From Phormidium ambiguum IAM M-71 (GTDB lineage Bacteria > Cyanobacteriota > Cyanobacteriia > Cyanobacteriales > Aerosakkonemataceae): 64,000 bases of DNA. Position 1 is the first letter of the stretch; each line of letters begins with the position of its first letter. Below are positions 1 to 64,000 of this stretch, piece after piece. The position numbers and the translations under genes were made by a program. The stretch spans positions 124,001-188,000 of the forward strand of contig NZ_MRCE01000002.1 in assembly GCF_001904725.1 (NCBI RefSeq), read 5' to 3'. Under the pieces are notes generated by a model, which saw only the letters and a program-made list of their open reading frames with translations, was not told where the DNA came from and made no database searches.

Positions 1-2
1 AA

Positions 3-296
3 ACAATTAAAACAGAAATGATTAATTGTATTGCAAGTAACAAATCTTGGCAATTTAGTCAATATTTACCATTTACTAAAGAGCCTTTTACTTACATAGA
101 ACCAACAACGACAGCTTGTTTATTACCTTTGTTTGATGCTCCCCAGACAATTAATAATTTAGCAGAGCGTTTACAGAAAATTAAAGCAGTAGATTTGGTC
201 ACTTTAACCCCCACAAAACCAGAAGTCGCATTTCAACAACTAAAACAGCAGTTAATTGACTTAGAAAAAACTGGTTTAGTACTTATAGAAGCGTAA
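3..296 (+). CDS. C-terminal end of a methyltransferase-like protein (truncated by the window edge)
   Basis: The frame is open to the left window edge, so the ATG at 18 is probably internal and the gene starts outside. The roughly 95 visible residues align well with the last 90 residues of the next gene: both have YLPF, then an acidic/aliphatic stretch, then AC(L/I)(V/L)PL(F/L)D(A/S)PQ, and both end with LE..G.VL(L/I)E. The most economical reading is the tail of a tandem paralogue of the downstream SAM-dependent methyltransferase. This tail module has no recognisable catalytic motif of its own and may be a recognition or dimerisation part. A free-standing 92-residue protein starting at 18 is possible but less likely. 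Confidence 0.7.
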   Translation, partial: TIKTEMINCIASNKSWQFSQYLPFTKEPFTYIEPTTTACLLPLFDAPQTINNLAERLQKIKAVDLVTLTPTKPEVAFQQLKQQLIDLEKTGLVLIEA

Positions 297-335
297 ATTT
301 GAACAGTCTCACTTAAGTAAATTCGGAAAAATAAA

Positions 336-1667
336 ATGGATAAACATCAATCTGAATTATTAGAAAAAATTCGTCAACAATTTGATTCTGCACCTTATCC
401 TAGAGCGCCATTAGAAGACTTCCCTAGAGATATTCAATATCTTTACACTCAGAATTTTGTTACTCCTTATTACTTGAGGAATCAAAAAGTAATTAATACT
501 GAAGGAAAAGTAATTTTAGATGCTGCCTGTGGCACTGGCTATCATACATTAGGTTTACAAGTAGCAAACCCTGGCGCAAAAATTGTGGGAACGGACATTT
601 CTGAAGAATCAGTGAAGTTAGCCCGTACCCGCTTAGATTATCACGGTTTTAAAGATGTAGAGTTTCACGCACTTGCTATTGAAGAGTTACCAAAACTTGG
701 TTTGGAATTTGATTACATTTACGCTCAGGAAGTATTGTACCTTCTACCCGATCCAATTGCAGGATTGCAGGCAATGAAAGCTGTTTTAAAACCTGATGGG
801 ATTATTCGTACTAACCTGAACAGTTCTCTGCAACGAGAGCATTATTATCGAGCGCAGGAAGTTTTTAAAATGATAGGTTTGTTCGATCGCAACCCCAAAG
901 AAGCTGAAATAGCACAAGTGCGACAAACCATGAAAGCACTCAAAGATGACGCACTACTAAAAATGAATACCTGGATACCTTCTCAGGAAAATGATGAAGA
1001 ATGGTTTTTAATGAATTACTTAATTCAAGGAGATAAAGGGTTTACTGTACCAGAAATGTTTGCGGCTTTGCGATCGGCAGATCTAGAGTTTATCAATATG
1101 GTAGCTTGGCCTTTTTGGGAACTGACGAGTTTGTTTGTCGAACCAGAAAACTTACCTGTTTTCCTGGCAATGAGTTTACCCAGTCTTTCCCAAGAAGAGA
1201 AACTACATTTATTTGAACTATTACATCCCCTGCATCGGTTGCTAGACTTTTGGTGTGGTCATCCTGATGCGGCATCCCCTGTAGTACCCCCAGGAGAATG
1301 GACAGATGCTGATTGGCAAAACGTCAAGGTATACCTACATCCCCAAATGCAAGCTAGCGAACCCAGAGAAATGTTACTCGCTTGCGCCAACGAAATCAAA
1401 ATTTTCCCTATTAGTCCTTACTTGCCCTTTGTCACCGATCCTACTTTAGTAATGGATAGTGCCGTAGCCGCCTGTATTGTCCCGCTGTTGGATAGCCCAC
1501 AATCTATGCCTTCTTTAGTAGAGTATTGGCAGAAGATTAGACCTTTACAACCTGACTCTTTACAGCCGCAAAATCCAGAAACAGCGTTTGAAACTGTCAA
1601 GCAAATATTGACGACCTTAGAGCAGTTGGGGTATGTACTTCTGGAATCCAGTCTAGGAGAGGGTTAG
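336..1667 (+). CDS. Class I SAM-dependent methyltransferase with extra C-terminal domain
   Basis: A 443-residue protein. The Rossmann-type methyltransferase core lies at about residues 50-170: motif I ILDAACGTGYHTLGL near 60-74, then the acidic end of strand 2 (IVGTDIS) and a motif II/III region (FDYIYAQEVLYLLPDP). The rest is not a standard methyltransferase fold I can name; its last 90 residues match the end of the preceding partial gene. The substrate cannot be read from the sequence. It starts at an ATG 39 bases after the upstream stop, so the two paralogues are likely co-transcribed. It could act on a small molecule or on protein or peptide; nothing nearby settles this. Confidence 0.85.
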   Translation: MDKHQSELLEKIRQQFDSAPYPRAPLEDFPRDIQYLYTQNFVTPYYLRNQKVINTEGKVILDAACGTGYHTLGLQVANPGAKIVGTDISEESVKLARTRLDYHGFKDVEFHALAIEELPKLGLEFDYIYAQEVLYLLPDPIAGLQAMKAVLKPDGIIRTNLNSSLQREHYYRAQEVFKMIGLFDRNPKEAEIAQVRQTMKALKDDALLKMNTWIPSQENDEEWFLMNYLIQGDKGFTVPEMFAALRSADLEFINMVAWPFWELTSLFVEPENLPVFLAMSLPSLSQEEKLHLFELLHPLHRLLDFWCGHPDAASPVVPPGEWTDADWQNVKVYLHPQMQASEPREMLLACANEIKIFPISPYLPFVTDPTLVMDSAVAACIVPLLDSPQSMPSLVEYWQKIRPLQPDSLQPQNPETAFETVKQILTTLEQLGYVLLESSLGEG

Positions 1668-1690
1668 AGAAATTTCCAAAAAATTTTTGC

Positions 1691-1757
1691 GGAGGGTGAT
1701 ATGAAATTGAAAGAAACTGGGTAAGTTCTAAATATAAGGGAAACAACAAAACTTACC
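1691..1757 (+). promoter_or_regulatory. Pilin leader: mini-ORF with strong RBS followed by a hairpin
   Basis: GGAGGG at 1691-1696 lies 4 bases before an ATG at 1701 that opens a seven-codon frame (MKLKETG, stop 1722-1724). Its stop overlaps the left arm of a perfect 8-bp inverted repeat, GGTAAGTT (1720-1727) and AACTTACC (1750-1757). The pilin start codon follows 23 bases later, with its own AAGGAGAA. This could be a translated leader coupled to an mRNA structure, or coincidence in a 5' UTR. Confidence 0.35.
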
Positions 1758-1780
1758 TAGAGCTGAAGGAGAAACTTCAA

Positions 1781-2332
1781 ATGAACGCTACTTTTAAAAC
1801 CAAATTCTTATTACACCTGAACCAAAAGAAAAACGCATCTAACGAGTACGGTTTCACACTGATTGAACTTTTAGTTGTTATCATCATTATCGGTATTCTG
1901 GCTGCTATTGCATTACCTTCCTTCTTGAACCAAGCTAACAAAGGTAAGCAAGCTGAAGGTAAACAATATGTTTCTTCTATTAACAAAGCTCAACAAGCTT
2001 ACTACACAGAAACTGGTACTTTCGTCACTACAAGTGACGCTAATGCTTGGGCTAGTTTAGCAGTTGGTATTAAGACTCAAACCTCTAACTACAAGTATTC
2101 CTTAAGTGCTATTGGTGATAGCGGAGTTAACGCTCTTGCGGATGCTACCCAAATATCTAAAGCTCTGAAAAACTACACTGGTGTTGTAGGTTTGATTGCT
2201 CCAGTTGCTGGCGCTGATAAAACCTCTCAAGCAGTTGTTTGTGAAACTAAGAATGCTGGTGAAGCACCTGCAGCTGGTACAGTGAATGCGACTGAAGTAG
2301 TCTGCCCAGGTAACGCTAACCCACTCAAGTAA
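1781..2332 (+). CDS. Type IV pilin-like G/H family protein (major or minor pilin)
   Basis: A 183-residue prepilin. A basic 24-residue leader ends in Gly24, followed by the prepilin peptidase signature FTLIELLVV (Phe25, Glu5 of the mature protein) and a 20-residue hydrophobic helix. The body has the cyanobacterial G/H pattern (KQYVSSINKAQQAYYTETG, then GIKTQTSNYKYS), and two cysteines near the C-terminus (VVCET and VVCPG) could form the usual disulphide-bounded loop. The product would be cleaved by PilD and assembled into pili used for motility, DNA uptake or adhesion. The single gene, with a strong RBS and its own terminator at 2389-2428, looks built for high expression. Its exact class (PilA1 or minor pilin) cannot be decided here. 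Confidence 0.9.
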   Translation: MNATFKTKFLLHLNQKKNASNEYGFTLIELLVVIIIIGILAAIALPSFLNQANKGKQAEGKQYVSSINKAQQAYYTETGTFVTTSDANAWASLAVGIKTQTSNYKYSLSAIGDSGVNALADATQISKALKNYTGVVGLIAPVAGADKTSQAVVCETKNAGEAPAAGTVNATEVVCPGNANPLK

Positions 2333-2388
2333 CATAGGCATTTTATTGGTAATGGTTTTAGCTTGAATCAAGAAATAATTAAACTCAG

Positions 2389-2428
2389 ATGGGTAGTTCA
2401 ATCGGATGCTACCCATTTTGCTTTTTTG
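2389..2428 (+). terminator. Rho-independent terminator of the pilin gene
   Basis: A perfect 8-bp stem, ATGGGTAG (2389-2396) and CTACCCAT (2409-2416), with a 12-base loop, is followed by TTTGCTTTTTT. It lies 56 bases after the pilin stop and before the end of the convergent zur-like gene. Confidence 0.75.
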
Positions 2429-2490
2429 CTGGTTTTTATAACAGATGTTAAATAGAACATATAACCTGCTGACAATTATGTTTTTTTATT

Positions 2491-2919
2491 TTAAGCAAGA
2501 TCTAAATCCAATTGCTCTTCACTATCAGCAGACACTTTCGCTGCTTGACATTGATTACATACGCCAAAAAATTCTAATGTGTGATAGAAAATCTTAAATT
2601 TGTAGGAATTATGCAGTTGAGTTTCTAATTCTTGAACTGGACATTTATCTAAGGAAATAGATTTACCGCATTCTAAACAGGTAAGATGGTGTTTGTCTTG
2701 CTGAACACAACTATAGAGTGATTCGCCGTTGGGTAGCATTCGCACTTGCAGTGAGCCTTCTCTTTTCAAGGCTTCTAAAGCACGGTACACTGTAGCCAAA
2801 CTCATGCCTTGGTTCTGACTTCGCAGTTCTACATAAATGTCTTGGGCAGAAATTCCTCTGTTAATGGTTTGGAGAAAATTTAATATTCTTTTTTGGCTGC
2901 GTGTGTGTTGTGTTTTCAT
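2491..2919 (-). CDS. zur: Fur-family metal regulator, Zur (FurB) type
   Basis: A 142-residue winged-helix repressor. The N-terminal DNA-binding domain includes SAQDIYVELR and SLATVYRALEALKREG, the Fur recognition helix. The metal-binding half has HHLTCLECGKSI with a CxxC pair, then HTLEFFGVCNQCQ with the second CxxC, giving the four-cysteine structural zinc site. Overall similarity is closest to cyanobacterial Zur/FurB (ISAQDIYVEL, FKxFYHTLEFFGxCNQC) rather than Fur or PerR. It would repress zinc uptake and related genes when zinc is sufficient. No zinc transporter gene lies nearby. It reads away from purS, and a GATAACTATC near-dyad lies in the shared upstream region. Confidence 0.85.
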   Translation of the reverse strand: MKTQHTRSQKRILNFLQTINRGISAQDIYVELRSQNQGMSLATVYRALEALKREGSLQVRMLPNGESLYSCVQQDKHHLTCLECGKSISLDKCPVQELETQLHNSYKFKIFYHTLEFFGVCNQCQAAKVSADSEEQLDLDLA

Positions 2920-2985
2920 TCTTTAATCCTAGTTATAATCTGACTCCATCCTTTATTTCTACGCTATCTCAAATAGCTTAGTTAT

Positions 2986-3000
2986 TAGATAACTATCATT
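2986..3000. promoter_or_regulatory. Possible Zur/Fur-type operator between zur and purS
   Basis: The segment TAGATAACTATCATT contains the near-dyad GATA-AC-TATC (2988-2997) and resembles half-matched cyanobacterial Zur boxes (TGATA..TATCA class). It lies about 70 bases upstream of zur, as expected for autoregulation. AT-rich dyads like this are common, so the call is tentative. Confidence 0.3.
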
Positions 3001-3063
3001 AGTCGTCTACCACTCTAAAATAAGAAGGCTGGCACATTAACTATTATCGATGAGGATAGGATA

Positions 3064-3339
3064 ATGAAATATCATGCTCGGATTTATGTTACTCTGCGAC
3101 CTTCGGTTTTAGACCCTGCTGGTGTGGCGGTGCAGTCGGGACTTAAACACATGGGTTATGAAAATGTGGAACAGGTGCGGATTGGGAAATACATTGAATT
3201 AAATATTACTGCTGAGTCGGAAACTGCGGCGAAACAGCAGTTGGATGTAATTTGCGATCGCTTATTGGCGAATGTGGTTATCGAAAATTATCGCTTTGAG
3301 TTAACTGAAGTGTCTACTCCTGCGGAGGCGAAGGTATGA
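3064..3339 (+). CDS. purS: Phosphoribosylformylglycinamidine synthase subunit PurS
   Basis: A 91-residue Pur[43 protein letters not shown] is typical (conserved [10 protein letters not shown] and GY..V..VRxGKYIEL). PurS bridges PurL and PurQ in the ATP-dependent conversion of FGAR to FGAM, the fourth step of purine synthesis. A GAGGATAGG ribosome binding site precedes the ATG. The gene overlaps purQ by the 4-base ATGA, so the two are translationally coupled. purL is not in the window. Confidence 0.95.
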
Positions 3340-4007
3340 AGTTTGGGGTGTTAGTGTTTCCGGGTTCAAATTGCGATCGAGATGTTCTCTATGTGACTCG
3401 TGATTTGCTCAAGCAACCAACTAGAATGGTTTGGCATGAGGAAACTGATATTTCGGATTTAGATGTGGTGGTAGTTCCGGGCGGTTTCAGCTACGGGGAT
3501 TATTTGCGCTGTGGTGCGATCGCTCGTTTCTCCCCGGTAATGAAAGCGACAGTGGAACACGCAAACAAGGGCAAGTTAGTTTTAGGTATTTGCAATGGTT
3601 TTCAAGTGTTAACAGAGGCGGGTTTGTTACCTGGGGCGTTGGTGAGAAATCGGGATTTGCATTTTATTTGCGATCGCGTTCCTTTGCGCGTGGAACGCAC
3701 AGACACACCTTGGACAAACTCATATCAAACAGGAGAAGTAATTACTTTGCCGATCGCTCACGGTGAAGGAAATTACTACGCCGATGCTGATACTTTGGCA
3801 CGCTTGGAAGATAACGGTCAAGTTTTGTTCCGTTACGAAGGGGAAAATCCCAACGGTTCTTTAAATAATATTGCTGGTATTTGCAATGAGAAAGGCAATG
3901 TGCTAGGAATGATGCCCCACCCAGAACGAGCATCAGATCCAATCTTAGGCGGAACTGATGGGCTGAAGTTGTTTGAAGGCTTGTTGAAAGTAGCGGTAGG
4001 TGTATAA
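3336..4007 (+). CDS. purQ: Phosphoribosylformylglycinamidine synthase subunit PurQ (glutaminase)
   Basis: A 223-residue class I glutamine amidotransferase. The nucleophile elbow is [10 protein letters not shown] (catalytic Cys) and the His-Glu pair is in MMPHPERA near the C-terminus. The start [17 protein letters not shown] is characteristic of PurQ. It supplies ammonia to PurL for FGAM synthesis in the cytosol. Full length; the start overlaps the purS stop. Confidence 0.97.
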
Positions 4008-4038
4008 AGTTTAGAACTGACGCAGCCAATTAGAGGTT

Positions 4039-4092
4039 TAGGGGCGGATTTAGCCAAAATTTTTGGCTTTCACAAATAAAAACTCGCCCCTA
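4039..4092. repeat. REP-like palindromic element with TAGGGGCG / CGCCCCTA ends
   Basis: The element opens with TAGGGGCGGATTTAGCCAAA and closes with ACTCGCCCCTA. Its tips are inverted, and an inner dyad GCCAAAA/TTTTTGGC sits near the left. The same left end (one mismatch in 21) recurs in reverse orientation at 62270-62337. The GTAGGGGC tip is shared with the two repeats inside the neighbouring RAYT gene. It lies 86 bases beyond the end of that gene. Confidence 0.7.
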
Positions 4093-4178
4093 CAATTCGA
4101 CAATAGCACTGCCAATTACATTGTCAATACTTCCCGCGTCGCCACTTCTTTAAAATGATTCTAAATTCATAAAAACTA

Positions 4179-4961
4179 TTACCACTTTGATGGCACATTA
4201 GGATGTAATTGATCTTCTTCCCATTTCAAAGGATTAGTGTGAACGTATTCTCGGATGTGCTGAAGAGATTCCTCATTGCGGATGATATGTTCGTAATAAT
4301 TTCGTTGCCATAACCGTTTGTTGAATGGTTCCCACCCCAGATTTTTTACACCCCGAATATATTCATTCGTCGTCATTGTTTTAAACCATTGCACCATCGT
4401 CGGTAGGGGCGCACCCGTGTGTGCGCCCTGATCTGTGTGTGTACCATGAATCCTGGTGCGATCGCTATTATCGTCATTGGGACACACAGGGGGATTGGGG
4501 CAGACACATGGGGGGCAGACACATTGGTCTGCCCCTACGTCACCATCACGATCCGTTGATTTCGGTAGGGGCGCACCCGCGTGTGCGCCCTGATCCGTGT
4601 GCGCGCCCGGAACCCTGGTGCGATCGCTATTATCGTCATTGGGACACACAGGGGGATTGGGGCAGACACATTGGTCTGCCCCTACAGGGTTATTGGTGAT
4701 GACGATAATGCCATGAAAATGATTGGGCATAACTACAAATGCGTCAATGACAACCGATGGAAATTTATCAGGCAGCGCATTCCACCATCTATAAATCATT
4801 TCGCCTGCTGAATTTAGCTTTATCTGACCCATCTGAATTTCCCCCAACAAACAGGCGCGATTTTGCATACAAATAGTCACAAAATATAAACCAGATTGAG
4901 AATAGTCATATCCCTGCAACCGAATTGAACGGCGATGATGTTTGTTAGGGTCATATTTCAT
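4179..4961 (-). CDS. REP-associated tyrosine transposase (RAYT, Y1 transposase family)
   Basis: A 260-residue Y1_Tnp (IS200-like) family protein. The N-terminal part has RRSIRLQGYDYSQSGLYFVTI, and the HUH motif is HFH at residues 81-83 (VMPNHFHGIIVI). The catalytic-tyrosine helix is in LWQRNYYEHIIRNEESL, followed by HTNPLKW. These enzymes nick single-stranded palindromic REP sequences. Residues of about 93-187, between the HUH motif and the tyrosine helix, are two in-frame copies of a palindromic DNA repeat (VGADQCVCP..., GAHTDQGAH.GAPLP). Both catalytic parts are intact, so the gene may be active. There are no flanking insertion-sequence ends and no second transposase gene; it is a single-copy domesticated type. 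Confidence 0.9.
   Translation of the reverse strand: MKYDPNKHHRRSIRLQGYDYSQSGLYFVTICMQNRACLLGEIQMGQIKLNSAGEMIYRWWNALPDKFPSVVIDAFVVMPNHFHGIIVITNNPVGADQCVCPNPPVCPNDDNSDRTRVPGAHTDQGAHAGAPLPKSTDRDGDVGADQCVCPPCVCPNPPVCPNDDNSDRTRIHGTHTDQGAHTGAPLPTMVQWFKTMTTNEYIRGVKNLGWEPFNKRLWQRNYYEHIIRNEESLQHIREYVHTNPLKWEEDQLHPNVPSKW
4401..4538. repeat. Palindromic repeat inside the RAYT gene, copy 1
   Basis: A composite unit bounded by GTAGGGGCG (left) and TGCCCCTAC (right). It holds one GC-rich palindrome (GGGGCGCACCCGTGTGTGCGCCC) and a second (GGGGCAGACACATTGGTCTG..), and carries a 15-base internal duplication (GGGGCAGACACAT repeated) that copy 2 lacks. It starts 162 bases (54 codons) before copy 2, which keeps the reading frame. 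Confidence 0.85.
4563..4685. repeat. Palindromic repeat inside the RAYT gene, copy 2
   Basis: It has the same composite unit as copy 1 with a few substitutions (CGCGTGTGCG for CGTGTGTGCG) and without the 15-base duplication. Both copies include the shared TGCGATCGCTATTATCGTCA core with a HIP1 octamer. The right end GCCCCTAC coincides with the point where the RAYT linker begins (about residue 93). Confidence 0.85.
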
Positions 4962-5123
4962 ACAAATTACCTAGCCTACTTCAAAAGCTGCATGACAAAG
5001 AACTCGAAGGTTACTTGGTAATGCTTTAACGACACTGAATTTGGCCAACAAAAATAATCTGTCAGTGATTAAAAATAATTAGTCACTGTACAATTGGTTT
5101 AAAAATTGCTCTAAAAAATTCAA

Positions 5124-5210
5124 CGGAGAGGGTGGGATTTGAACCCACGGTGACATTGCTGCCACACTTGATTTCAAGTCAAGCGCAATCGACCACTCTG
5201 CCACCTCTCC
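5124..5210 (-). tRNA. tRNA-Ser (anticodon UGA)
   Basis: On the minus strand GGAGAGG pairs with CCTCTCC plus discriminator G. The anticodon arm is ACTTGA-CTTGAAA-TCAAGT with anticodon TGA. A long variable arm typical of serine tRNA follows, then the T arm with GGTTCAAATCC. About 87 nt; the CCA end is not encoded. It reads UCA and other UCN serine codons. Confidence 0.97.
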
Positions 5211-5240
5211 AGGGACATTTGTTTATCTTATCAGAAATAA

Positions 5241-6182
5241 TTACAACTGACTATAGGCAGTCTGAGCCTGATTTTGGGAAACTTGATACAGAATTTGCTC
5301 GGAAATCACGCTATGTTCTTTACCAACCCAAACTAAAGATGCTTGCATGACAACCCCAGCTTGTAACGTTACTAAAGAAAAGTTTCGTTCGGTGTGACTG
5401 CCTTTGTGAATAATTCTCGGTACGCTAGCAGAATTTAAATAAACTGTACCATCGTTACTGGTGGAAATCTGAGTACGTAAGCGGTCTTTGCGGTGGCGGA
5501 GGTGATGGTGCATGTGACCAAATGTAACTAGGGGAACAGATTTTCCCAGCTTTTTTGTTTGCGCGATCGCATTTGCCAAATCCGAATCTCCGAAATCTCC
5601 CCCCAAAGGTTCCCAGTCTTTCCCACAAGGGTCTTCCGGTCGATCGCCTAACCCCACAGGGCCATTATGACCGAGGAAAATAATCGTATTGTATGCGGCT
5701 TTGTTGACAGCTGCTACAATTCGCTCGGTAGAATGGGCAAAATCCATCACGCCATAGCGTTCTCTGTAAAAGTCGGCATTTCGCCAAATTTCGCCACCCC
5801 AACTAAAAGGACGACCGCCAACCACAGTTAAGTTAAACTCTGGAAAATCAAGTTTGCCGTACCCAACATGAATTTCCCCTAATAAATCTAGCTGATCTTG
5901 CACCCAATCTTCTTGTGCGCGATCGTAAGGACAACGCTGACGACCCCATTCGGTAGCAGTGTACCACGCATCATGATTGCCCAAAATTACCGCTTTCGGG
6001 ATATCGAGAGATGCGATCGCTTGCACCACCTCCACCGACTCATTACCAAAATCGCCAACAAATAACGCTAAGTCCACACCCAAGCTGCGTAAAGCTTCTC
6101 CGTCCGCCGCTTCCCATTGGTCGTGAACATCTCCAATCACTGCAATTTTAACTTGTTGATTTTGATTCCCCAAGATGCTCAT
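5241..6182 (-). CDS. Metallophosphoesterase of the TIGR04168 type
   Basis: A 313-residue calcineurin-like phosphoesterase. Metal-binding motifs run in order: GDVHDQW near residue 17, GDFGNES near 43, GNHDAWY near 68, GHNGP near 170, and GHMHHH near 222. The long segment between the third and fourth motifs (GRPFSWGG) is typical of the family shared by cyanobacteria and plant plastids. The substrate is unknown; a soluble cytosolic phosphatase or nucleotidase is the likely chemistry. It is encoded next to tRNA-Ser and stands alone. Its start ATG at 6182 gives MSILGNQNQQVKIAVIGD; a later start near the first strand is not excluded. Confidence 0.85.
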   Translation of the reverse strand: MSILGNQNQQVKIAVIGDVHDQWEAADGEALRSLGVDLALFVGDFGNESVEVVQAIASLDIPKAVILGNHDAWYTATEWGRQRCPYDRAQEDWVQDQLDLLGEIHVGYGKLDFPEFNLTVVGGRPFSWGGEIWRNADFYRERYGVMDFAHSTERIVAAVNKAAYNTIIFLGHNGPVGLGDRPEDPCGKDWEPLGGDFGDSDLANAIAQTKKLGKSVPLVTFGHMHHHLRHRKDRLRTQISTSNDGTVYLNSASVPRIIHKGSHTERNFSLVTLQAGVVMQASLVWVGKEHSVISEQILYQVSQNQAQTAYSQL

Positions 6183-6379
6183 GCCTTACCTTAATTTTTC
6201 ACCTTCTTTTAGGATAGGCAAGTAAGAATGATTTGGCAGCTTACTCCAGGGAGAATCAAGACTCATCACCCATATTTACGTAAAACTTACTGATACTACC
6301 CCACATTATTTTTAGTAAAATCAACTATAATTAATCTAAAGTTAACTTTCATGTCTTTTTACTTTAAATAGAAATAGCT

Positions 6380-7351
6380 GTGTTTATTACTACATTACCT
6401 CCCACTGAAAATACGGTAACACCAAAGATCCCATATAACTTAGTTGAAGGAATTAAATCCCTCAAAAAAGAACTTAACGCAGTTATTCTGGCACACTATT
6501 ATCAAGATCCAGAAATTCAAGATGTAGCAGATTATATTGGTGACTCCCTAGAACTATCTCGACGAGCCGCCAGTACAAATGCCGAGGTAATAGTGTTTGC
6601 TGGGGTTCACTTTATGGCAGAAACTGCCAAAATTCTTAACCCTGATAAATTGGTACTTCTACCAGATCTCAATGCTGGATGTTCTTTAGCCGATAGTTGT
6701 CCACCCGATCGATTCGCTGCTTTTAAAGCCGCACATCCCGGACATTTGGTAATTTCTTATATTAATTGTTCGGCAGAAATTAAGGCATTGAGCGATATTA
6801 TTTGTACGAGTTCTAATGCGGTAAAGATAGTTCGTCAAATTCCAGAAGATCAGCCGATAATTTTTGGGCCCGATCGCAACCTTGGACGCTACGTAATGCA
6901 ACAAACTGGCAGAGAAATGGTACTTTGGCAAGGTGCTTGCATTGTCCATGAAAACTTTTCAGAAAAGAAGATTGTCCAGTTAAAAATTGCTCATCCAGAA
7001 GCCAAAGTTTTAGCACATCCAGAATGCGAACCTCCAGTTTTACGCCATGCTGATTTTGTCGGTTCTACAAGTGCTTTATTGAAATATTCCCACGACGATT
7101 CCAATCAAGAATTCATTGTAGCCACAGAACCCGGAATTATTCACCAAATGCAAAAACAGGAACCACAAAAACATTTTATTCCTGCGCCACCAACGAATAA
7201 TTGCGCGTGTAACGAGTGTCCTTTCATGCGATTAAATACTTTAGAAAAGTTATATCTAGCTATGAAAAATCGCACTCCTGAACTCACGCTACCAAAACAT
7301 TTAATAAATGCGGCATTGCGTCCCATGCAAAGAATGCTAGAAATGAGTTAA
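6380..7351 (+). CDS. nadA: Quinolinate synthase NadA
   Basis: A 323-residue [4Fe-4S] enzyme condensing iminoaspartate with dihydroxyacetone phosphate to quinolinate in NAD synthesis. Family motifs are [28 protein letters not shown]-like ([13 protein letters not shown]), and WQGACIVHE. Likely cluster ligands are Cys101 (AGCSL), Cys187 (GACIVHE) and a cysteine in the CACNEC segment (275-280). It starts with GTG at 6380; the first in-frame ATG is too far downstream. A strong terminator follows at 7381-7421. No nadB or nadC is adjacent. Confidence 0.96.
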
Positions 7352-7380
7352 TAGTTATTTGTCATTTCTCTCTCAAAATA

Positions 7381-7421
7381 TCTGCGTTTCCCTAATGAGG
7401 GTGACGCAGAAATAATTTTTT
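7381..7421 (+). terminator. Rho-independent terminator of nadA
   Basis: A nested stem: TCTGCGT (7381-7387) pairs with ACGCAGA (7404-7410), and inside it CCCT pairs with AGGG across an AATG loop. A T-rich run, ATAATTTTTTTTG, follows. Confidence 0.8.
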
Positions 7422-7455
7422 TGTTATATTATAAAAATTTATTTTAGTCAAATTA

Positions 7456-8148
7456 ATGAGAAACCAGAAAATAAAAATTTCGGTAATTATTCCGGTATTG
7501 AATGAAGCTAAAACCATTAAAAATGTTTTACTGAATTTAAGAAATTATTCAGAATTAGAAGTTATTATTGTCGATGGTGGAAGCGAGGATGAAACTGTTA
7601 CTATTGCTGAAAGTTTCGGGTACAAAGTTTTAATCTCTTCTCGCGGACGATCGATCCAAATGAATACTGCTGCTAAAATTGCCACAGGAAGCATTCTTTT
7701 ATTTTTGCATGGGGATACAATTTTACCTGCGAATTTTCCTGAAATGATTGTTACCGCAATAGAAAAACCGGGAATAGTTGGGGGTGCTTTTGAATTAACA
7801 ATAGATGCGAAAATTAGAGGAATTAAGTTAGTAGAGAAAATGGTAAATTGGCGATCGCATTTCTTCTCCCTACCTTACGGCGATCAAGCTATCTTTATTA
7901 AAGCCGATATATTCAAGCAAATTGGTGGTTTTCCCATTCAACCAATCATGGAAGATTTTGTGTTTATCCAGCAATTGCGAAAAATGGGAAAAATTGCCAT
8001 TATCACCACACCAGTTATTACATCAGGTCGTCGTTGGCAAAAACTTGGCGTAGTAAAAACCACCCTAATTAACCAATTAATGATTATTGGTTATTACTTG
8101 GGAGTTTCCCCAGAAAAACTAGCTGCTTTTTATCGAAAAAAATCGTAA
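7456..8148 (+). CDS. Glycosyltransferase family 2, TIGR04283 type
   Basis: A 230-residue GT-A enzyme: SVIIPVLNEAKTI at the N-terminus, VDGGSEDETV (nucleotide-sugar binding), SSRGRSIQMNTAAK, and LHGDTILP carrying the metal-binding acidic residue. The RGRxxQMN segment marks the TIGR04283 group (rSAM/selenodomain-associated, linked in some cyanobacteria to arsenosugar synthesis). No radical-SAM partner gene is adjacent, so an arsenosugar role is only an inference from the family. The C-terminal segment (TSGRRWQKLGVVKTTL) also fits. It lies alone between nadA and a convergent TPR gene. Confidence 0.85.
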   Translation: MRNQKIKISVIIPVLNEAKTIKNVLLNLRNYSELEVIIVDGGSEDETVTIAESFGYKVLISSRGRSIQMNTAAKIATGSILLFLHGDTILPANFPEMIVTAIEKPGIVGGAFELTIDAKIRGIKLVEKMVNWRSHFFSLPYGDQAIFIKADIFKQIGGFPIQPIMEDFVFIQQLRKMGKIAIITTPVITSGRRWQKLGVVKTTLINQLMIIGYYLGVSPEKLAAFYRKKS

Positions 8149-8183
8149 GTAGAGGTAGGCATCTTGCCTGAATAAATTGTGAC

Positions 8184-8813
8184 TTAATTCCAACCTCTTA
8201 ATTTTCGATGTACACAAGCTAAATACCACATATAATCTTCTAAAGAATAACTAACTGCTTTAACAATATAATCTTGAGATTTTTCGTAATTTCCTTCTGC
8301 TTCGTAATACAAACCCAAGTAAAGATGACTATAAAATTTACCTTGTTTGCCTTCCGATTCTCCAGTAATTAAAACATCTCTTGGCGAACAGTTTCCGGCA
8401 AATAAATCATAAACACATCGCATTACCTGTCGCGGATCGTTTCGCACTTCTAATAAAGTATTTTTTGCTTCATTAACACCCTGAAATCTAGCAATACAAA
8501 GGTAGCGCCACACTGTTTCTTCAACATCGTGAGAATTTACAGTTAAATCTATCTCAAATTGGTTAGCACCTTCAGCGAATTTTTCGGCATAATAGTAGGA
8601 TAGGCCACGCTGCCAAAGGTATGGTGTGAGAGTAGGTTCCAACTTCTCTGCTGTATCGAAATCCTCAATAGATTCGGCAATTTTAGCCAACTTAAAAAAA
8701 GTCATTCCTCGTCGAATATATGCCTTAGCATCTTGAGGATTTGTGCGAATAACATTATTCCACCACGAAAGTTGTGCTAGCAGTGAAATTTGGTTTTTCA
8801 TGGAAATTAGCAT
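8184..8813 (-). CDS. Tetratricopeptide-repeat protein
   Basis: A 209-residue soluble protein with TPR-like helical pairs at about residues 25-60 (AYIRRGMTFFKLAKIAESIEDFDTAEKLEP), 60-95, and 165-195 (YLGLYYEAEGNYEKSQDYIVKAV). It resembles cyanobacterial TPR proteins of the NlpI-like size class but has no signal peptide. Probably a protein-interaction scaffold; the partner is unknown. It is convergent with the upstream glycosyltransferase and divergent from the DUF4342 gene. Two adjacent Met codons (8813 and 8801) could each be the start; neither has a clear RBS. Confidence 0.75.
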   Translation of the reverse strand: MLISMKNQISLLAQLSWWNNVIRTNPQDAKAYIRRGMTFFKLAKIAESIEDFDTAEKLEPTLTPYLWQRGLSYYYAEKFAEGANQFEIDLTVNSHDVEETVWRYLCIARFQGVNEAKNTLLEVRNDPRQVMRCVYDLFAGNCSPRDVLITGESEGKQGKFYSHLYLGLYYEAEGNYEKSQDYIVKAVSYSLEDYMWYLACVHRKLRGWN

Positions 8814-8901
8814 TAACTGTTAGAATGATTCTAATTTAGGAGGTAATGAACTAATTGTAAATACTTTCATTTCCGAGAATTTAAGATTGGAGGATTTAAC
8901 A

Positions 8902-9240
8902 ATGGATTCACCTCAAGATGAAGTAAAACCTGTAGAAATTGAAGTAACTACTGTTGAACCTGAAACTGAGGATGTAAAACAAAAAGTTAGGGTTGAAGAG
9001 TTTAGTATTAGTGGTGATGCCTTAGTCAGCAAAATTAAAGAGTTGATTCACCAAGGAAACATTCGTCGCATTACCATCAAAAATGAAGAAGGTCATACAT
9101 TAATAGAAATTCCTTTAACTATTGGTGTTGTAGGGGGAGTCGTTGGTACAGCGATGTTTCCGATCGTAGCAGCAATTGGGGCAATTGGGGCGTTAGTTGC
9201 TCATCTTACAATTGCGATCGAGAAAGTTGAAGGTTCTTAA
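8902..9240 (+). CDS. DUF4342 domain protein (small membrane-associated)
   Basis: About 112 residues. The start is placed at ATG 8902 because GGAGGA at 8889-8894 is correctly spaced; an upstream TTG at 8887 would bury that site. An acidic N-terminal tail of about 35 residues is followed by the DUF4342 core: a helix (EFSISGDALVSKIKELIHQGNIRRITI), ILIEIP-like strand (TLIEIPLTIG) and a glycine-rich hydrophobic segment (GVVGGVVGTAMFPIVAAIGAIGA) that may enter the membrane. The function is unknown in this family. Confidence 0.85.
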   Translation: MDSPQDEVKPVEIEVTTVEPETEDVKQKVRVEEFSISGDALVSKIKELIHQGNIRRITIKNEEGHTLIEIPLTIGVVGGVVGTAMFPIVAAIGAIGALVAHLTIAIEKVEGS

Positions 9241-9267
9241 GGGAAATCTGCTTTTTAATTTAGAATT

Positions 9268-9296
9268 TAGGGTAGGAAAAACCTACCCTATAATTT
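9268..9296. terminator. Bidirectional terminator between DUF4342 and EVE genes
   Basis: A perfect 9-bp stem, TAGGGTAGG (9268-9276) and CCTACCCTA (9282-9290), has an AAAAA loop and TAATTTT on the plus side. It overlaps the stop codon of the convergent EVE gene. Confidence 0.7.
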
Positions 9297-9752
9297 TAAG
9301 TATGACAGATTTAAAATAGTTTTTGCTACAGTTTCTAATACAGGCATTACTGATAAGCGATTACCTTGTTTAACTACTAAAAGTTCATCACTACTAAAAT
9401 TTTGTTTAAGCTTTTCTAAAGTAATGATTTCGGGAAAAGTCTTTTTAAATTCAACAACTACAGTTTGCCAGCGCGGAGATTCAGGGGTAGATTTGGGATC
9501 GTAATATTTACTTTGACTATCAAATTGAGTTGGATCGACAACATTGTTTTTAATGACGCGCATTAACCCAGAAATTCCCGGAGGATTGGCATTAGAATGA
9601 TAAAAAAATGCTAAATCACCTGGGTTCATTTGGCGGAGGAAGTTTCGCGCTTGATAGTTACGCACTCCATCCCAAATAGTTTGGCGATCGCGTTCCAAAT
9701 CAAATATACTATAAACTTCTGGTTCCGACTTCATTAACCAATAATTAGCCAA
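9288..9752 (-). CDS. EVE domain protein
   Basis: About 154 residues from the proposed TTG start at 9752 (AAGGTGG lies just upstream), which gives the usual N-terminus xANYWLMKSEPEVYSI. An ATG-initiated frame reaching back to 9857 adds 35 unrelated residues. EVE (PUA-like) features are WLMKSEPE, WDGVRNYQARNFLRQM, GDLAFFYHSN and GLMRV. EVE proteins bind modified bases in DNA or RNA through an aromatic cage. In bacteria they accompany RNA modification or defence genes, but none is nearby here. Confidence 0.85.
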   Translation of the reverse strand: MANYWLMKSEPEVYSIFDLERDRQTIWDGVRNYQARNFLRQMNPGDLAFFYHSNANPPGISGLMRVIKNNVVDPTQFDSQSKYYDPKSTPESPRWQTVVVEFKKTFPEIITLEKLKQNFSSDELLVVKQGNRLSVMPVLETVAKTILNLSYLKL

Positions 9753-9914
9753 AATTACCACCTTTTTATAATTATTGCTACCTAGTTTTACTTGAAAAAA
9801 GTTATCTATAGTAACGTAATTGGTATAATGATTATAATAGTACAGCTTGCTAAACAATTTGCAAATTTTTCACTATCTTCTCTGCGTTCTCTGCGTCTCT
9901 GTAGTTCAAAAAAT

Positions 9915-10529
9915 ATGAATAACCGACTCACCCAACAAATCCAATTTATTGTCGAAATTGACACACTAAAAAATATCTTACGTCAAACCAAATTAACCAA
10001 TAATTCGCGCCGAGAAAACAGCGCCGAACACTCTTGGCACTTAGCAATGATGGCAATAATTTTAGCTGAATATGCAGAACCAGAAGTAGATATTATTAAA
10101 GCAATTAAAATGCTATTAATTCATGATTTAATCGAAATTGATGCTGGAGATACTTTTTGTTACGACGTAAAAGGAAACTCAGATAAAGCAGAAAGGGAAA
10201 TCAAAGCAGCAAATCGAATTTTTGGTTTGTTACCAATAGAACAAGCTAAAGAATTAAGGGGACTTTGGGAAGAATTTGAAGAGTCGCAAAGTGCAACTGC
10301 TAAATTTGCGATCGCCTTAGATCGCCTACAACCCCTACTACAAAATCAACAAAATCAAGGCGGAACTTGGAAAATTCACAATATTACAGAAAACTTAGTC
10401 AGGAAAAGAATGTCTCCTGTACAAGAAGCATCACCTATTCTGGGTAAATTAGTCGAAGAAATTATTGTTGATTGTATCGCCGCAGGTTATTTACAACAAG
10501 AACAATTGGCTGAAGTTAATCCCAGATAA
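9915..10529 (+). CDS. HD-domain phosphohydrolase (YfbR-like)
   Basis: About 204 residues from ATG 9915 (MNNRLTQQIQFI). The frame continues 41 codons upstream, but that part is a translation of a CTCTGCG-type repeat and is not expected to be coding. Metal ligands are visible as the H in NSAEHSWH, the HD pair in LLIHDLIEIDAGD, and a distal D in IALDRLQPLLQ. This is the HD fold of small 5'-nucleotidase-like proteins that dephosphorylate deoxynucleotides; the exact substrate is unknown. It is convergent with the M61 peptidase gene, with a palindrome between them. Confidence 0.8.
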   Translation: MNNRLTQQIQFIVEIDTLKNILRQTKLTNNSRRENSAEHSWHLAMMAIILAEYAEPEVDIIKAIKMLLIHDLIEIDAGDTFCYDVKGNSDKAEREIKAANRIFGLLPIEQAKELRGLWEEFEESQSATAKFAIALDRLQPLLQNQQNQGGTWKIHNITENLVRKRMSPVQEASPILGKLVEEIIVDCIAAGYLQQEQLAEVNPR

Positions 10530-10549
10530 ATTGTAGATTTAGTAAAAAG

Positions 10550-10576
10550 GTGCGTTACGGTTGCACCTACGCACCC
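10550..10576. repeat. Dispersed palindrome, GGTGCGT / ACGCACC type
   Basis: GGTGCGT (10550-10556) and ACGCACC (10570-10576) form a 7-bp stem between two convergent gene ends. The GGTGCGTTA core matches the longer palindrome at 56829-56865, so these are likely two members of one repeat family that may also serve as a terminator. Confidence 0.55.
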
Positions 10577-10585
10577 TACACAATG

Positions 10586-12376
10586 TTAATTTGTTAGTTT
10601 TGCTAAGGGAATTCCTAACCAAGCTGCAAAATTTTCTTGCTGGGTTTGATTGGGATGTTCTACAGCTACAATCTTGTAATTGTTAGGTTGTGATTCTGCT
10701 AAAGTAACAGGTAAAGTTTGTAATTCATCTTGATGGAAAATTGACAATTGAATTGTATCTCCAGGTTGGTAATCTTTTAACCTTTCATTTAGTTGATCGG
10801 CGTTGACTCGGATTCCATTAATTGCTAATAATTCATCATCGGGACTTACACCTGCTAATTGTGCTGGCGATTCAATTTCCACAAATTCAATTTTTTGTTT
10901 GCCATTTTGAAATTTGGCTTTTAAGCCAATATAAGGGGGTTGATCTGCATCAATATCAGCTTGCAGTTTTAAGCCAAAAGGTGCTAAATATTCATCAAAA
11001 GGTAACTCTTCAACACCATCAATATAAGAAGCAAAAAAGTCGCTTAAATCTTTTCCGGCTACTAATTCGATCGCATCTTGCAATTCCTCATCTGTAAACC
11101 CAATTTCCGCCTTACCGAAATTCTCCCACATATAGCGCATTACATCATCGAGCGATCGCTCATTTCCCGACCTTTCCCGGATTAACAAATCCAACAAAAA
11201 CGAAATTAATTGCCCTTTCAAATAATAGGAAATTTGGCAATTATCGCTATTCGCATCTCGGCGATAAAGCTTAATCCAAGCATCAAAACTAGACTCACTC
11301 ACAGGCTGAACTTTGCGACCTACTTTCGTCTGTAATAAAGTAATTTCCTTACTTAAATTCTGCAAAAAAGTCTTCGCATTGTAGATTCCGGCACGTAGAG
11401 GAATTTGTAAATCATAATAACTAGTTGTTCCTTCACAAAACCACAAGGAAGAAGTATAATTTTCCCCATCATAATCAAATTTTTCCAAACCTTTCGGACG
11501 CAATCTTTTCACATTCCATAAATGAAAAAATTCATGCGCCACCAACTGCATAAAACTCTCATACTTATCTTGTTTGCGGAAATTAAATCGAGGATAAATT
11601 AACGAACAAGCATATTTATGTTCCAACCCGCCAGCAACATTCGGTGATAAATGTAGTAAAAACAAATATCTTTCATAAGGTAAACCGCCAAAAATTTCTG
11701 CCTCTACTTCAATAATTTTTTTTGTATCTTCAATCATTCGAGTTGCTTCAGCATTTCCCTTTCCCCAAATCGCTAATTCATGGGATTTACCCAAAACTTC
11801 AAACTGATAAAACTCATGTTTTCCAATTTCAAACGGACTATCTACTAAAGTATCGAAATCCGATGCCTCAAAAGTATTTTCATATCCAGAAACCGCAGGT
11901 AAAGGAGTAGCAATTTGCCAATCTGCTTGGGGAGTAATAACCGTAATTGTGATTGGTTGTTCTGTAAATTCTGGAATATAAAAACACAGTGCTGCCGGAT
12001 TAAAATAACCATGAGAACTATCTAAATGATTTGTCCTCACCGATAATTCATTAGCAAAAATTCGATATTTTATCGTAATTTCCGAAACTCCATTTGTTCC
12101 CACTTGCCAATGATTTTTAGCTAACTTTCGCCAAGGCAAAATTGTGTTTCCCGTTTCAACAGAAAAATCTTGCAAATTTTTTGCATACTCACGCACCAAA
12201 TAAGAACCTGGAGTCCAAACTGGAAGTTTTAAATCTAAAACTGATTTTGACCATCCCGACACTTGTAAATTTACTTCAAATAAATGTGAACTAGGCTGAG
12301 GCATAGCCACTTGAAAATGAATTTTAGGTGCAGTAATTAGCAAATTGTTAGGGCGAATAGTTGTTGCTTCTGTCAT
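10586..12376 (-). CDS. M61 family peptidase with PDZ domain (glycyl aminopeptidase-like)
   Basis: A 596-residue zinc peptidase. An N-terminal beta-rich domain (residues ~10-180; W.PGSYLVREYAKNLQDF) precedes the catalytic domain with HEFFH near residues 278-282 and the downstream acidic ligand in the W(F/Y)CEGTTSYYDL segment. A PDZ domain at about 480-570 has PPYIGLKAK, ESPAQLAGVSPDDELLAINGIRV and YQPGDTIQLSIF. M61 enzymes remove N-terminal Gly or Ala from peptides. No signal peptide is seen, so a cytosolic role in peptide turnover is likely. Full length for the cyanobacterial group. Confidence 0.9.
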   Translation of the reverse strand: MTEATTIRPNNLLITAPKIHFQVAMPQPSSHLFEVNLQVSGWSKSVLDLKLPVWTPGSYLVREYAKNLQDFSVETGNTILPWRKLAKNHWQVGTNGVSEITIKYRIFANELSVRTNHLDSSHGYFNPAALCFYIPEFTEQPITITVITPQADWQIATPLPAVSGYENTFEASDFDTLVDSPFEIGKHEFYQFEVLGKSHELAIWGKGNAEATRMIEDTKKIIEVEAEIFGGLPYERYLFLLHLSPNVAGGLEHKYACSLIYPRFNFRKQDKYESFMQLVAHEFFHLWNVKRLRPKGLEKFDYDGENYTSSLWFCEGTTSYYDLQIPLRAGIYNAKTFLQNLSKEITLLQTKVGRKVQPVSESSFDAWIKLYRRDANSDNCQISYYLKGQLISFLLDLLIRERSGNERSLDDVMRYMWENFGKAEIGFTDEELQDAIELVAGKDLSDFFASYIDGVEELPFDEYLAPFGLKLQADIDADQPPYIGLKAKFQNGKQKIEFVEIESPAQLAGVSPDDELLAINGIRVNADQLNERLKDYQPGDTIQLSIFHQDELQTLPVTLAESQPNNYKIVAVEHPNQTQQENFAAWLGIPLAKLTN

Positions 12377-12501
12377 GGCAATGGAAAATTAATAATGTTT
12401 CTTTTCTTAGTCAAAATGGCAAATTGATATTTGGAAAGAGGAGAAAATTACTCTAATCCTCTCCCCTACACCTTACTGCTGCAATAAGTTGTGACAGCTG
12501 A

Positions 12502-13185
12502 TTAAATTTTTCCTGCTAGGTGTGCCAACTGCTTCAGGTTGATTAAATGGATTACTTGACGTGATGGTTCGATTTTAATCCAACCCTTACTATCTAATTT
12601 CTCCATAATCTTAGTAGTTTCCTCAACACCTATATCAGCTACATCAGCCAAATCTTTGAATGGAATATTATATATTTCCCTTCCCGTTTCTGTGACTTGA
12701 CCGTAGTTTTCTCCCATAGAAACTAAACAATTAGCCAATTTGACTGCGGGGGGTTGATGACGTAGTTGAAAACGAATATTCATCTGGCGCAGTCTTCTGA
12801 CCATTAATTGCAGCATTCTATGGTGTAGCTGTGGGTCTTTAAACAGTGTTTGGATAAATCGCTGCGCGTGAACGCTGAGTAACCGTACTGAGGAGAGGGC
12901 TATTACATCTGTAGAACGGGGAGATTCATCGAGAATCGCCATTTCTCCAAAAAAATCGCCTTCTCCTAGAATTGCTAGCGATATCCCGTCTTCACCAACG
13001 ATACGGCGGACTTTTACCCAACCGGATAGCACGAAATAAACCGCATTGCCCCAAGCATCTTCCATAAGAACTGCTCTCCCAGCGGGATATTCGTGTTCGT
13101 CGGCAACCGACAGCAACCATTCTAGGGTCTCTGGATTGACCGTATTGAAAAGCGGAAAAAGTTCACTAAAATCTTCAGTCTGCAT
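12502..13185 (-). CDS. Crp/Fnr-family transcriptional regulator
   Basis: About 227 residues from Met at 13185 (MQTEDFSELFPLF). A longer frame to 13236 adds 17 residues that do not look like the family. The cNMP-binding fold at residues ~15-130 contains GRAVLMEDAWGNAVYFVLSGWVKVRR and GDFFGEMAILDESPRSTDV, the phosphate-binding cassette (GEMA...RS). The C-terminal winged helix has FKDLADVADIGVEETTKIMEKLDSKGW. The cassette retains R and S in the cAMP-contacting positions, so cyclic nucleotide binding is plausible. A class III adenylate cyclase lies 5.6 kb away, which suggests, but does not show, a link. Regulated targets are unknown. Confidence 0.85.
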   Translation of the reverse strand: MQTEDFSELFPLFNTVNPETLEWLLSVADEHEYPAGRAVLMEDAWGNAVYFVLSGWVKVRRIVGEDGISLAILGEGDFFGEMAILDESPRSTDVIALSSVRLLSVHAQRFIQTLFKDPQLHHRMLQLMVRRLRQMNIRFQLRHQPPAVKLANCLVSMGENYGQVTETGREIYNIPFKDLADVADIGVEETTKIMEKLDSKGWIKIEPSRQVIHLINLKQLAHLAGKI

Positions 13186-13371
13186 GAAAGATCTTAAAAT
13201 CACTAAACCAGCATCGGCAGCTATAAAAGTCTTCACCTTGGGTTAACAAGGGCTGCTTTTGTGGCAGAAACAATTAGCACTTACCATCCTAGTCTAGGGA
13301 CGGGTAATTTAGGTTCAATCAGTTGCATTAAATTTATTACTACCAGGATAAAAAAGCAAGTTTTTGAGGGA

Positions 13372-14595
13372 TCACTTCGGATTGTGGCTGTTTTTCTTGA
13401 CTTGGGCTTGTACAATTCTTAAATATTTGATTTGTTCTTCTACTTTCTGTACTAGTTCATCTAAAGCTGGTAAGGCTTCTAATTTATCTGTATTCAAGCT
13501 GGGGTCAATATTGGTGCGTTCCCGAATTTCATTTACTTTTTGTTGCAACTGCTGGGCAATGTTTAAGGCATCTCGACTTAAGTTTTCCAACTGTTGCTGT
13601 TGATAAAATTTTAAGGCTGCGCCCCTGAGTACTTGGAGGGTTGCTTCTTCGCCATAGGTGCCGGGCATAATTCGCAAGCGTAGTAATAGGCGGTTTTGCT
13701 TGTAAATGCGTTCGATTTCGGCTTGTTTTGGTTTTTCCACTGGTAACATTGGCAAGTGGGTTAAACGCTTTAGTTCTTGAATTAATCCTTGAAAAATAGA
13801 ACTATCTACGCCTTCTAGGACTAATTGTAAAACTCCGTTTTGGCTCCAGAGTATGCGTCCTTTGTCGCTGTGTTTTTCTAAATATAATCGACCGATTCCT
13901 CCGGCTAATACTCTGGCGAGTAGTTCATTGAGTAAAATTTTGGGTGGTAGTTCTGCTAAAACTTCGATCGGACTGGTTAGGTATTGTGCTTCTACTTCCA
14001 ACGCTGGTAAGCTCAATCCTGGGTTTGGTGCAGCAGGTGGTTTTTGGGCTTGCTTATTTTTGGTTTGATTAGCAAGTTTTTGTTCGGGAAAATGTTGGGG
14101 AACTGTTGGTGATGAGGTTACGGCTGGTGGATTTTTTTCGCTGATAAATTCCGTTGCCAATTCTTCATCATCTAGAATCAATGTGGCTTTATTGTCTTGG
14201 CTGATTGTTTCTTTGGATCTTTCTGGTTGTTCTGTGCTGGCTACAGTTTGCTTTAGCTGTCCAGTGTGGCTTAAATAAGCTGAGAGTAATGCTTGATGAT
14301 TTTTGGCTGAGAGTACTATTGGTGATAGGGAGCAATTCATGTAAGCCAGAATGCGGCGCACATAATCCAAGGCTTCTGTATCATTTATGTTTACCATCCC
14401 TAAGTTGAGGCGAGTTCCTTCTAGGGAAAGAGGTATGACTTGATGGTACAGACAAGCTTCAAAGGGGAGGATACCATCAATCAGGCGAAACATTGCTTCA
14501 TTTATTTGAAGCGGGTCATCTTTCATTGATGAGGAACTCTCTCCCTGAGTGTTAGTGTGCTTGCTCTTTATTGATGTAACTTGTACGGGTGGCAT
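13372..14595 (-). CDS. GspE/PilB-like N-terminal protein lacking the ATPase domain
   Basis: A 407-residue protein. The N-terminal part (residues ~25-120) looks like the MshEN/GspE N1 fold (INEAMFRLIDGILPFEACLYHQVIPLSLEG, then LGMVNINDTEALDYVRRILAY). A low-complexity, Pro/Gln-rich linker follows (~120-200). Residues ~205-330 then match the second N-terminal domain of type II secretion/type IV pilus ATPases (LLNELLARVLAGGIGRLYLE, then LRLRIMPGTYGEEATLQVLRG, corresponding to the ...R(V/I)S.(L/M)P..(G/Y)GE(...)(V/A)LR.L element). The protein ends with a coiled coil (~335-400) where Walker A and the secretion ATPase core would be. It may bind c-di-GMP or pilus machinery without hydrolysing ATP. 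The ATPase core is absent, not shifted into another frame nearby. Confidence 0.6.
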   Translation of the reverse strand: MPPVQVTSIKSKHTNTQGESSSSMKDDPLQINEAMFRLIDGILPFEACLYHQVIPLSLEGTRLNLGMVNINDTEALDYVRRILAYMNCSLSPIVLSAKNHQALLSAYLSHTGQLKQTVASTEQPERSKETISQDNKATLILDDEELATEFISEKNPPAVTSSPTVPQHFPEQKLANQTKNKQAQKPPAAPNPGLSLPALEVEAQYLTSPIEVLAELPPKILLNELLARVLAGGIGRLYLEKHSDKGRILWSQNGVLQLVLEGVDSSIFQGLIQELKRLTHLPMLPVEKPKQAEIERIYKQNRLLLRLRIMPGTYGEEATLQVLRGAALKFYQQQQLENLSRDALNIAQQLQQKVNEIRERTNIDPSLNTDKLEALPALDELVQKVEEQIKYLRIVQAQVKKNSHNPK

Positions 14596-14966
14596 AACTA
14601 TATCACTTTGACCTGGATGATTTTTTCTGAGTGGTTCTCTGTTCTTGCCTTTGCTGTTGCTTAAACTCTCAATTGTCTCTGCTAATCGCGTTGGCGCTAT
14701 GTTTCAGCTGAGAAATCACAACTTTTTCAGGTCAGCCAAAAGTTAATTTAACGATCGCCTGTTAACTTTTAGCACTTTTATCTTGAGGATTTCAGGATAA
14801 ATACTTAAAAAAGCTTCAAGTTACGATACACCCTTACTAATTAAAAAATATTATAACTTTTGTCTTCTGATACTGTAGGTCTGTGGTTGAGCGATCGCAA
14901 ATCTTAGCGTATTGTTATGCCTGAGTTCAAAAGCAAAATTATTGACTCTGGTTTTACATTTATTTA
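14596..14966. other. Intergenic region, 371 bp
   Basis: The region between the HetZ-related gene end and the GspE-like gene start is AT-rich and holds one HIP1 octamer near 14889. No reading frame, tRNA or clear terminator was seen. It presumably contains the promoter of the minus-strand GspE-like gene. Confidence 0.6.
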
Positions 14967-16094
14967 CTAAGCGTTACGTTTTTCTTGGGCTGCCAGGTAA
15001 AGTTTACTCCATTCCCCCATCACTTGATTCGTTTTAAGGTTTAAGTCTTGCGCTACAGCTTCTAGGGTGTTCCCTGTAGTTAATTTGTCTAACAATCGGC
15101 GTTGTTCTGGTGTTAAACTGTCGCAATATTCTTGCCACTGACTTGGAGTTAAACCTAAACGATGTTCGCTTAAAGAAGTTTCTAACCAAGTGGAAACTAT
15201 TTCTGGTTGTACTTTCAGGGCAAAAACTTTGATAGCATGGTAGCTGATTTTTTCCCGAAGACGATAGATTTCCTTGATTGGTTTGTTTAAGGCGCGGGCT
15301 ATTTCTTCTTGGGATCTTCCTTGAAGATAAAGGTTGAGCCATTCTGAAGCTACTGAATCAATGTTTTTGGTTAAATATGCTTCAAATTCTTTTCTGACTG
15401 TGGTACGGGCGATTTGTTTTTCTTCCCATTCTTGGTTTTCTAGATATTGAACGATCGCTTGATTATCTAACAAACTCACTGGATTTTCTGCTTCTTCAGG
15501 GACGATTTCTTCAGAAACTAAACGTACTAAGTCTCCAGTTGGTACTTGCGTAATCCCACCTCGTTGGGAGCGCCGTAAATAATTCACGAAACGATAAAGT
15601 AGTAGTGGTTGGTTACGAATTGGGCGCATACAGTACTCTTCCGTACTGGTTAGTAACAGAGTATTCCGTAGTCTGGTATCTTCTGTACATTCCCCGATCC
15701 AACCAATTTGTTCTTGTAAATAGCGATCGGATTGTAATAATTCTTGAATTACTTCTTGGAGAACATCAACTACTGCTCTTTGGCGGTCTCGACTTAGAGC
15801 CACCCAAGTTTTAATTTTATTGCGGAGCATGACCAAAGAACCCAAGCGAGTCATCAAATTTTTATATGCTCTTTCTGGGCCTACTCCTAAGTACCGATGC
15901 CGTAAAATCCGGTAACGATAGTCTATTGCTTGTTTGGCAATGGCTAACTGATTTGGATCTAAGGTTTCATAGCGATCTAAATCTTTCCCCAAGAGCCATT
16001 TAATAATACTTGCTTGGGTTTGTTGGCTGATGTTCTCGCAGTCCACTTGCAGCTGCTTTCGCAATTCATCTGCCAGTTTTTCAGCTATTAACAT
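14967..16094 (-). CDS. HetZ-related protein (HetZ-related protein 2 type)
   Basis: A 375-residue, entirely cytoplasmic helical protein. The C-terminal half resembles HetZ: YLTKNIDSVASEWLNLYLQGRSQEEIARALNKPIKEIYRLREKISYHAIKVFA, then ETSLSEHRLGLTPSQWQEY and an HTH-like repeat (QRRLLDKLTTGNTLEAVAQDLNLKTNQVM). HetZ acts with HetR and PatU3 in heterocyst patterning of Anabaena. Related genes also occur in cyanobacteria without heterocysts, where the role is open. The two HTH-like segments suggest a DNA-binding regulator. No hetR or patU3 gene lies in the window. Confidence 0.7.
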   Translation of the reverse strand: MLIAEKLADELRKQLQVDCENISQQTQASIIKWLLGKDLDRYETLDPNQLAIAKQAIDYRYRILRHRYLGVGPERAYKNLMTRLGSLVMLRNKIKTWVALSRDRQRAVVDVLQEVIQELLQSDRYLQEQIGWIGECTEDTRLRNTLLLTSTEEYCMRPIRNQPLLLYRFVNYLRRSQRGGITQVPTGDLVRLVSEEIVPEEAENPVSLLDNQAIVQYLENQEWEEKQIARTTVRKEFEAYLTKNIDSVASEWLNLYLQGRSQEEIARALNKPIKEIYRLREKISYHAIKVFALKVQPEIVSTWLETSLSEHRLGLTPSQWQEYCDSLTPEQRRLLDKLTTGNTLEAVAQDLNLKTNQVMGEWSKLYLAAQEKRNA

Positions 16095-16377
16095 GGACTC
16101 TAGCTCCTCAATTCCCTATAACGAAAGTGTGCCCACTATCCGACTCAAAACGTTCACCCATTATGGGTAATATTTACCTTGAGAGGCTTTTTTTGACGAC
16201 AGGTGAAGTGAACCAAGGTTTACCCGCAGGTTTCCATGTATATTTTCTCTACTTGTGTAATTACCACAGGTGCTTGAGATCACAACTATTCAGAGAGTAG
16301 ACTCACCAACCCAAAATGTTAATTTTTGTTAACTTAACTTTGGATAAAAATGTTTGTCCCTAACAGTGTTTCTGATT

Positions 16378-18636
16378 ATGAATTTAGAATCTATAGAGAT
16401 GCGCCTGCAAACACTCAAGCAAGAACAAGATTTAATTGTTAATCAAGTGGACAACGCGATTGCACTTTTTAATCAATCTCATCAACTAATCTTATTTAAC
16501 AACCAATTGACGCAGATTTGGAAATTATCTCCGGCGTTTCTAGAAAAAAAGCCCACAGACAAAGTACTTTTCAATCGTATTGTAGAACAAGGTTACTGGT
16601 CAGAACCACAAAAGCAACAGTTAGAAACATATTTGCAAACAGAAAATACAGCAAACACCTGTTTTTATTTACAACAAAGTAATGGTATTTGTGTAGAAGT
16701 TTACACTACATTAACATCTGACGGCGGACGTTTATTTACGTTCCGTGATGTAACCAGATATCAGCAAGGGTTGTGTTCGGCTAGCGAAACACAAGCTTCC
16801 TTAAATGCGGAAGTAAGGCGGTTAAATTTTTTGCTGCAACTTACAGAAAAACTTCAACCTGCAACCGATTTACAAGAATTGGGTAAATTTTCTCTCAGCT
16901 ATTTGGTAGAAGTAACGGGTGCAGCATTTGGAGATGTGAAAGTCATCATGGGTAATGGTAATCATCGTTATGCTAGCGCGATTACGAATCAAATTTCTGG
17001 GCAATTTATCGCTACTCATGGAGAAATTGCCGTTGCAGAAATGAAAGCTTTATTAAACCAAGGGATTCCCTATCGTCAAGGATTACTTTGGGATGTTGTA
17101 GAAACGGGGGAACCAATTTTTGTCGAAGATTATTATAAACATCCAAAAGCTTTACCGGGGTTTAAACATCCAGCGATCGGACAATTGGGGATTTTTCCGA
17201 TTCCGGCAGCGGATGGTACGATTATTGGGGTGTTAACTTTAGAATCACGCAGTTTACAGAAGTTACAAGAAGCACCACAACAGGATATGTTGATTGCAGC
17301 TTGTCGGACTTTGGGCGTGGCGATCGAACGAGTACAAGCACAAGAAAATCTGCGGCGGATTAACGAAGACTTGGAACGCGCCTCACAAATGAAGTCAGAG
17401 TTTTTAGCTTCAATGTCCCATGAATTACGCACGCCGCTAAATAGTATTTTAGGATTTTCTGATTTATTAATTCGTCAAAGTGCAGGTTCGTTGAGCGATC
17501 GCCAACTTAGTTATGTGCAAACGATCGAAAGAAGCGGCGAACACTTATTACAACTAATCAACGATATTCTCGATCTTTCCAAAATTGAAGCTGGGAAAGT
17601 TGAACTGGATTTAAAGCCAATTTCGATTCATTATCTTTGTACAGAATGTCTGAAAATGATTCAAGTCCGGGCGCTAAAAAAACGATTGGCGCTGACTTTG
17701 GAATTGGATTATCGTTTGGAACAGGTGACTATTGATGAACGTCGGGCTTGTCAGATTTTGATTAATTTACTTTCCAATGCGGTAAAATTTACCCCGGAAG
17801 GCGGACAAATAAAACTTTCCAGTCGTTTGGCTTATGGTAGCCAATTAGAAAAAGAATATCGGCCCGATCGCTCTCCGATCAATCCCACTACACCTTACCT
17901 TTGCTTGGAAGTCCAAGATTCCGGGATTGGGATTCCCCAAAATAAATGGCATTTGCTGTTTCGTCCTTTTCAACAAGTGGATGCTTCCCTAACGCGCCAT
18001 CACGAAGGTACAGGTTTGGGTTTAGTGTTAACAAAGCGGTTAGCTGAGTTACATGGTGGTACTGTTTCTTTAGAATCGGAAGAAAATCAAGGTAGTAAGT
18101 TCCGCGTTTGGCTACCCTTAACGGAAATGCAGCAGCCAAAAACTGAAATGTCGGAATTAAACTTATCACCACAGTCGAAAATCAATCTGGAACTGCAAGA
18201 ACCTCCGGTTTCTCCAGCTAAATTCCACTGTAAGCGAGTTTTGGTGGTGGAAGATCAACCATACAATCAAGCATTTATTTCCGAAGTACTCGAACTGGAA
18301 GGGTATAAGGTAGAGATGATTTATGATGGCGGAACGATGATGCAGACGATTTACTCTCCTTTAGTTACACCCCAGTCTCTTCCCGATCTGATATTAATGG
18401 ATATTCAATTACCGCAAGTAGATGGGATTCAGATTATTCGCCAGCTGAAGGCGCACGATCTGTGGAAGAAAGTACCTGTGATTGCAGTTACGGCGATCGC
18501 TATGTCTGGCGATCGCGATCGGTGTTTAGCTGCTGGTGCTGATGCTTACTTGAGTAAACCCTTGAAAATCGATGAATTAATTGCTTGTGTCCGCTTGTAT
18601 ACAGATTCTGAATCCAAGAACTTCTGTAGCCCCTAA
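16378..18636 (+). CDS. Hybrid histidine kinase (PAS-GAF-HisKA-HATPase-REC)
   Basis: About 752 residues from ATG 16378; a TTG at 16354 adds only eight residues. Domain order: a degenerate PAS-like sensor at ~15-130, GAF at ~150-320, HisKA with MSHELRTPLNSILGF (phospho-His near residue 347), HATPase at ~450-580 with N box (ILINLLSNAVKF) and G boxes (DSGIGIP, GTGLGLV), and a C-terminal receiver at ~618-745 with VLVVEDQP, phospho-Asp in LILMDIQLPQ, and the Lys of LSKP. No membrane segment is visible, so it is a cytosolic sensor; the ligand of the GAF domain is unknown and no phycobilin-binding Cys was obvious. The next gene encodes a receiver-cyclase, a plausible phosphotransfer partner. Confidence 0.92.
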   Translation: MNLESIEMRLQTLKQEQDLIVNQVDNAIALFNQSHQLILFNNQLTQIWKLSPAFLEKKPTDKVLFNRIVEQGYWSEPQKQQLETYLQTENTANTCFYLQQSNGICVEVYTTLTSDGGRLFTFRDVTRYQQGLCSASETQASLNAEVRRLNFLLQLTEKLQPATDLQELGKFSLSYLVEVTGAAFGDVKVIMGNGNHRYASAITNQISGQFIATHGEIAVAEMKALLNQGIPYRQGLLWDVVETGEPIFVEDYYKHPKALPGFKHPAIGQLGIFPIPAADGTIIGVLTLESRSLQKLQEAPQQDMLIAACRTLGVAIERVQAQENLRRINEDLERASQMKSEFLASMSHELRTPLNSILGFSDLLIRQSAGSLSDRQLSYVQTIERSGEHLLQLINDILDLSKIEAGKVELDLKPISIHYLCTECLKMIQVRALKKRLALTLELDYRLEQVTIDERRACQILINLLSNAVKFTPEGGQIKLSSRLAYGSQLEKEYRPDRSPINPTTPYLCLEVQDSGIGIPQNKWHLLFRPFQQVDASLTRHHEGTGLGLVLTKRLAELHGGTVSLESEENQGSKFRVWLPLTEMQQPKTEMSELNLSPQSKINLELQEPPVSPAKFHCKRVLVVEDQPYNQAFISEVLELEGYKVEMIYDGGTMMQTIYSPLVTPQSLPDLILMDIQLPQVDGIQIIRQLKAHDLWKKVPVIAVTAIAMSGDRDRCLAAGADAYLSKPLKIDELIACVRLYTDSESKNFCSP

Positions 18637-18854
18637 CTAAGCTAGGAGTTGAATATTTATCATTAAGTTGTTTCAATATATTAAGAAAGCTTGACAGGCA
18701 AGGATGTAAAAATCCTGGTAGCTAGCTGATTGTTGAGAACAAAGCGGGTGTATCTGAACAACCAAAGTCTTTAAAAAATAAAGACAATGGAGTTATTGCT
18801 AACTTTCAACCTGATATTTGTGGTCGTCCCACAGTAGTAATTTTTTCTTTAATT

Positions 18855-20006
18855 ATGCTAAATCACCCGCCGCGAATTTTGCTTGTAGATGATGAGCCTT
18901 TAAATATTACTTTACTAGAATGTTTGCTAGGGTCTGAAGGTTATGAAACACTTTCAGCAACTTCTGGAATCGAAGCATTAACAATGGCAAAATCATCTAT
19001 TCCTGACTTAATTATACTAGATATTATGATGCCAGGAATGGATGGTTTTGAGGTTTGCAAAAACTTAAGAGAAGATCCTAATTTACAAACTGTACCTGTG
19101 ATTTTCTTGACGGCTTTAGATGACGATCATTCTAAAATACGTGGTTTGGAGTTAATGGGAGATGATTTTTTAACTAAGCCGTTTAAGAATAGCTTACTTT
19201 TAAAAAAGATTTCCAGTTTGTTGCGACTTCAAGAAATGCGATCGCAACAAGTTCAACAAACAATTAAAGACAAAACCAAAAAACAATTATCAGCCGCTTG
19301 GAATATCAATTTAGCGCTTTCGGAAAAATTCCGTTTGTTTGTTCCCGATCAATTTTTGCATCGCATTGCCCCCAATGGAGTTGAATCAATTCAAATAGGC
19401 AATGCTCAAGAAGAAGAAATCACCGTTTTGTTTTGTGATATTCGCAAATTTACTACTATTTGTGAAGGGCAAACTCCTAGTGAGACTTTTCAATGGTTAA
19501 ACGCATTTTTCACTCAAATGAATGAATGTATTACTGCCCATAATGGGTTTATTGATAAATATTTGGGAGATGCTTTAATGGCAGTATTCGATCGCCCAGA
19601 ACATCACCCGCAAGATGCGGTAAATGGCGCATTAATGATGCAACAAAAAATTGTTGAATTTAATAGCGATCGCAATCAATATAACCTAGAACACCCGATT
19701 AATATTGGCATTGGAATTCATACAGGTAAAGGTATAATAGGTGCTTTGGGTGCTGATTCTCGCCTTGATTCTACAGTAATTGGTGATGTGGTAAACACAG
19801 CATCAAGACTACAAGAATTAACCAAGCATTACAAGTGTGGAATTATTGCTAGCGATTCCGTAATTTCCCAATTGACGCAAGCCGAATTTTTTGAAGTGCG
19901 TTGGATCGATCGAGTAGTACCTAGAGGAAAACAACAAGCACAAGATATTTATGAAATTTGCGGAAAAAGCACTCCACCAACCAACAAACGACTAATGTTA
20001 ACTTAA
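18855..20006 (+). CDS. Response regulator with class III adenylate/guanylate cyclase output
   Basis: A 383-residue protein. The receiver at residues ~5-125 has ILLVDDEP, phospho-Asp in LIILDIMMPGMDGFE, and Lys in FLTKPF. A helical linker (~125-180) precedes the class III cyclase domain at ~185-375: EITVLFCDIRKFTTI (first metal Asp), FIDKYLGDALMAVFD (second metal Asp), and GVVNTASRLQ-type segment (GDVVNTASRLQELT). Product specificity (cAMP or cGMP) is not decided by eye. The receiver implies phosphorylation control of cyclase activity, probably by the upstream hybrid kinase (219 bases away, same strand). Confidence 0.92.
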   Translation: MLNHPPRILLVDDEPLNITLLECLLGSEGYETLSATSGIEALTMAKSSIPDLIILDIMMPGMDGFEVCKNLREDPNLQTVPVIFLTALDDDHSKIRGLELMGDDFLTKPFKNSLLLKKISSLLRLQEMRSQQVQQTIKDKTKKQLSAAWNINLALSEKFRLFVPDQFLHRIAPNGVESIQIGNAQEEEITVLFCDIRKFTTICEGQTPSETFQWLNAFFTQMNECITAHNGFIDKYLGDALMAVFDRPEHHPQDAVNGALMMQQKIVEFNSDRNQYNLEHPINIGIGIHTGKGIIGALGADSRLDSTVIGDVVNTASRLQELTKHYKCGIIASDSVISQLTQAEFFEVRWIDRVVPRGKQQAQDIYEICGKSTPPTNKRLMLT

Positions 20007-20582
20007 GTAATTTTAGAAAAGTACTCTTTAACTAATAATTGTAAATTTTTACCATTAGGTAAAACTATTTCTGCTACCTACCTGCACAGCCACTTATCAT
20101 ATCCAGATTAATATCTATTCTGGCTAAATGTTAGTGATACAGGTAAGAAATAGTGATTTTTATCAATTAAAAGTAAATTGTTAATTTAAGTAAAAATACT
20201 GGACTAAAATCTCAGACTTAGCAGATAATAATGATGTATTTTCCGAAAAATCACGGGTACAAACTTCTTAAGTCAGATTAAAAGTTAATTATCAAAAATT
20301 TTTGCATACAGATTCGCACGAATAGTAATAACCATATCTACCATAGTACTTACGAATTACTTGAATATTTGTAAGTACATGATTTCAATTCGATTAAGAA
20401 CACAGAGATAAGTTACCCCAAAATTATCTCAAAAGCTAATAAATGGGAAAAATATTTTTTGTCGCAAGATCTGAAGCCAGATAAATAATTTTGGTTTCAA
20501 AATATCAATCAACTTTGGTTGTTATTAGGCAGCCAAAATTGAGCCACCTATCTCTAGTAATAAAGAGAGGAGGAAATAGGCT
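20007..20582. other. Intergenic region, 576 bp, upstream of the RTX gene
   Basis: AT-rich DNA with no conserved reading frame. A weak hairpin (TTTACC/GGTAAA near 20046-20067) after the cyclase gene may end that transcript. The 3' part holds the RTX gene's leader with a strong GGAGG site about 10 bases before its ATG. The length suggests regulation from a distal promoter; no riboswitch or operator was recognised. Confidence 0.5.
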
Positions 20583-23500
20583 ATGGATAACTATTCAGTT
20601 AGCAATCCTTTGATTCTTGAAGAAAGTTTAGAAGTAGCGCAAGCATACTTAAAAAACTTTGTCACGAAACCAGATTTTCTCACAGAAATGAAGCGGGCTT
20701 TTGGTAATAGTTTTGATGTTGAGTTAGCCCTAAGTTTAGTACAGGATTGGTCGAAGAGTGATTTTAGGAATTTACCACAGATTGAGATTCGTTCTAGAGA
20801 TGAGATAAACGGAGCAAATGGTGCTTTTGCTAGTGCCACAAATACGGTTTATCTCTCGCAGGAATTTCTAAAAGCCAGTAGTGCTGAGAATATAGCTAGT
20901 GTACTGCTAGAAGAAATTGGTCATGCCATTGATGCACGGTTAAATCAATCAGATAGTCCAGGGGATGAAGGAGCAATTTTTTCAGCATTAGTTCGCAAAG
21001 AAGTGCTTTCTCCGCAACAGTTAGCAGCACTAAAAACCGAAGATGATACGGCAACTATTACCTTAGACGGTCAAGCCCTAAAAATTGAGCAATCTAATCT
21101 CGTCGTCAATACCAATCTTGACACAGTTAATCCTAATGATGGAACTAATCCCAATCTTTTCACTAGCACTGAACTTGCTGGCGGCAATCTAACCCTCAAT
21201 TATGCTCCCAATGTAAATCGCACTACTGATATTACAGTTCGCGCCACTGATACCGGACGTTTATTCGTTGATGATACTTTCAAAGTCAAAGGTAATCCAG
21301 TCATTGTGAATGATGAAGGTTTAGTTAACCTCAAAGCAAACTTCCGGTTATTCGGAGAGGTACAGCGATTTGGTTTGGGTTATGGCGATATGGAGTTGCA
21401 ATTTGGGGTTAATCCTCTTGGCAACTTTGCAATCGGAAGCCAAATTGGGCAAATTGGCTTTCAACCAGGCGGAACCCCTTTTACTTCAGGTGTCCTTCAA
21501 AACTTACCACTTTCCAGCTCTGGGTTTAACGTAGTGGATATCGCATTTTCAGTTCCTTTTTCTCTCTATGTAGACAGACCAGATCATCCTAATGGTTCTT
21601 TGTTTGTTGGTCTTGGTTCTAGTGAAACTGGCGGTAGTCGAAGTGGTAGCGTCCAGGTCATTTTTGACTTTTCAGATAATATCTATTTTGGAGGCTCCAT
21701 TCTTGAATGGACTCCTAATCAGGGATTAAGCCTAATGTCAGTCACACTGGCGGATGGAACCCCACTATCTGATGCTGGTTTGCAATTTGAATTTATTCCT
21801 GAAAATACTGTACTAACAGCAGAGGCATCAGCCTTTGACGATCAAGGTCTTGGTATAATTACTGATACAGCAACGCCTCCTAACAGAGCAGCCGTATTCC
21901 CTTGGAATGGAACAGCTACCTCAAAACTCCAAAGTCGTCCAACTGACCCACTGCTTCACCTTGATGTTAACCCCGAACCCGATCCATTTGTCTTCGATTT
22001 GGCATCTGCCACAGTTGGTGGGGCAAATAACATTCGTCTGACTCGTATTACGAAGAATACCCCACCCGTCGCTCAAGATGACTCCGTGACCACGAACGAA
22101 GACACAGCAATCGTTAGTAACGTGCTAACCGATAACGGCAATGGCGCTGACACTGATCCTGACGGCGACACTCTCACTGTAACTAAAGTCAATGACAGCA
22201 CAGCAAATGTCAGCACTCAAATTACCCTTGCTTCTGGTGCGCTGCTAACGCTCAATGCCAACGGTACTTTTAACTACAACCCCAACAATACATTTGAATT
22301 CCTGTCAGTGGGCGAGATTGCAGCAGATACTTTTACCTATACCATTGAAGACAATCATGGTGGCACAAGTACTGCAACAGTGACTGTTACTATCAACGGC
22401 GCAAACGATGTACCTGTTGCTGTTGATGACACTGTTACTACTAGTAGAAACCTTCCACTAACTATTCCAGTAAATACTCTGTTGAGCAATGATACTGATG
22501 AAGACGGAGATACACTTGCTCTCAGTAGTGTGGACAACGCAACGAACGGTAGTGTTGTGCTTGACCAAAATGGTGATGTCGTTTTTGCTCCTGCTACCAA
22601 TTTTTTGGGAGAAGCGAGTTTTGATTATACGATCGCAGACGGCAACAACGGCACTGATACTGCCCAAGTTATCGTCACGGTTTCTTTTCAACCAACTGAA
22701 GGAGACGACACTCTCTACGGAACACCAGAAAATGACACGATTGATGGCTTAGGTGGTAATGACCTAATTTTTGGTCTGGGGGGTAGTGATTTACTTTATG
22801 GTAGTGAAGGCAACGACACCTTAGATGGTGGTGAAGGTGATGATTACCTCAATCCTGGTACAGGCATTAATGCTGTAATTGGTGGTACAGGATTTGACTT
22901 TCTTGAACTCGACTACTCCGCTGAAACTAACGACCTGACGATTAATTATACCGACCCTAACAATGGCACCATTTCTGATGGCTCCAGTTTCTCAGAAATC
23001 GAATGGGTGATTTTCAAGAGTGGTACAGGTAATGATACTGCTGACCTGTCAGCAGCTAATTATGCTGAGTTTCGCGGTAATGGGGGGGATGATTATGTCG
23101 TTGGTGGTGCAAACCTTGATTACTTAGAAGGTGGTTTTGGTAGTGATACCCTCATTGGTGGAGAAGGCGATGATTTAATCGAAGGTTGGGGCGGCGGTGA
23201 CGAACTTTCTGATGAAGGGGATTACATTGATGCTGGCGGAGGTAATGATGTTGCCTATGGAGATGCAGGTAATGATTCGATCTTAGGCGGAGCAGGAAAC
23301 GACCATCTTGATGGTGTAGGTGGAAACGATACCCTTCGAGGTGGAGACGGAGATGACCGCCAAATTGGGAATTTGGGTGGTTTATTTGGTGGCGAAGGGG
23401 ATGATTTGCTCTCTGGAGAAGCGGGTATTGATGAACTCTGGGGTCAAGTGGGTAACGATACCTTAGATGGTGGGGAAGGCGATGATGTATTGAATGGTAA

Positions 23501-24002
23501 TCAGGGAAATGATTATATCTTTGGTGGTGAAGGTAACGATATCGTTCGCGGTGGTAAAGATGATGATGCCGTTTTTGGCGGTACTGAAAATGATGAACTT
23601 TTTGGGGATTTAGGTAATGACAGTCTTTGGGGTGGAGAAGGACGGGATGAGATTATTGGCGGCGATGGTGATGATATTTTGATTGGAGATTTGGGTGGCG
23701 ATACGCTGACAGGTGGTGATGGTAATGACCGATTTGTTTATCGTAATTTTAGCGATCGCACTGACCAAATTGTCGATTTTACCCCAAGCAAAGACATCAT
23801 TGTTTTGACGGAAGTATTTAGTAATCTCGGCTATATCGGTACAAATCCGATCAATGACGGCTATATGCAGCTAGTTCAAAGCGGTTTAAATACTCTCGTT
23901 CAAATTGACCCAGACGGCGCGGGTTTCGCCACGTTCAAGACACTAGTTACGCTGCAAAATGTCTTGCCTAATGATTTGAATCCTAATAACTTCCAATTCT
24001 AA
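20583..24002 (+). CDS. Large RTX/tandem-95 secreted protein
   Basis: A 1139-residue protein. Residues ~1-180 are a conserved cyanobacterial N-terminal module with ASVLLEEIGHAIDARLNQSD followed by SPGDEGAIFSALVRKE. It resembles a peptidase helix, but the expected HExxH reads EEIGH. Residues ~180-490 are beta-rich and unrecognised. Two tandem-95/cadherin-like repeats follow (VAQDDSVTTNEDTA at ~491, VAVDDTVTTSRNLPL at ~612). RTX calcium-binding nonapeptides (GGxGNDxLxG type) fill ~707-1050, and a C-terminal type I secretion-like tail (DRTDQIVDFTPSKDIIVL...) ends the protein. It is likely exported by a type I (ABC/MFP/TolC) system not encoded here, and may act as an adhesin, surface or motility protein. 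No N-terminal signal peptide is present, consistent with C-terminal secretion signals. Confidence 0.88.
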   Translation: MDNYSVSNPLILEESLEVAQAYLKNFVTKPDFLTEMKRAFGNSFDVELALSLVQDWSKSDFRNLPQIEIRSRDEINGANGAFASATNTVYLSQEFLKASSAENIASVLLEEIGHAIDARLNQSDSPGDEGAIFSALVRKEVLSPQQLAALKTEDDTATITLDGQALKIEQSNLVVNTNLDTVNPNDGTNPNLFTSTELAGGNLTLNYAPNVNRTTDITVRATDTGRLFVDDTFKVKGNPVIVNDEGLVNLKANFRLFGEVQRFGLGYGDMELQFGVNPLGNFAIGSQIGQIGFQPGGTPFTSGVLQNLPLSSSGFNVVDIAFSVPFSLYVDRPDHPNGSLFVGLGSSETGGSRSGSVQVIFDFSDNIYFGGSILEWTPNQGLSLMSVTLADGTPLSDAGLQFEFIPENTVLTAEASAFDDQGLGIITDTATPPNRAAVFPWNGTATSKLQSRPTDPLLHLDVNPEPDPFVFDLASATVGGANNIRLTRITKNTPPVAQDDSVTTNEDTAIVSNVLTDNGNGADTDPDGDTLTVTKVNDSTANVSTQITLASGALLTLNANGTFNYNPNNTFEFLSVGEIAADTFTYTIEDNHGGTSTATVTVTINGANDVPVAVDDTVTTSRNLPLTIPVNTLLSNDTDEDGDTLALSSVDNATNGSVVLDQNGDVVFAPATNFLGEASFDYTIADGNNGTDTAQVIVTVSFQPTEGDDTLYGTPENDTIDGLGGNDLIFGLGGSDLLYGSEGNDTLDGGEGDDYLNPGTGINAVIGGTGFDFLELDYSAETNDLTINYTDPNNGTISDGSSFSEIEWVIFKSGTGNDTADLSAANYAEFRGNGGDDYVVGGANLDYLEGGFGSDTLIGGEGDDLIEGWGGGDELSDEGDYIDAGGGNDVAYGDAGNDSILGGAGNDHLDGVGGNDTLRGGDGDDRQIGNLGGLFGGEGDDLLSGEAGIDELWGQVGNDTLDGGEGDDVLNGNQGNDYIFGGEGNDIVRGGKDDDAVFGGTENDELFGDLGNDSLWGGEGRDEIIGGDGDDILIGDLGGDTLTGGDGNDRFVYRNFSDRTDQIVDFTPSKDIIVLTEVFSNLGYIGTNPINDGYMQLVQSGLNTLVQIDPDGAGFATFKTLVTLQNVLPNDLNPNNFQF

Positions 24003-24006
24003 ATAC

Positions 24007-24051
24007 TAATACCAAGCGGGTGAAATAACCTGCTTGGTATTAATGTTTTTT
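24007..24051 (+). terminator. Terminator of the RTX gene
   Basis: TAATACCAAGC (24007-24017) pairs with GCTTGGTATTA (24032-24042), and a TGTTTTTT run follows. The stem extends across the GGG/CC neck with one mismatch. Confidence 0.75.
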
Positions 24052-24101
24052 AGTCCAGTACTCTTAATAATTAACCTTGAAACTTTTTTGGAGTTTTAGT
24101 T

Positions 24102-24800
24102 ATGTCTTCTGCCACTGTTGTCAAAATTTTCAGTTTAACTGTTCACGCCATTGGTGTAGTTAGTTTATCCCTTGTTCTGGGTACTACTCCTTCCCGCGCC
24201 GCCATCATCAACGGTAATTTTGATACGAATTTGGATGGATGGACTTTGTTAGGTGATGTAGGAAATCAAAATTCGCAGGCATTGCTAAAAACTGATGCTG
24301 TAAACGATAACTATGCGGCACTCGAACAATTTTTAGAATTCACCCCTGGAGCACTTGATAATGTGGGGAATGGGCAAGTGTTTGAAGGTTCTGCTCTTAA
24401 GCAAACAATTACAGCCCAAGCGGGAGAAGTTTTGACTTTTGACTGGAATTTTTTAACAAATGAACCAGGGCAAAGTACTGATTTTAATGATTTTGCATTC
24501 TTTACAATCAATGGGACTCCAGTTAAACTAGGCGATACTTTCTCCAGTTTTTCTACTTCTGTTGCACCGTTTGAAAGAGAAACTGGATTTAAATCAAAAT
24601 CCTATAGTTTTCTAACTTCTGGTACTTACACTTTAGGTTTCGGGGTTGTGGATGTAAACGATCCAGGTAACAATTCGGGATTATTAATTGATAATGTTGT
24701 CTTGTCTAAACCTTCGGATTCCGTCCCTGAACCCTCTACGGTATTGGGAATTTTAGTGCTTGGTTCTTTGGGTACTATTCGGCGGTTGTTCCGTCAGTAA
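24102..24800 (+). CDS. PEP-CTERM sorting-domain protein
   Basis: A 232-residue exported protein. The signal peptide ends near residue 33 (TPSRAA). The mature part is a beta-rich fold of the type found in many PEP-CTERM proteins (NGNFDTNLDGWTLLGDVG, then GQVFEGSALKQTITAQAGEVLTFDWNFLTNE). The C-terminus at ~208-232 is VPEPSTVLGILVLGSLG followed by a basic RR..R tail, the PEP-CTERM tripartite signal recognised by an exosortase (EpsH/XrtA type). It is probably an extracellular or envelope protein linked to exopolysaccharide. It follows the RTX gene by 99 bases, after a terminator. Confidence 0.9.
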   Translation: MSSATVVKIFSLTVHAIGVVSLSLVLGTTPSRAAIINGNFDTNLDGWTLLGDVGNQNSQALLKTDAVNDNYAALEQFLEFTPGALDNVGNGQVFEGSALKQTITAQAGEVLTFDWNFLTNEPGQSTDFNDFAFFTINGTPVKLGDTFSSFSTSVAPFERETGFKSKSYSFLTSGTYTLGFGVVDVNDPGNNSGLLIDNVVLSKPSDSVPEPSTVLGILVLGSLGTIRRLFRQ

Positions 24801-24858
24801 AATATTGTAGCTTGTTGGGTAGGTGCGATCGCTCAACAAGCAGCAACAAAATTATCAA

Positions 24859-25488
24859 CTAAGACTGATTCAATGGTTTTAATCTAATCCCTGGACTAGT
24901 CAAACTATCCGCAAACAAACCAATTCCTGTGAGAGTAGTATTAGCTGGTACTGCTGGTTGTAAGGAGGGATTAGAAGGATAATTGCGTCCATTAAAACTC
25001 ATTAAATTATATTCTGGTTTAGCGCCACCGCCACGAGTAAGAAAAACTAAATTTTTCCAACCAGAATTAGTTTGCGGGGTGATTAAAATTGGTGGATTTA
25101 CTAAAGTGTGTCGAGAAACTAATTGATAATCTTGTCCCTTAGTTGTGTAAATTAAGGCATTACATCCGCCCGAACCACAAACATAAGAACCTACTAGATA
25201 GACGATAATTTCTGATTGATTATCATTATTTAAATCAATGCGATTATAATAGTAACGGATGTAATTTTTAGGATTAATTTCGTTATAATCACTGAGGTGA
25301 TCTCTTAAAATAGCTTGTTCTAGTTTTTCGTCTGGCAAAGTTTCAGAATTTAAATATTTTATATTACCAATTTTCACGCCATTCAACGGTTTAAGTTGAG
25401 TGGTTTCTGCTGATTTGACTGGTAAGGTTAGTTGAAAAATTGTCGTAGCAGCTAAAGAAATTGCACTAATTTTAAATCTAACATTCAT
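24859..25488 (-). CDS. Secreted protein of unknown function
   Basis: A 209-residue protein with an N-terminal signal peptide (cleavage near residue 27, PVKSAE). The segment NRIDLNNDNQSEIIVYLVG is a DxNxDxxxE calcium-loop-like motif as in FG-GAP/VCBS-type units, followed by YVCGSGGCNALIY with two cysteines, which could form a disulphide. I do not recognise a named family beyond this. It is probably periplasmic. It lies 8 bases downstream of the 72-residue membrane protein gene on the same strand, so the two may be an operon. Confidence 0.7.
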   Translation of the reverse strand: MNVRFKISAISLAATTIFQLTLPVKSAETTQLKPLNGVKIGNIKYLNSETLPDEKLEQAILRDHLSDYNEINPKNYIRYYYNRIDLNNDNQSEIIVYLVGSYVCGSGGCNALIYTTKGQDYQLVSRHTLVNPPILITPQTNSGWKNLVFLTRGGGAKPEYNLMSFNGRNYPSNPSLQPAVPANTTLTGIGLFADSLTSPGIRLKPLNQS

Positions 25489-25496
25489 AATTGGAA

Positions 25497-25715
25497 TTAA
25501 TCTAATCTGTCTGTTGATGTGTCAATTTGGTTAACTTCGGATTCAGAAATTTGATTGCGAAACGGCCAGCCCGATCGCTTATCATAGTTAGATGCGATCG
25601 CTAAAAGTACTCCTCCCAGGATAAATATTGGCAATGGCAAAGATAGCTGTTTCATCCAGTTAAAAAGTTGTGCTAAAGCAAACAATAGCAGGAAGCTAGC
25701 AAACCAAACTCTCAT
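25497..25715 (-). CDS. Small membrane protein, cyanobacterial, unknown function
   Basis: A 72-residue protein with two predicted membrane helices: residues 2-22 (WFASFLLLFALAQLFNW) and 25-45 (LPLPIFILGGVLLAIASN), then a short polar tail. AGGTAAAAAAATG-type spacing (plus-strand CATTTTTTTACCTC) gives a purine-rich RBS. It is likely co-transcribed with the secreted protein gene 8 bases downstream. The size and topology match a family present in many cyanobacteria; no function is known to me. Confidence 0.65.
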   Translation of the reverse strand: MRVWFASFLLLFALAQLFNWMKQLSLPLPIFILGGVLLAIASNYDKRSGWPFRNQISESEVNQIDTSTDRLD

Positions 25716-25902
25716 TTTTTTACCTCTTTTTTGGATGTGATAGGGAACACTAATATAGTAATCCTTTGTTGATTTTTAAGGGCTAAAATTTTTTTTGTAA
25801 CCGCAGAGGCGCAGAGAACGCAGAGGGAAAAGAATGAGGAGTTTACCACTTTAATGGGATGGCTATCTTTGTACAGAACGTTACACTAGTATTTGTGCTT
25901 AG

Positions 25903-27978
<2,076 letters not shown>

Positions 27979-27981
27979 ACT

Positions 27982-28014
27982 AGATTCCCGACTTCTTGAA
28001 GAAATCGGGAATCT
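27982..28014. repeat. Dispersed palindrome of the AGATTCCCGA...TCGGGAATCT type
   Basis: AGATTCCCGA (27982-27991) and TCGGGAATCT (28005-28014) are perfect arms with a CTTCTTGAAGAAA-like centre, itself partly self-complementary. The position just after the ligA stop suggests an mRNA 3'-end structure. From memory, near-identical palindromes recur in many cyanobacterial genomes. Confidence 0.65.
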
Positions 28015-28042
28015 GAGCAAATCTAAAATAAAAAATCTCATA

Positions 28043-28966
28043 ATGTCACTTCATCAAAGTTCTGGTAACTGGCGCTTGGGGCTGGCGCTATCATTATTAA
28101 CTGTTTTCCTCTGGGGTGTTTTACCCATAGCCCTAACTGTGGCTTTACAAGGACTTGATGCCTATACTGTCACTTGGTTTCGTTTCCTAGTATCTTTTGT
28201 GTTATTAGGAGTGTATTTATCAGCAAGAAAGCAATTACCATCAGGGGAAAAATTGCTGTCCCTTCCTAAAGGATTGTTTTTAACTGCCGTTATTTTTTTG
28301 GCGCTTAATTACATTCTTTATCTATTAGGCTTAAGTTACACAACTCCAGCAAATGCTCAAGTTTTAATTCAACTTGCCCCTGTATTAATGGGATTAGGGG
28401 GAATCTACATTTTTAAAGAACGTTATACCCTAATTCAATGGATAGGTTTAGCCGGATTAACTTTGGGTTTTGTGCTGTTTTTTAACGAACAATTAAAGAC
28501 TTTGATTACATCTCAAGGTAAATATTTGTTTGGTTCTGGTTTAATCATTATAGCGGCAATAACTTGGGCAATTTACGGATTAGCACAAAAGCAACTTTTA
28601 CAACAGCTATCTTCTGCAAATATTATGTTATTAATTTACGGTAGCTGTGCTTTAATATTTGCCCCTTTTGCTAATCCTCAACCGATACTTTCGCTGAATT
28701 TATTGCAGTTTTCTATGCTGCTATTTTGTGCTTTGAATACTATTGTTGCTTATGGTGCTTTTGCGGAATCATTAGAACATTGGGAAGCTTCAAGGGTGAG
28801 TGCGGTGTTAGCTGCTGCACCAATTGTTACTTTAGCCTCTGTTTGGGCAGTAGCACTATTATTTCCGCAATGGATTTTTACCAATAATCTGACAATTTTA
28901 GGAGTTTTAGGAGCAATTTTAGTAGTGGTTGGTTCAATGACTATTGCTTTAGGAAAAAAAAGTTAG
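28043..28966 (+). CDS. DMT-superfamily (EamA) transporter
   Basis: A 307-residue membrane protein with ten hydrophobic segments in two EamA halves. The first half includes LTVFLWGVLPIALTVALQGLD and TWFRFLVSFVLLGVYL; the second begins near AAITWAIYGLAQKQLLQQL and ends with LTILGVLGAILVVVGS. The duplicated EamA motif (AxxWxxxx in repeat 1, AxTWAxY in repeat 2) is visible. Drug or metabolite exporters of this type move small molecules across the inner membrane; the substrate is unknown. It follows ligA but is separated by the palindrome. A terminator follows at 28980-29019. Confidence 0.9.
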   Translation: MSLHQSSGNWRLGLALSLLTVFLWGVLPIALTVALQGLDAYTVTWFRFLVSFVLLGVYLSARKQLPSGEKLLSLPKGLFLTAVIFLALNYILYLLGLSYTTPANAQVLIQLAPVLMGLGGIYIFKERYTLIQWIGLAGLTLGFVLFFNEQLKTLITSQGKYLFGSGLIIIAAITWAIYGLAQKQLLQQLSSANIMLLIYGSCALIFAPFANPQPILSLNLLQFSMLLFCALNTIVAYGAFAESLEHWEASRVSAVLAAAPIVTLASVWAVALLFPQWIFTNNLTILGVLGAILVVVGSMTIALGKKS

Positions 28967-28979
28967 TTTCTTCTAGTCT

Positions 28980-29019
28980 GTAGAGACGTTCCATGTGATG
29001 TCTCTACTATTTTCTTTTT
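28980..29019 (+). terminator. Palindromic terminator, GTAGAGAC / GTCTCTAC
   Basis: The arms GTAGAGAC (28980-28987) and GTCTCTAC (29000-29007) are followed by TATTTTCTTTTTAA. The same GTAGAGACGT left arm occurs in a longer palindrome at 54611-54638. Confidence 0.75.
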
Positions 29020-29229
29020 AATTTAGAAAAGAAATAAGTAATATTAGCGTGCTATTTTAGCAAATTATTGCTTAGTTGTGTAGTGTTTGTTGGCAACTTT
29101 ATTTAAAATCATATAATTCTCGACGTTTAAGAAAATCTTAGTCAGTATAGAAATAGGAGTATCGTTGTACTTTTTGGACAATGAACTACCAAATTATTGC
29201 AGAGTGTATCTTTGTGAAACCTCCTAATT

Positions 29230-30951
29230 ATGCGTCACTTAACTTACTCGATCGTCAAGTCTTTTCATAGGATAGGAATTTTGCTAGGAATTTCTCTGCT
29301 GACGAATTTAGGAATTAATTTTCCTGCGCGATCGGCAGAGAGAGTGCAAGTTTCTTTCGATATATTAGAGCGCACAATTTCTGTAAATTCTTTGGAAGCT
29401 TACGCTAAAAGAGGAATAGTCCAAACCGATTTAGCACCTTATATTAAATATATTAAGCCTCAACAACAAGAACAGCTACGCCGGATTTTACTCAAACGTT
29501 TAGAAGTGAGACCGATCGCAGTTACCCAATTTTTCAACACACCACAAGCAGAAATTTTACTCCGAAGATTAGGACAAGTTATTCAAACAGAATCAGGAGA
29601 ATATGGTGCCCAAGCAATTCAGCAAGCATTAATTTCTTCTGCTAACGATCCAGAGGGAATTACCTTACTAAATGTTTTACGTAAATTTCCGGCATCTGGA
29701 GTCAGAATTGATTTAGCTAAAGGTCTACAACTTGCTGATGATTTATCCAAATTAATTGAACAATCTAATAAAGCAATTGCAGCTGTTAATCAACAAGCAA
29801 CTACTTTAGTAGCTAATCAAAGTCCTGTACAAATATCTACCTTAGCAAACTTACGTCAACCAGGTTCTTACACAGTTAATAAACAAACCAAACAATTTCT
29901 TGATTCTCGACGTAACCGCAGTTTGAAAGCAGATATTTATGTGCCAATTCCTGATGATAATAATCAGCGCCGAACAGCATTACCAGTAGTTGTAATTTCT
30001 CATGGCTTAGGATCGGACCGAAAAACTTACGCTTATTTAGCACAACATTTGGCTTCATTTGGACTCGCGGTTGCCGTATTGGAACATCCAGGGAGTAATG
30101 CACAGCAATTGCAAAATTTGTTTGAAGGTAAAGCTGAAGAAGTTGCTCAACCTGATGAATTTATTAATCGCCCATTAGATGTTAAATTCCTCCTAAATGA
30201 ATTAGAAGTATTATCCCGAAGTGATATCTTTTATTGGGGTCGTTTAAATACACAAAAAGTGGGAATAATTGGTCAATCTTTTGGGGCCTATACTTCTCTA
30301 GCTTTGGCGGGCGCAGAAATAAATTTTCCAAGTTTGCAAAAAGATTGTGCAGGTATTAATACTTCTTGGAATTTATCACTTTTGCTGCAATGTCGGGCTT
30401 TAACTTTACCAAAGGATAACTATCAATTACGAGATGAAAGAGTAAAAGCTGTAATCGCTATTAATCCAATTGGTAGTAGTGTTTTTGGTAAAAATGGATT
30501 GAACAACATTAATATTCCTGTGACTATAGTTGCGGGTACTGCTGATACAGTTGCACCTGCTTTACCAGAACAAATTGTCCCTTTTACTTGGCTAAATAAC
30601 CCTAACAAGTACTTGTTGATTATGAATAATGGGACTCACTTTTCCACATTAGTTGAGTCTCAGTCTAGTGTACCGCTGCCTGTATCAGTAATCGGCCCAA
30701 ATCCTGCGTTAGCGCAGGATTACATGAAAGTTTTGAGTTTGGCTTTCTTTAAATTTTATATTGCTGAACAGCCAGAATATCAGGCTTATTTGACTCCATC
30801 TTATATTAAATATTTGAGTCAAGAACCTTTACCTTTAAGTTTGGTGCGATCGCTCACCGAAGCTGAGTTAAAATTAGCTTTAGAGCGTCCATCACCAGAA
30901 ACGGTAATTTCGCCCAATAAGCGCAACCAAACTTCACCAAACAATTACTAA
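29230..30951 (+). CDS. DUF1400 alpha/beta hydrolase
   Basis: A 573-residue exported hydrolase. It has a signal peptide (cleavage near residue 33, FPARSAE), then the DUF1400 domain (~35-160: ERVQVSFDILERTISVNSLEAYAKRG, PYIKYIKPQQQEQLRRILL) and an alpha/beta-hydrolase domain (~225-530). The catalytic serine sits in GQSFGAY, and a likely oxyanion segment is VISHGLGSDR. An acid is in AGTADTVAP and a His in NGTHFST. Periplasmic esterase or lipase activity is likely; the substrate is unknown. The truB gene starts 3 bases after its stop, a chance pairing or an operon. Confidence 0.9.
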   Translation: MRHLTYSIVKSFHRIGILLGISLLTNLGINFPARSAERVQVSFDILERTISVNSLEAYAKRGIVQTDLAPYIKYIKPQQQEQLRRILLKRLEVRPIAVTQFFNTPQAEILLRRLGQVIQTESGEYGAQAIQQALISSANDPEGITLLNVLRKFPASGVRIDLAKGLQLADDLSKLIEQSNKAIAAVNQQATTLVANQSPVQISTLANLRQPGSYTVNKQTKQFLDSRRNRSLKADIYVPIPDDNNQRRTALPVVVISHGLGSDRKTYAYLAQHLASFGLAVAVLEHPGSNAQQLQNLFEGKAEEVAQPDEFINRPLDVKFLLNELEVLSRSDIFYWGRLNTQKVGIIGQSFGAYTSLALAGAEINFPSLQKDCAGINTSWNLSLLLQCRALTLPKDNYQLRDERVKAVIAINPIGSSVFGKNGLNNINIPVTIVAGTADTVAPALPEQIVPFTWLNNPNKYLLIMNNGTHFSTLVESQSSVPLPVSVIGPNPALAQDYMKVLSLAFFKFYIAEQPEYQAYLTPSYIKYLSQEPLPLSLVRSLTEAELKLALERPSPETVISPNKRNQTSPNNY

Positions 30952-30954
30952 ATC

Positions 30955-31857
30955 GTGCAAGGTTTCCTGAACTTAAACAAACCCTTTGGAATTACTTCTC
31001 ATGACTGCGTAGCTAAAGTACGCCGTCTATTACGTCAAAAAAAAGTCGGACATGGCGGCACATTAGATCCAGCAGCAACGGGTGTTTTACCCATTGCTTT
31101 GGGTAAAGCAACTCGGTTGTTACAATACCTCCCAGAAGATAAGGCATATCGTGCCACAATTAAATTAGGAATAACTACCACTACCGACGATTTACAAGGA
31201 GAAGTAATTGCCGAAAAATCGGTTGATTCATTAACTTTAAATGAAGTGAAATTTGCTTTAGAAAAATTTCAAGGAACTATTCAACAAATCCCACCTAATT
31301 ATAGTGCAATCCAAGTTCAAGGAAAACGTTTATACGACTTAGCCCGTGCCGGAGAAGATATTGCAGTTCCCCCTAGACAAGTAGAAATTCATCAAATAGA
31401 AATCTTAGCTTGGCGCGAAGGAGAATTTCCAGAATTAGACCTAGAAATTACTTGTGGGCCTGGTACTTATATTAGATCGATCGCACGAGATTTAGGAATA
31501 GCTTTACAAACAGGAGGCACACTCGCCGCCTTAACTCGCACTGCTAGTTGTAGCTTAAAATTAACCGAAAGTTTGACTTTTACAGAGCTAGAAACTCAAA
31601 TAGAACAAGGAACATTTCACCCTATTTCCCCAGAAACAGCTTTAAGCCACATAGAACAAATTACTTTAGCTGAACAAGAAGCACGTCGCTGGTGTCAAGG
31701 ACAACGCCTAGTACTAACTGAAAATTCACCAAAATACTCTTTCGGGAAAAAGCGGGTAAATCAGGAAAATGGAAAATTTTTAGGGATTGGGGAAATAGTA
31801 AATTCTGATACACATCAAATATTAATTCCTCAACTTGTATTGCAACCAATCTCTTAA
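30955..31857 (+). CDS. truB: tRNA pseudouridine(55) synthase TruB
   Basis: A 300-residue enzyme making pseudouridine 55 in the T loop of tRNAs. Motifs: GFLNLNKPFGITSHDCV at the start, HGGTLDPAATGVLPIALGKATRL with catalytic Asp38, and CGPGTYIRSIARDLG. The start is GTG at 30955, 3 bases past the DUF1400 gene stop. Near the C-terminus the PUA-like segment (EARRWCQGQ) is present. Expected full length. Confidence 0.96.
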   Translation: MQGFLNLNKPFGITSHDCVAKVRRLLRQKKVGHGGTLDPAATGVLPIALGKATRLLQYLPEDKAYRATIKLGITTTTDDLQGEVIAEKSVDSLTLNEVKFALEKFQGTIQQIPPNYSAIQVQGKRLYDLARAGEDIAVPPRQVEIHQIEILAWREGEFPELDLEITCGPGTYIRSIARDLGIALQTGGTLAALTRTASCSLKLTESLTFTELETQIEQGTFHPISPETALSHIEQITLAEQEARRWCQGQRLVLTENSPKYSFGKKRVNQENGKFLGIGEIVNSDTHQILIPQLVLQPIS

Positions 31858-31971
31858 GTTAAAATTTGTATTTAATCAGCAATTTAACTCGAAAATTCCT
31901 ACTCTTCAACTAAACAAGGTTGAACTTGCTATCTTGGAAACAGATAAAAAACAATTACTAGAGGCATAGAA

Positions 31972-32553
31972 ATGAGTAAAAATGAAGTCCGGGGAATAAT
32001 CAATGAATTAAAAAGTCAAGTATTCATCTTAAGTGGAACTGTCGCCCTAATGTGGATTCTGGAATTTTTTGACCTCATGGTTTTTCGAGGTAAACTGAAC
32101 TACTTTGGAATCATACCTGGATCGTTTATTGGACTACGTGGCATATTATTCGCACCCTTTCTACATGGAGACTTTTTGCACTTAGCCGCTAACACTATTC
32201 CCTTTGTGACACTTGGCTGGTTAATTATGTTACGAGAAACCAGCGATTTTTTTATTGTTAGTGCCATTTCCATGCTTGTTAGTGGTCTAGGTGTTTGGCT
32301 ATTTGCACCACCCAATAGTATTCATATCGGTGCTAGTGGTGTTGTATTTGGCTATTTGGGTTATTTAATATTTAGAGGCTATTTTCAACGTAGTCCGGGT
32401 TCGATTTTTTTATCATTAATTGTCGGGTTAATTTACGGTAGTATGATTTGGGGAGTACTGCCAACAGAATTAGGAATTTCTTGGCAAGGGCATTTATTTG
32501 GTTTTATTGGTGGTGCGATCGCAGCCCGTTTACTTTCCCGCAAAAAAATCTAA
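31972..32553 (+). CDS. Rhomboid-family intramembrane serine protease
   Basis: A 193-residue integral membrane protein with about six hydrophobic helices. Ser-His dyad: Ser in GASGVVFGYLGY and His in WQGHLFGFIGGAIA. An early His and Asn occur in LHGDFLHLAANTIPFVTLGW (rhomboid H-xx-xN). It would cleave transmembrane substrates within the bilayer. It starts with an ATG preceded by GAGGCATAGAA. A possible N-terminal start deviation is not excluded. It stands alone between truB and DUF3011. Confidence 0.93.
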   Translation: MSKNEVRGIINELKSQVFILSGTVALMWILEFFDLMVFRGKLNYFGIIPGSFIGLRGILFAPFLHGDFLHLAANTIPFVTLGWLIMLRETSDFFIVSAISMLVSGLGVWLFAPPNSIHIGASGVVFGYLGYLIFRGYFQRSPGSIFLSLIVGLIYGSMIWGVLPTELGISWQGHLFGFIGGAIAARLLSRKKI

Positions 32554-32728
32554 ATTTTGTGCAGAAAATACGGAATTGAAAACGCAATTTCCCAATAACT
32601 AATTAGATAGATAAACAGGCTTAAAAAATAAATTAGTTGACGAGAGTAACTAAATTTAGGGATACTATTTCTATCGGGAGGCAGATGTAAAAGTTTCCTA
32701 AGTTCAGTAATGTGAGGAGCCTTACCTA

Positions 32729-33115
32729 ATGACAAATCTGTGTCAAAAAATCGCTTTGGCCAGTGCTGCTACTGTTGCAGTGGCCGCTACTATAATTAGT
32801 GCTGAGTCTGCCTCGGCTCAAAATGCGATTATTTGCGAAAGTCTTGATTTTAGAACCACAGAATGTTTATTCAATACCCGACGTGGCGTATTCCTCGAAA
32901 GACAGTTATCGAATGCGTCTTGCGTAGAAGGTATTGATTGGGGTTATCACAGAGGTTTGATTTGGGTAAGAAACGGATGTCGTGGTGTATTTAGTTCCGG
33001 TCGTGGTAACTGGTCTTCCCCTGACGAAGAAGCTTGTTGTATTGAAGAAGAAGTTTACCGCCCAAAACCCAGGCGGCGCGTGCGTCGTCGCCCCAGGACT
33101 ATTCATTGCCCCTGA
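32729..33115 (+). CDS. DUF3011 domain secreted protein
   Basis: A 128-residue exported protein. A signal peptide ends near residue 31 (SASAQN). The DUF3011 unit covers ~35-100: ICESLDFRTTECLFNTRRG, RQLSNASCVEGIDWGYHRG, and IWVRNGCRGVF. Its repeated CESx...RxxC and WGY...GC signature resembles the tandem DUF3011 proteins of proteobacteria and cyanobacteria. The tail is proline/arginine rich (RRRVRRRPR). Its function is unknown. RBS GTGAGGAG is close to the start. Confidence 0.8.
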   Translation: MTNLCQKIALASAATVAVAATIISAESASAQNAIICESLDFRTTECLFNTRRGVFLERQLSNASCVEGIDWGYHRGLIWVRNGCRGVFSSGRGNWSSPDEEACCIEEEVYRPKPRRRVRRRPRTIHCP

Positions 33116-33139
33116 TTTTAAGATGAATCGAATCTTTTC

Positions 33140-33195
33140 CCATTCGCTAATCCCCTTGCTCCCTTGTCCCCTTGTCTCCTTGTCCCCTAGTCATT
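33140..33195. repeat. Short tandem-repeat tract (CCTTGTC type)
   Basis: A run of CCTTGTCCC/CTCCTTGTC-like units, about 7-9 bases each, spans the stop codon and last 15 or so codons of the minus-strand acetyltransferase gene (stop at 33147-33149). It is the same class of 7-8 bp repeat seen at 39791-39850 and 42231-42416. Confidence 0.75.
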
Positions 33196-33806
33196 GTTCG
33201 CGGATGATGAGGACGACAGGGACTACCCCAGCAAACTTGTCCAGCGGGTAAACTGCGAAATACGCTACTGCGTGCGCCTACTATAGTGTTGGCACCAATT
33301 TCTACACCTGGGCCAACAAAACAATCAGTTGCTACCCAAGCGCCGTTGCCAATGGTAATTGGTGCGGTGATTAGACTGAAAGTGGGGTTTTGAAAATCAT
33401 GATTTCCAGTGCAAAGGTAGCATTCTTGGGAAATGACGCTGTGACGACCAATATGAATGTAATCTAAGCTGTACAAAACTACGTCATCACCAATCCAACT
33501 GTAATCGCCGATTTCTACTTTCCAAGGGTAGGTGAAACGGGCGGTGGGTCGAATGACGACTCCTTTGCCGATTTTTGCCCCGAATAAACGCAGTAAAGCG
33601 ATTCTGGGTGCGTGTAGTTGGTGGGGTGTGAGGGGAAATACGATCGCTTGCACCAACCACCATAATAAAATCATCCAGCCAGAACGACCGCGATCGAAAT
33701 TTGATTGATCGTACTGGCGTAAATCCATCCAAGGTTCTGCTTCCAATGCAGATGCTTTTTTAGTAGCAGAAACTGGATCAGTTGGTTCAGGAACCCACTG
33801 TGTCAT
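33147..33806 (-). CDS. WcaF-like colanic-acid-type acetyltransferase (LbH fold)
   Basis: A 219-residue left-handed beta-helix acyltransferase. An N-terminal region (MDLRQYDQSNFDRGRSGW, LVQAIVFPLTPHQ) is followed by hexapeptide repeats: IGKGVVIRP, YPWKVEIGDYSWIGDDVVLYS, HIGRHSVISQECYLCTGNHD, and the active-site region ITIGNGAWVATDCFVGPGVEIG. The family O-acetylates exopolysaccharide sugars. Its last dozen residues (TRGQGDKGTREQGD) are translation of a tandem repeat and are not family-conserved, so the native C-terminus was probably extended. It overlaps the end of the upstream GT2 gene by 20 bases, an operon on the minus strand. Confidence 0.85.
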   Translation of the reverse strand: MTQWVPEPTDPVSATKKASALEAEPWMDLRQYDQSNFDRGRSGWMILLWWLVQAIVFPLTPHQLHAPRIALLRLFGAKIGKGVVIRPTARFTYPWKVEIGDYSWIGDDVVLYSLDYIHIGRHSVISQECYLCTGNHDFQNPTFSLITAPITIGNGAWVATDCFVGPGVEIGANTIVGARSSVFRSLPAGQVCWGSPCRPHHPRTMTRGQGDKGTREQGD

Positions 33807-34767
33807 AAGCTGTAGAGTCGTTGGTGGTGGGAGAATCGGCTGTAGATGTTACACTCTTGGTAGTAACTGGTTGTGGTGCATTGTTTAACTGACCACCAAA
33901 ACGGCGTAATTCGTAGAGTTTGACCCCAATTTGATATTCGTATTGGCTCAAAAGCCTAGCATAAGTGTACCCGGCTCTCCCATCTAAAAAGCCTAACTGA
34001 AAAACATAACTCAGTAAGAAACGTAATGTGGGTTTAAAAGGTAAACGTACCCAAACTTTCTTTAAAAAGCGTTTGCGTTGAACGGAATCTCCTAAAATAT
34101 TAGCGCCGATCGTACCATCATCACCCCGGCCAGTTAACAAGTTCAAATAAACGCGAGCTTCCCAATTAGAATAACGATTGTGTCGTTCTAACCAGTGATA
34201 AACATCCCGGAAGTCAATGTGCAGCATATCATTTTTGAGATATGCAACTTTGCCTTCTAAAACTACGTGCTCATGAACTTCGTTATCTCCCGTGTTGCGA
34301 ATTTCTTCCGTCCCCAAGTTTTCGTAACGTCCTTTTTGGTGACGGAATAAGCGTAAATTCCAATCTGGATATCTGCCACCATGACGAATCCAAGTTCCTA
34401 AGAAAAAGACTCTCCGATTCAGATAGTAACCGTTGTAATCCGGGTTTTTAATGGCTTCGGCAATTTCTGCCCAAAGTTCTGGGGTAATGCGTTCGTCGCA
34501 ATCAACTATTAAAACCCACTCATTACGGAATGGTAAGTTTTCTAATGACCAGTTTTTCTTTTTCGGCCAACGACCGTTAAAGTGAAACTGTACGACATTT
34601 GCGCCGTATTTTTGGGAAATTTCGATCGATCGATCGCTGCTTTGGGAGTCCACGACAAAAACTTCATCCGCCACTGCTACACTTTCTAAACAAGCTGGCA
34701 AGTTAGCTTCTTCGTTTTTGGCGGGAATCAACACGGAAACCGGGATTTTTTGGGCTGTGACAGTCAT
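33787..34767 (-). CDS. Glycosyltransferase family 2 (WaaE/KdtX-like)
   Basis: About 326 residues from Met at 34767 (MTVTAQKIPVSVLIPAKNEE); a frame reaching 34812 adds 15 residues. The GT-A motifs are VLIPAKNEEANL, VDSQSSDRS and VLIVDCDERITPELW (metal-binding DCD). The longer C-terminal part (residues ~130-300) includes HGGRYPDWNLRLFRHQKG and HVVLEGKVAYLKNDMLHIDFRD, as in LPS/EPS core glycosyltransferases of the WaaE group. It likely adds a hexose or heptose residue to a surface glycan. The WcaF-like gene follows with a 20-base overlap. Confidence 0.88.
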   Translation of the reverse strand: MTVTAQKIPVSVLIPAKNEEANLPACLESVAVADEVFVVDSQSSDRSIEISQKYGANVVQFHFNGRWPKKKNWSLENLPFRNEWVLIVDCDERITPELWAEIAEAIKNPDYNGYYLNRRVFFLGTWIRHGGRYPDWNLRLFRHQKGRYENLGTEEIRNTGDNEVHEHVVLEGKVAYLKNDMLHIDFRDVYHWLERHNRYSNWEARVYLNLLTGRGDDGTIGANILGDSVQRKRFLKKVWVRLPFKPTLRFLLSYVFQLGFLDGRAGYTYARLLSQYEYQIGVKLYELRRFGGQLNNAPQPVTTKSVTSTADSPTTNDSTAYDTVGS

Positions 34768-34845
34768 GTTAGTGGTGCTTAATTTAGCAATAAAGTTCAA
34801 GATAATCGGCAATTGAGCAAATGAGAATAAAACTCATCGCTGATT

Positions 34846-35766
34846 TTATTTTTCCCCGTTTGCGGCTGGAAATAACCCCATGATTACAGAAATTAAATAT
34901 CCAATTTGACCGTAGCTATATACTAAATTTTCAAATCTGCGATCGGGATAGCGAAAATATTTAATACTTTTATAAACCCCGTACATCAAACGTTCCCCGC
35001 CCCGCCCTAACTGTTGTTGCACCTGGGATTTTCCGATGAGTTGTTCGCGGTAATATTCGCTAATGCCTTGCCACCAACCCCGACTTAAAAACCATTGCGG
35101 GTTGATTCGTTCTGGGGAAACGTTATGCTGCACTAAAGCTTCGGGGAGATAAGCAACTTGCCAACCTCGATTTAAAGCTTGTTCGGTCATTAGTAGTTCT
35201 TCGTTGGATAGTAGTTTTTTCCCAACTCGACCCAAGTTAATATCGAAACCACCGATTTCTTCTAAAAATTTGCGTCGAATTGAATAGTTTAATCCTCTTG
35301 GAGTTAAGCCTGGGCGATCGATATAAACGATTTTGTCCCCCAGATTATATGCACCCAAATTTCCGGCTAAGTCCTCGGAAAGCCATTTTGGAGGCGAAAT
35401 TCCCTCTGGCCAAATTAAGGTAACTTTGCCACCTGCGATCGCTAATTTTTCGTTACTTTGATAAGCTGCATACAACACGCTTAACCAAGTTTTACTAGCT
35501 ACAGCATCATCATCTAGATAAGCAAGAATTGGACTTATTGCTGCTTTAGCGCCTGTGTTGCGAGCTACAGATAATCCCGTAATTGGTTCGTAGATGTATT
35601 TCACGCTAGGGCGTGCTTGAACTATTTCACGAGTGCGATCGCTCGAAGCGTTGTCCACAACAATTATTTCATAATCTGGAAAATCTTGTGCTAGCAAACT
35701 ATCAATAGCTGCTCCTAAATATTTTTCTCGATTATGTGTACAGATAATTGCAGAAATTTTCGTCAT
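34846..35766 (-). CDS. Glycosyltransferase family 2, HpsE-like (hormogonium polysaccharide)
   Basis: A 306-residue GT2. ISAIICTHNREKYL, VVDNASSDRT and AYLDDDAVASK are the donor and metal motifs. The C-terminal part has GGFDINLGRVGKKLLSNEELLM, WQVAYLPEALVQHNV and ISEYYREQLIG. The length and these motifs match cyanobacterial HpsE, a glycosyltransferase needed for the hormogonium polysaccharide secreted during gliding. The hps locus itself (hpsA-D, pilins) is not adjacent. It lies upstream of the other GT2 and the WcaF-like gene on the same strand, with about 80 bases between, so the three may be one operon. Confidence 0.7.
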   Translation of the reverse strand: MTKISAIICTHNREKYLGAAIDSLLAQDFPDYEIIVVDNASSDRTREIVQARPSVKYIYEPITGLSVARNTGAKAAISPILAYLDDDAVASKTWLSVLYAAYQSNEKLAIAGGKVTLIWPEGISPPKWLSEDLAGNLGAYNLGDKIVYIDRPGLTPRGLNYSIRRKFLEEIGGFDINLGRVGKKLLSNEELLMTEQALNRGWQVAYLPEALVQHNVSPERINPQWFLSRGWWQGISEYYREQLIGKSQVQQQLGRGGERLMYGVYKSIKYFRYPDRRFENLVYSYGQIGYLISVIMGLFPAANGEK

Positions 35767-36020
35767 AAACTTCCGCCTAATTGTTAACTAACTTATCGCT
35801 TGTTTATAAAAAGCTACATTTCTCACCAAAAGTTTTAATAATTACTTTTTGGAGATGAACTTAGAAAAATTAGCGTTTAACTTTTCTCATGCTACCAAAT
35901 AAAAGTCATTGAAGATATCCGTGAAATCTTTGACACTGGTATGATTATTAAGTACCGTTAACTACGTAGGCAAAAGAAACAAATTTTATCGATCGGATTG
36001 TTCGCAGTTTTCGCTAATTT

Positions 36021-36584
36021 ATGACGGAAATATCTTCAAGACAAGTAATTTTAGTAACTGGGCCAGCGCGATCGGGTAAAAGTGAGTGGGCGGAATCATT
36101 GGCTGAGGCATCGGGAAAATCTGTGATTTATATAGCTACTGCTCAAAAAGATCCCAATGATTCTGAATGGATGGCGAGAATTGCACAACACGCGCAGCGT
36201 CGTCCTTCTAGTTGGCAAACTTGGGAAGTACCGATAAATTTAGCTGTAACTATTAAGGAAGCAAACAGTTGTAGTTGCTTGCTGGTAGATTCTTTAGGAA
36301 CCTGGGTAGCAAATTTATTAGAATCCGATCCAACCCAATGGGAGAAAATCTTAAAAGAATTGTTAGAAACCGTTGAGAATTGTAATTGTGATGTAATATT
36401 CGTCGCAGAGGAAACAGGCTGGGGTGTAGTTCCAGCATATCCATCAGGTCGCCATTTCCGCGATCGCTTGGGGTGTGTGGTACGTCAAGTAGGAGCGATC
36501 GCAAATCTCACTTACTTAGTCACAGCAGGTCATGTTTTGAATTTAAGTCAACTCGGTACTGCTTTAAATAAAAAATGTAATTAG
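36021..36584 (+). CDS. cobU: Adenosylcobinamide kinase/guanylyltransferase CobU
   Basis: A 187-residue bifunctional enzyme. P-loop GPARSGKS at residues 14-21; substrate-binding HAQRRPSSWQTWEVP (the guanylylated His is in the HxxRRP segment); LLVDSLGTWVANLL (Walker B-like); and FVAEETGWGVVPAYPSGRHFRD. It activates adenosylcobinamide to the GDP form in late cobalamin (pseudocobalamin in cyanobacteria) synthesis. ATG at 36021. It stands alone, without cobS or cobT in the window. Confidence 0.95.
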   Translation: MTEISSRQVILVTGPARSGKSEWAESLAEASGKSVIYIATAQKDPNDSEWMARIAQHAQRRPSSWQTWEVPINLAVTIKEANSCSCLLVDSLGTWVANLLESDPTQWEKILKELLETVENCNCDVIFVAEETGWGVVPAYPSGRHFRDRLGCVVRQVGAIANLTYLVTAGHVLNLSQLGTALNKKCN

Positions 36585-36637
36585 CTATTACCTGATTAAT
36601 CACATTTTTCTGAATTTACAAGTTATAGTTGTTCAAA

Positions 36638-36666
36638 CTTGAGAAATAAGTATTTTATTTCTCAAG
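36638..36666. terminator. Perfect hairpin after cobU
   Basis: CTTGAGAAATA (36638-36648) and TATTTCTCAAG (36656-36666) form an 11-bp stem with a 7-base loop. No T-run follows on either strand, so it may be a transcript end, a structured spacer or a dispersed palindrome. Confidence 0.45.
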
Positions 36667-36855
36667 GATGAAGATCGATAAAGGCTATGCTTGATTTACC
36701 AGGAAATTTATTCCTTTTTATAGCTGAGTTAATCCCCTACTAGCTGGAAACATGATTTCAAAAAAAAAACTAAGATGAGGAGATAGTTGAGAGATATTCC
36801 AAATAATCTCCTATCCATTGCTCCCTAGTTTTTACCTGTGATTTAATTAAAAGCT

Positions 36856-37326
36856 ATGGCATCCGAACAACAAGTTAAACAATACATTGCCTATTGGTTT
36901 CAACTAGGGAAGAGAGTTTTGATTCGCAATGGCAGAGAACCTTTGTTGCCGCAAAGAGTGATTCAAGGCGATCGTTATAGTGATGAGTTTGAAGAATGTT
37001 GGCAGAGAATAATCGCACCTGAGTCTGGCGATTGTAATCTTGAAGGTACACAAGAAACTATTGCTGAGTTGCTCACACCAGCTTGGGATTTAAATCCCTG
37101 TGCGCGTTGTTCAATGCCAATACCAGTCAGGAATTTAGGACTACCACCGAATAATTGTCCTTGTTCTGATTTACCAACTTGGCCTAATTTAGAGACTCCA
37201 TTACCGCGATCGCCCGTTGACACCCAAGTACATTTAAATGATTTAATTAGCCGCCTTTTACGCAAAGAAAAAAGCCTCGATCAAGAAGAGTCTGCTTCAG
37301 CCAATATTAAGGAGAAAGTAGAATAG
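36856..37326 (+). CDS. Conserved cyanobacterial protein with a Cys cluster, unknown function
   Basis: A 156-residue soluble protein, no membrane segment. N-terminal QQVKQYIAYWFQLGKRV and RVIQGDRYSDEFEECWQRI. In the middle, CARCSMPIP and NNCPCSDLPTWPNLE place cysteines in a CxxC...CxC pattern that could bind zinc or an Fe-S cluster. The C-terminal helix (LNDLISRLLRKEKSL) is coiled-coil-like. I recognise no named family or catalytic motif. It stands alone, 270 bases downstream of cobU. Confidence 0.7.
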   Translation: MASEQQVKQYIAYWFQLGKRVLIRNGREPLLPQRVIQGDRYSDEFEECWQRIIAPESGDCNLEGTQETIAELLTPAWDLNPCARCSMPIPVRNLGLPPNNCPCSDLPTWPNLETPLPRSPVDTQVHLNDLISRLLRKEKSLDQEESASANIKEKVE

Positions 37327-37333
37327 GCGACTG

Positions 37334-37438
37334 ATACCAATTCTCGATAAAGATGCCCTTAATTAACCCAGCCCAAACCCCTACCCGTAAAGGAGGAGGG
37401 GCAATAATTTTCAGCGCAATTTTATAGAGAATTGGTAT
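37334..37438. mobile_element. MITE-like element with 12-bp terminal inverted repeats
   Basis: ATACCAATTCTC (37334-37345) is the exact reverse complement of GAGAATTGGTAT (37427-37438). The 105-bp unit contains no coding frame. The ATACCAATT tip resembles dispersed tips widespread in cyanobacterial genomes. No clear target-site duplication is visible. It sits in the 336-bp gap between the Cys-cluster gene and glgX; nothing else was recognised in that gap. Confidence 0.55.
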
Positions 37439-37662
37439 GACATAAAACTGATAACATTTGTAACCAGCAACTTGCGTTAAATAGAGTAATTTTAAGGAAA
37501 GTATACTTAAATTTAGTTGTGTCAAATTATGAAAAAAATGATATTTACATAACCGAAAAAGCTGGAGAATTCAAATAATCTAAAGATCAGAACTATTTCG
37601 GAAGCAAACTAAATTTGAATCTGAGACAATGAAAGGATTCATGATGTTTGTCAACATAAAGC

Positions 37663-39774
37663 ATGACAGTTTCTCACAGTTACACTTACGGTAATTTTAA
37701 ATTACTAAACGGACAACCTATTCCTTTTGGGGCAATTCCAGTACCGGGAGGAGTGAATTTTTCTCTTTACTCTCGTTATGCCACAGCTGCAACATTAGTA
37801 CTCTTTAAAAAAGATGCAATAGAACCTTTTGCCGAAATTCCTTTTCCTAGCGAGTTTCGCTTAGGTAATGTGTTGAGCATGATAGTTTTAGGTTTAGATT
37901 ATGAAGACCTAGAATATGGGTATCGAGTAGATGGGCCATATAGTCCAGAAGCAGGTCACAGATTCGATCGCACTCAGATTCTTTTAGATCCATATTCTAC
38001 TTGTGTCGGTGGTAGAGATATTTGGGGAAATTCCTTAAGACACGAGGATATTTACCCTTATCGCGGACAAATTATTTCTGAAGAATTTGAGTGGGAAGGC
38101 GATCGACCTTTAGAAATTACTGCTGAAGATTTAATTATTTACGAAATGCACGTCCGAGGTTTTACTCGTCACCCTTCCTCTGGAGTTAAATCAGAACATC
38201 AAGGCACTTTTGCTGGACTACAAGAAAAAATTCCTTATCTTAAAGAATTAGGAATTAATTGTGTAGAATTGATGCCAATTTTTGAATTTGATGAATTAGA
38301 TAACATCAGACATAATCCCTTTAATGATGATAGATTATTTAACTATTGGGGTTACAATACAGTCGGTTTTTATGCGCCAAAAGCTGGTTATGCTGCTACA
38401 GGTAAATACGGTAATCAAGCAAATGAACTGAAAACTTTAGTTAAAGAATTACACAAAAATGGCATTGAAGTAATTTTGGATGTAGTGTTTAACCATACAG
38501 CCGAAGGTAATGAGAACGGCCCAACAATTTCTTTTCGGGGTTTAGATAATAAAACCTATTATATGTTAACTCCTGAAGGGCTTTATTATAACTTTAGTGG
38601 TTGCGGCAATACCCTAAATTGTAATCATCCAATAGTCAGACAATTTGTAGTAGATTGTCTGCGATTTTGGGCATCTGCATATCATATTGATGGATTCAGA
38701 TTTGATTTAGCTTCAATTTTAGGACGGGATACAAATGGGGAACCTTTAACTAATCCACCATTGTTAGAAACTTTAGCTTATGACCCTGTTTTAGCGAAGT
38801 GTAAATTAATTGCAGAAGCTTGGGATGCTGGCGGACTTTATCAAGTTGGTTCTTTTCCAGATTACGATCGCTGGGGTGAATGGAATGGTAAATATCGGGA
38901 TGCTGTACGGAAGTTTATTAAGGGCGATCCTTTAGCTGGAGAAATGGTACAACGCCTTCAAGGTTCGCCTGATTTATATGCTTGGACAGAAAGAACTGTG
39001 GATAGTTCAGTAAACTTTATTACTGCTCATGACGGTTTTAGTTTAGCAGATTTGGTGTCTTATAACCACAAACATAATGAAGCGAATGGAGAGGAAAGTC
39101 GAGATGGTTCCAATGATAATTTTAGTTGGAATTGTGGAGTTGAAGGCGAAACAAACGATCCTGAAATAATTAATTTGCGCCGTCGGCAAATGAAAAATGC
39201 GATCGCCATTCTAACAGTTAGTCAAGGCATTCCGATGATACTGATGGGCGATGAAATGTGTCGATCGCAACAAGGAAATAATAACGCCTATTGCCATGAC
39301 TCAGAACTAAGTTGGTTAGATTGGAATTTATTAGAAACTAATCAAGATTTTTTCCAATTCGTGAAAAATTGTATTGCTTTTCGTCACGCTCATCCTGTCT
39401 TAAGAAATCGGGAATACTTTCGTAATAAAGATTATATGGAAAGCGGTTATCCCGACATTAGTTGGCATGGTGTTTACGCTTGGAAACCTGATTGGTCAAG
39501 CTATTGCCGCACTTTAGCTTTTATGCTTTGTGGCAAACACGCCAAAGGCGGAAAAGTTAAAGATAACTCAATTTATGTAGCGATGAATATGCACTGGGAA
39601 AGTCATTGGTTTGAATTACCAAAGTTACCTTCAGAACTAAAATGGCACGTTTTTGTTAATACCGGACTCGCTTTTCCCGAAGATACTTGGCAACCGGGAA
39701 CTGAACCGATTTTAACCGAACAAAATGGAATTTTTGTCGGCGATCGATCGGTAATAATTTTGGTTGCTAAATAA
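37663..39774 (+). CDS. glgX: Glycogen debranching enzyme GlgX (isoamylase type, GH13)
   Basis: A 703-residue GH13 enzyme. An N-terminal CBM48 (~20-110: GAIPVPGGVNFSLYSRYATAATLVLF) precedes the catalytic barrel: VILDVVFNHTAEG (region I), IDGFRFDLAS with the Asp nucleophile near residue 347, KLIAEAWDAGG (acid Glu) and ITAHDGFS (third Asp). It removes short alpha-1,6 branches from glycogen, feeding the phosphorylase route. Full length, with a C-terminal beta domain. It is convergent with rnz across a 7-bp-repeat tract. Confidence 0.95.
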   Translation: MTVSHSYTYGNFKLLNGQPIPFGAIPVPGGVNFSLYSRYATAATLVLFKKDAIEPFAEIPFPSEFRLGNVLSMIVLGLDYEDLEYGYRVDGPYSPEAGHRFDRTQILLDPYSTCVGGRDIWGNSLRHEDIYPYRGQIISEEFEWEGDRPLEITAEDLIIYEMHVRGFTRHPSSGVKSEHQGTFAGLQEKIPYLKELGINCVELMPIFEFDELDNIRHNPFNDDRLFNYWGYNTVGFYAPKAGYAATGKYGNQANELKTLVKELHKNGIEVILDVVFNHTAEGNENGPTISFRGLDNKTYYMLTPEGLYYNFSGCGNTLNCNHPIVRQFVVDCLRFWASAYHIDGFRFDLASILGRDTNGEPLTNPPLLETLAYDPVLAKCKLIAEAWDAGGLYQVGSFPDYDRWGEWNGKYRDAVRKFIKGDPLAGEMVQRLQGSPDLYAWTERTVDSSVNFITAHDGFSLADLVSYNHKHNEANGEESRDGSNDNFSWNCGVEGETNDPEIINLRRRQMKNAIAILTVSQGIPMILMGDEMCRSQQGNNNAYCHDSELSWLDWNLLETNQDFFQFVKNCIAFRHAHPVLRNREYFRNKDYMESGYPDISWHGVYAWKPDWSSYCRTLAFMLCGKHAKGGKVKDNSIYVAMNMHWESHWFELPKLPSELKWHVFVNTGLAFPEDTWQPGTEPILTEQNGIFVGDRSVIILVAK

Positions 39775-39780
39775 GCGAAT

Positions 39781-39903
39781 GGGGACTGGGAAGGCAGAAG
39801 GCAGAAGGCAGAAGGCAGAAGGTAAGAAAGGCAGAAGGTAAGAAAGGCAGAAGGTAATAATCCCCCCTGCTTCCCTGCTCCCCTGCCCCCCAACCCTCTG
39901 CCC
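39781..39903. repeat. Composite short tandem repeat, cluster A
   Basis: GGGACTGGG is followed by AAGGCAG heptamers (four at 39791-39818) and then 15-bp variants (AAAGGCAGAAGGTAAG, two). A CCCCCTGCTTCCCTGCTCCC tract follows. The reverse complement of this layout occurs at 42231-42419. It lies between the convergent ends of glgX and rnz. Confidence 0.85.
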
Positions 39904-39904
39904 C

Positions 39905-40837
39905 TCAATCCCGACGTGGAACTTCATAAGCGAGGAAATCATAAGCCATTGTTGTATTGGGGAAAATTGCTTTTGCTTCCTCTAACAAATCATTTAATTG
40001 AATATCATTACCCGGCGCATAGCGAGGGCTGAAATGAGTCATAATTAAATGTTTTGCCTTAGCAGCTAAAGCTACTTGTGCTGCCATTGTAGAAGTAGAA
40101 TGTAATCTTTGAAAAGCTAATTCTGCATCTTGATGAGCAAAAGTAGCTTCATGAATTAGTAAATCTGCATCTTGGGCTAACTCAATAGCACCTTCACAAA
40201 AAACCGTATCTGTACAATAAACAAGTTTACGTCCAGTTTGAGTAGGCCCGCATAAATCAGCACCATTAATTACTTTTCCATCGGGTAAAGTAACTTTTTC
40301 ACCGCGTTTGAGTTTGCCATAAACAGGGCCGGAAGGAATGCCTAATTCTTTAGCTTTTTCGACATCAAAACGTCCGGGGCGGTCTTTTTCTTCGACTCGA
40401 TAACCGAAAGCAGTTACCCGATGTTTTAAAAGACCACATTTAACAATATATTCGTCATCTTCATAGACTATCCCTGGTTCAACAGTGTGTACTTTCAAGG
40501 GATAGGAAAAATGAGTAAATGAGTAACGTTGGCAAGCCTTAATGTAATCATTTAGACCCGGTGGCCCGTAAACATCTATTTTTGTGGGATTACCAGCTAA
40601 ACCATAAGTTGCTAACAAACCCATTAACCCAAAAATATGGTCGCCATGTGTATGAGTAATAAAAATGCGCGTGATTTGACTAATTTTCAACTCACTGTGT
40701 AAAAGCTGATGTTGAGTACCTTCCCCACAGTCAAATAGCCAAACTTCTGCACGCTGAGGTAAGCGCAAAGCTACGCTAGAGACATTGCGCGATCGCGTTG
40801 GAACACCGGAACTCGTGCCAAAAAAAGTAATCTGCAC
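39905..40837 (-). CDS. rnz: Ribonuclease Z
   Basis: A 310-residue beta-lactamase-fold nuclease. Zinc motif [11 protein letters not shown] with His62, His64, Asp66 and His67; later [35 protein letters not shown] and the conserved start [14 protein letters not shown]. It cleaves 3' trailers of tRNA precursors lacking an encoded CCA, which fits the tRNA-Ser in this window. It starts at ATG 40837 and is divergent from the SpoIID-like gene. Confidence 0.95.
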
Positions 40838-41045
40838 TTAAATTAAGCCAACCTACTAAAATTTCAGGGATTACCCTATTGACATTTTAACTAGGAAAAA
40901 GTTTTTCTTTACCTATTTACTCAATTAAGGTATTCTAGAGGACTGTCTAGCGCAGCTAACTCCGAAAAAAAATTTTTTTGCTAAATTCAACGATAAAAAT
41001 ACTTTGTAACCTCGATTCTCAGCCGTGTGAGGAGGTTTTTACCAG

Positions 41046-42221
41046 ATGTTAGCCAGAAATATAATGTTCTCCTTGTTATCAGCAAAACAGAAACAGTTAT
41101 TTCCGCAACCAGGAAAAAATTTTTGGTTGTCACTGTTGTTCTGGATGCTTCTCGTTGCTCCTGCTCAAGCGGCATTAGAATTGCGAGTAGCGATCGAAGA
41201 AAATGTCAACCAAGTCAAAATCGGTAGTTCCACAAAAGCGATCGTTCGTGATGCTGCTGGTAAACCAGTAGGAGAAATTTCTCCACTCAACGCTTTTGTC
41301 GCCGAACCAGACGGCGGTAGAGTGAAAATGAATCGTTGGCAATCCAACGCTTTATGGGTAGAACCAACTAACAAAGGTTTTGTCTGGATAGGCGATAAGT
41401 GGTATCGAGGACGCACACTAGTCGTACCCACTAACCAAGGTTTAACCGCAGTTAACTACGTAGATTTAGAAAGATATCTCTACAGCGTTCTAGGAGGCGA
41501 AGTTTACACAACTTGGCCGCAAGAAGCATTAAAAGCCCAAGCTGTAGCCGCCCGTACCTACGCCCTTTACCAACGGCAAACCAGAGGTAATCGGATTTTT
41601 GATGTTGGAGATACGATCGCTTGGCAAGTTTATCGCGGTGTCGAAACCGAATCACCCAACTTTTACAACGCCGTAGACTCCACCGCCGGACAAGTCCTCA
41701 CCTACAGAGGTAAATTAATCTTAGCTGCTTATCATGCCGCCTCTGGAGGACATACAGAAAACGTCGAAAATGTTTGGGGCCCACAAGCAATACCCTATCT
41801 GCGTGCTGTTCCAGACTTCGATCAAGGAACCCCCGGTTATCAGTGGACAAAATCTTTGACAGCACAACAACTCAGTAGCCGCATCAGCGGTGTCGGACAA
41901 GTACAATCTTTGACACCAGAACGAGTTTCTCCTTATGGACGAGTATTAACGGTAAAAGTCGTTGGTGACAGAGGATCGCGGAGCATGAGTGGTGCAGAAC
42001 TACAGCGCATTTTTGGATTAAGAAGTACTTGGTTTAATGTCACCCCAGAAGGTAATAAATCTCTCCCAACTTCATTCCGTTTTGATGGTCGCGGTTTTGG
42101 TCACGGCATCGGATTGAGTCAATGGGGCGCTTATGGAATGGCTCGCCAAGGCGCAAACTACCAACAAATCCTCCAACATTACTATCGAGGAGCAAGTTTA
42201 GCCAGAATTAAGGTGAGATAA
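41046..42221 (+). CDS. SpoIID/LytB-type amidase-enhancer domain protein
   Basis: A 391-residue exported protein. A signal peptide ends near residue 41 ([10 protein letters not shown]). The SpoIID/LytB domain at ~140-390 has [48 protein letters not shown] and, at the C-terminus, [35 protein letters not shown]. SpoIID proteins are lytic transglycosylases that remodel peptidoglycan. In non-sporulating cyanobacteria the role may be cell-wall turnover or septal junction formation. It starts at 41046 after a GAGGAGG site 10 bases upstream. Confidence 0.92.
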
Positions 42222-42230
42222 GGAAGAGGA

Positions 42231-42419
42231 GCAGGGGAGCAGGGGAGCAGGGGAGCAGGGGAGCAGGGGAGCAGGGGAGCAGGGGAGACAAGGAGAATTT
42301 TACCTTTCTTACCTTCTGCCTTCTGCCCTCTGCCTTCTGCCCTCTGCCTTCTGCCTTCTGCCTTCTGTCTTCTGCCTTCTGCCTTCTGCCTTCTGCCCTC
42401 TGCCCTCTGCCTTCCCAGT
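42231..42419. repeat. Composite short tandem repeat, cluster B
   Basis: Seven perfect octamers GCAGGGGA (42231-42286) are followed by GAGAATTTTACCTTTCTTA and fourteen heptamers of type CC(T/C)TCTG (42312-42409). The end is CCTTCCCAGTCCC. This is the mirror arrangement of cluster A (39781-39903), also placed between convergent genes. Confidence 0.9.
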
Positions 42420-42430
42420 CCCTAAAAAAT

Positions 42431-43741
42431 TCACGAACCTGCTTCTAATCTACGTTGCCATTCAGCGTCAATTTCTTCTTTTCTGGCGATTTCTTGTTCA
42501 ATTAAGTCAGTTTCTGTGGTGTAAGTCAAGTTTTCTTGACTAATAATGTTTTGAGTCGCAAACTGACGAGCATACTGAATTTTGTTTTTTAATTCCTTAC
42601 TAGCTTGCTTTAAGTAATTAGCTAGTTGTTTGCGTTTTTGGTTACGTTGGGCAATTTTAGTATTACGCCATTGCAGCCAGAAGTAACGAATTAAAGGTAA
42701 TGCTAGAAATGCGATTCCATAAATAAGTAGCACTAGATAAATTGACTGAACAAAGGCAACTAATCCACCAATTTGGGCAGCAATAATCCCATCAGCTAAG
42801 AGATTTCCTAACACTAATGCACCAATTAAATTAATTCCTCCTAATCCACAGGCTAATAAAATTTGTCCCGAAGTAGCGGCACTGAATTGCCAAGATTGTT
42901 CGTGTAAATATTTTGAAACTGGTTGATTTTCTTGTTGAATAGCTGTTACTTGTAAATCGGGAAAATGATATACAAGTTGCCCATCAGGGGTTACTTCTGG
43001 ACGACCATTATATTTAGTTAATACTGGTAACATATAGTCTTCGTATTCCCGCGAGTAACCTTCTCCTAATTCATCTAAATAGGGGGCAATTTGTTCGGCT
43101 ACTACTGCACCTTGGTTGTTACGAATTACTGTGGCAATTTCTTGCCAGCGCCGTTCTTCTAAGTTGGCGTTGGGGTTTCCATCACCAAATAAAAATGAGA
43201 AGATTGCCTCTAAAAAATTGAGTTGGTTTTTTTCGCGGCGATGATATTGGTATTGGGGGCTGTCGTAGTTGGGATAAAATACCCAAAACCACCAATCACT
43301 AAACCAAAATGTTGGTGCGAAAACTGTACCACCATCAAAGTCACCGCCAAAGTCGCCGCTGCTGTCGTTATCGCGGCTGGAGTTAAGGGCAACTAAAATT
43401 ATGGCGATCGCAATAAATATTAAAGCGATCGAAGCTAGTAAAATTAAACCGAAGCTAACCCGAATTAAATAAAATATAATTTGCCAAACTTTTTGCCACC
43501 ACTCTTGTAGCCGCAATCGGAAAAATTTGTTGCGAAGCACTGCTTTAAAATTTTGGGGAAATTGATAAGCAATTTCTCCAGATTCAGCTACCTGTAAATG
43601 TCCGCCTGCATCAGAAGCTAATACTAATAATCCTTGCTCGGCTTGATTAATATTTAATCCGGTTTGTGCGGCAATGTCACCTACTGTAACCCGATAGTTC
43701 AGTTGTTCTACAGCCTGGATGATGGTGGGATTTGGAGCCAT
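42431..43741 (-). CDS. Membrane protein with N-terminal winged-helix-like module, unknown function
   Basis: A 436-residue protein. Residues ~5-55 look like a winged-helix module ([36 protein letters not shown], then [17 protein letters not shown]), and a second copy is hinted at ~225-255 ([23 protein letters not shown]). Membrane helices lie at ~85-120 ([30 protein letters not shown]), and two or three more at ~280-345. A charged coiled-coil tail ends the protein. It resembles a conserved cyanobacterial/plastid membrane protein family for which no function is known to me. It is convergent with the SpoIID-like gene across cluster B. Confidence 0.75.
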
Positions 43742-44418
43742 GCTCTTCCCTCAAATATTGGTCTTTATATCTCTAGTATAGATTTCTCAAATTTTAGTTG
43801 CTTGGCTAAAACCCTTTACTTGAAGCTGATTGAATTTTTTCTTCACTACAAAATATTTTGCCGATTCTGATGGATTGAGAAACTTGTTGCTCGGCTCTCT
43901 TGCAATTTCTCTATGAAATAAGCGACTATAACTTAAAGTTTAGCTAATTATGCCACAGCCCTAAAAATTTCTAGAGGACTGTTGCGGTATCAACTGTCCA
44001 ATTGACAGGCATTTTTGTATTTTCTGTAACAGAGAGAACAGATGAACAGAACAAATGGGCAGATTTACTCAAAAAGCTCTGGTCTTTTAAGAAGATTTAG
44101 ATACAATAGAAATATAGGTAGTGAAAACCCTACCAAAACGCTGCACCTTTTCAAGGTGCATTTATGTGGCTTTGATTAAGCTATGGGCAATCACAAACTT
44201 GAGTGCAATGGAATGGCTAGAGCTAATAGGAATTAACCAAATTTAGGCATTGTGAGGAAAATGCGAATTAGTAAAAATGCAAAATAGGTAACAAAACCTA
44301 AAAATGTTCCCATTAGACTTAAGCAAGAGTTTACAACCAAACATTATGTTATGAGCGTAGGGATGGAAGCTGTGCAACGATTTCAGTCTGTCCACCTGAA
44401 AGCGAGGGGGTCTTCAGA
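43742..44418. other. Intergenic region, 677 bp, with successive hairpins
   Basis: There is no supported coding frame. Three dyads occur in order: CTGTC/GACAG at 43994-44008 followed by GCATTTTTG; GGTAG/CTACC at 44117-44134; and TGCACCTT/AAGGTGCA at 44142-44160, a perfect 8-bp stem with a 3-base loop. The spacing of the last two suggests a structured leader or small RNA before the anti-sigma-type gene. No known RNA family was matched. Confidence 0.4.
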
Positions 44419-44868
44419 GTGATTGCTATATCTAAGCGTCCAGTTGGGCGCAGCTGGGCTACGATTAGCTTTGCTTCGACTCTTTACCTGTGTCCAATTC
44501 TCGATTTGCTGGTGTCTGAGATTCCTGATTCATGGCAAGCGGAATTGCGCCTCGGGTTACAGGAGGCTTTGGTAAATGCGGCTAAACACGGTAACAACTT
44601 AGATCCTAGTAAAACAGTTGTGGTGAAATTTGCCGCGATCGCAGATCACTATTGGTGGGTGATCTCAGACCAAGGTGCGGGGTATCAACCTTGTTGTTGT
44701 CGTCCTAGCGATCTCAACGAGTACTTGCCACCGGAAGAGTCCGAGTGTGGTAGAGGGTTATATATTTTGTACAAAGTGTTTGACCAAGTACATTGGAACC
44801 CGGAAGCAAGAGAGTTAAGTTTATGTAAGTATGTCAAGAGCCGCTATAAGCTACCTTTGGTGCGCTAA
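44419..44868 (+). CDS. Anti-sigma-type serine/threonine kinase (HATPase_c_2)
   Basis: A 149-residue RsbW-like ATPase. The N box is LQEALVNAAKHGNN; the G box is DQGAGYQPCCC...GRGLYILYKVFDQV. Three consecutive cysteines (CCC) plus one more before GRGL lie in the ATP-lid region, an unusual feature. These kinases bind and phosphorylate anti-sigma antagonist (STAS) proteins or regulate other partners. It starts at GTG 44419 with no ATG near. No sigma factor or STAS gene is adjacent. Confidence 0.85.
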   Translation: MIAISKRPVGRSWATISFASTLYLCPILDLLVSEIPDSWQAELRLGLQEALVNAAKHGNNLDPSKTVVVKFAAIADHYWWVISDQGAGYQPCCCRPSDLNEYLPPEESECGRGLYILYKVFDQVHWNPEARELSLCKYVKSRYKLPLVR

Positions 44869-45078
44869 CTGTTTTACAAACATAAGGCATAGGGCAGAAA
44901 GTTTGGTTGAATTCAGCTTTTTACCTTTTTTTAGGGTGCTTGCTGTACATTCTGCTTGCTTATTTGTCTTGTCAGGTATTTAATTGTAGCTCACTCATGT
45001 TCATTTTTTGATTAGGTAATAAATCTTAAAATTTTTCTCTGACACTTGAGTGGCTGAAGAGCAGCCACTGAGGAATTT

Positions 45079-45366
45079 TTATTGAGAACGATCGTGTCCG
45101 TGAGTGGGACAAGGAGGCGCGGAAAGAGAGCGATCCAACCAGCCAGAGGCTTGATTAAAACGTGATAAGGCTTCTTCTGGTTGATTTTTGAGGAGAAATA
45201 CAAGTGCAGCGGCAGCTTGTTCGCTAGCACGCGCTTGGCGATTTGATTTGAGGCGATGCCAATCGTTAGGGGTGATGGCAAGGCGTTCCATTAAAGCTTG
45301 AGCCAGTTCTAAGGTGGTAAATTGGTTCAAGGTGTCGGTTTTAAGTAGTTGGGTAGGTTCACTCAT
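45079..45366 (-). CDS. Small cyanobacterial protein (possibly DUF6439)
   Basis: A 95-residue helical protein. The core is TTLELAQALMERLAITPNDWHRLKSNRQARASEQAAAALVFLL, followed by KNQPEEALSRFNQASGWLDRSLSAPPCPTHGH. It looks like a small conserved cyanobacterial family (DUF6439 from memory). There are no membrane segments. The C-terminal CPTHGH could bind a metal. It is divergent from the coiled-coil membrane protein gene (37 bases between starts). Its function is unknown. Confidence 0.65.
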   Translation of the reverse strand: MSEPTQLLKTDTLNQFTTLELAQALMERLAITPNDWHRLKSNRQARASEQAAAALVFLLKNQPEEALSRFNQASGWLDRSLSAPPCPTHGHDRSQ

Positions 45367-45403
45367 ACTGAAATCACATTTGTATTTACCCTTACTGTAT
45401 TCT

Positions 45404-45778
45404 ATGAAGCCACCGGAAGAACCAAGCGATCTCCAGGGATCGGGAAATAGCGAGTCAGAATTTGTGCAAGCTTTGGCGGAAGTAGAGCGATCGCTAATTG
45501 CATTGAAAGAAAGATATGCACAGGTAAAACGCGATCGTCAGCGACAGGCGGAATTAAAACATCGCTATGAAGAAATTCGTCAAGACCGCAGTATTGCGCG
45601 ATCCCAGGAAATGAAAGCTGAATTAAAACGAATTGAACAGGAACTAGAAACCTTGCAAGTTAATTTAGAAAGTAGCTTGTTTTCTTGGCGAAGCTTGAAC
45701 GAACCTTTTTGGATGGTGGTGCGGTTTGCAGGAATTGGGATCGTTATTGGTTGGTTGTTGAAGTCTTGTGCAAGTTAA
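45404..45778 (+). CDS. Small coiled-coil membrane protein, unknown function
   Basis: About 124 residues from ATG 45404; 30 upstream codons in frame overlap the divergent gene and are unlikely to be coding. The acidic N-terminus (MKPPEEPSDLQGSG) is followed by a long charged coiled coil at ~25-90 (ALAEVERSLIALKERYAQVKRD...ELKRIEQELETLQ). One C-terminal membrane helix is present (FWMVVRFAGIGIVIGWLLKSC). The topology suggests a tail-anchored cytosolic coiled coil. It is conserved in several cyanobacteria to my knowledge; its role is unknown. Confidence 0.65.
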   Translation: MKPPEEPSDLQGSGNSESEFVQALAEVERSLIALKERYAQVKRDRQRQAELKHRYEEIRQDRSIARSQEMKAELKRIEQELETLQVNLESSLFSWRSLNEPFWMVVRFAGIGIVIGWLLKSCAS

Positions 45779-45790
45779 AAAAAGACTTGT

Positions 45791-45900
45791 ATTTTCCCGA
45801 TTGTGCATTGCTGGGAAAATCTGTTATGCACAAATCATTGCACAGACACTATGCGATCCCCAATCAGCATTGATTTAATCTAGGTTATGCTGGGGATCGC
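45791..45900. promoter_or_regulatory. Competing hairpins upstream of ggt
   Basis: ATTTTCCC (45791-45798) can pair with GGGAAAAT (45813-45820). Alternatively GATTGTGCA (45799-45807) pairs with TGCACAAATC (45827-45836, one bulge), and the two pairings exclude each other. A third stem follows: GCGATCCCC-AATC-AGCAT (45853-45870) against ATGCT-GGGGATCGC (45887-45900). It sits 36 bases before ggt and just after the coiled-coil gene. Confidence 0.4.
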
Positions 45901-45935
45901 TATCAACAAACGATCCCAGACTTTACAATTGCATA

Positions 45936-47684
45936 ATGCAACTAAAATTTTGGCAATTAATTTTTACTACCTTAGTATTCTCCTGTAACCTTGTTTTTCC
46001 AGTTCGTTCTCAAGACTTACTTGCGCCAGAGGGAGATACAGGACGTACTGAAAAGCAAGCTGTCCGCGCTAAACAACAGATGGTGGTTAGTGGTAATGTT
46101 TTAGCTTCTCAAGCGGGGATGGCGATTTTGCGGCGCGGGGGTAATGCGGTGGATGCAGCGATCGCTGTTCAAATGGTGTTAACGTTGGTTGAACCGCAGT
46201 CTTCGGGAATTGGCGGTGGGGGGTTTTTACTGTTGTACAATGGCACAACGGGAAAATTACTGAGTTACGATGGTCGGGAAACGGCACCTGGGAAGGCGAG
46301 AAGCGATCGTTTTTTAAATGCCGCAGGTAAACCTTTAGATTTTTTCGAGGCGGTAGTTGGGGGAAAATCTGTTGGTGTACCTGGAGTGGTGCGAATGTTG
46401 GAAATGGTACATCGGGAAGAGGGGAAACTTCCTTGGCGGGAGTTGTTTCAACCAGCGATTCAATTAGCAGAAAATGGCTTTCCGATTTCTCCTCGGTTGT
46501 ATCAATTGCTAAGTAGAGAAAGGTATTTGCAACGTTTTCCTAATAGTAGAAATTATTTTTATTTAGCAAATGGTCAGCCAAAACCTATTGGTAGTAAGTT
46601 AGTAAATCTTCCTTTAGCGGAGGTTTTAAAGGCGATCGCAAATCAAGGCGCAGATGCTTTTTACCAAGGGGAAATTGCGCGAGATATTGTGCAAACTGTT
46701 AATCAAGCACCTGTTAATCCGGGAGATTTGACACTTGCTGATTTAGCTAATTACCAGGCAAAAAAGCGCGATCCTGTTTGTGGTTTATATCGAGTTTACC
46801 AAGTTTGTAGCATGGGGCCACCGAGTTCTGGCGGAATTACCGTTTTGCAAATGTTGGGAATTTTGCAGACTTTTGATCTGGCTAGTTTAAAGTCTAAACC
46901 AATTGAATTGGTACATTTATTTTCGGAGGCGGGTAGGCTGGCTTATGCCGATCGCAATCAGTTTTTAGCCGATCCAGATTTTGTGAAAATTCCTACTCAA
47001 AGATTACTCGATCCACAGTATTTGCGGGTGCGAGGGAGTGCGATCGATCCTAACCGTTCAATGGGAAAAGCTGCACCGGGAAATATTACCAATTCTTCTC
47101 AACAAAATCAATTAATCAATTGGTTAGATATACCCGCAACCACTCATTTTTCGATTATCGATAAAGATGGTAATGCTGTTTCTATGACTAGTACTATTGA
47201 AAGTGGTTTTGGTTCTCGCTTGATGGTGAGGGGGTTTTTATTAAATAATCAATTGACTGATTTTAACTTTGTTCCCCAAGAAAATGGTTTACCTGTTGTT
47301 AATCGTGTCGAAGCTTGGAAACGTCCCCGCAGTTCCATGTCTCCCACAATAGTTTTTAATGCTCAAAAAAAGCCAGTTTTAATTATTGGTTCTCCAGGTG
47401 GTAGCGGAATTATTAATTTTGTCGCTAAGGTTTTGGTGGGAGTTTTAGATTGGAAACTTGATATCCAAGAGGCAATTTCCTTACCTAATTTTGGTAGTAG
47501 AAATAGCCCAACAGAATTGGAAGCTGGTACTAATTATGTTAATTTTAAAGCAGATTTGGAAAGGCGCGGTCATCAGGTAATTGTTGTTCCTTTAAATAGC
47601 GGTTCTCATGGAATTGAAATTAAGAATGGCGAACTCATCGGTGGTGCCGATCCGCGTCGAGAGGGGGTTGCTATTGGTGATTAA
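45936..47684 (+). CDS. ggt: Gamma-glutamyltransferase
   Basis: A 582-residue Ntn-hydrolase. A signal peptide ends near residue 25 (PVRSQD), so it is periplasmic. GGNAVDAAIAVQMVLTLVEPQSSGIGGGGF is the conserved large-subunit motif; the autocatalytic nucleophile is Thr403 in TTHFSIIDKDGNAV; GGSGIINFV lies near the C-terminus. It cleaves and transfers gamma-glutamyl groups from glutathione. Competing hairpins lie upstream. Confidence 0.96.
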   Translation: MQLKFWQLIFTTLVFSCNLVFPVRSQDLLAPEGDTGRTEKQAVRAKQQMVVSGNVLASQAGMAILRRGGNAVDAAIAVQMVLTLVEPQSSGIGGGGFLLLYNGTTGKLLSYDGRETAPGKARSDRFLNAAGKPLDFFEAVVGGKSVGVPGVVRMLEMVHREEGKLPWRELFQPAIQLAENGFPISPRLYQLLSRERYLQRFPNSRNYFYLANGQPKPIGSKLVNLPLAEVLKAIANQGADAFYQGEIARDIVQTVNQAPVNPGDLTLADLANYQAKKRDPVCGLYRVYQVCSMGPPSSGGITVLQMLGILQTFDLASLKSKPIELVHLFSEAGRLAYADRNQFLADPDFVKIPTQRLLDPQYLRVRGSAIDPNRSMGKAAPGNITNSSQQNQLINWLDIPATTHFSIIDKDGNAVSMTSTIESGFGSRLMVRGFLLNNQLTDFNFVPQENGLPVVNRVEAWKRPRSSMSPTIVFNAQKKPVLIIGSPGGSGIINFVAKVLVGVLDWKLDIQEAISLPNFGSRNSPTELEAGTNYVNFKADLERRGHQVIVVPLNSGSHGIEIKNGELIGGADPRREGVAIGD

Positions 47685-47872
47685 AGGAGGTAGGTTTTTT
47701 TGAACCGCGAAGAGCGCGATAGGCGAAGCCTTCCCGAAGGGTAGAGCACGAAGGAAGAGGAAGAAAGAGGAGAGGGTTTTTGGTTTAGTTAACCGCAGAT
47801 GAAGAGGGATGATTTTGTCTGTGGTTTAATATAATTAAGTTTTAAGTGTCTCCATTAAAATCAATAATCATT

Positions 47873-49261
47873 ATGACTCAACGTATTGCTGATATTCTGA
47901 AAAATGGTCAACCTGATGAATCTGTTAAGGTACAAGGTTGGGTTCGCACAAAAAGGGAATTAAAAGAGTTTGCTTTTGTTGAGGTGAATGATGGTTCTTC
48001 AATGGCAAATTTGCAGGTAGTTTTAAATCCTGATTTGGCAGATTACGCTACAGTAATTAAACAATTAAATACTGGTGCATCGGTTGAAGTTGAGGGAATT
48101 TTGGTTGAGTCTCCAGCGAAGGGACAAAGAATTGAGTTAAAAGCTTCAAGTGCAAAAGTATTTGGTGAAGCCGATCCAGAAACTTATCCATTGCAGAAGA
48201 AACGGCATTCTTTTGAGTTTTTAAGAGACATTGGACATTTGCGATCGCGTACTAACACTTTCGGCGCAGTTTTTCGGGTAAGAAATGCTTGTGCAACTGC
48301 GATTCATAATTTCTTTCAAGAACGAGGGTTTTTATGGATTCATGCACCAATTATTACTGCGAGTGACTGCGAAGGTGCAGGCGAAATGTTTACAGTTACT
48401 AGTTTTAATTTAGATAAAGTTCCTCGCACTGAACAGCAAGCAATTGATTATAGTAAAGACTTTTTTGGTCGTCCGGCTTATCTAACAGTTAGCGGACAGT
48501 TGGAAGCAGAAGTTATGGCAATGGCTTTTTCTAATGTTTATACATTTGGGCCAACTTTTCGCGCTGAAAATTCTAATACTTCACGCCATTTAGCCGAGTT
48601 TTGGATGGTAGAACCAGAAATGGCTTTTTGCGATCTTCAAGGGGACATGGATTTAGCAGAAGAATTTCTAAAATACATCTTTAAATATGTGTTGGAAACT
48701 TGTGCTGAAGATATGGAATTTTTCAACCAACGCATTGATAATTCAGTTTTGGCAACAGCAAATAATATCATCAATAATCAGTTTGAACGATTAACTTATA
48801 CTGAAGCAATTAAGATTTTGGAAAAGGCAGATAAAAAGTTTGAGTTTCCCGTTAGTTGGGGTTTAGATTTGCAATCGGAACATGAAAGATATTTGGCCGA
48901 AGAAAAGTTTAAAAAGCCTGTAATTGTTACTGATTATCCGGCAAAAATTAAAGCTTTTTATATGCGGTTAAATGATGATGAACAAACTGTCCGCGCAATG
49001 GATATTTTAGCACCAAAAATAGGCGAAATTATCGGTGGTTCCCAAAGAGAAGAACGGTTAGATGTGCTGGAAAAGCGCATTGAAACTCTAGGAATTGATG
49101 CCAAAACTTTGTGGTGGTATTTAGATTTACGCCGCTTTGGAACAGTTCCTCACGCAGGTTTTGGTTTAGGTTTTGAAAGATTGGTGCAATTTATGACGGG
49201 AATGGCTAATATTAGAGATGTAATTCCCTTCCCCCGTGCGCCATTAACTGTAGAATTTTAA
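47873..49261 (+). CDS. asnS: Asparaginyl-tRNA synthetase
   Basis: About 462 residues from ATG 47873 ([12 protein letters not shown]); the frame continues nine codons upstream. An OB-fold anticodon domain (residues ~15-110: [26 protein letters not shown]) precedes the class II catalytic core: motif 1 around [27 protein letters not shown], motif 2 in [23 protein letters not shown], and motif 3 [11 protein letters not shown] near the C-terminus. It charges tRNA-Asn. Full length. Confidence 0.97.
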
Positions 49262-49320
49262 AAGCAAAAAATAGAAAGCAGATAAAAGTTAATAATCCCA
49301 TTATTTTATCTGCTTTCTTT

Positions 49321-49430
49321 CATCTGCGTGCATCTGCGTGCATCTGCGGTTTAATAATTAAAACTTTAAACTTTGACCAGAAGTTGAAATTAAAACATCT
49401 GTGTTTATCTGTGGTCATCTGTGGTAACAA
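49321..49430. repeat. Short tandem repeat CATCTGCGTG / CATCTGTGGT
   Basis: Three tandem CATCTGCGTG-like decamers occur at 49321-49348, and three CATCTGTGG(T)-like copies at about 49397-49429. The CTGCG family also appears at 9873-9903 and 25802-25825. It lies in the 193-bp gap between asnS and the M28 peptidase gene. Confidence 0.75.
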
Positions 49431-49454
49431 AATATATATTATTAACATCAAAAA

Positions 49455-50489
49455 ATGAAAAAATGGTTATGGTGGGGATGGTTATTTGCGATCGCCACAA
49501 CTACAACAATATTTTTATACTCATACACTAACAACTTCGTTAGCAATTGGTACTCCAACTTATTAGCATCCCAACTAAAAGAAAATCACACTCCAGAAAT
49601 AGTCGAAAAACCAATTTCTACATCAAAACTTAAAACCACGCAAGCGATCGCAGTACCAAAAGTTAGTAACCGCCAACTACTAGCACATATTAAAGCCTTA
49701 GACTTTGAACGCTACGAAGATGCTAGCCGCAGTAAAACCAGAGATTATATTATTAACAATTTAAAAAAATCGGGATGGTCGCCAACTTTACAAACCTTTG
49801 AGTATGGAGTCAATATAGTAGCAGAAAAACCCGGAACTAGCCCAAAAGCAGGAACCATTTTATTAGGAGCGCATTATGACACAGTGATTAATTCGTCGGG
49901 TGCAGATGATAATGCAAGCGGTGTTGCGACAGTTTTAGAAGTAGCCCGTTTATTGAGAAATATTCCTACAGTAAAAAGCTTAAAAATCATCTTTTTTGAT
50001 TTAGAAGAAAAAGGGCTTTTGGGTAGTTTTGCTTTTACTAATAAACCTGACAATTTAATCGATTTAGAAGGTGCAATTATTTTAGATATGGTTGGTTTTG
50101 CTTGCCATACTCCCGGTTGTCAGCAATACCCTTCTGGTTTACCAATTACAGCGCCAAGTGATAAAGGAGATTTTTTAGCAGTAATAGGTGATGCTGAAAA
50201 TTCCCAATTACTTGGAGCTTTTAGTAACCAAAATTTTCATAAATTACCTCCAGTCGTGACTTTACCTATTCCTTTGAAAGGTGTATTGACTCCTGATGTA
50301 TTGCGTAGCGATCATGCACCATTTTGGTTGCGGGGAATAGGCGCAGTTTTAATTACTGATACAGCAAATTTTCGTTCTCCTCACTATCATAAACCGACTG
50401 ATAAACCTGACACAATCGACCAAAAATTTTTTACTGGGTCAGCGCAAATTATCACTAATGGTATGGTTACAGTATTACAAAACCAGTAG
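49455..50489 (+). CDS. M28 family peptidase (zinc aminopeptidase-like)
   Basis: A 344-residue protein. An N-terminal anchor (~residues 1-25, WLWWGWLFAIATTTTIFLYS) may be an uncleaved signal anchor. M28 metal ligands: LLGAHYDTV (His and Asp), GADDNASGVATVLEVARLL (bridging Asp), FFDLEEKGLLGS (Glu), and VIGD..., DHAPFWLRG (C-terminal His-containing ligand). It probably hydrolyses peptides in the periplasm or on the outer face of the inner membrane. A terminator follows at 50543-50575. Confidence 0.88.
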   Translation: MKKWLWWGWLFAIATTTTIFLYSYTNNFVSNWYSNLLASQLKENHTPEIVEKPISTSKLKTTQAIAVPKVSNRQLLAHIKALDFERYEDASRSKTRDYIINNLKKSGWSPTLQTFEYGVNIVAEKPGTSPKAGTILLGAHYDTVINSSGADDNASGVATVLEVARLLRNIPTVKSLKIIFFDLEEKGLLGSFAFTNKPDNLIDLEGAIILDMVGFACHTPGCQQYPSGLPITAPSDKGDFLAVIGDAENSQLLGAFSNQNFHKLPPVVTLPIPLKGVLTPDVLRSDHAPFWLRGIGAVLITDTANFRSPHYHKPTDKPDTIDQKFFTGSAQIITNGMVTVLQNQ

Positions 50490-50542
50490 TTATTTAGCGA
50501 TCCAAATAAATAATGAATATAATGAATTTTATTGGTTATAAA

Positions 50543-50575
50543 ACTAAGTGCAAAAGCTTAGTGATATTTTTTATT
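50543..50575 (+). terminator. Terminator of the M28 peptidase gene
   Basis: ACTAAG (50543-50548) and CTTAGT (50557-50562) with an 8-base loop are followed by GATATTTTTTATTTT. Confidence 0.7.
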
Positions 50576-50588
50576 TTGTTAGGAGCAT

Positions 50589-50636
50589 GGCTCAAAAGCG
50601 CTGCTGTGGATTGAGAAAGCAGCGACAGTTTGAGCC
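50589..50636. other. Two-part dyad, possible small RNA or palindrome
   Basis: GGCTCAAA (50589-50596) pairs with TTTGAGCC (50629-50636), and the inner GCTGCT (50600-50605) pairs with AGCAGC (50618-50623). The 48-nt structure has only short internal loops. No T-run follows on either strand. Confidence 0.4.
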
Positions 50637-50700
50637 AGAGTTTTACAAGGCTTAAAAAGCTCATGGAAGCCAAGAACAAAGGGCTTTAACCAAAATTTAC

Positions 50701-50970
50701 TTATGCTGCACGACGGGTAAATAGATTCCATAGGAAGATGGCAACTATCGCACCTAAAACAGCAACAATGATGCCAACAATACTTAAACTTGATGAAGTG
50801 AGTGCTAAAGTACCCGTAGTAAATAAGTTAGCTAAACTTCCACCTACAAAAGCGCCAATGATACCTAATAAGATTGTGCCGAGAATGCCACCACCTTGAT
50901 GTCCGGGATAGATAGCTTTTGCGATCGCACCTGCAATCAATCCTAAAATAACCCAAGCCAGAATATTCAT
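50701..50970 (-). CDS. GlsB/YeaQ/YmgE-family stress membrane protein
   Basis: An 89-residue hydrophobic protein. MNILAWVILGLIAGAIAKAIYPGHQGGGILGTILLGIIGAFVGG is the family core, followed by a second and third helix (LSIVGIIVAVLGAIVAIFLW). Members are induced by envelope, heat or oxidative stress and sit in the inner membrane; the biochemical role is unresolved. This gene marks the left end of the stress-type cluster that extends to 61264. Confidence 0.9.
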   Translation of the reverse strand: MNILAWVILGLIAGAIAKAIYPGHQGGGILGTILLGIIGAFVGGSLANLFTTGTLALTSSSLSIVGIIVAVLGAIVAIFLWNLFTRRAA

Positions 50971-51253
50971 GATAACCTTTCTTTAACCTCTTCTTTTGAC
51001 ATTTACAATCTATCAGTCAACATTTACTCGACCCATCTGCCATTCGATATAAACTCATTTTTCCTAGAGGAATAAATGTTTATTTACTCAGTTAACAAGA
51101 AATAAAGACATTACTTGACTGAGGTTTTACCGACTTTACGGGAAAAATAGAGAGGTACTAGACAATTAGTTACTAGCAGCAATCAGGCAGTAGAATTGGG
51201 TAAATTTTAGTCATGATAAGTAAAATATGGTGAAGTCATTGGAGAGATAGAAC

Positions 51254-54200
51254 ATGAATGTTCCTGAAAATATTTTTGTGTGTGGTGGATCGATGGGAGC
51301 ATTAATGCGATGTTTTGATTGGGAAAGTACTCCTTTAGGTATAGTGGAAAATTGGCCTCAAAGTTTAAGAACTGCGGTCAACATTTTGCTTAATTCTCCT
51401 TATCCAACCTTCATTTGCTGGGGTTATCATTCAATTAAGTTATACAACGATAATTACATCCCCTATTTGGTAGAAAAACACCCACAAGCTTTAGGAAAAC
51501 CATTGCCTGAAGTTTGCCCGGAAATGTGGTCGAATATAAGTTCAATGCTGGAAAGAGTTAAAGAAACTGGTAAACCTGCCGTATCAGACAATACCAAGCT
51601 ATTCAAGTATTGCAACAATTACCGAGAAGAAACATATCTAAAATTTTCTTTTAGTCCCATTCTGGATGAAAAAAATCAGGTAGGAGGAATTTTTGTCAAT
51701 TGCACAGAAACTATTAAAAATGTGCATCATAAGGTTGCATTCAATCAAGATTTATTACCCGAAAGCCAACATATTTTACAGCAAATAACTGATACAATTC
51801 CCGGAATTTTATATATTTATGATTTAGCAGAAAATCGTAATATTTATGTAAATCAGCAAATTAGCGAACTGTTAGGATATACTCCAGAACAAATTCAAGG
51901 AATGGGAGAAATGTTATTTCCTGAATTAGTTCACCCTGAAGATTTAGCTAAGTTTCCCGAATATATCCAGCAGTTTCATTCCTTAAAAAAAGGAGAAGTT
52001 TTAGAATTAGAATATCGGATGCGACGAGCTAACGGTGAATGGTGTTGTTTGCATGGTCGAGCAACTGTATTTAATAAAAATGCTGATGGTACGCCCAGAC
52101 AAATTCTCGGTACTGCTAATGATATTACTAAACGAAAGCAAGCTTTATCAGATTTACAATTGCAAAAAGAGCGCTTTGAATTAGCAGCCGCAGCTGTAAA
52201 TTGCTTAATTTATGATTGGAATCTTGAAACGAATATAGTAGAAAGAACTGATGGGTTAACACGGATTTTTGGTTATTTACCAGAAGAAGCTGAGCCGACC
52301 AGAGATTGGTGGTCAAGTTTAATTCATTCCGAAGATTTACCCTTGATAAAGGAGAAATTAATTTCTCAATTAATTAATCAAAATCGTTATGAAATTGAAT
52401 ATCGAGTTCGTTGTAAAAATAATCAATATTTGTATGTAATAGATCAAGGTTTTGTAGTTAAAGATAGTCAGGATAATCCGGTACGAGTAGTGGGAACAAC
52501 TACAGATATTAGCGATCGCAAAAATTTAGAAATCGCCTTGCAACATTCTCAAACCAAACTTAATGATATTCTCAATAGTGCGATCGCAGCTATTATTAGT
52601 TATCGAATATTTGCTGATGGTAGTTGGGAATTTGAATATTTTTCCGCAGGTTGTGAAAAAGTTTTTGGTTTTACTGCCGCAGAATTAACCGAAAATCATC
52701 ATCTTTGGATGTCACGAGTATTACCAGAAGATTTAGCAGTCTTACTACCTAACCGTTATCAAGATATTTTTGCCGATCGAACTAATTTAATGGAGTATCG
52801 ATTTAAACATAAAGATGGGACTTGGCGTTGGATTTCTGATATTATGACCTCCCGATATGAGGCAGAATTTAATTGTTGGATTGCCACTGCTGTCGCTACT
52901 GATATTACTGAACGCAAACAATTATTAGGTGATGTGCAACAACGAGCAAATCAATTACGTGGATTAACCGAAGCATCTTTGCTCATGAATTCTGTTTTAT
53001 CAATTGAACAAGTTCTACAAATAGTGACAAAACAGGCACAAGAGATTATTGGCGCTCATCAATCAATTACAACTATGGCGATCGAAGGAAATCAGCAAAA
53101 AACAATTAATGCTGTCTCTTTCTCCGAAAAATATACTGAATGGAAAGATTATCAACATAAATTTTATATTTGGCAAATTTATCCCCAAATTCGCCAAAAC
53201 AATCAAGTTTTAAGAATGACAGAAACCCAGTTAATTTTAGATAATAAATGGATACAGTTCAATCAAGAAATAGAAAAGTATTTACCAATGAGGGGTTTAT
53301 TAGTTGCGCCATTAATTAGAAGAGATGGAGTAAATATAGGAGCAATTCAACTATCTGATAAATACTTTGGTGATTTTACTGAAGCAGATGCAGATATTTT
53401 AGTGCAGTTAGCGCAAATTGCTTCTGTAGCGATCGAAAATTCTCGGTTATATGAAGCAGCACAAAACGCCCGGACTCAAGCAGAATCAGCTAACAGAATC
53501 AAAGATGAATTTTTAGCAGTTCTTTCCCATGAATTGCGCTCTCCTTTAAATCCGATTGTCGGTTGGTCAAAATTACTACGAAGTCGCAAACTCGATCAAA
53601 AAACTATCGATCGCGCTTTAGAAACAATAGAGCGTAATGCTAAACTTCAAACTGAATTAATCGAGGATTTATTAGATGTTTCCCGGATTCTTCAAGGTAA
53701 ACTTACGCTCAATGTTTGTTCTGTAGATTTAAAAAGTATTATTCATGCCGCAATTGAAACTGTGCATTTAGCGGCTGAAGCAAAATCAATTCAAATCAAA
53801 ACTCTGTTTCCATCAAATATTAGCTTAATTTCTGGCGATCCGAATCGATTGCAACAAGTAATTTGGAATTTGCTTTCTAATGCAGTTAAGTTTACCCCTA
53901 ATGGCGGACAAGTAGAAATTGAATTAGAGCAAATAAGTGGCTTTGCATTAGTTAGAGTCAGCGATACTGGTAAAGGAATTCAACCTGATTTTCTCCCCTA
54001 TATATTTGATTATTTTCGTCAAGAAAATAGCAGTACAACTCGCAAATTTGGTGGTTTAGGTTTAGGTTTAGCAATTGTACGCCATTTAGTAGAATTACAT
54101 GGAGGAATTGTCCAAGCAGACAGTCTAGGTGAAGGTAAAGGAGCTACTTTTACAGTTCAATTACCAGTAAAAGAAATTAGTTTAGAAACAAAACTAGAAA

Positions 54201-54607
54201 CCAAAGATTCTGAGTTAAACATAAAATTAGATGGTGTGCGAGCTTTAGTTGTAGACGATCTAGCAGATACGCGAGAATTAATTGTCACTCTGCTAGAACA
54301 AGCAAACGCCAAAGTAATTTCAGTCGCCTCGGCTCAAGAAGCGTTAAAAGTTTTAGCACAATCAGAAATTGATGTTTTATTAAGTGATATTGGAATGCCA
54401 GAAATTGATGGTTATATGTTAATCCGCGAAATTAGAAATCACGCCAACCAAAAAATTAACCAAATTCCAGCGATCGCGCTTACCGCTTATGTGGGTGAAG
54501 TTAATCAGCAACAAGCCCTCAAAGCCGGATTTCAAAAACATATATCTAAACCTGTAGAACCAGTTGAGTTAATTGCCCTAGTAGCTAACTTAGTTAATCA
54601 TTCGTAA
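51254..54607 (+). CDS. Large PAS-rich hybrid histidine kinase with C-terminal receiver
   Basis: A 1117-residue sensor. An N-terminal domain (~10-155) has MRCFDWESTPLGIVENWPQSLRTAV and LYNDNYIPYLVEKHPQALGK, typical of a PAS-like start of cyanobacterial sensors. PAS domains follow at ~175-300, 305-430 and 435-565 (RIFGYLPEE, GTTTDISDRK, VFGFTAAELTE). GAF at ~570-740 (ASLLMNSVLSIEQVLQIVTKQAQEIIGAHQS). HisKA with LSHELRSPLNPIVGWSKLL near residue 759; HATPase at ~855-980 (NRLQQVIWNLLSNAVKF, GLGLGLAIVR); receiver at ~993-1112 with VVDD, LLSDIGMPEIDGY and SKPVEP. No transmembrane segment and no clear bilin-binding Cys were seen. The downstream stand-alone receiver at 60836 resembles its receiver. 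Confidence 0.92.
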   Translation: MNVPENIFVCGGSMGALMRCFDWESTPLGIVENWPQSLRTAVNILLNSPYPTFICWGYHSIKLYNDNYIPYLVEKHPQALGKPLPEVCPEMWSNISSMLERVKETGKPAVSDNTKLFKYCNNYREETYLKFSFSPILDEKNQVGGIFVNCTETIKNVHHKVAFNQDLLPESQHILQQITDTIPGILYIYDLAENRNIYVNQQISELLGYTPEQIQGMGEMLFPELVHPEDLAKFPEYIQQFHSLKKGEVLELEYRMRRANGEWCCLHGRATVFNKNADGTPRQILGTANDITKRKQALSDLQLQKERFELAAAAVNCLIYDWNLETNIVERTDGLTRIFGYLPEEAEPTRDWWSSLIHSEDLPLIKEKLISQLINQNRYEIEYRVRCKNNQYLYVIDQGFVVKDSQDNPVRVVGTTTDISDRKNLEIALQHSQTKLNDILNSAIAAIISYRIFADGSWEFEYFSAGCEKVFGFTAAELTENHHLWMSRVLPEDLAVLLPNRYQDIFADRTNLMEYRFKHKDGTWRWISDIMTSRYEAEFNCWIATAVATDITERKQLLGDVQQRANQLRGLTEASLLMNSVLSIEQVLQIVTKQAQEIIGAHQSITTMAIEGNQQKTINAVSFSEKYTEWKDYQHKFYIWQIYPQIRQNNQVLRMTETQLILDNKWIQFNQEIEKYLPMRGLLVAPLIRRDGVNIGAIQLSDKYFGDFTEADADILVQLAQIASVAIENSRLYEAAQNARTQAESANRIKDEFLAVLSHELRSPLNPIVGWSKLLRSRKLDQKTIDRALETIERNAKLQTELIEDLLDVSRILQGKLTLNVCSVDLKSIIHAAIETVHLAAEAKSIQIKTLFPSNISLISGDPNRLQQVIWNLLSNAVKFTPNGGQVEIELEQISGFALVRVSDTGKGIQPDFLPYIFDYFRQENSSTTRKFGGLGLGLAIVRHLVELHGGIVQADSLGEGKGATFTVQLPVKEISLETKLETKDSELNIKLDGVRALVVDDLADTRELIVTLLEQANAKVISVASAQEALKVLAQSEIDVLLSDIGMPEIDGYMLIREIRNHANQKINQIPAIALTAYVGEVNQQQALKAGFQKHISKPVEPVELIALVANLVNHS

Positions 54608-54610
54608 GTT

Positions 54611-54638
54611 GTAGAGACGTTGTATACAACGTCTTTAC
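54611..54638. repeat. Dispersed palindrome GTAGAGACGTTG / CAACGTCTTTAC
   Basis: The arms GTAGAGACGTTG (54611-54622) and CAACGTCTTTAC (54627-54638) have one mismatch and a TATA loop. It follows the hybrid kinase stop by 4 bases, with no T-run after it. It shares GTAGAGACGT with 28980-28989. Confidence 0.65.
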
Positions 54639-54658
54639 AGGTATCTAAACATTATCTT

Positions 54659-54727
54659 TCATCGCAAAAGCGCGTCTAAATACCCACTGCCTTGAGAAGC
54701 ACCTGTAATTAGTACGGTTTCAGTCAT
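54659..54727 (-). pseudogene. Remnant of an SDR (short-chain dehydrogenase) gene, N-terminal part only
   Basis: On the minus strand an ATG at 54727 opens MTETVLITGASQGSGYLDALLR and stops at 54659 (TGA). The first 15 residues are the canonical nucleotide-binding start of SDR enzymes (TGxxxGxG, here TGASQGSG). The following residues do not match the family, so a deletion removed the rest. The 369-bp gap between the kinase and crtW holds only this and the palindrome. It may be debris of gene loss or rearrangement. Confidence 0.65.
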
Positions 54728-54976
54728 AAATTTGTTCACAAATCTGCTTTGTTTTCTCTCAGCTTGGCAAACAAAATTAGAAAAATCTTCTCACTTTTGT
54801 CTAATTTTAACTACTTATTAAATATTCTACTTTCTTTAGGTATAGCCACATAATTTTTTGTATTATTTAACCCATAAATATCTGCCTTCAGAAGTGCAAG
54901 ACTTTTAGAACTGTAGACAGAGAAAAGAAAAAAATTTAACAGTTACGATATAAAAGTAATTGTTAAGTAATGTAAC

Positions 54977-55765
54977 ATGACGACTGAAGTTACAAATTTG
55001 TCGGCTTTTAATAACACTATTAAAAGTAGAGAAGACAACTTTTCTTGTCTATCAATTTCTCGGAATATAGCTAATTTTTATGGAATAATAATTGCTGCTG
55101 TTATTTTTTCATTATGGGCAACTAGTTTAGGGATACTACTTTCTATTGATGTCAGCAACCTACAGCTTTTATGGCTCATACCTGCTATATTTTGGCAAAC
55201 CTTTCTCTATGCAGGTTTGTTTATCACTGCCCATGATGCTATGCACGGTGTAGTATTCCCTGTCAATCTAAAAATGAACCATTCAATCGGAGCGATCGCA
55301 GTATTTTTATACGGTTTATTTTCCTATCAAAATTTACTGAAAAAACATTGGTTACATCATCGTTATCCGGCGACTGAACTAGATCCAGATTATCATGATT
55401 TGGTACACGAAAGCTTTTTTTCTTGGTATTTCCATTTTATGAAAAACTACTCCCATTGGAAACAAATTTTAGGGTTAGGATTAGTGTTTTTGTTACTAGC
55501 TGAAGGTTTACATATAGCCAAAATAAATTTAATTATATTTTGGATTATTCCCTCACTTTTAAGTTCATTACAATTGTTTTATTTTGGAACTTTTCTCACC
55601 CATCGAGAGCCAAAAGAAGGCTATAGCAATCCGCATAGAACCACAAGTAATCATCTTTCACCTTTCTGGTCATTCATTACCTGTTACCATTTTGGCTACC
55701 ATAAGGAACATCACGAACACCCTCATCTTCCTTGGTGGAAACTACCAGAAGTTTACCAAAAATAG
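54977..55765 (+). CDS. crtW: Beta-carotene ketolase CrtW
   Basis: A 262-residue membrane di-iron oxygenase of the fatty-acid desaturase superfamily. The histidine motifs are ITAHDAMHG (HDxxH), HWLHHRYPATELDPDYH (HxxHH) and GYHKEHHEHPHLPWWKLPE (HxxHH), and the last also contains the CrtW signature HxxHHExPHLPWW. Three or four hydrophobic helices lie between. It adds 4-keto groups to beta-carotene, giving echinenone or canthaxanthin; these can serve photoprotection and as OCP ligands. ATG at 54977. No OCP gene is in the window. Confidence 0.93.
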   Translation: MTTEVTNLSAFNNTIKSREDNFSCLSISRNIANFYGIIIAAVIFSLWATSLGILLSIDVSNLQLLWLIPAIFWQTFLYAGLFITAHDAMHGVVFPVNLKMNHSIGAIAVFLYGLFSYQNLLKKHWLHHRYPATELDPDYHDLVHESFFSWYFHFMKNYSHWKQILGLGLVFLLLAEGLHIAKINLIIFWIIPSLLSSLQLFYFGTFLTHREPKEGYSNPHRTTSNHLSPFWSFITCYHFGYHKEHHEHPHLPWWKLPEVYQK

Positions 55766-55911
55766 TTGAATAGTTTTAAATAGTTAATTCAGCAATAAAT
55801 AACTCAAAAATAAATTTTGATATGTTCATACTCAAGACTGATTAAACTGATTGATTCGCTTGTCAGGATGATCGCAAATTCAAAAAGTATAGCGTGAGTA
55901 GAGGTTGAAAA

Positions 55912-56385
55912 ATGCTTAAATCTTGGATGGTAATCGGAGGCATAACTTTAATAGTTGCTCTTGGCACTATTTTGATGAGACCGCGTGATACAGTTTGGGG
56001 AGTACAATTACTTCGCCCTCAATGGCTGGTTTTTGAACCTGCTATTCCTTTTATTTGGACTTTCATTTTTATCTGTGGTGCAGGATCAGCTACTCAGATT
56101 TGGGAAAAAGATCCAGGTAGTTTAAAAACTTGGCTACTCATGGCACTTTACCTAATTTTAGAAGTAGTGACAGTGGCTTATATTCCCATGACGCTAAGAC
56201 TAAGAAGCTTAAAAGTTGGTTTAATCTTAGGAGCAGTGGGATTAGTTTTAGCTGTTTCACTAACACTTTTGATTTGGCCTATTTCTGGCTTAGCTGCTGC
56301 TTTATTGCTACCTTATTTGCTTTGGAGTCCAATTGGCACTTATACGACTTGGGAAATGATTCAACTCAATCCAGAAGCGGCTTAA
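55912..56385 (+). CDS. TspO/MBR-like membrane protein
   Basis: A 157-residue protein with five hydrophobic helices, the TspO topology. Similar elements are RPQWLVFEPAIPFIWTFIFICGAGSATQIW (TspO: P.W.P....F.P.W...Y...G.A....W) and LLLPYLLWSPIGTYTTWEMIQLN (TspO C-terminal LLLPYLLW...ATYLN). Substitutions at several conserved positions make it a divergent member. TspO proteins bind porphyrins or retrograde stress signals in the membrane. It lies 146 bases after crtW on the same strand. Confidence 0.7.
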   Translation: MLKSWMVIGGITLIVALGTILMRPRDTVWGVQLLRPQWLVFEPAIPFIWTFIFICGAGSATQIWEKDPGSLKTWLLMALYLILEVVTVAYIPMTLRLRSLKVGLILGAVGLVLAVSLTLLIWPISGLAAALLLPYLLWSPIGTYTTWEMIQLNPEAA

Positions 56386-56540
56386 TAACTTATTTTAAAG
56401 TTGCTCAGTGTGACTGTTAAGTTGTTATCATACCTCAGACGTAGTGAATTAAACAGCATAATTACCTCCAAGGATGAAGAAATTGTAAATTCTGCTTTTT
56501 ATGATGATCTTAGTAGTTAAATAAAAAGTGGATGGTATTT

Positions 56541-56783
56541 ATGGCTGTGAAACTCGAAGACTTATCTCCTGAAGTTAGAGAACAATTAACTGATGGTTCC
56601 GAACAATATTTTCTGGCTGCTTTTAATAGTGCTTACGAAAATGGAATGGATGAAGAATCTGCTATGAATGTAGCTTGGAATAGTCTGGGTGTAAACTTTG
56701 AAAAAGGTCAAGATGGCAAATGGCACAAGAAGCCAGAAGAACCAGGAATACATTACAAAGCTGTTACTTCTGGCGGTAACTAA
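56541..56783 (+). CDS. chaB: ChaB family protein
   Basis: A small protein of about 80 residues from MAVKLEDLSPEV (ATG 56541; an ATG at 56532 gives three extra residues). The ChaB core is LTDGSEQYFLAAFNSAYENGMDEESAMNVAWNSLGVNFEK, with the Ser/Trp-rich GxKW-like end DGKWHKKPEE. ChaB is named for cation transport regulation, but its actual role is not established. It is common in stress-gene neighbourhoods. Confidence 0.88.
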   Translation: MAVKLEDLSPEVREQLTDGSEQYFLAAFNSAYENGMDEESAMNVAWNSLGVNFEKGQDGKWHKKPEEPGIHYKAVTSGGN

Positions 56784-56828
56784 GAAGCAAAAAAGAGCCT
56801 ATTTGTGCCAAATTTTATTTACATTTTC

Positions 56829-56865
56829 TGTAGGGTGCGTTAACGCTAGTGTAACGCACCCTACA
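56829..56865. repeat. Dispersed palindrome TGTAGGGTGCGTTA / TAACGCACCCTACA
   Basis: A perfect 14-bp stem (56829-56842 and 56852-56865) with a 9-base loop lies between the convergent ends of chaB and the SRPBCC gene. It shares the GGTGCGTTA/CGCACC core with 10550-10576. Confidence 0.7.
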
Positions 56866-56880
56866 AGTTCATTTATTATG

Positions 56881-57567
56881 TTACCTATTCCCAGCAGGTT
56901 GTCCTTCGGTGGTGGCGATTTCTCCGGCTTCCATTAATTGCTTAAAGCGGCGTAAATCGTCTCCAATTTGTTGTTCTGGTTCTTCACCAAAAAGTTTGGC
57001 GATCGCAGAACCTAAAACACCACCAGGCGGGTTATATTCCATCACAACTTTTACTTCTGTTCCCCTTCCCGCTGGCGCAGGTTGAAAGCGCACAAAACCG
57101 GAATTATCGACATCTGCACCTTCTAAAGAAGCCCAAGCAATTAAATGATTTTCTTGCTCATTAATAATCTGGGCATCCCACTCGACGCTGTTACCCATAG
57201 GTGCATTAGCAATCCAATGAGATCGCTTTTCATCCAGTACTCTCACAGATTTGAGATGTTTCATAAAAGTTGGTAAATTCTCGAAATTGTGCCAGAAACG
57301 ATACAATTCTTCCGGTGATTTGTTAATAGTTACTGTCTTTTCCACTATGATATTTTGGTTCATTCCAGTTGCATCCTGTACGCCACTTTGTCCACCAACA
57401 CCGTGATACACTAAACCGCCACCTGCAAGAGCCATCAGCGCACCCCGAAGAGAGCCACGCGATAAACCATAAAGTACAAGTGCGCCTCCACCAATTAACG
57501 ATGCCCAGCGTTGAGCATCGTTCGTGTTTTCTGGTTGATTGGTAGTATTTTGTTTGGTAATTTCCAT
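56881..57567 (-). CDS. SRPBCC-family protein with an N-terminal DUF2892-like membrane segment
   Basis: About 228 residues from Met at 57567; CAGGAGAC precedes it, while a frame reaching 57606 adds 13 residues with no RBS. Residues ~15-60 contain two short hydrophobic stretches (ASLIGGGALVLYGLSRGSLRGALMALAGGGLVYHGVGG), as in DUF2892/YgaP-like tails. Residues ~80-210 are a polyketide-cyclase/SRPBCC lipid-binding fold (EKTVTINKSPEELYRFWHNFENLPTFMKHLKSVRVLDEKRSHW, ...VKVVMEYNPPGG). It probably binds a hydrophobic ligand at the membrane. It lies downstream of the baeRF3-like gene on the same strand, with 74 bases between them, so they may form an operon. Confidence 0.85.
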   Translation of the reverse strand: MEITKQNTTNQPENTNDAQRWASLIGGGALVLYGLSRGSLRGALMALAGGGLVYHGVGGQSGVQDATGMNQNIIVEKTVTINKSPEELYRFWHNFENLPTFMKHLKSVRVLDEKRSHWIANAPMGNSVEWDAQIINEQENHLIAWASLEGADVDNSGFVRFQPAPAGRGTEVKVVMEYNPPGGVLGSAIAKLFGEEPEQQIGDDLRRFKQLMEAGEIATTEGQPAGNR

Positions 57568-57641
57568 CCGTTTGTCTCCTGAAAATACTAAAAGTTCATG
57601 ATTCATAATTGATAATTTAATGAACCATGAACTAAGGCAAA

Positions 57642-58793
57642 TTAATAACGAAAAACAGCTGCTAGGGGAGCGCGATCGGGAATTTGTTCAGGTTCCACAG
57701 CATAGACAGTTCCGCCATTTAAAATGGTTTGCACGGCGGCTGAATCTAACAAATCCTCATCTCCAGTTTCGGGTTCTGGATGTAGTTCGATTGTGTTATT
57801 TTGGGGATCGAAATTGCCCCATTGCTGCACTCCAACTGCTACAAATAATTGCTCAACGCGCCCATAATATGCTGCGGGAACAGTTTCCTTGATATCCGTT
57901 GAAGCTCTTTGAGCGGCTGCGGATTCTTGATAGTAAGTAAGTGCTTCTTGCTGCGCCTGTGAAAATATCGGTTCCACAATTTGCCAAGCTTCACTTTGTA
58001 ATTCTTCGAGGGAGGAGATTTTGGTATTTCCTGTAATTCCTTCTTCCACTAAATGCGGATAAGTATTAGCTTCTCGGTAAATTGGAAAGAGATATTCTAC
58101 TCCCGTTAATACCAAAGGTGCATTTTTTCCGCGTAAGTATTTTTGGATGCCGCGATCGACTAAGAAGAAAAACTGCAACAAATCTGTCTTAATATTATCT
58201 CTGTCTGGGCTTCCTTGCCCGTGATAACTACCCGATCTATTAGTTCCACCTCTTGTTGTGTTGATGCGGAACTGTCCCTCTTTAGCAGTCTCATCATACA
58301 TGAGAGCTTCATCCATATTTTTCGGGACATTCTCTAACTCAATTTCTTTTACATCATAGCGAGTACATTCTAATAGTTTGATTAGATCTTGACTCAAACT
58401 CAAAATGTAAAATAACCCATCATCAGTTAATAAGGGCAAGAGTGGCTTTAAATGAAAATGGTCGGTAACAATTGTTAATTCATCAAAGTTTAATGGTAAG
58501 CGGTAGTAATGAAATACCCCCTCAGCGACAAAGATTGCTAACCCATTATTTTGATGTTGCCAAAAATCTTGATTGTCAAGCTCATGCGCTGGCTGCAAAA
58601 ATTTCCCTGCTTCCGATTGAGTTAAGCCATGTTCTACTAATAATTCTTCTGCCTGACGAATGAGATTTTTAAACCGAATCGGATTTTGTTGTGTTTCTTG
58701 CCCTAAACGGCAAGTAGGCATATAAATTGAAACGCAGAGTCCTTTAGGTTGTTCTACTAAATTTTTTAACTCATCGATAGATAATAAAGTCAT
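57642..58793 (-). CDS. baeRF3-type protein (bacterial archaeo-eukaryotic release-factor-like)
   Basis: A 383-residue protein. The N-terminal SIYMPTCRLGQETQQNPIRFKNLIRQAEELL, and GLAIFVAEGVFHYYRLPLNFDELTIVTDHFHLKPLLPLLTDDGLFYILSLSQ, are typical of baeRF family 3; a GTNRSGSYHGQGSPDRDN stretch is the loop region; the C-terminal half includes DRGIQKYLRGKNAPLVLTGVEYLFPIYREANTY. These proteins resemble the eRF1 NTD/middle domains and are proposed to act on stalled or stress-modified ribosomes; activity is unknown. ATG 58793 is preceded by AGGAGAAG. It is paired with the SRPBCC gene. Confidence 0.85.
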   Translation of the reverse strand: MTLLSIDELKNLVEQPKGLCVSIYMPTCRLGQETQQNPIRFKNLIRQAEELLVEHGLTQSEAGKFLQPAHELDNQDFWQHQNNGLAIFVAEGVFHYYRLPLNFDELTIVTDHFHLKPLLPLLTDDGLFYILSLSQDLIKLLECTRYDVKEIELENVPKNMDEALMYDETAKEGQFRINTTRGGTNRSGSYHGQGSPDRDNIKTDLLQFFFLVDRGIQKYLRGKNAPLVLTGVEYLFPIYREANTYPHLVEEGITGNTKISSLEELQSEAWQIVEPIFSQAQQEALTYYQESAAAQRASTDIKETVPAAYYGRVEQLFVAVGVQQWGNFDPQNNTIELHPEPETGDEDLLDSAAVQTILNGGTVYAVEPEQIPDRAPLAAVFRY

Positions 58794-59231
58794 CTTACTT
58801 CTTCTCCTAAAATCTCTTTCCCATTGCTAATTGCTTGTTAATGCAATAGCTATAACGGTCTATTCTTTAAAATGTATCGCTGTTAAGTTATCTGCTCTTC
58901 TGTCTTTAGTAACAATCAAAAGAATGATTTTTAAATTACACAACTTAAGATGGAGGTAAGTAATATTTGGCTTACTTATAATTAAAGATTACTTAAAAAA
59001 TTTAAAAGGCAAAAGCAGATCTTGGGATAGATTGCAAGACTGAACTTTTGACAGAAAAGAATCTTAATAATTAAGATTAACCTATAGATAAGCAATAGAA
59101 AATTAACCAATTTTAATCTACCTAAATAGTTTTTATTTGCTAAATCGGCTTTACTTAGCCAAGTTTTACATTGGCAATCATTTTTAATTGCTGAAAATTT
59201 CAATTCACAGTTTAAAAATAACTACTCAATT
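58794..59231. other. Intergenic region, 438 bp
   Basis: The gap between two divergent genes (baeRF3-like leftward, the 311-residue gene rightward) is AT-rich. A 73-codon frame on the minus strand (58982-59203) has no RBS and a composition of poorly conserved hydrophobic residues, and is not supported. No terminator or known regulator site was seen; both promoters must lie here. Confidence 0.5.
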
Positions 59232-60167
59232 ATGAATAATTCAACATCGGAGCAAAATTCTGTACAGATTTACGGATTTATTACTAATCTAAGAAATGGA
59301 ATTTGGTTGTTAGGAATTCCTTCTTGGTTATTTGGAATTAGCGATCGCAGTATGGCTACCTTAGCTGATGGGTATTTATCAGCAATGGATTTTATGCAAT
59401 TATTTACAGCCTCTTTATTCTTTTTAAGTTGGCTACTTTTGAAACCCGATCGGGTAGAAATCAATACTTATCCTACAGATTCAAACCTGATACCTTATGA
59501 ATTCCATACTGGTTCAGCGCCAAATAGGATACTAGAACTTCGTAAATTTCATTTAATTAGTCAGGAGTATTTATTGCCCTTTTCTCATCTTTGTCAAATT
59601 TATCACCTATTAAATTTAAAACATTTAGAAACAGTTCACAGCTTTAGTCTTAGTAATTTGAAGGTTATCTCTGTTACCCATTTTCAACCGACAGCTATAG
59701 GCGGAATTATTAAATTCCAAACTATGTTAGATTCGGCTTTTAATGCTTTACGAATTTGGCGACAACCAGTGGTAGAAGTAATCTTAGCTTTGCATAATCC
59801 CCATACTGTAGAACTGAATATTCCTGTTTACGGTAATAAAAGAATTGTTGTTATGTTTAATGTCGAACCTATTAGTGAAAAAGAACACAAATTGTTTATA
59901 GACATTTACAGCAATCTTGATTGGCCTAAACCATTGTTGCAACTTTTATTACATTTAGCATCTTGCTTAACTTTGTTTGAAGACTTGCCATACTTGCGTA
60001 AGTTAGCAGAAAGAAATATCGATCGTTTATTTAATACTACTATAGTTCCCAGTCACGAAACAGCCTGGTTATTTAGAAGATTTATTGAGCTATATGGTGC
60101 AACGCAAAAATCTTCTGAATCCATCAAGATGCTTGCATCAAAAGATCCGGTTACGGAATTGGCTTAG
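59232..60167 (+). CDS. Protein of unknown function, 311 residues, two N-terminal membrane segments
   Basis: Residues ~20-36 (IWLLGIPSWLFGI) and 56-72 (QLFTASLFFLSWLLL) look like membrane helices, followed by a soluble part of ~240 residues. Recognisable composition only: LPFSHLCQIYHLLNLKHLETVHSFSLSNLK, then GGIIKFQTMLDSAF and IPVYGNKRIVVMFNVEPISEKEHKLFIDIYSNL. No motif I can name. It is followed within 32 bases by the DUF2243 gene on the same strand, likely co-transcribed. The reading frame is clean and long, so it is a real gene. Confidence 0.75.
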   Translation: MNNSTSEQNSVQIYGFITNLRNGIWLLGIPSWLFGISDRSMATLADGYLSAMDFMQLFTASLFFLSWLLLKPDRVEINTYPTDSNLIPYEFHTGSAPNRILELRKFHLISQEYLLPFSHLCQIYHLLNLKHLETVHSFSLSNLKVISVTHFQPTAIGGIIKFQTMLDSAFNALRIWRQPVVEVILALHNPHTVELNIPVYGNKRIVVMFNVEPISEKEHKLFIDIYSNLDWPKPLLQLLLHLASCLTLFEDLPYLRKLAERNIDRLFNTTIVPSHETAWLFRRFIELYGATQKSSESIKMLASKDPVTELA

Positions 60168-60199
60168 TGCGATCGAGATTTACCAAATAAAATTGATAT

Positions 60200-60694
60200 A
60201 TGAGCAATAAAACTGAGATGAATCAACAAAATCAACCAGGAAAATTACTGGCATCTGCTATTTTATTGGGTATGGGTGCTGCTGCATTTTTTGATGGTAT
60301 AGTATTACATCAAATCCTGCAATGGCATCACATGGTATCGAGTATTCGACCATTAAATACTACTGCCAATATTGAGTTAAATACTTTTTGGGATGGAATT
60401 TTTCATGTCGGTGCAGCTGTATTGACAGCAGCAGGATTAATCTTGTTTTGGCGTGCAACTGCTAACAGTAAAGTTCCTCTTCCTTTAAAAAGTTTTACAG
60501 GTGCTTTTCTAGTTGGTGCAGGCTCTTTTGATTTTGTTGAAGGTCTAATCAATCACCAAATTTTAGGTATTCATCATGTAAAACCTGGGCCAAATCAATT
60601 GGCATGGGATATAGGATTCTTAACTTTAGGTGCAGTGCTTGCTCTTGTGGGCTGGTTATTATTAAAAAACGATCGGCAACAAGTAAAGATTTAA
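60200..60694 (+). CDS. DUF2243 membrane protein
   Basis: A 164-residue protein with four hydrophobic helices. The DUF2243 signature is AAFFDGIVLHQILQWHHM in the first helix, and FWDGIFHVGAAVLTAAGLILFWR, GAGSFDFVEGLINHQILGIHHV later. Conserved His residues (VLHQ...HH; GLINHQILGIHH) may bind a metal or heme. Function unknown. It shares a likely operon with the preceding unknown gene. Confidence 0.88.
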   Translation: MSNKTEMNQQNQPGKLLASAILLGMGAAAFFDGIVLHQILQWHHMVSSIRPLNTTANIELNTFWDGIFHVGAAVLTAAGLILFWRATANSKVPLPLKSFTGAFLVGAGSFDFVEGLINHQILGIHHVKPGPNQLAWDIGFLTLGAVLALVGWLLLKNDRQQVKI

Positions 60695-60835
60695 AATCTG
60701 GTGTGCGTCAGATATTGGTTAGGGAGACTTTTAGCAAAAATTTTTTCAGACGCACACTAGAATTGAGGTTTTAATAACTCTCATTCAGAATTACACCTCA
60801 TAACAACCTGGAACTTAAAATTCAGACATAATTTG

Positions 60836-61264
60836 TTAGTTTTTGGTAATTTCCATAATTACAGCAATCACATCCATTGGTTCTACTGGTTTAGCTAGAT
60901 GCCATTGAAAGCCAGCTTTTAATGCTTGTTGTTGATTAGATTCTCCAGCATAAGCAGTTAATGCGATCGCTGGAATTTGTCCACCTTGTTCTGGTGGCAA
61001 AGCTCGTATTTGACGCATCAACATATAACCATCCATATCCGGCATACCAATATCACATAAAAGTAAATCTGGTTGATTAGTTGTTAAAATTTTTAATGCT
61101 TCTAATGCTGAGGCTACCACAATTACCTCTACACCATACTCTTGCAACAAAAATGCGACTAAATCTCTGGAATCGGGATCGTCATCTACAACTAATACTT
61201 TCAATCCAGCAAGATTCGCAGAATTAGTAGAGAAGATCAAAGAATCTTCTGTTTGCTCGCTCAT
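60836..61264 (-). CDS. Stand-alone response-regulator receiver
   Basis: A 142-residue receiver: VLVVDDDPDSRD, phospho-Asp in LLCDIGMPDMDGYMLMRQIRALPP, and AKPVEPMD. No output domain. The receiver is strikingly close to that of the hybrid kinase at 51254-54607 (DIGMPxxDGYML...; AGESNQQQALKAGFQ against VGEVNQQQALKAGFQ). It may receive phosphate from that kinase as a phosphate sink or diffusible messenger. ATG 61264 with GGAGAAA upstream. It marks the right end of the stress-type cluster. Confidence 0.92.
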   Translation of the reverse strand: MSEQTEDSLIFSTNSANLAGLKVLVVDDDPDSRDLVAFLLQEYGVEVIVVASALEALKILTTNQPDLLLCDIGMPDMDGYMLMRQIRALPPEQGGQIPAIALTAYAGESNQQQALKAGFQWHLAKPVEPMDVIAVIMEITKN

Positions 61265-61853
61265 TCTTTTTCTCCATATTTTAAAAGTAGTAATATTATC
61301 GCAAAAGTCAAAAGTTATTCTCTGTTTTTCGCCTTAATTTCCTGCTCAGATAGAAGCAATAGCTAATTTTACTAAAGACTAAATAAGCAGATAACGACTG
61401 TTAAATCAAGCTCTTGTGTTAAATTAAACTTAAGTAAGTTTAATTACCTTCCTAGATATATTCATATCAAGAAGGTTGAATGCCTAACTCCATTTTCATC
61501 TAATTATTTAAGATTTACGTTTGAAGTTTAGCATTTTGGTCAATTATCTGTAAAGCTTTCATTGTTGTAAATTTATCCTCGCCATCACTTAGTAGTAGGG
61601 TTAACTAACACTCTATTGAATAGAGACAAGAAAACTGATGCAGATGCTTTTCATTTTGGGTCTTTGTAACTAATATTTCGTTCGGTAATACGGGGGGAAA
61701 AACCGAACTACTCTACTGAATTGTTTAATTTATCGATAAATTTCCTAGCAAATTTTGTTATTGGAAATATTACTTGAATTGATTTATAAAACTATTAATA
61801 TTACTTAAAACCCAAACATAAACTGTGTTTATAAGAAACAAAAAAAGTTAAAA

Positions 61854-62025
61854 TTGATGATATAATTTGATGTCTAATAGCAGGCTTTTTTCATTATTTA
61901 TAGATGAGTAGTGACTACGACTATCCCATTATCTGTTTTTCCAAGTTCTCCTATATACTTTTTCCAATTTCTGTAGTAAGCTTGCCGCTTTTTCAATGAC
62001 TAGAATCGTCAATTATTAAACTAAA
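61854..62025 (-). pseudogene. Decayed IS701-family transposase fragment
   Basis: Read on the minus strand, three pieces in different frames match consecutive parts of an IS701-type (DDE_5) transposase: LIIDDSSH (62019-61996, with a stop in the following H-x-K), YIGELGKTDNGIVVVTTHL (61957-61901, then stop) and KSLLLDIKLYH (61889-61857). Frame shifts separate them. GKTDNG(I/V)V.V is the family signature. No terminal inverted repeat could be found, so the element is too decayed to move. Confidence 0.75.
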
Positions 62026-62269
62026 ACCTCTTTTTATTATGGGTATGGCTACACTTGTTCATTACTTCTAGGCAACGTTCATCTTTGGTTCTCCGCCAGT
62101 ACTTTGGCTTCTACTCGATCTCAGCCGAAGGTTAAAAGATGATGCAATTAATGGTATCGCAGAAGGCAGAGGGTAAGCCCCAAGAAAATCAATGATTTGA
62201 GTATGATTTGGGCAATCAATAATGGCTTAATCACCTTGATAGTTGCTATAGCTACAAATGCTTGGTCAA

Positions 62270-62337
62270 GGCCGGGTTTTGATTTCAATCTTATGGCTGG
62301 GTATTCCAGGCTTTTGGCTAAACCCGCCCCTACTCTA
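62270..62337. repeat. REP-like element, reverse copy of the 4039 type
   Basis: GGCCGGGTTT at the left and TTTTGGCTAAACCCGCCCCTA at the right, i.e. the reverse complement of the TAGGGGCG(G)GTTTAGCCAAAA end seen at 4039-4059 (one mismatch in 21). The left tip is mutated (GGCC for GGGGC). Confidence 0.65.
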
Positions 62338-62410
62338 TTTGTATCAATCATTTGGGTAAACGATATTAGCTTGGGAGTGCTGGTCATCCCTTAAAGTTCA
62401 AAAGCAAAAA

Positions 62411-62465
62411 AAATTTCCCGTCGATTATTTCAGAGGAAAATTCTGAGCGGTTGACGGGAATATTT
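62411..62465 (-). terminator. Terminator of the ammonium transporter gene
   Basis: TTCCCGTC (62415-62422) and GACGGGAA (62453-62460) form an 8-bp stem with an inner TCAGA/TCTGA helix. On the minus strand it ends with ATTTTTTTTGC, and on the plus strand with TATTTTT, so it may be bidirectional. Confidence 0.8.
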
Positions 62466-62485
62466 TTGGGTGAGAAATTAGTTAA

Positions 62486-64000
62486 TTAAAATCCACTGGT
62501 TATGCCACCAGGATTGCTAGAAATTCCACTAGATTTTGTGACTCCACCGGGGCTAGCTTCCTTGAGGAATCCACTGTAAGCTTCCATACCATGTTCGCCA
62601 ATGTCTAAACCGACGATTTCTTCTTCTGGAGTTACACGAATGCCCAAGGTTGATTTCAGTGCCAACCAAAAGACGGTGCTAATGAGAACGGTAAAGCCTC
62701 CTACAGTGAGAATACCAACTACTTGAGGGATAACTTGTGTTAGTCCGCCACCGAGAAGTAAACCTTTAGCAGGGCCTGAACTGTACCAAGAATATACACC
62801 TGGGCCAACGGAGAATAAACCAACTGCTAGAGTTCCCCAAATTCCGCAAACTAAGTGAACAGAAGTTGCGCCTACTGGGTCATCAATTTGTAGTCTGTCG
62901 AAGAAGGTAACAGAAAAGACGACAATGACTCCAGCTACTAAACCAATAATGAAGGCGCTGCCCATGTTTACCCAAGCGCAGGAGGCTGTAATACCAACTA
63001 AGCCAGCCAAGATGCCGTTGATGATCATGGAGAGGTCTGGTTTACCAAGGTAAAGCCAAGCTGTAACTGTAGCAGCGACTCCACCGACGGCGGCTGCCAT
63101 GTTAGTAGTTAGGGCAATGTGTGCGATCGCTTGTCCATCAGCTGCCATTGTGGAACCGGGGTTAAATCCAAACCAACCCAACCACAAAATTAAACAACCC
63201 AAAGTCGCAATACTCATATTGTGACCAGGTAAGGCGACACTTTGACCACCTTGATATTTGCCGATGCGTGGGCCTAAAAATGCTGCCCCCATCAATGCTG
63301 CCCAACCCCCAACTGAGTGAACTACAGTTGAGCCAGCAAAATCCCAGAAACCCATGTCTGCTAGCCAGCCAGCGCCCCAAATCCAGTGTCCGGTAATTGG
63401 GTAAGCTATACCAACGAGTAAAACACTAAATATTAAGAAGTCAAGGAATTTAATTCTTTCTGCCACAGCCCCAGAAACAATGGTGGCTGCGGTTCCCGCG
63501 AATACTAATTGAAACAAAAACTTAGCTTCTAAGGGTACACCTGTCCAGTTCAAAGCACCAAAGATGCCTTTGTAAGCGTCTCCTGTGGCAGGACTGTTAT
63601 CTTGTCCATTGAGGAAAATTCCCCCTAATCCGCCTATGAAGTCGTTGCCGTCGGCAAACATCAAGCTAAAACCAATTGCCCAGAAAGCAATGGTAGAAAG
63701 ACCAAATACAATCAGGTTTTTCGCTAAAACGTTAACGGCGTTTTTCTCCCGACAGAAACCAGTTTCTAACATTCCGAAACCAGCGTTCATGAAGAAGACT
63801 AAAAAGGCGGCGATTACTACCCAGAGGGTATCTAAGGCTACTTTTAAGTCAGCTGTGGTTGGGCCTGCGGCAGGTACGGCTGCGTTAACTGCTGCTGGAT
63901 CGGCAGGTGTCGCTGGAACGGGTACAGGGGTTAATACAGGTGATGGAACGACGGTGCCATCTGGCACAGTTGTGCCTTCTATGGGTGCTGGAGTTGGTGC
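62486..64000 (-). CDS. amt: Ammonium transporter Amt (5' end outside the window)
   Basis: The frame is open to the right edge, so the start (probably a signal peptide) lies beyond 64000; a GTG at 63967 is likely internal. The visible 500 residues show a Pro/Ala/Val-rich N-terminal stretch ([23 protein letters not shown]), then ten or eleven membrane helices: [38 protein letters not shown]-like, [35 protein letters not shown] and [21 protein letters not shown]. The two pore histidines are in VVHSVGG and VHLVCG. It takes up ammonium or methylammonium. The C-terminal cytoplasmic tail ([16 protein letters not shown]) is the usual PII (GlnK/GlnB)-contact region. No glnB is adjacent. Confidence 0.95.

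What the first reader, a model, noticed from the sequence alone, without database searches (positions are those of the whole stretch)
4179..4961. RAYT gene whose own reading frame carries two in-frame REP-like palindromic repeats
The sequence shows two direct copies of a composite palindrome (4401-4538 and 4563-4685, period 162 bases = 54 codons), bounded by GTAGGGGC and GCCCCTAC tips, within the gene of a Y1-type transposase, between its HUH motif (residues 81-83) and its tyrosine helix. They are in frame and encode a C/P/H-rich linker of about 95 residues. RAYTs recognise REP palindromes. I recall homologues with VGAGLAPA-like linkers, which are translations of such tips. The inference is that the enzyme's linker recurrently accepts its own substrate repeats without loss of frame, giving a gene that encodes both enzyme and target. 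Period and 15-bp duplication keep the frame, which suggests selection against frameshift.
Basis: partly seen in the sequence, partly recalled or inferred. Interest (0 to 1): 0.62.

Follow-up and report, generated by a model that had tools for sequence, protein, structure and literature searches.

The report
Transposase gene carrying its own repeats
A cyanobacterial transposase-like gene carries, inside its own coding sequence and without breaking it, two copies of the DNA repeat that such enzymes act on; this was published as a trait of this enzyme group in 2018, and here it is counted across more than 200 relatives.

Summary
Gene 4179-4961(-) encodes a 260-residue RAYT (TnpAREP). Between its HUH motif (H81, H83) and its tyrosine (Y239) lie two in-frame copies, 162 bases apart, of an inverted pair of GTAG-footed hairpins (a REPIN-like unit). 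They encode residues 93-187, a disordered linker. The phenomenon is published: Quentin et al. 2018 (PMC6006769) report that subclass 2.4 (RAYT group 4) genes carry REP insertions between HuH and Y without loss of frame. So this is a new member of a known kind.

Added here: among 123 intact RAYTs under 70% alike, 65 carry GTAG-footed hairpins in this linker (9.6/kb, against 0.10 and 0 in the core halves). In-gene hairpins match repeats flanking the same gene (24 of 45 perfect arms; 2.4 expected). Gain or loss recurred (at least 13 changes). Frame is held by purifying selection: the only three frameshifted homologues all bear repeat tips, and a fragment of a second copy in this genome has lost frame.

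Unexpectedly, this genome holds almost no free copies: 4 hairpins in the gene, 2 in the fragment, 2 elsewhere. Most likely: own-type REP units insert into a permissive loop and survive only in frame.

The parts
4179..4961 (-). RAYT / TnpAREP gene, 260 aa, HUH at residues 80-83, catalytic Tyr239
   Evidence: Pfam Y1_Tnp, NCBIfam REP_Tyr_transpos matched in two pieces, PDB 4er8 by sequence and by predicted fold, invariant H81 H83 Y239
4698..4961 (-). N-terminal half of the catalytic core, residues 1-88, ending in the HUH strand
   Evidence: pLDDT mostly above 90 from residue 30 on, strand 81-88
4565..4685 (-). in-gene REP pair, upstream copy in the gene
4660..4685 (-). GTAG-footed hairpin, type GGGCAGAC, upstream copy
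4565..4590 (+). GTAG-footed hairpin, type GGGCGCAC, upstream copy
4403..4538 (-). in-gene REP pair, downstream copy in the gene, with an extra 15-base duplication
4513..4538 (-). GTAG-footed hairpin, type GGGCAGAC, downstream copy
4403..4428 (+). GTAG-footed hairpin, type GGGCGCAC, downstream copy
4182..4400 (-). C-terminal half of the catalytic core: helix from residue 186 and tyrosine helix 230-249
   Evidence: model

Best explanation
This is a RAYT of the group 4 / subclass 2.4 type. A REP pair of the kind this enzyme lineage acts on entered the loop between the HUH strand and the next helix and was duplicated in tandem. The loop is disordered and outside the folded core, so any in-frame, stop-free insert is tolerated. 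Inserts that shift the frame kill the gene and are lost, so those that remain are in frame. Shown: the repeats, their site, the frame, recurrence across lineages, cognate match to flanking repeats in relatives, purifying selection on the core. Inferred: that the RAYT itself moved the repeats, and that retention is mostly passive.
For: Hairpin density 9.63/kb in the linker against 0.10 (N core) and 0 (C core); peaks also just upstream (2.90) and just downstream (3.88), falling to 0.3-0.4 beyond 300 bases. In-gene arms match own flanks: 24 of 45 perfect against 2.4 expected; no permutation of 5000 reached the observed mean. REP presence changes at least 13 times on the tree, 34 by parsimony. L064 lacks the insert that its close relatives L063 and L078 have at the same place. 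Linker pLDDT about 50 or lower, core mostly above 90. Core dN/dS about 0.03-0.36 in pairs where at least one gene bears a REP. All three homologues with halves in different frames carry REP tips. A fragment of a second RAYT in this genome (C1:285878-286060) keeps one REP pair but has lost frame. Same finding published for the subclass.
Against: Passive insertion predicts many copies elsewhere in the genome; here nearly all are in the gene or its fragment. The GTAG foot lies in phase 0 in 52 cases and in phase 1 in 4, although both are free of the TAG stop. Half of independent RAYTs carry such inserts, which is much for a tolerated accident.
Confidence: 0.72

Rival explanations
1. The in-gene repeats are kept by selection as a built-in target. 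The gene carries its cognate REP with it through horizontal transfer, so enzyme and substrate are never parted, and the in-gene copy seeds new REPs in each host.
For: Cognate match to own flanks; recurrence at one site in 65 of 123 lineages; in this genome the gene and its fragment hold 6 of 8 copies, with two single hairpins elsewhere; many of the closest relatives lie in other phyla.
Against: About half of the independent relatives lack such inserts, and flanking repeats would serve the same end; no direct test of seeding.
Confidence: 0.15
2. The hairpins act in the mRNA or in the gene as an autoregulatory site: the RAYT binds its own message or its own single-stranded gene and limits its production.
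For: Strong hairpins on the coding strand; REPs are reported to affect translation (cited in PMC6006769).
Against: Many relatives lack them; the number of units and their sequence vary. No expression data.
Confidence: 0.07
3. The linker is a protein domain in its own right (for example a Cys/His metal site), and the DNA repeats are a by-product of internal duplication.
For: The linker here is rich in C, P, H and D and is duplicated in frame.
Against: Linkers in relatives are unrelated in sequence or nearly absent, and disordered in the model, while the hairpin and GTAG foot recur with different translations.
Confidence: 0.04
4. Chance or assembly artefact.
For: None beyond the draft state of the genome (90 contigs).
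Against: 152 hairpins found against 0.7 expected over 200 linkers; many independent genomes.
Confidence: 0.02

Closest known systems
TnpAREP subclass 2.4 / RAYT group 4 (Quentin et al. 2018, PMC6006769)
   Same: HuH-Y1 core, variable insert between the HUH strand and the next helix, REPs inserted in the gene between HuH and Y without loss of frame, cyanobacterial members
   Different: Two tandem units here; no hairpin REP of the same kind found beside this gene in the flanks examined; very few copies elsewhere in the genome
GTAG-tagged REPs and REPs inside genes (Di Nocera 2013, PMC3733652)
   Same: GTAG foot plus GC-rich hairpin, inverted dimers, some within open reading frames
   Different: Here the host gene is the RAYT itself; the family is tiny in this genome
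REPINs of Pseudomonas (Bertels and Rainey 2011, PMC3116915)
   Same: Two REPs in inverted orientation with a spacer, linked to a RAYT
   Different: Not an abundant extragenic population here; the two hairpins of a unit have different stems
E. coli TnpAREP (PDB 4er8)
   Same: Catalytic fold, REP-hairpin enzyme
   Different: No REP-bearing linker

Membership tests
TnpAREP subclass 2.4 / RAYT group 4 | HuH motif NH[IFV]H and Y1 core | tested here: met
   NHFH 80-83, Y239 invariant; Y1_Tnp; 4er8 top fold match
TnpAREP subclass 2.4 / RAYT group 4 | WQ motif | tested here: met
   W218 Q219 invariant
TnpAREP subclass 2.4 / RAYT group 4 | Y motif YIxNNP | tested here: inconclusive
   YVHTNP here: Y, N and P kept, I to V and N to T; consensus from PMC6006769 Table 1
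TnpAREP subclass 2.4 / RAYT group 4 | variable-length insert between beta3 and alphaC | tested here: met
   strand 81-88, helix from 186, disorder between; length varies among relatives
TnpAREP subclass 2.4 / RAYT group 4 | REPs inserted in the gene between HuH and Y, frame kept | tested here: met
TnpAREP subclass 2.4 / RAYT group 4 | gene flanked by GTAG-footed REPs | tested here: inconclusive
   no flanking hairpin found by the detector at this locus; a longer repeat with a GCCCCTAC tip lies at 4033-4097 but is another family; flanks do carry REPs in 52 (300 bases upstream) and 45 (150 bases downstream) of 123 relatives
TnpAREP subclass 2.4 / RAYT group 4 | placement by the authors' own profile or clustering | not testable with these tools
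   their models are not held
TnpAREP subclass 2.4 / RAYT group 4 | cleavage of the cognate REP | not testable with these tools
   needs purified protein
REPIN population | two REPs in inverted orientation | tested here: met
REPIN population | many copies dispersed in the genome | tested here: not met
   strict pattern: 5 hits, 4 of them in this gene; looser pattern adds C39

The most novel reading that the evidence does not exclude
RAYTs of this group keep a copy of their own cognate REP inside the gene as a selected, built-in target. It is renewed as enzyme specificity drifts and carried along in horizontal transfer as the seed of new REP families; in this genome it persists almost only inside the gene.
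Probability: 0.15. Interest if true: 0.65.

Novelty: new member of a known kind. Interest (0 to 1): 0.34.

Why it matters
How REPs and RAYTs stay matched over evolution is open. A gene that holds both enzyme and target in one stretch of DNA gives a natural record of which REP each enzyme lineage uses. It also separates two cases that can be tested: tolerated self-insertion, or a kept seed. The cognate match across 45 independent loci makes the in-gene repeat a possible predictor of RAYT specificity.

Tried and rejected
A bare GTAGGGGC count was uninformative (189 against 139 for the reversed pattern). Correlating genome-wide REP counts with in-gene state was not pursued: the pattern counts mix several REP families. 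In one search the zero counts for the core were an artefact of the input list; one search replaces them. Rejected: linker as conserved protein domain; chance; frame-aware insertion (frameshifted REP-bearing relatives).

Full report
What is there. The minus-strand gene 4179-4961 encodes 260 residues. Pfam calls it Y1_Tnp. NCBIfam REP_Tyr_transpos matches it in two pieces and stays below its cut-off, because an insert splits the domain. The solved relative is the E. coli RAYT-REP complex 4er8, by sequence and by predicted fold. The insert holds two direct copies, 162 bases apart. Each copy is an inverted pair of two different GTAG-footed hairpins, GGGCAGAC type and GGGCGCAC type. Both copies fold better than all shuffles. 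One copy has an extra in-frame 15-base duplication.

Protein side. An AlphaFold model from 37 sequences has a confident core and a disordered linker from about residue 90 to 180, between strand 81-88 and the helix that starts at 186. H81, H83, W218, Q219 and Y239 are invariant.

Relatives. I collected 225 distinct homologous genes or gene pieces from the order, the family and 79 cross-phylum loci. None of the searches that gathered them used the linker as bait. 61 of 79 cross-phylum genes and 32 of 146 others carry a REP-type hairpin in the linker; this count allows GT[AG]G feet. Counting GTAG feet only, one intact gene per 70% cluster, 65 of 123 do. Density is 9.63/kb in the linker, 0.10 and 0 in the core halves, 2.90 in the 300 bases upstream, 3.88 in the 150 bases downstream, 0.3-0.4 further out. 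Shuffled linkers give 0.7 hairpins against 152 observed; other feet give 0 to 24 (GGTA, 24, can arise from GTAG tips preceded by G).

Cognate match. In 45 independent loci with both kinds, 24 have an in-gene arm identical to a flanking arm of the same locus, against 2.4 expected when loci are permuted. For the six variable stem positions the figures are 24 and 1.0. Stems differ widely between clades (for example GTAGGGGCGGGGTC, GTAGGGACATGGC, GTAGAGACGTTGC), so this is not one old insert kept unchanged.

Recurrence and frame. The REP label needs 34 changes on the tree, at least 13 forced by well supported branches (FastTree, modest support). Close relatives differ by in-frame length changes, and L064 shows an empty site next to filled L063 and L078. 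In REP-bearing linkers the coding frame is open while one or both other frames have stops in 85 of 90. The GTAG foot is in phase 0 in 52, phase 1 in 4, never in the phase that would make TAG a stop. Core dN/dS in close pairs is mostly 0.1-0.27, though many dS values are near saturation. Three of 225 genes have halves in different frames and all three bear REP tips. So frame is kept because broken genes are lost, not because insertion respects it (inference).

This genome. A fragment of a second RAYT (C1:285878-286060) keeps a REP pair with its flanking codons but has lost frame. Outside the gene and that fragment only two single hairpins of the same types were found, C28:35713 and C39:55267. 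By contrast the genome's other RAYT at C4:133084 has no such linker and is flanked by GTAGGGTGCGTTA hairpins, for which the pattern scan gives 39 hits (at least one site is counted on both strands). So one RAYT has an expanded extragenic family, and the one in question keeps its repeats mainly in itself.

Known or new. Quentin et al. 2018 state that in subclass 2.4 REPs are inserted within tnpAREP genes, between HuH and Y, without disrupting the frame, and call this predominant and unique to the subclass. They assign RAYT group 4 of Bertels et al. to it. Di Nocera 2013 lists REPs inside genes generally. What I did not find in the texts read is the cognate-match test, the three-peak density profile and the near absence of free copies in one host. 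These are refinements. The verdict is a new member of a known kind.

Uncertain. Whether the RAYT moved the repeats itself, whether retention is passive, and why phase 0 is favoured.

Noticed in passing
G000:C1:285878-286060 (L285:979-1161): Fragment of a second RAYT: HUH-strand codons, one REP pair and helix codons kept, in different frames, with a stop soon after.
   Followed up: yes
window 56830-56864: Hairpin of the GTAGGGTGCGTTA...TAACGCAC family, which flanks the genome's other RAYT (C4:133084) and has 39 pattern hits genome-wide.
   Followed up: partly
window 4033-4097: Intergenic imperfect palindrome with a GCCCCTAC tip just downstream of the RAYT; partial copies at seven other places, so a different dispersed repeat family.
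   Followed up: partly
linkers of 123 independent RAYTs: GTAG foot read as GTA-G in 52 cases and in the other phase free of the TAG stop in only 4; stop avoidance at the foot alone does not explain this.
   Followed up: no
L113:1630-1655 (gene-strand coordinates): A REP hairpin assigned to the N-terminal core region, at or beyond the edge of the usual linker; an identical one was also listed for its flank.
   Followed up: no
window 5123-5211: tRNA-Ser (tga) gene just upstream of the RAYT start; purS- and purQ-like genes lie on the other side (3064-4007).
   Followed up: no
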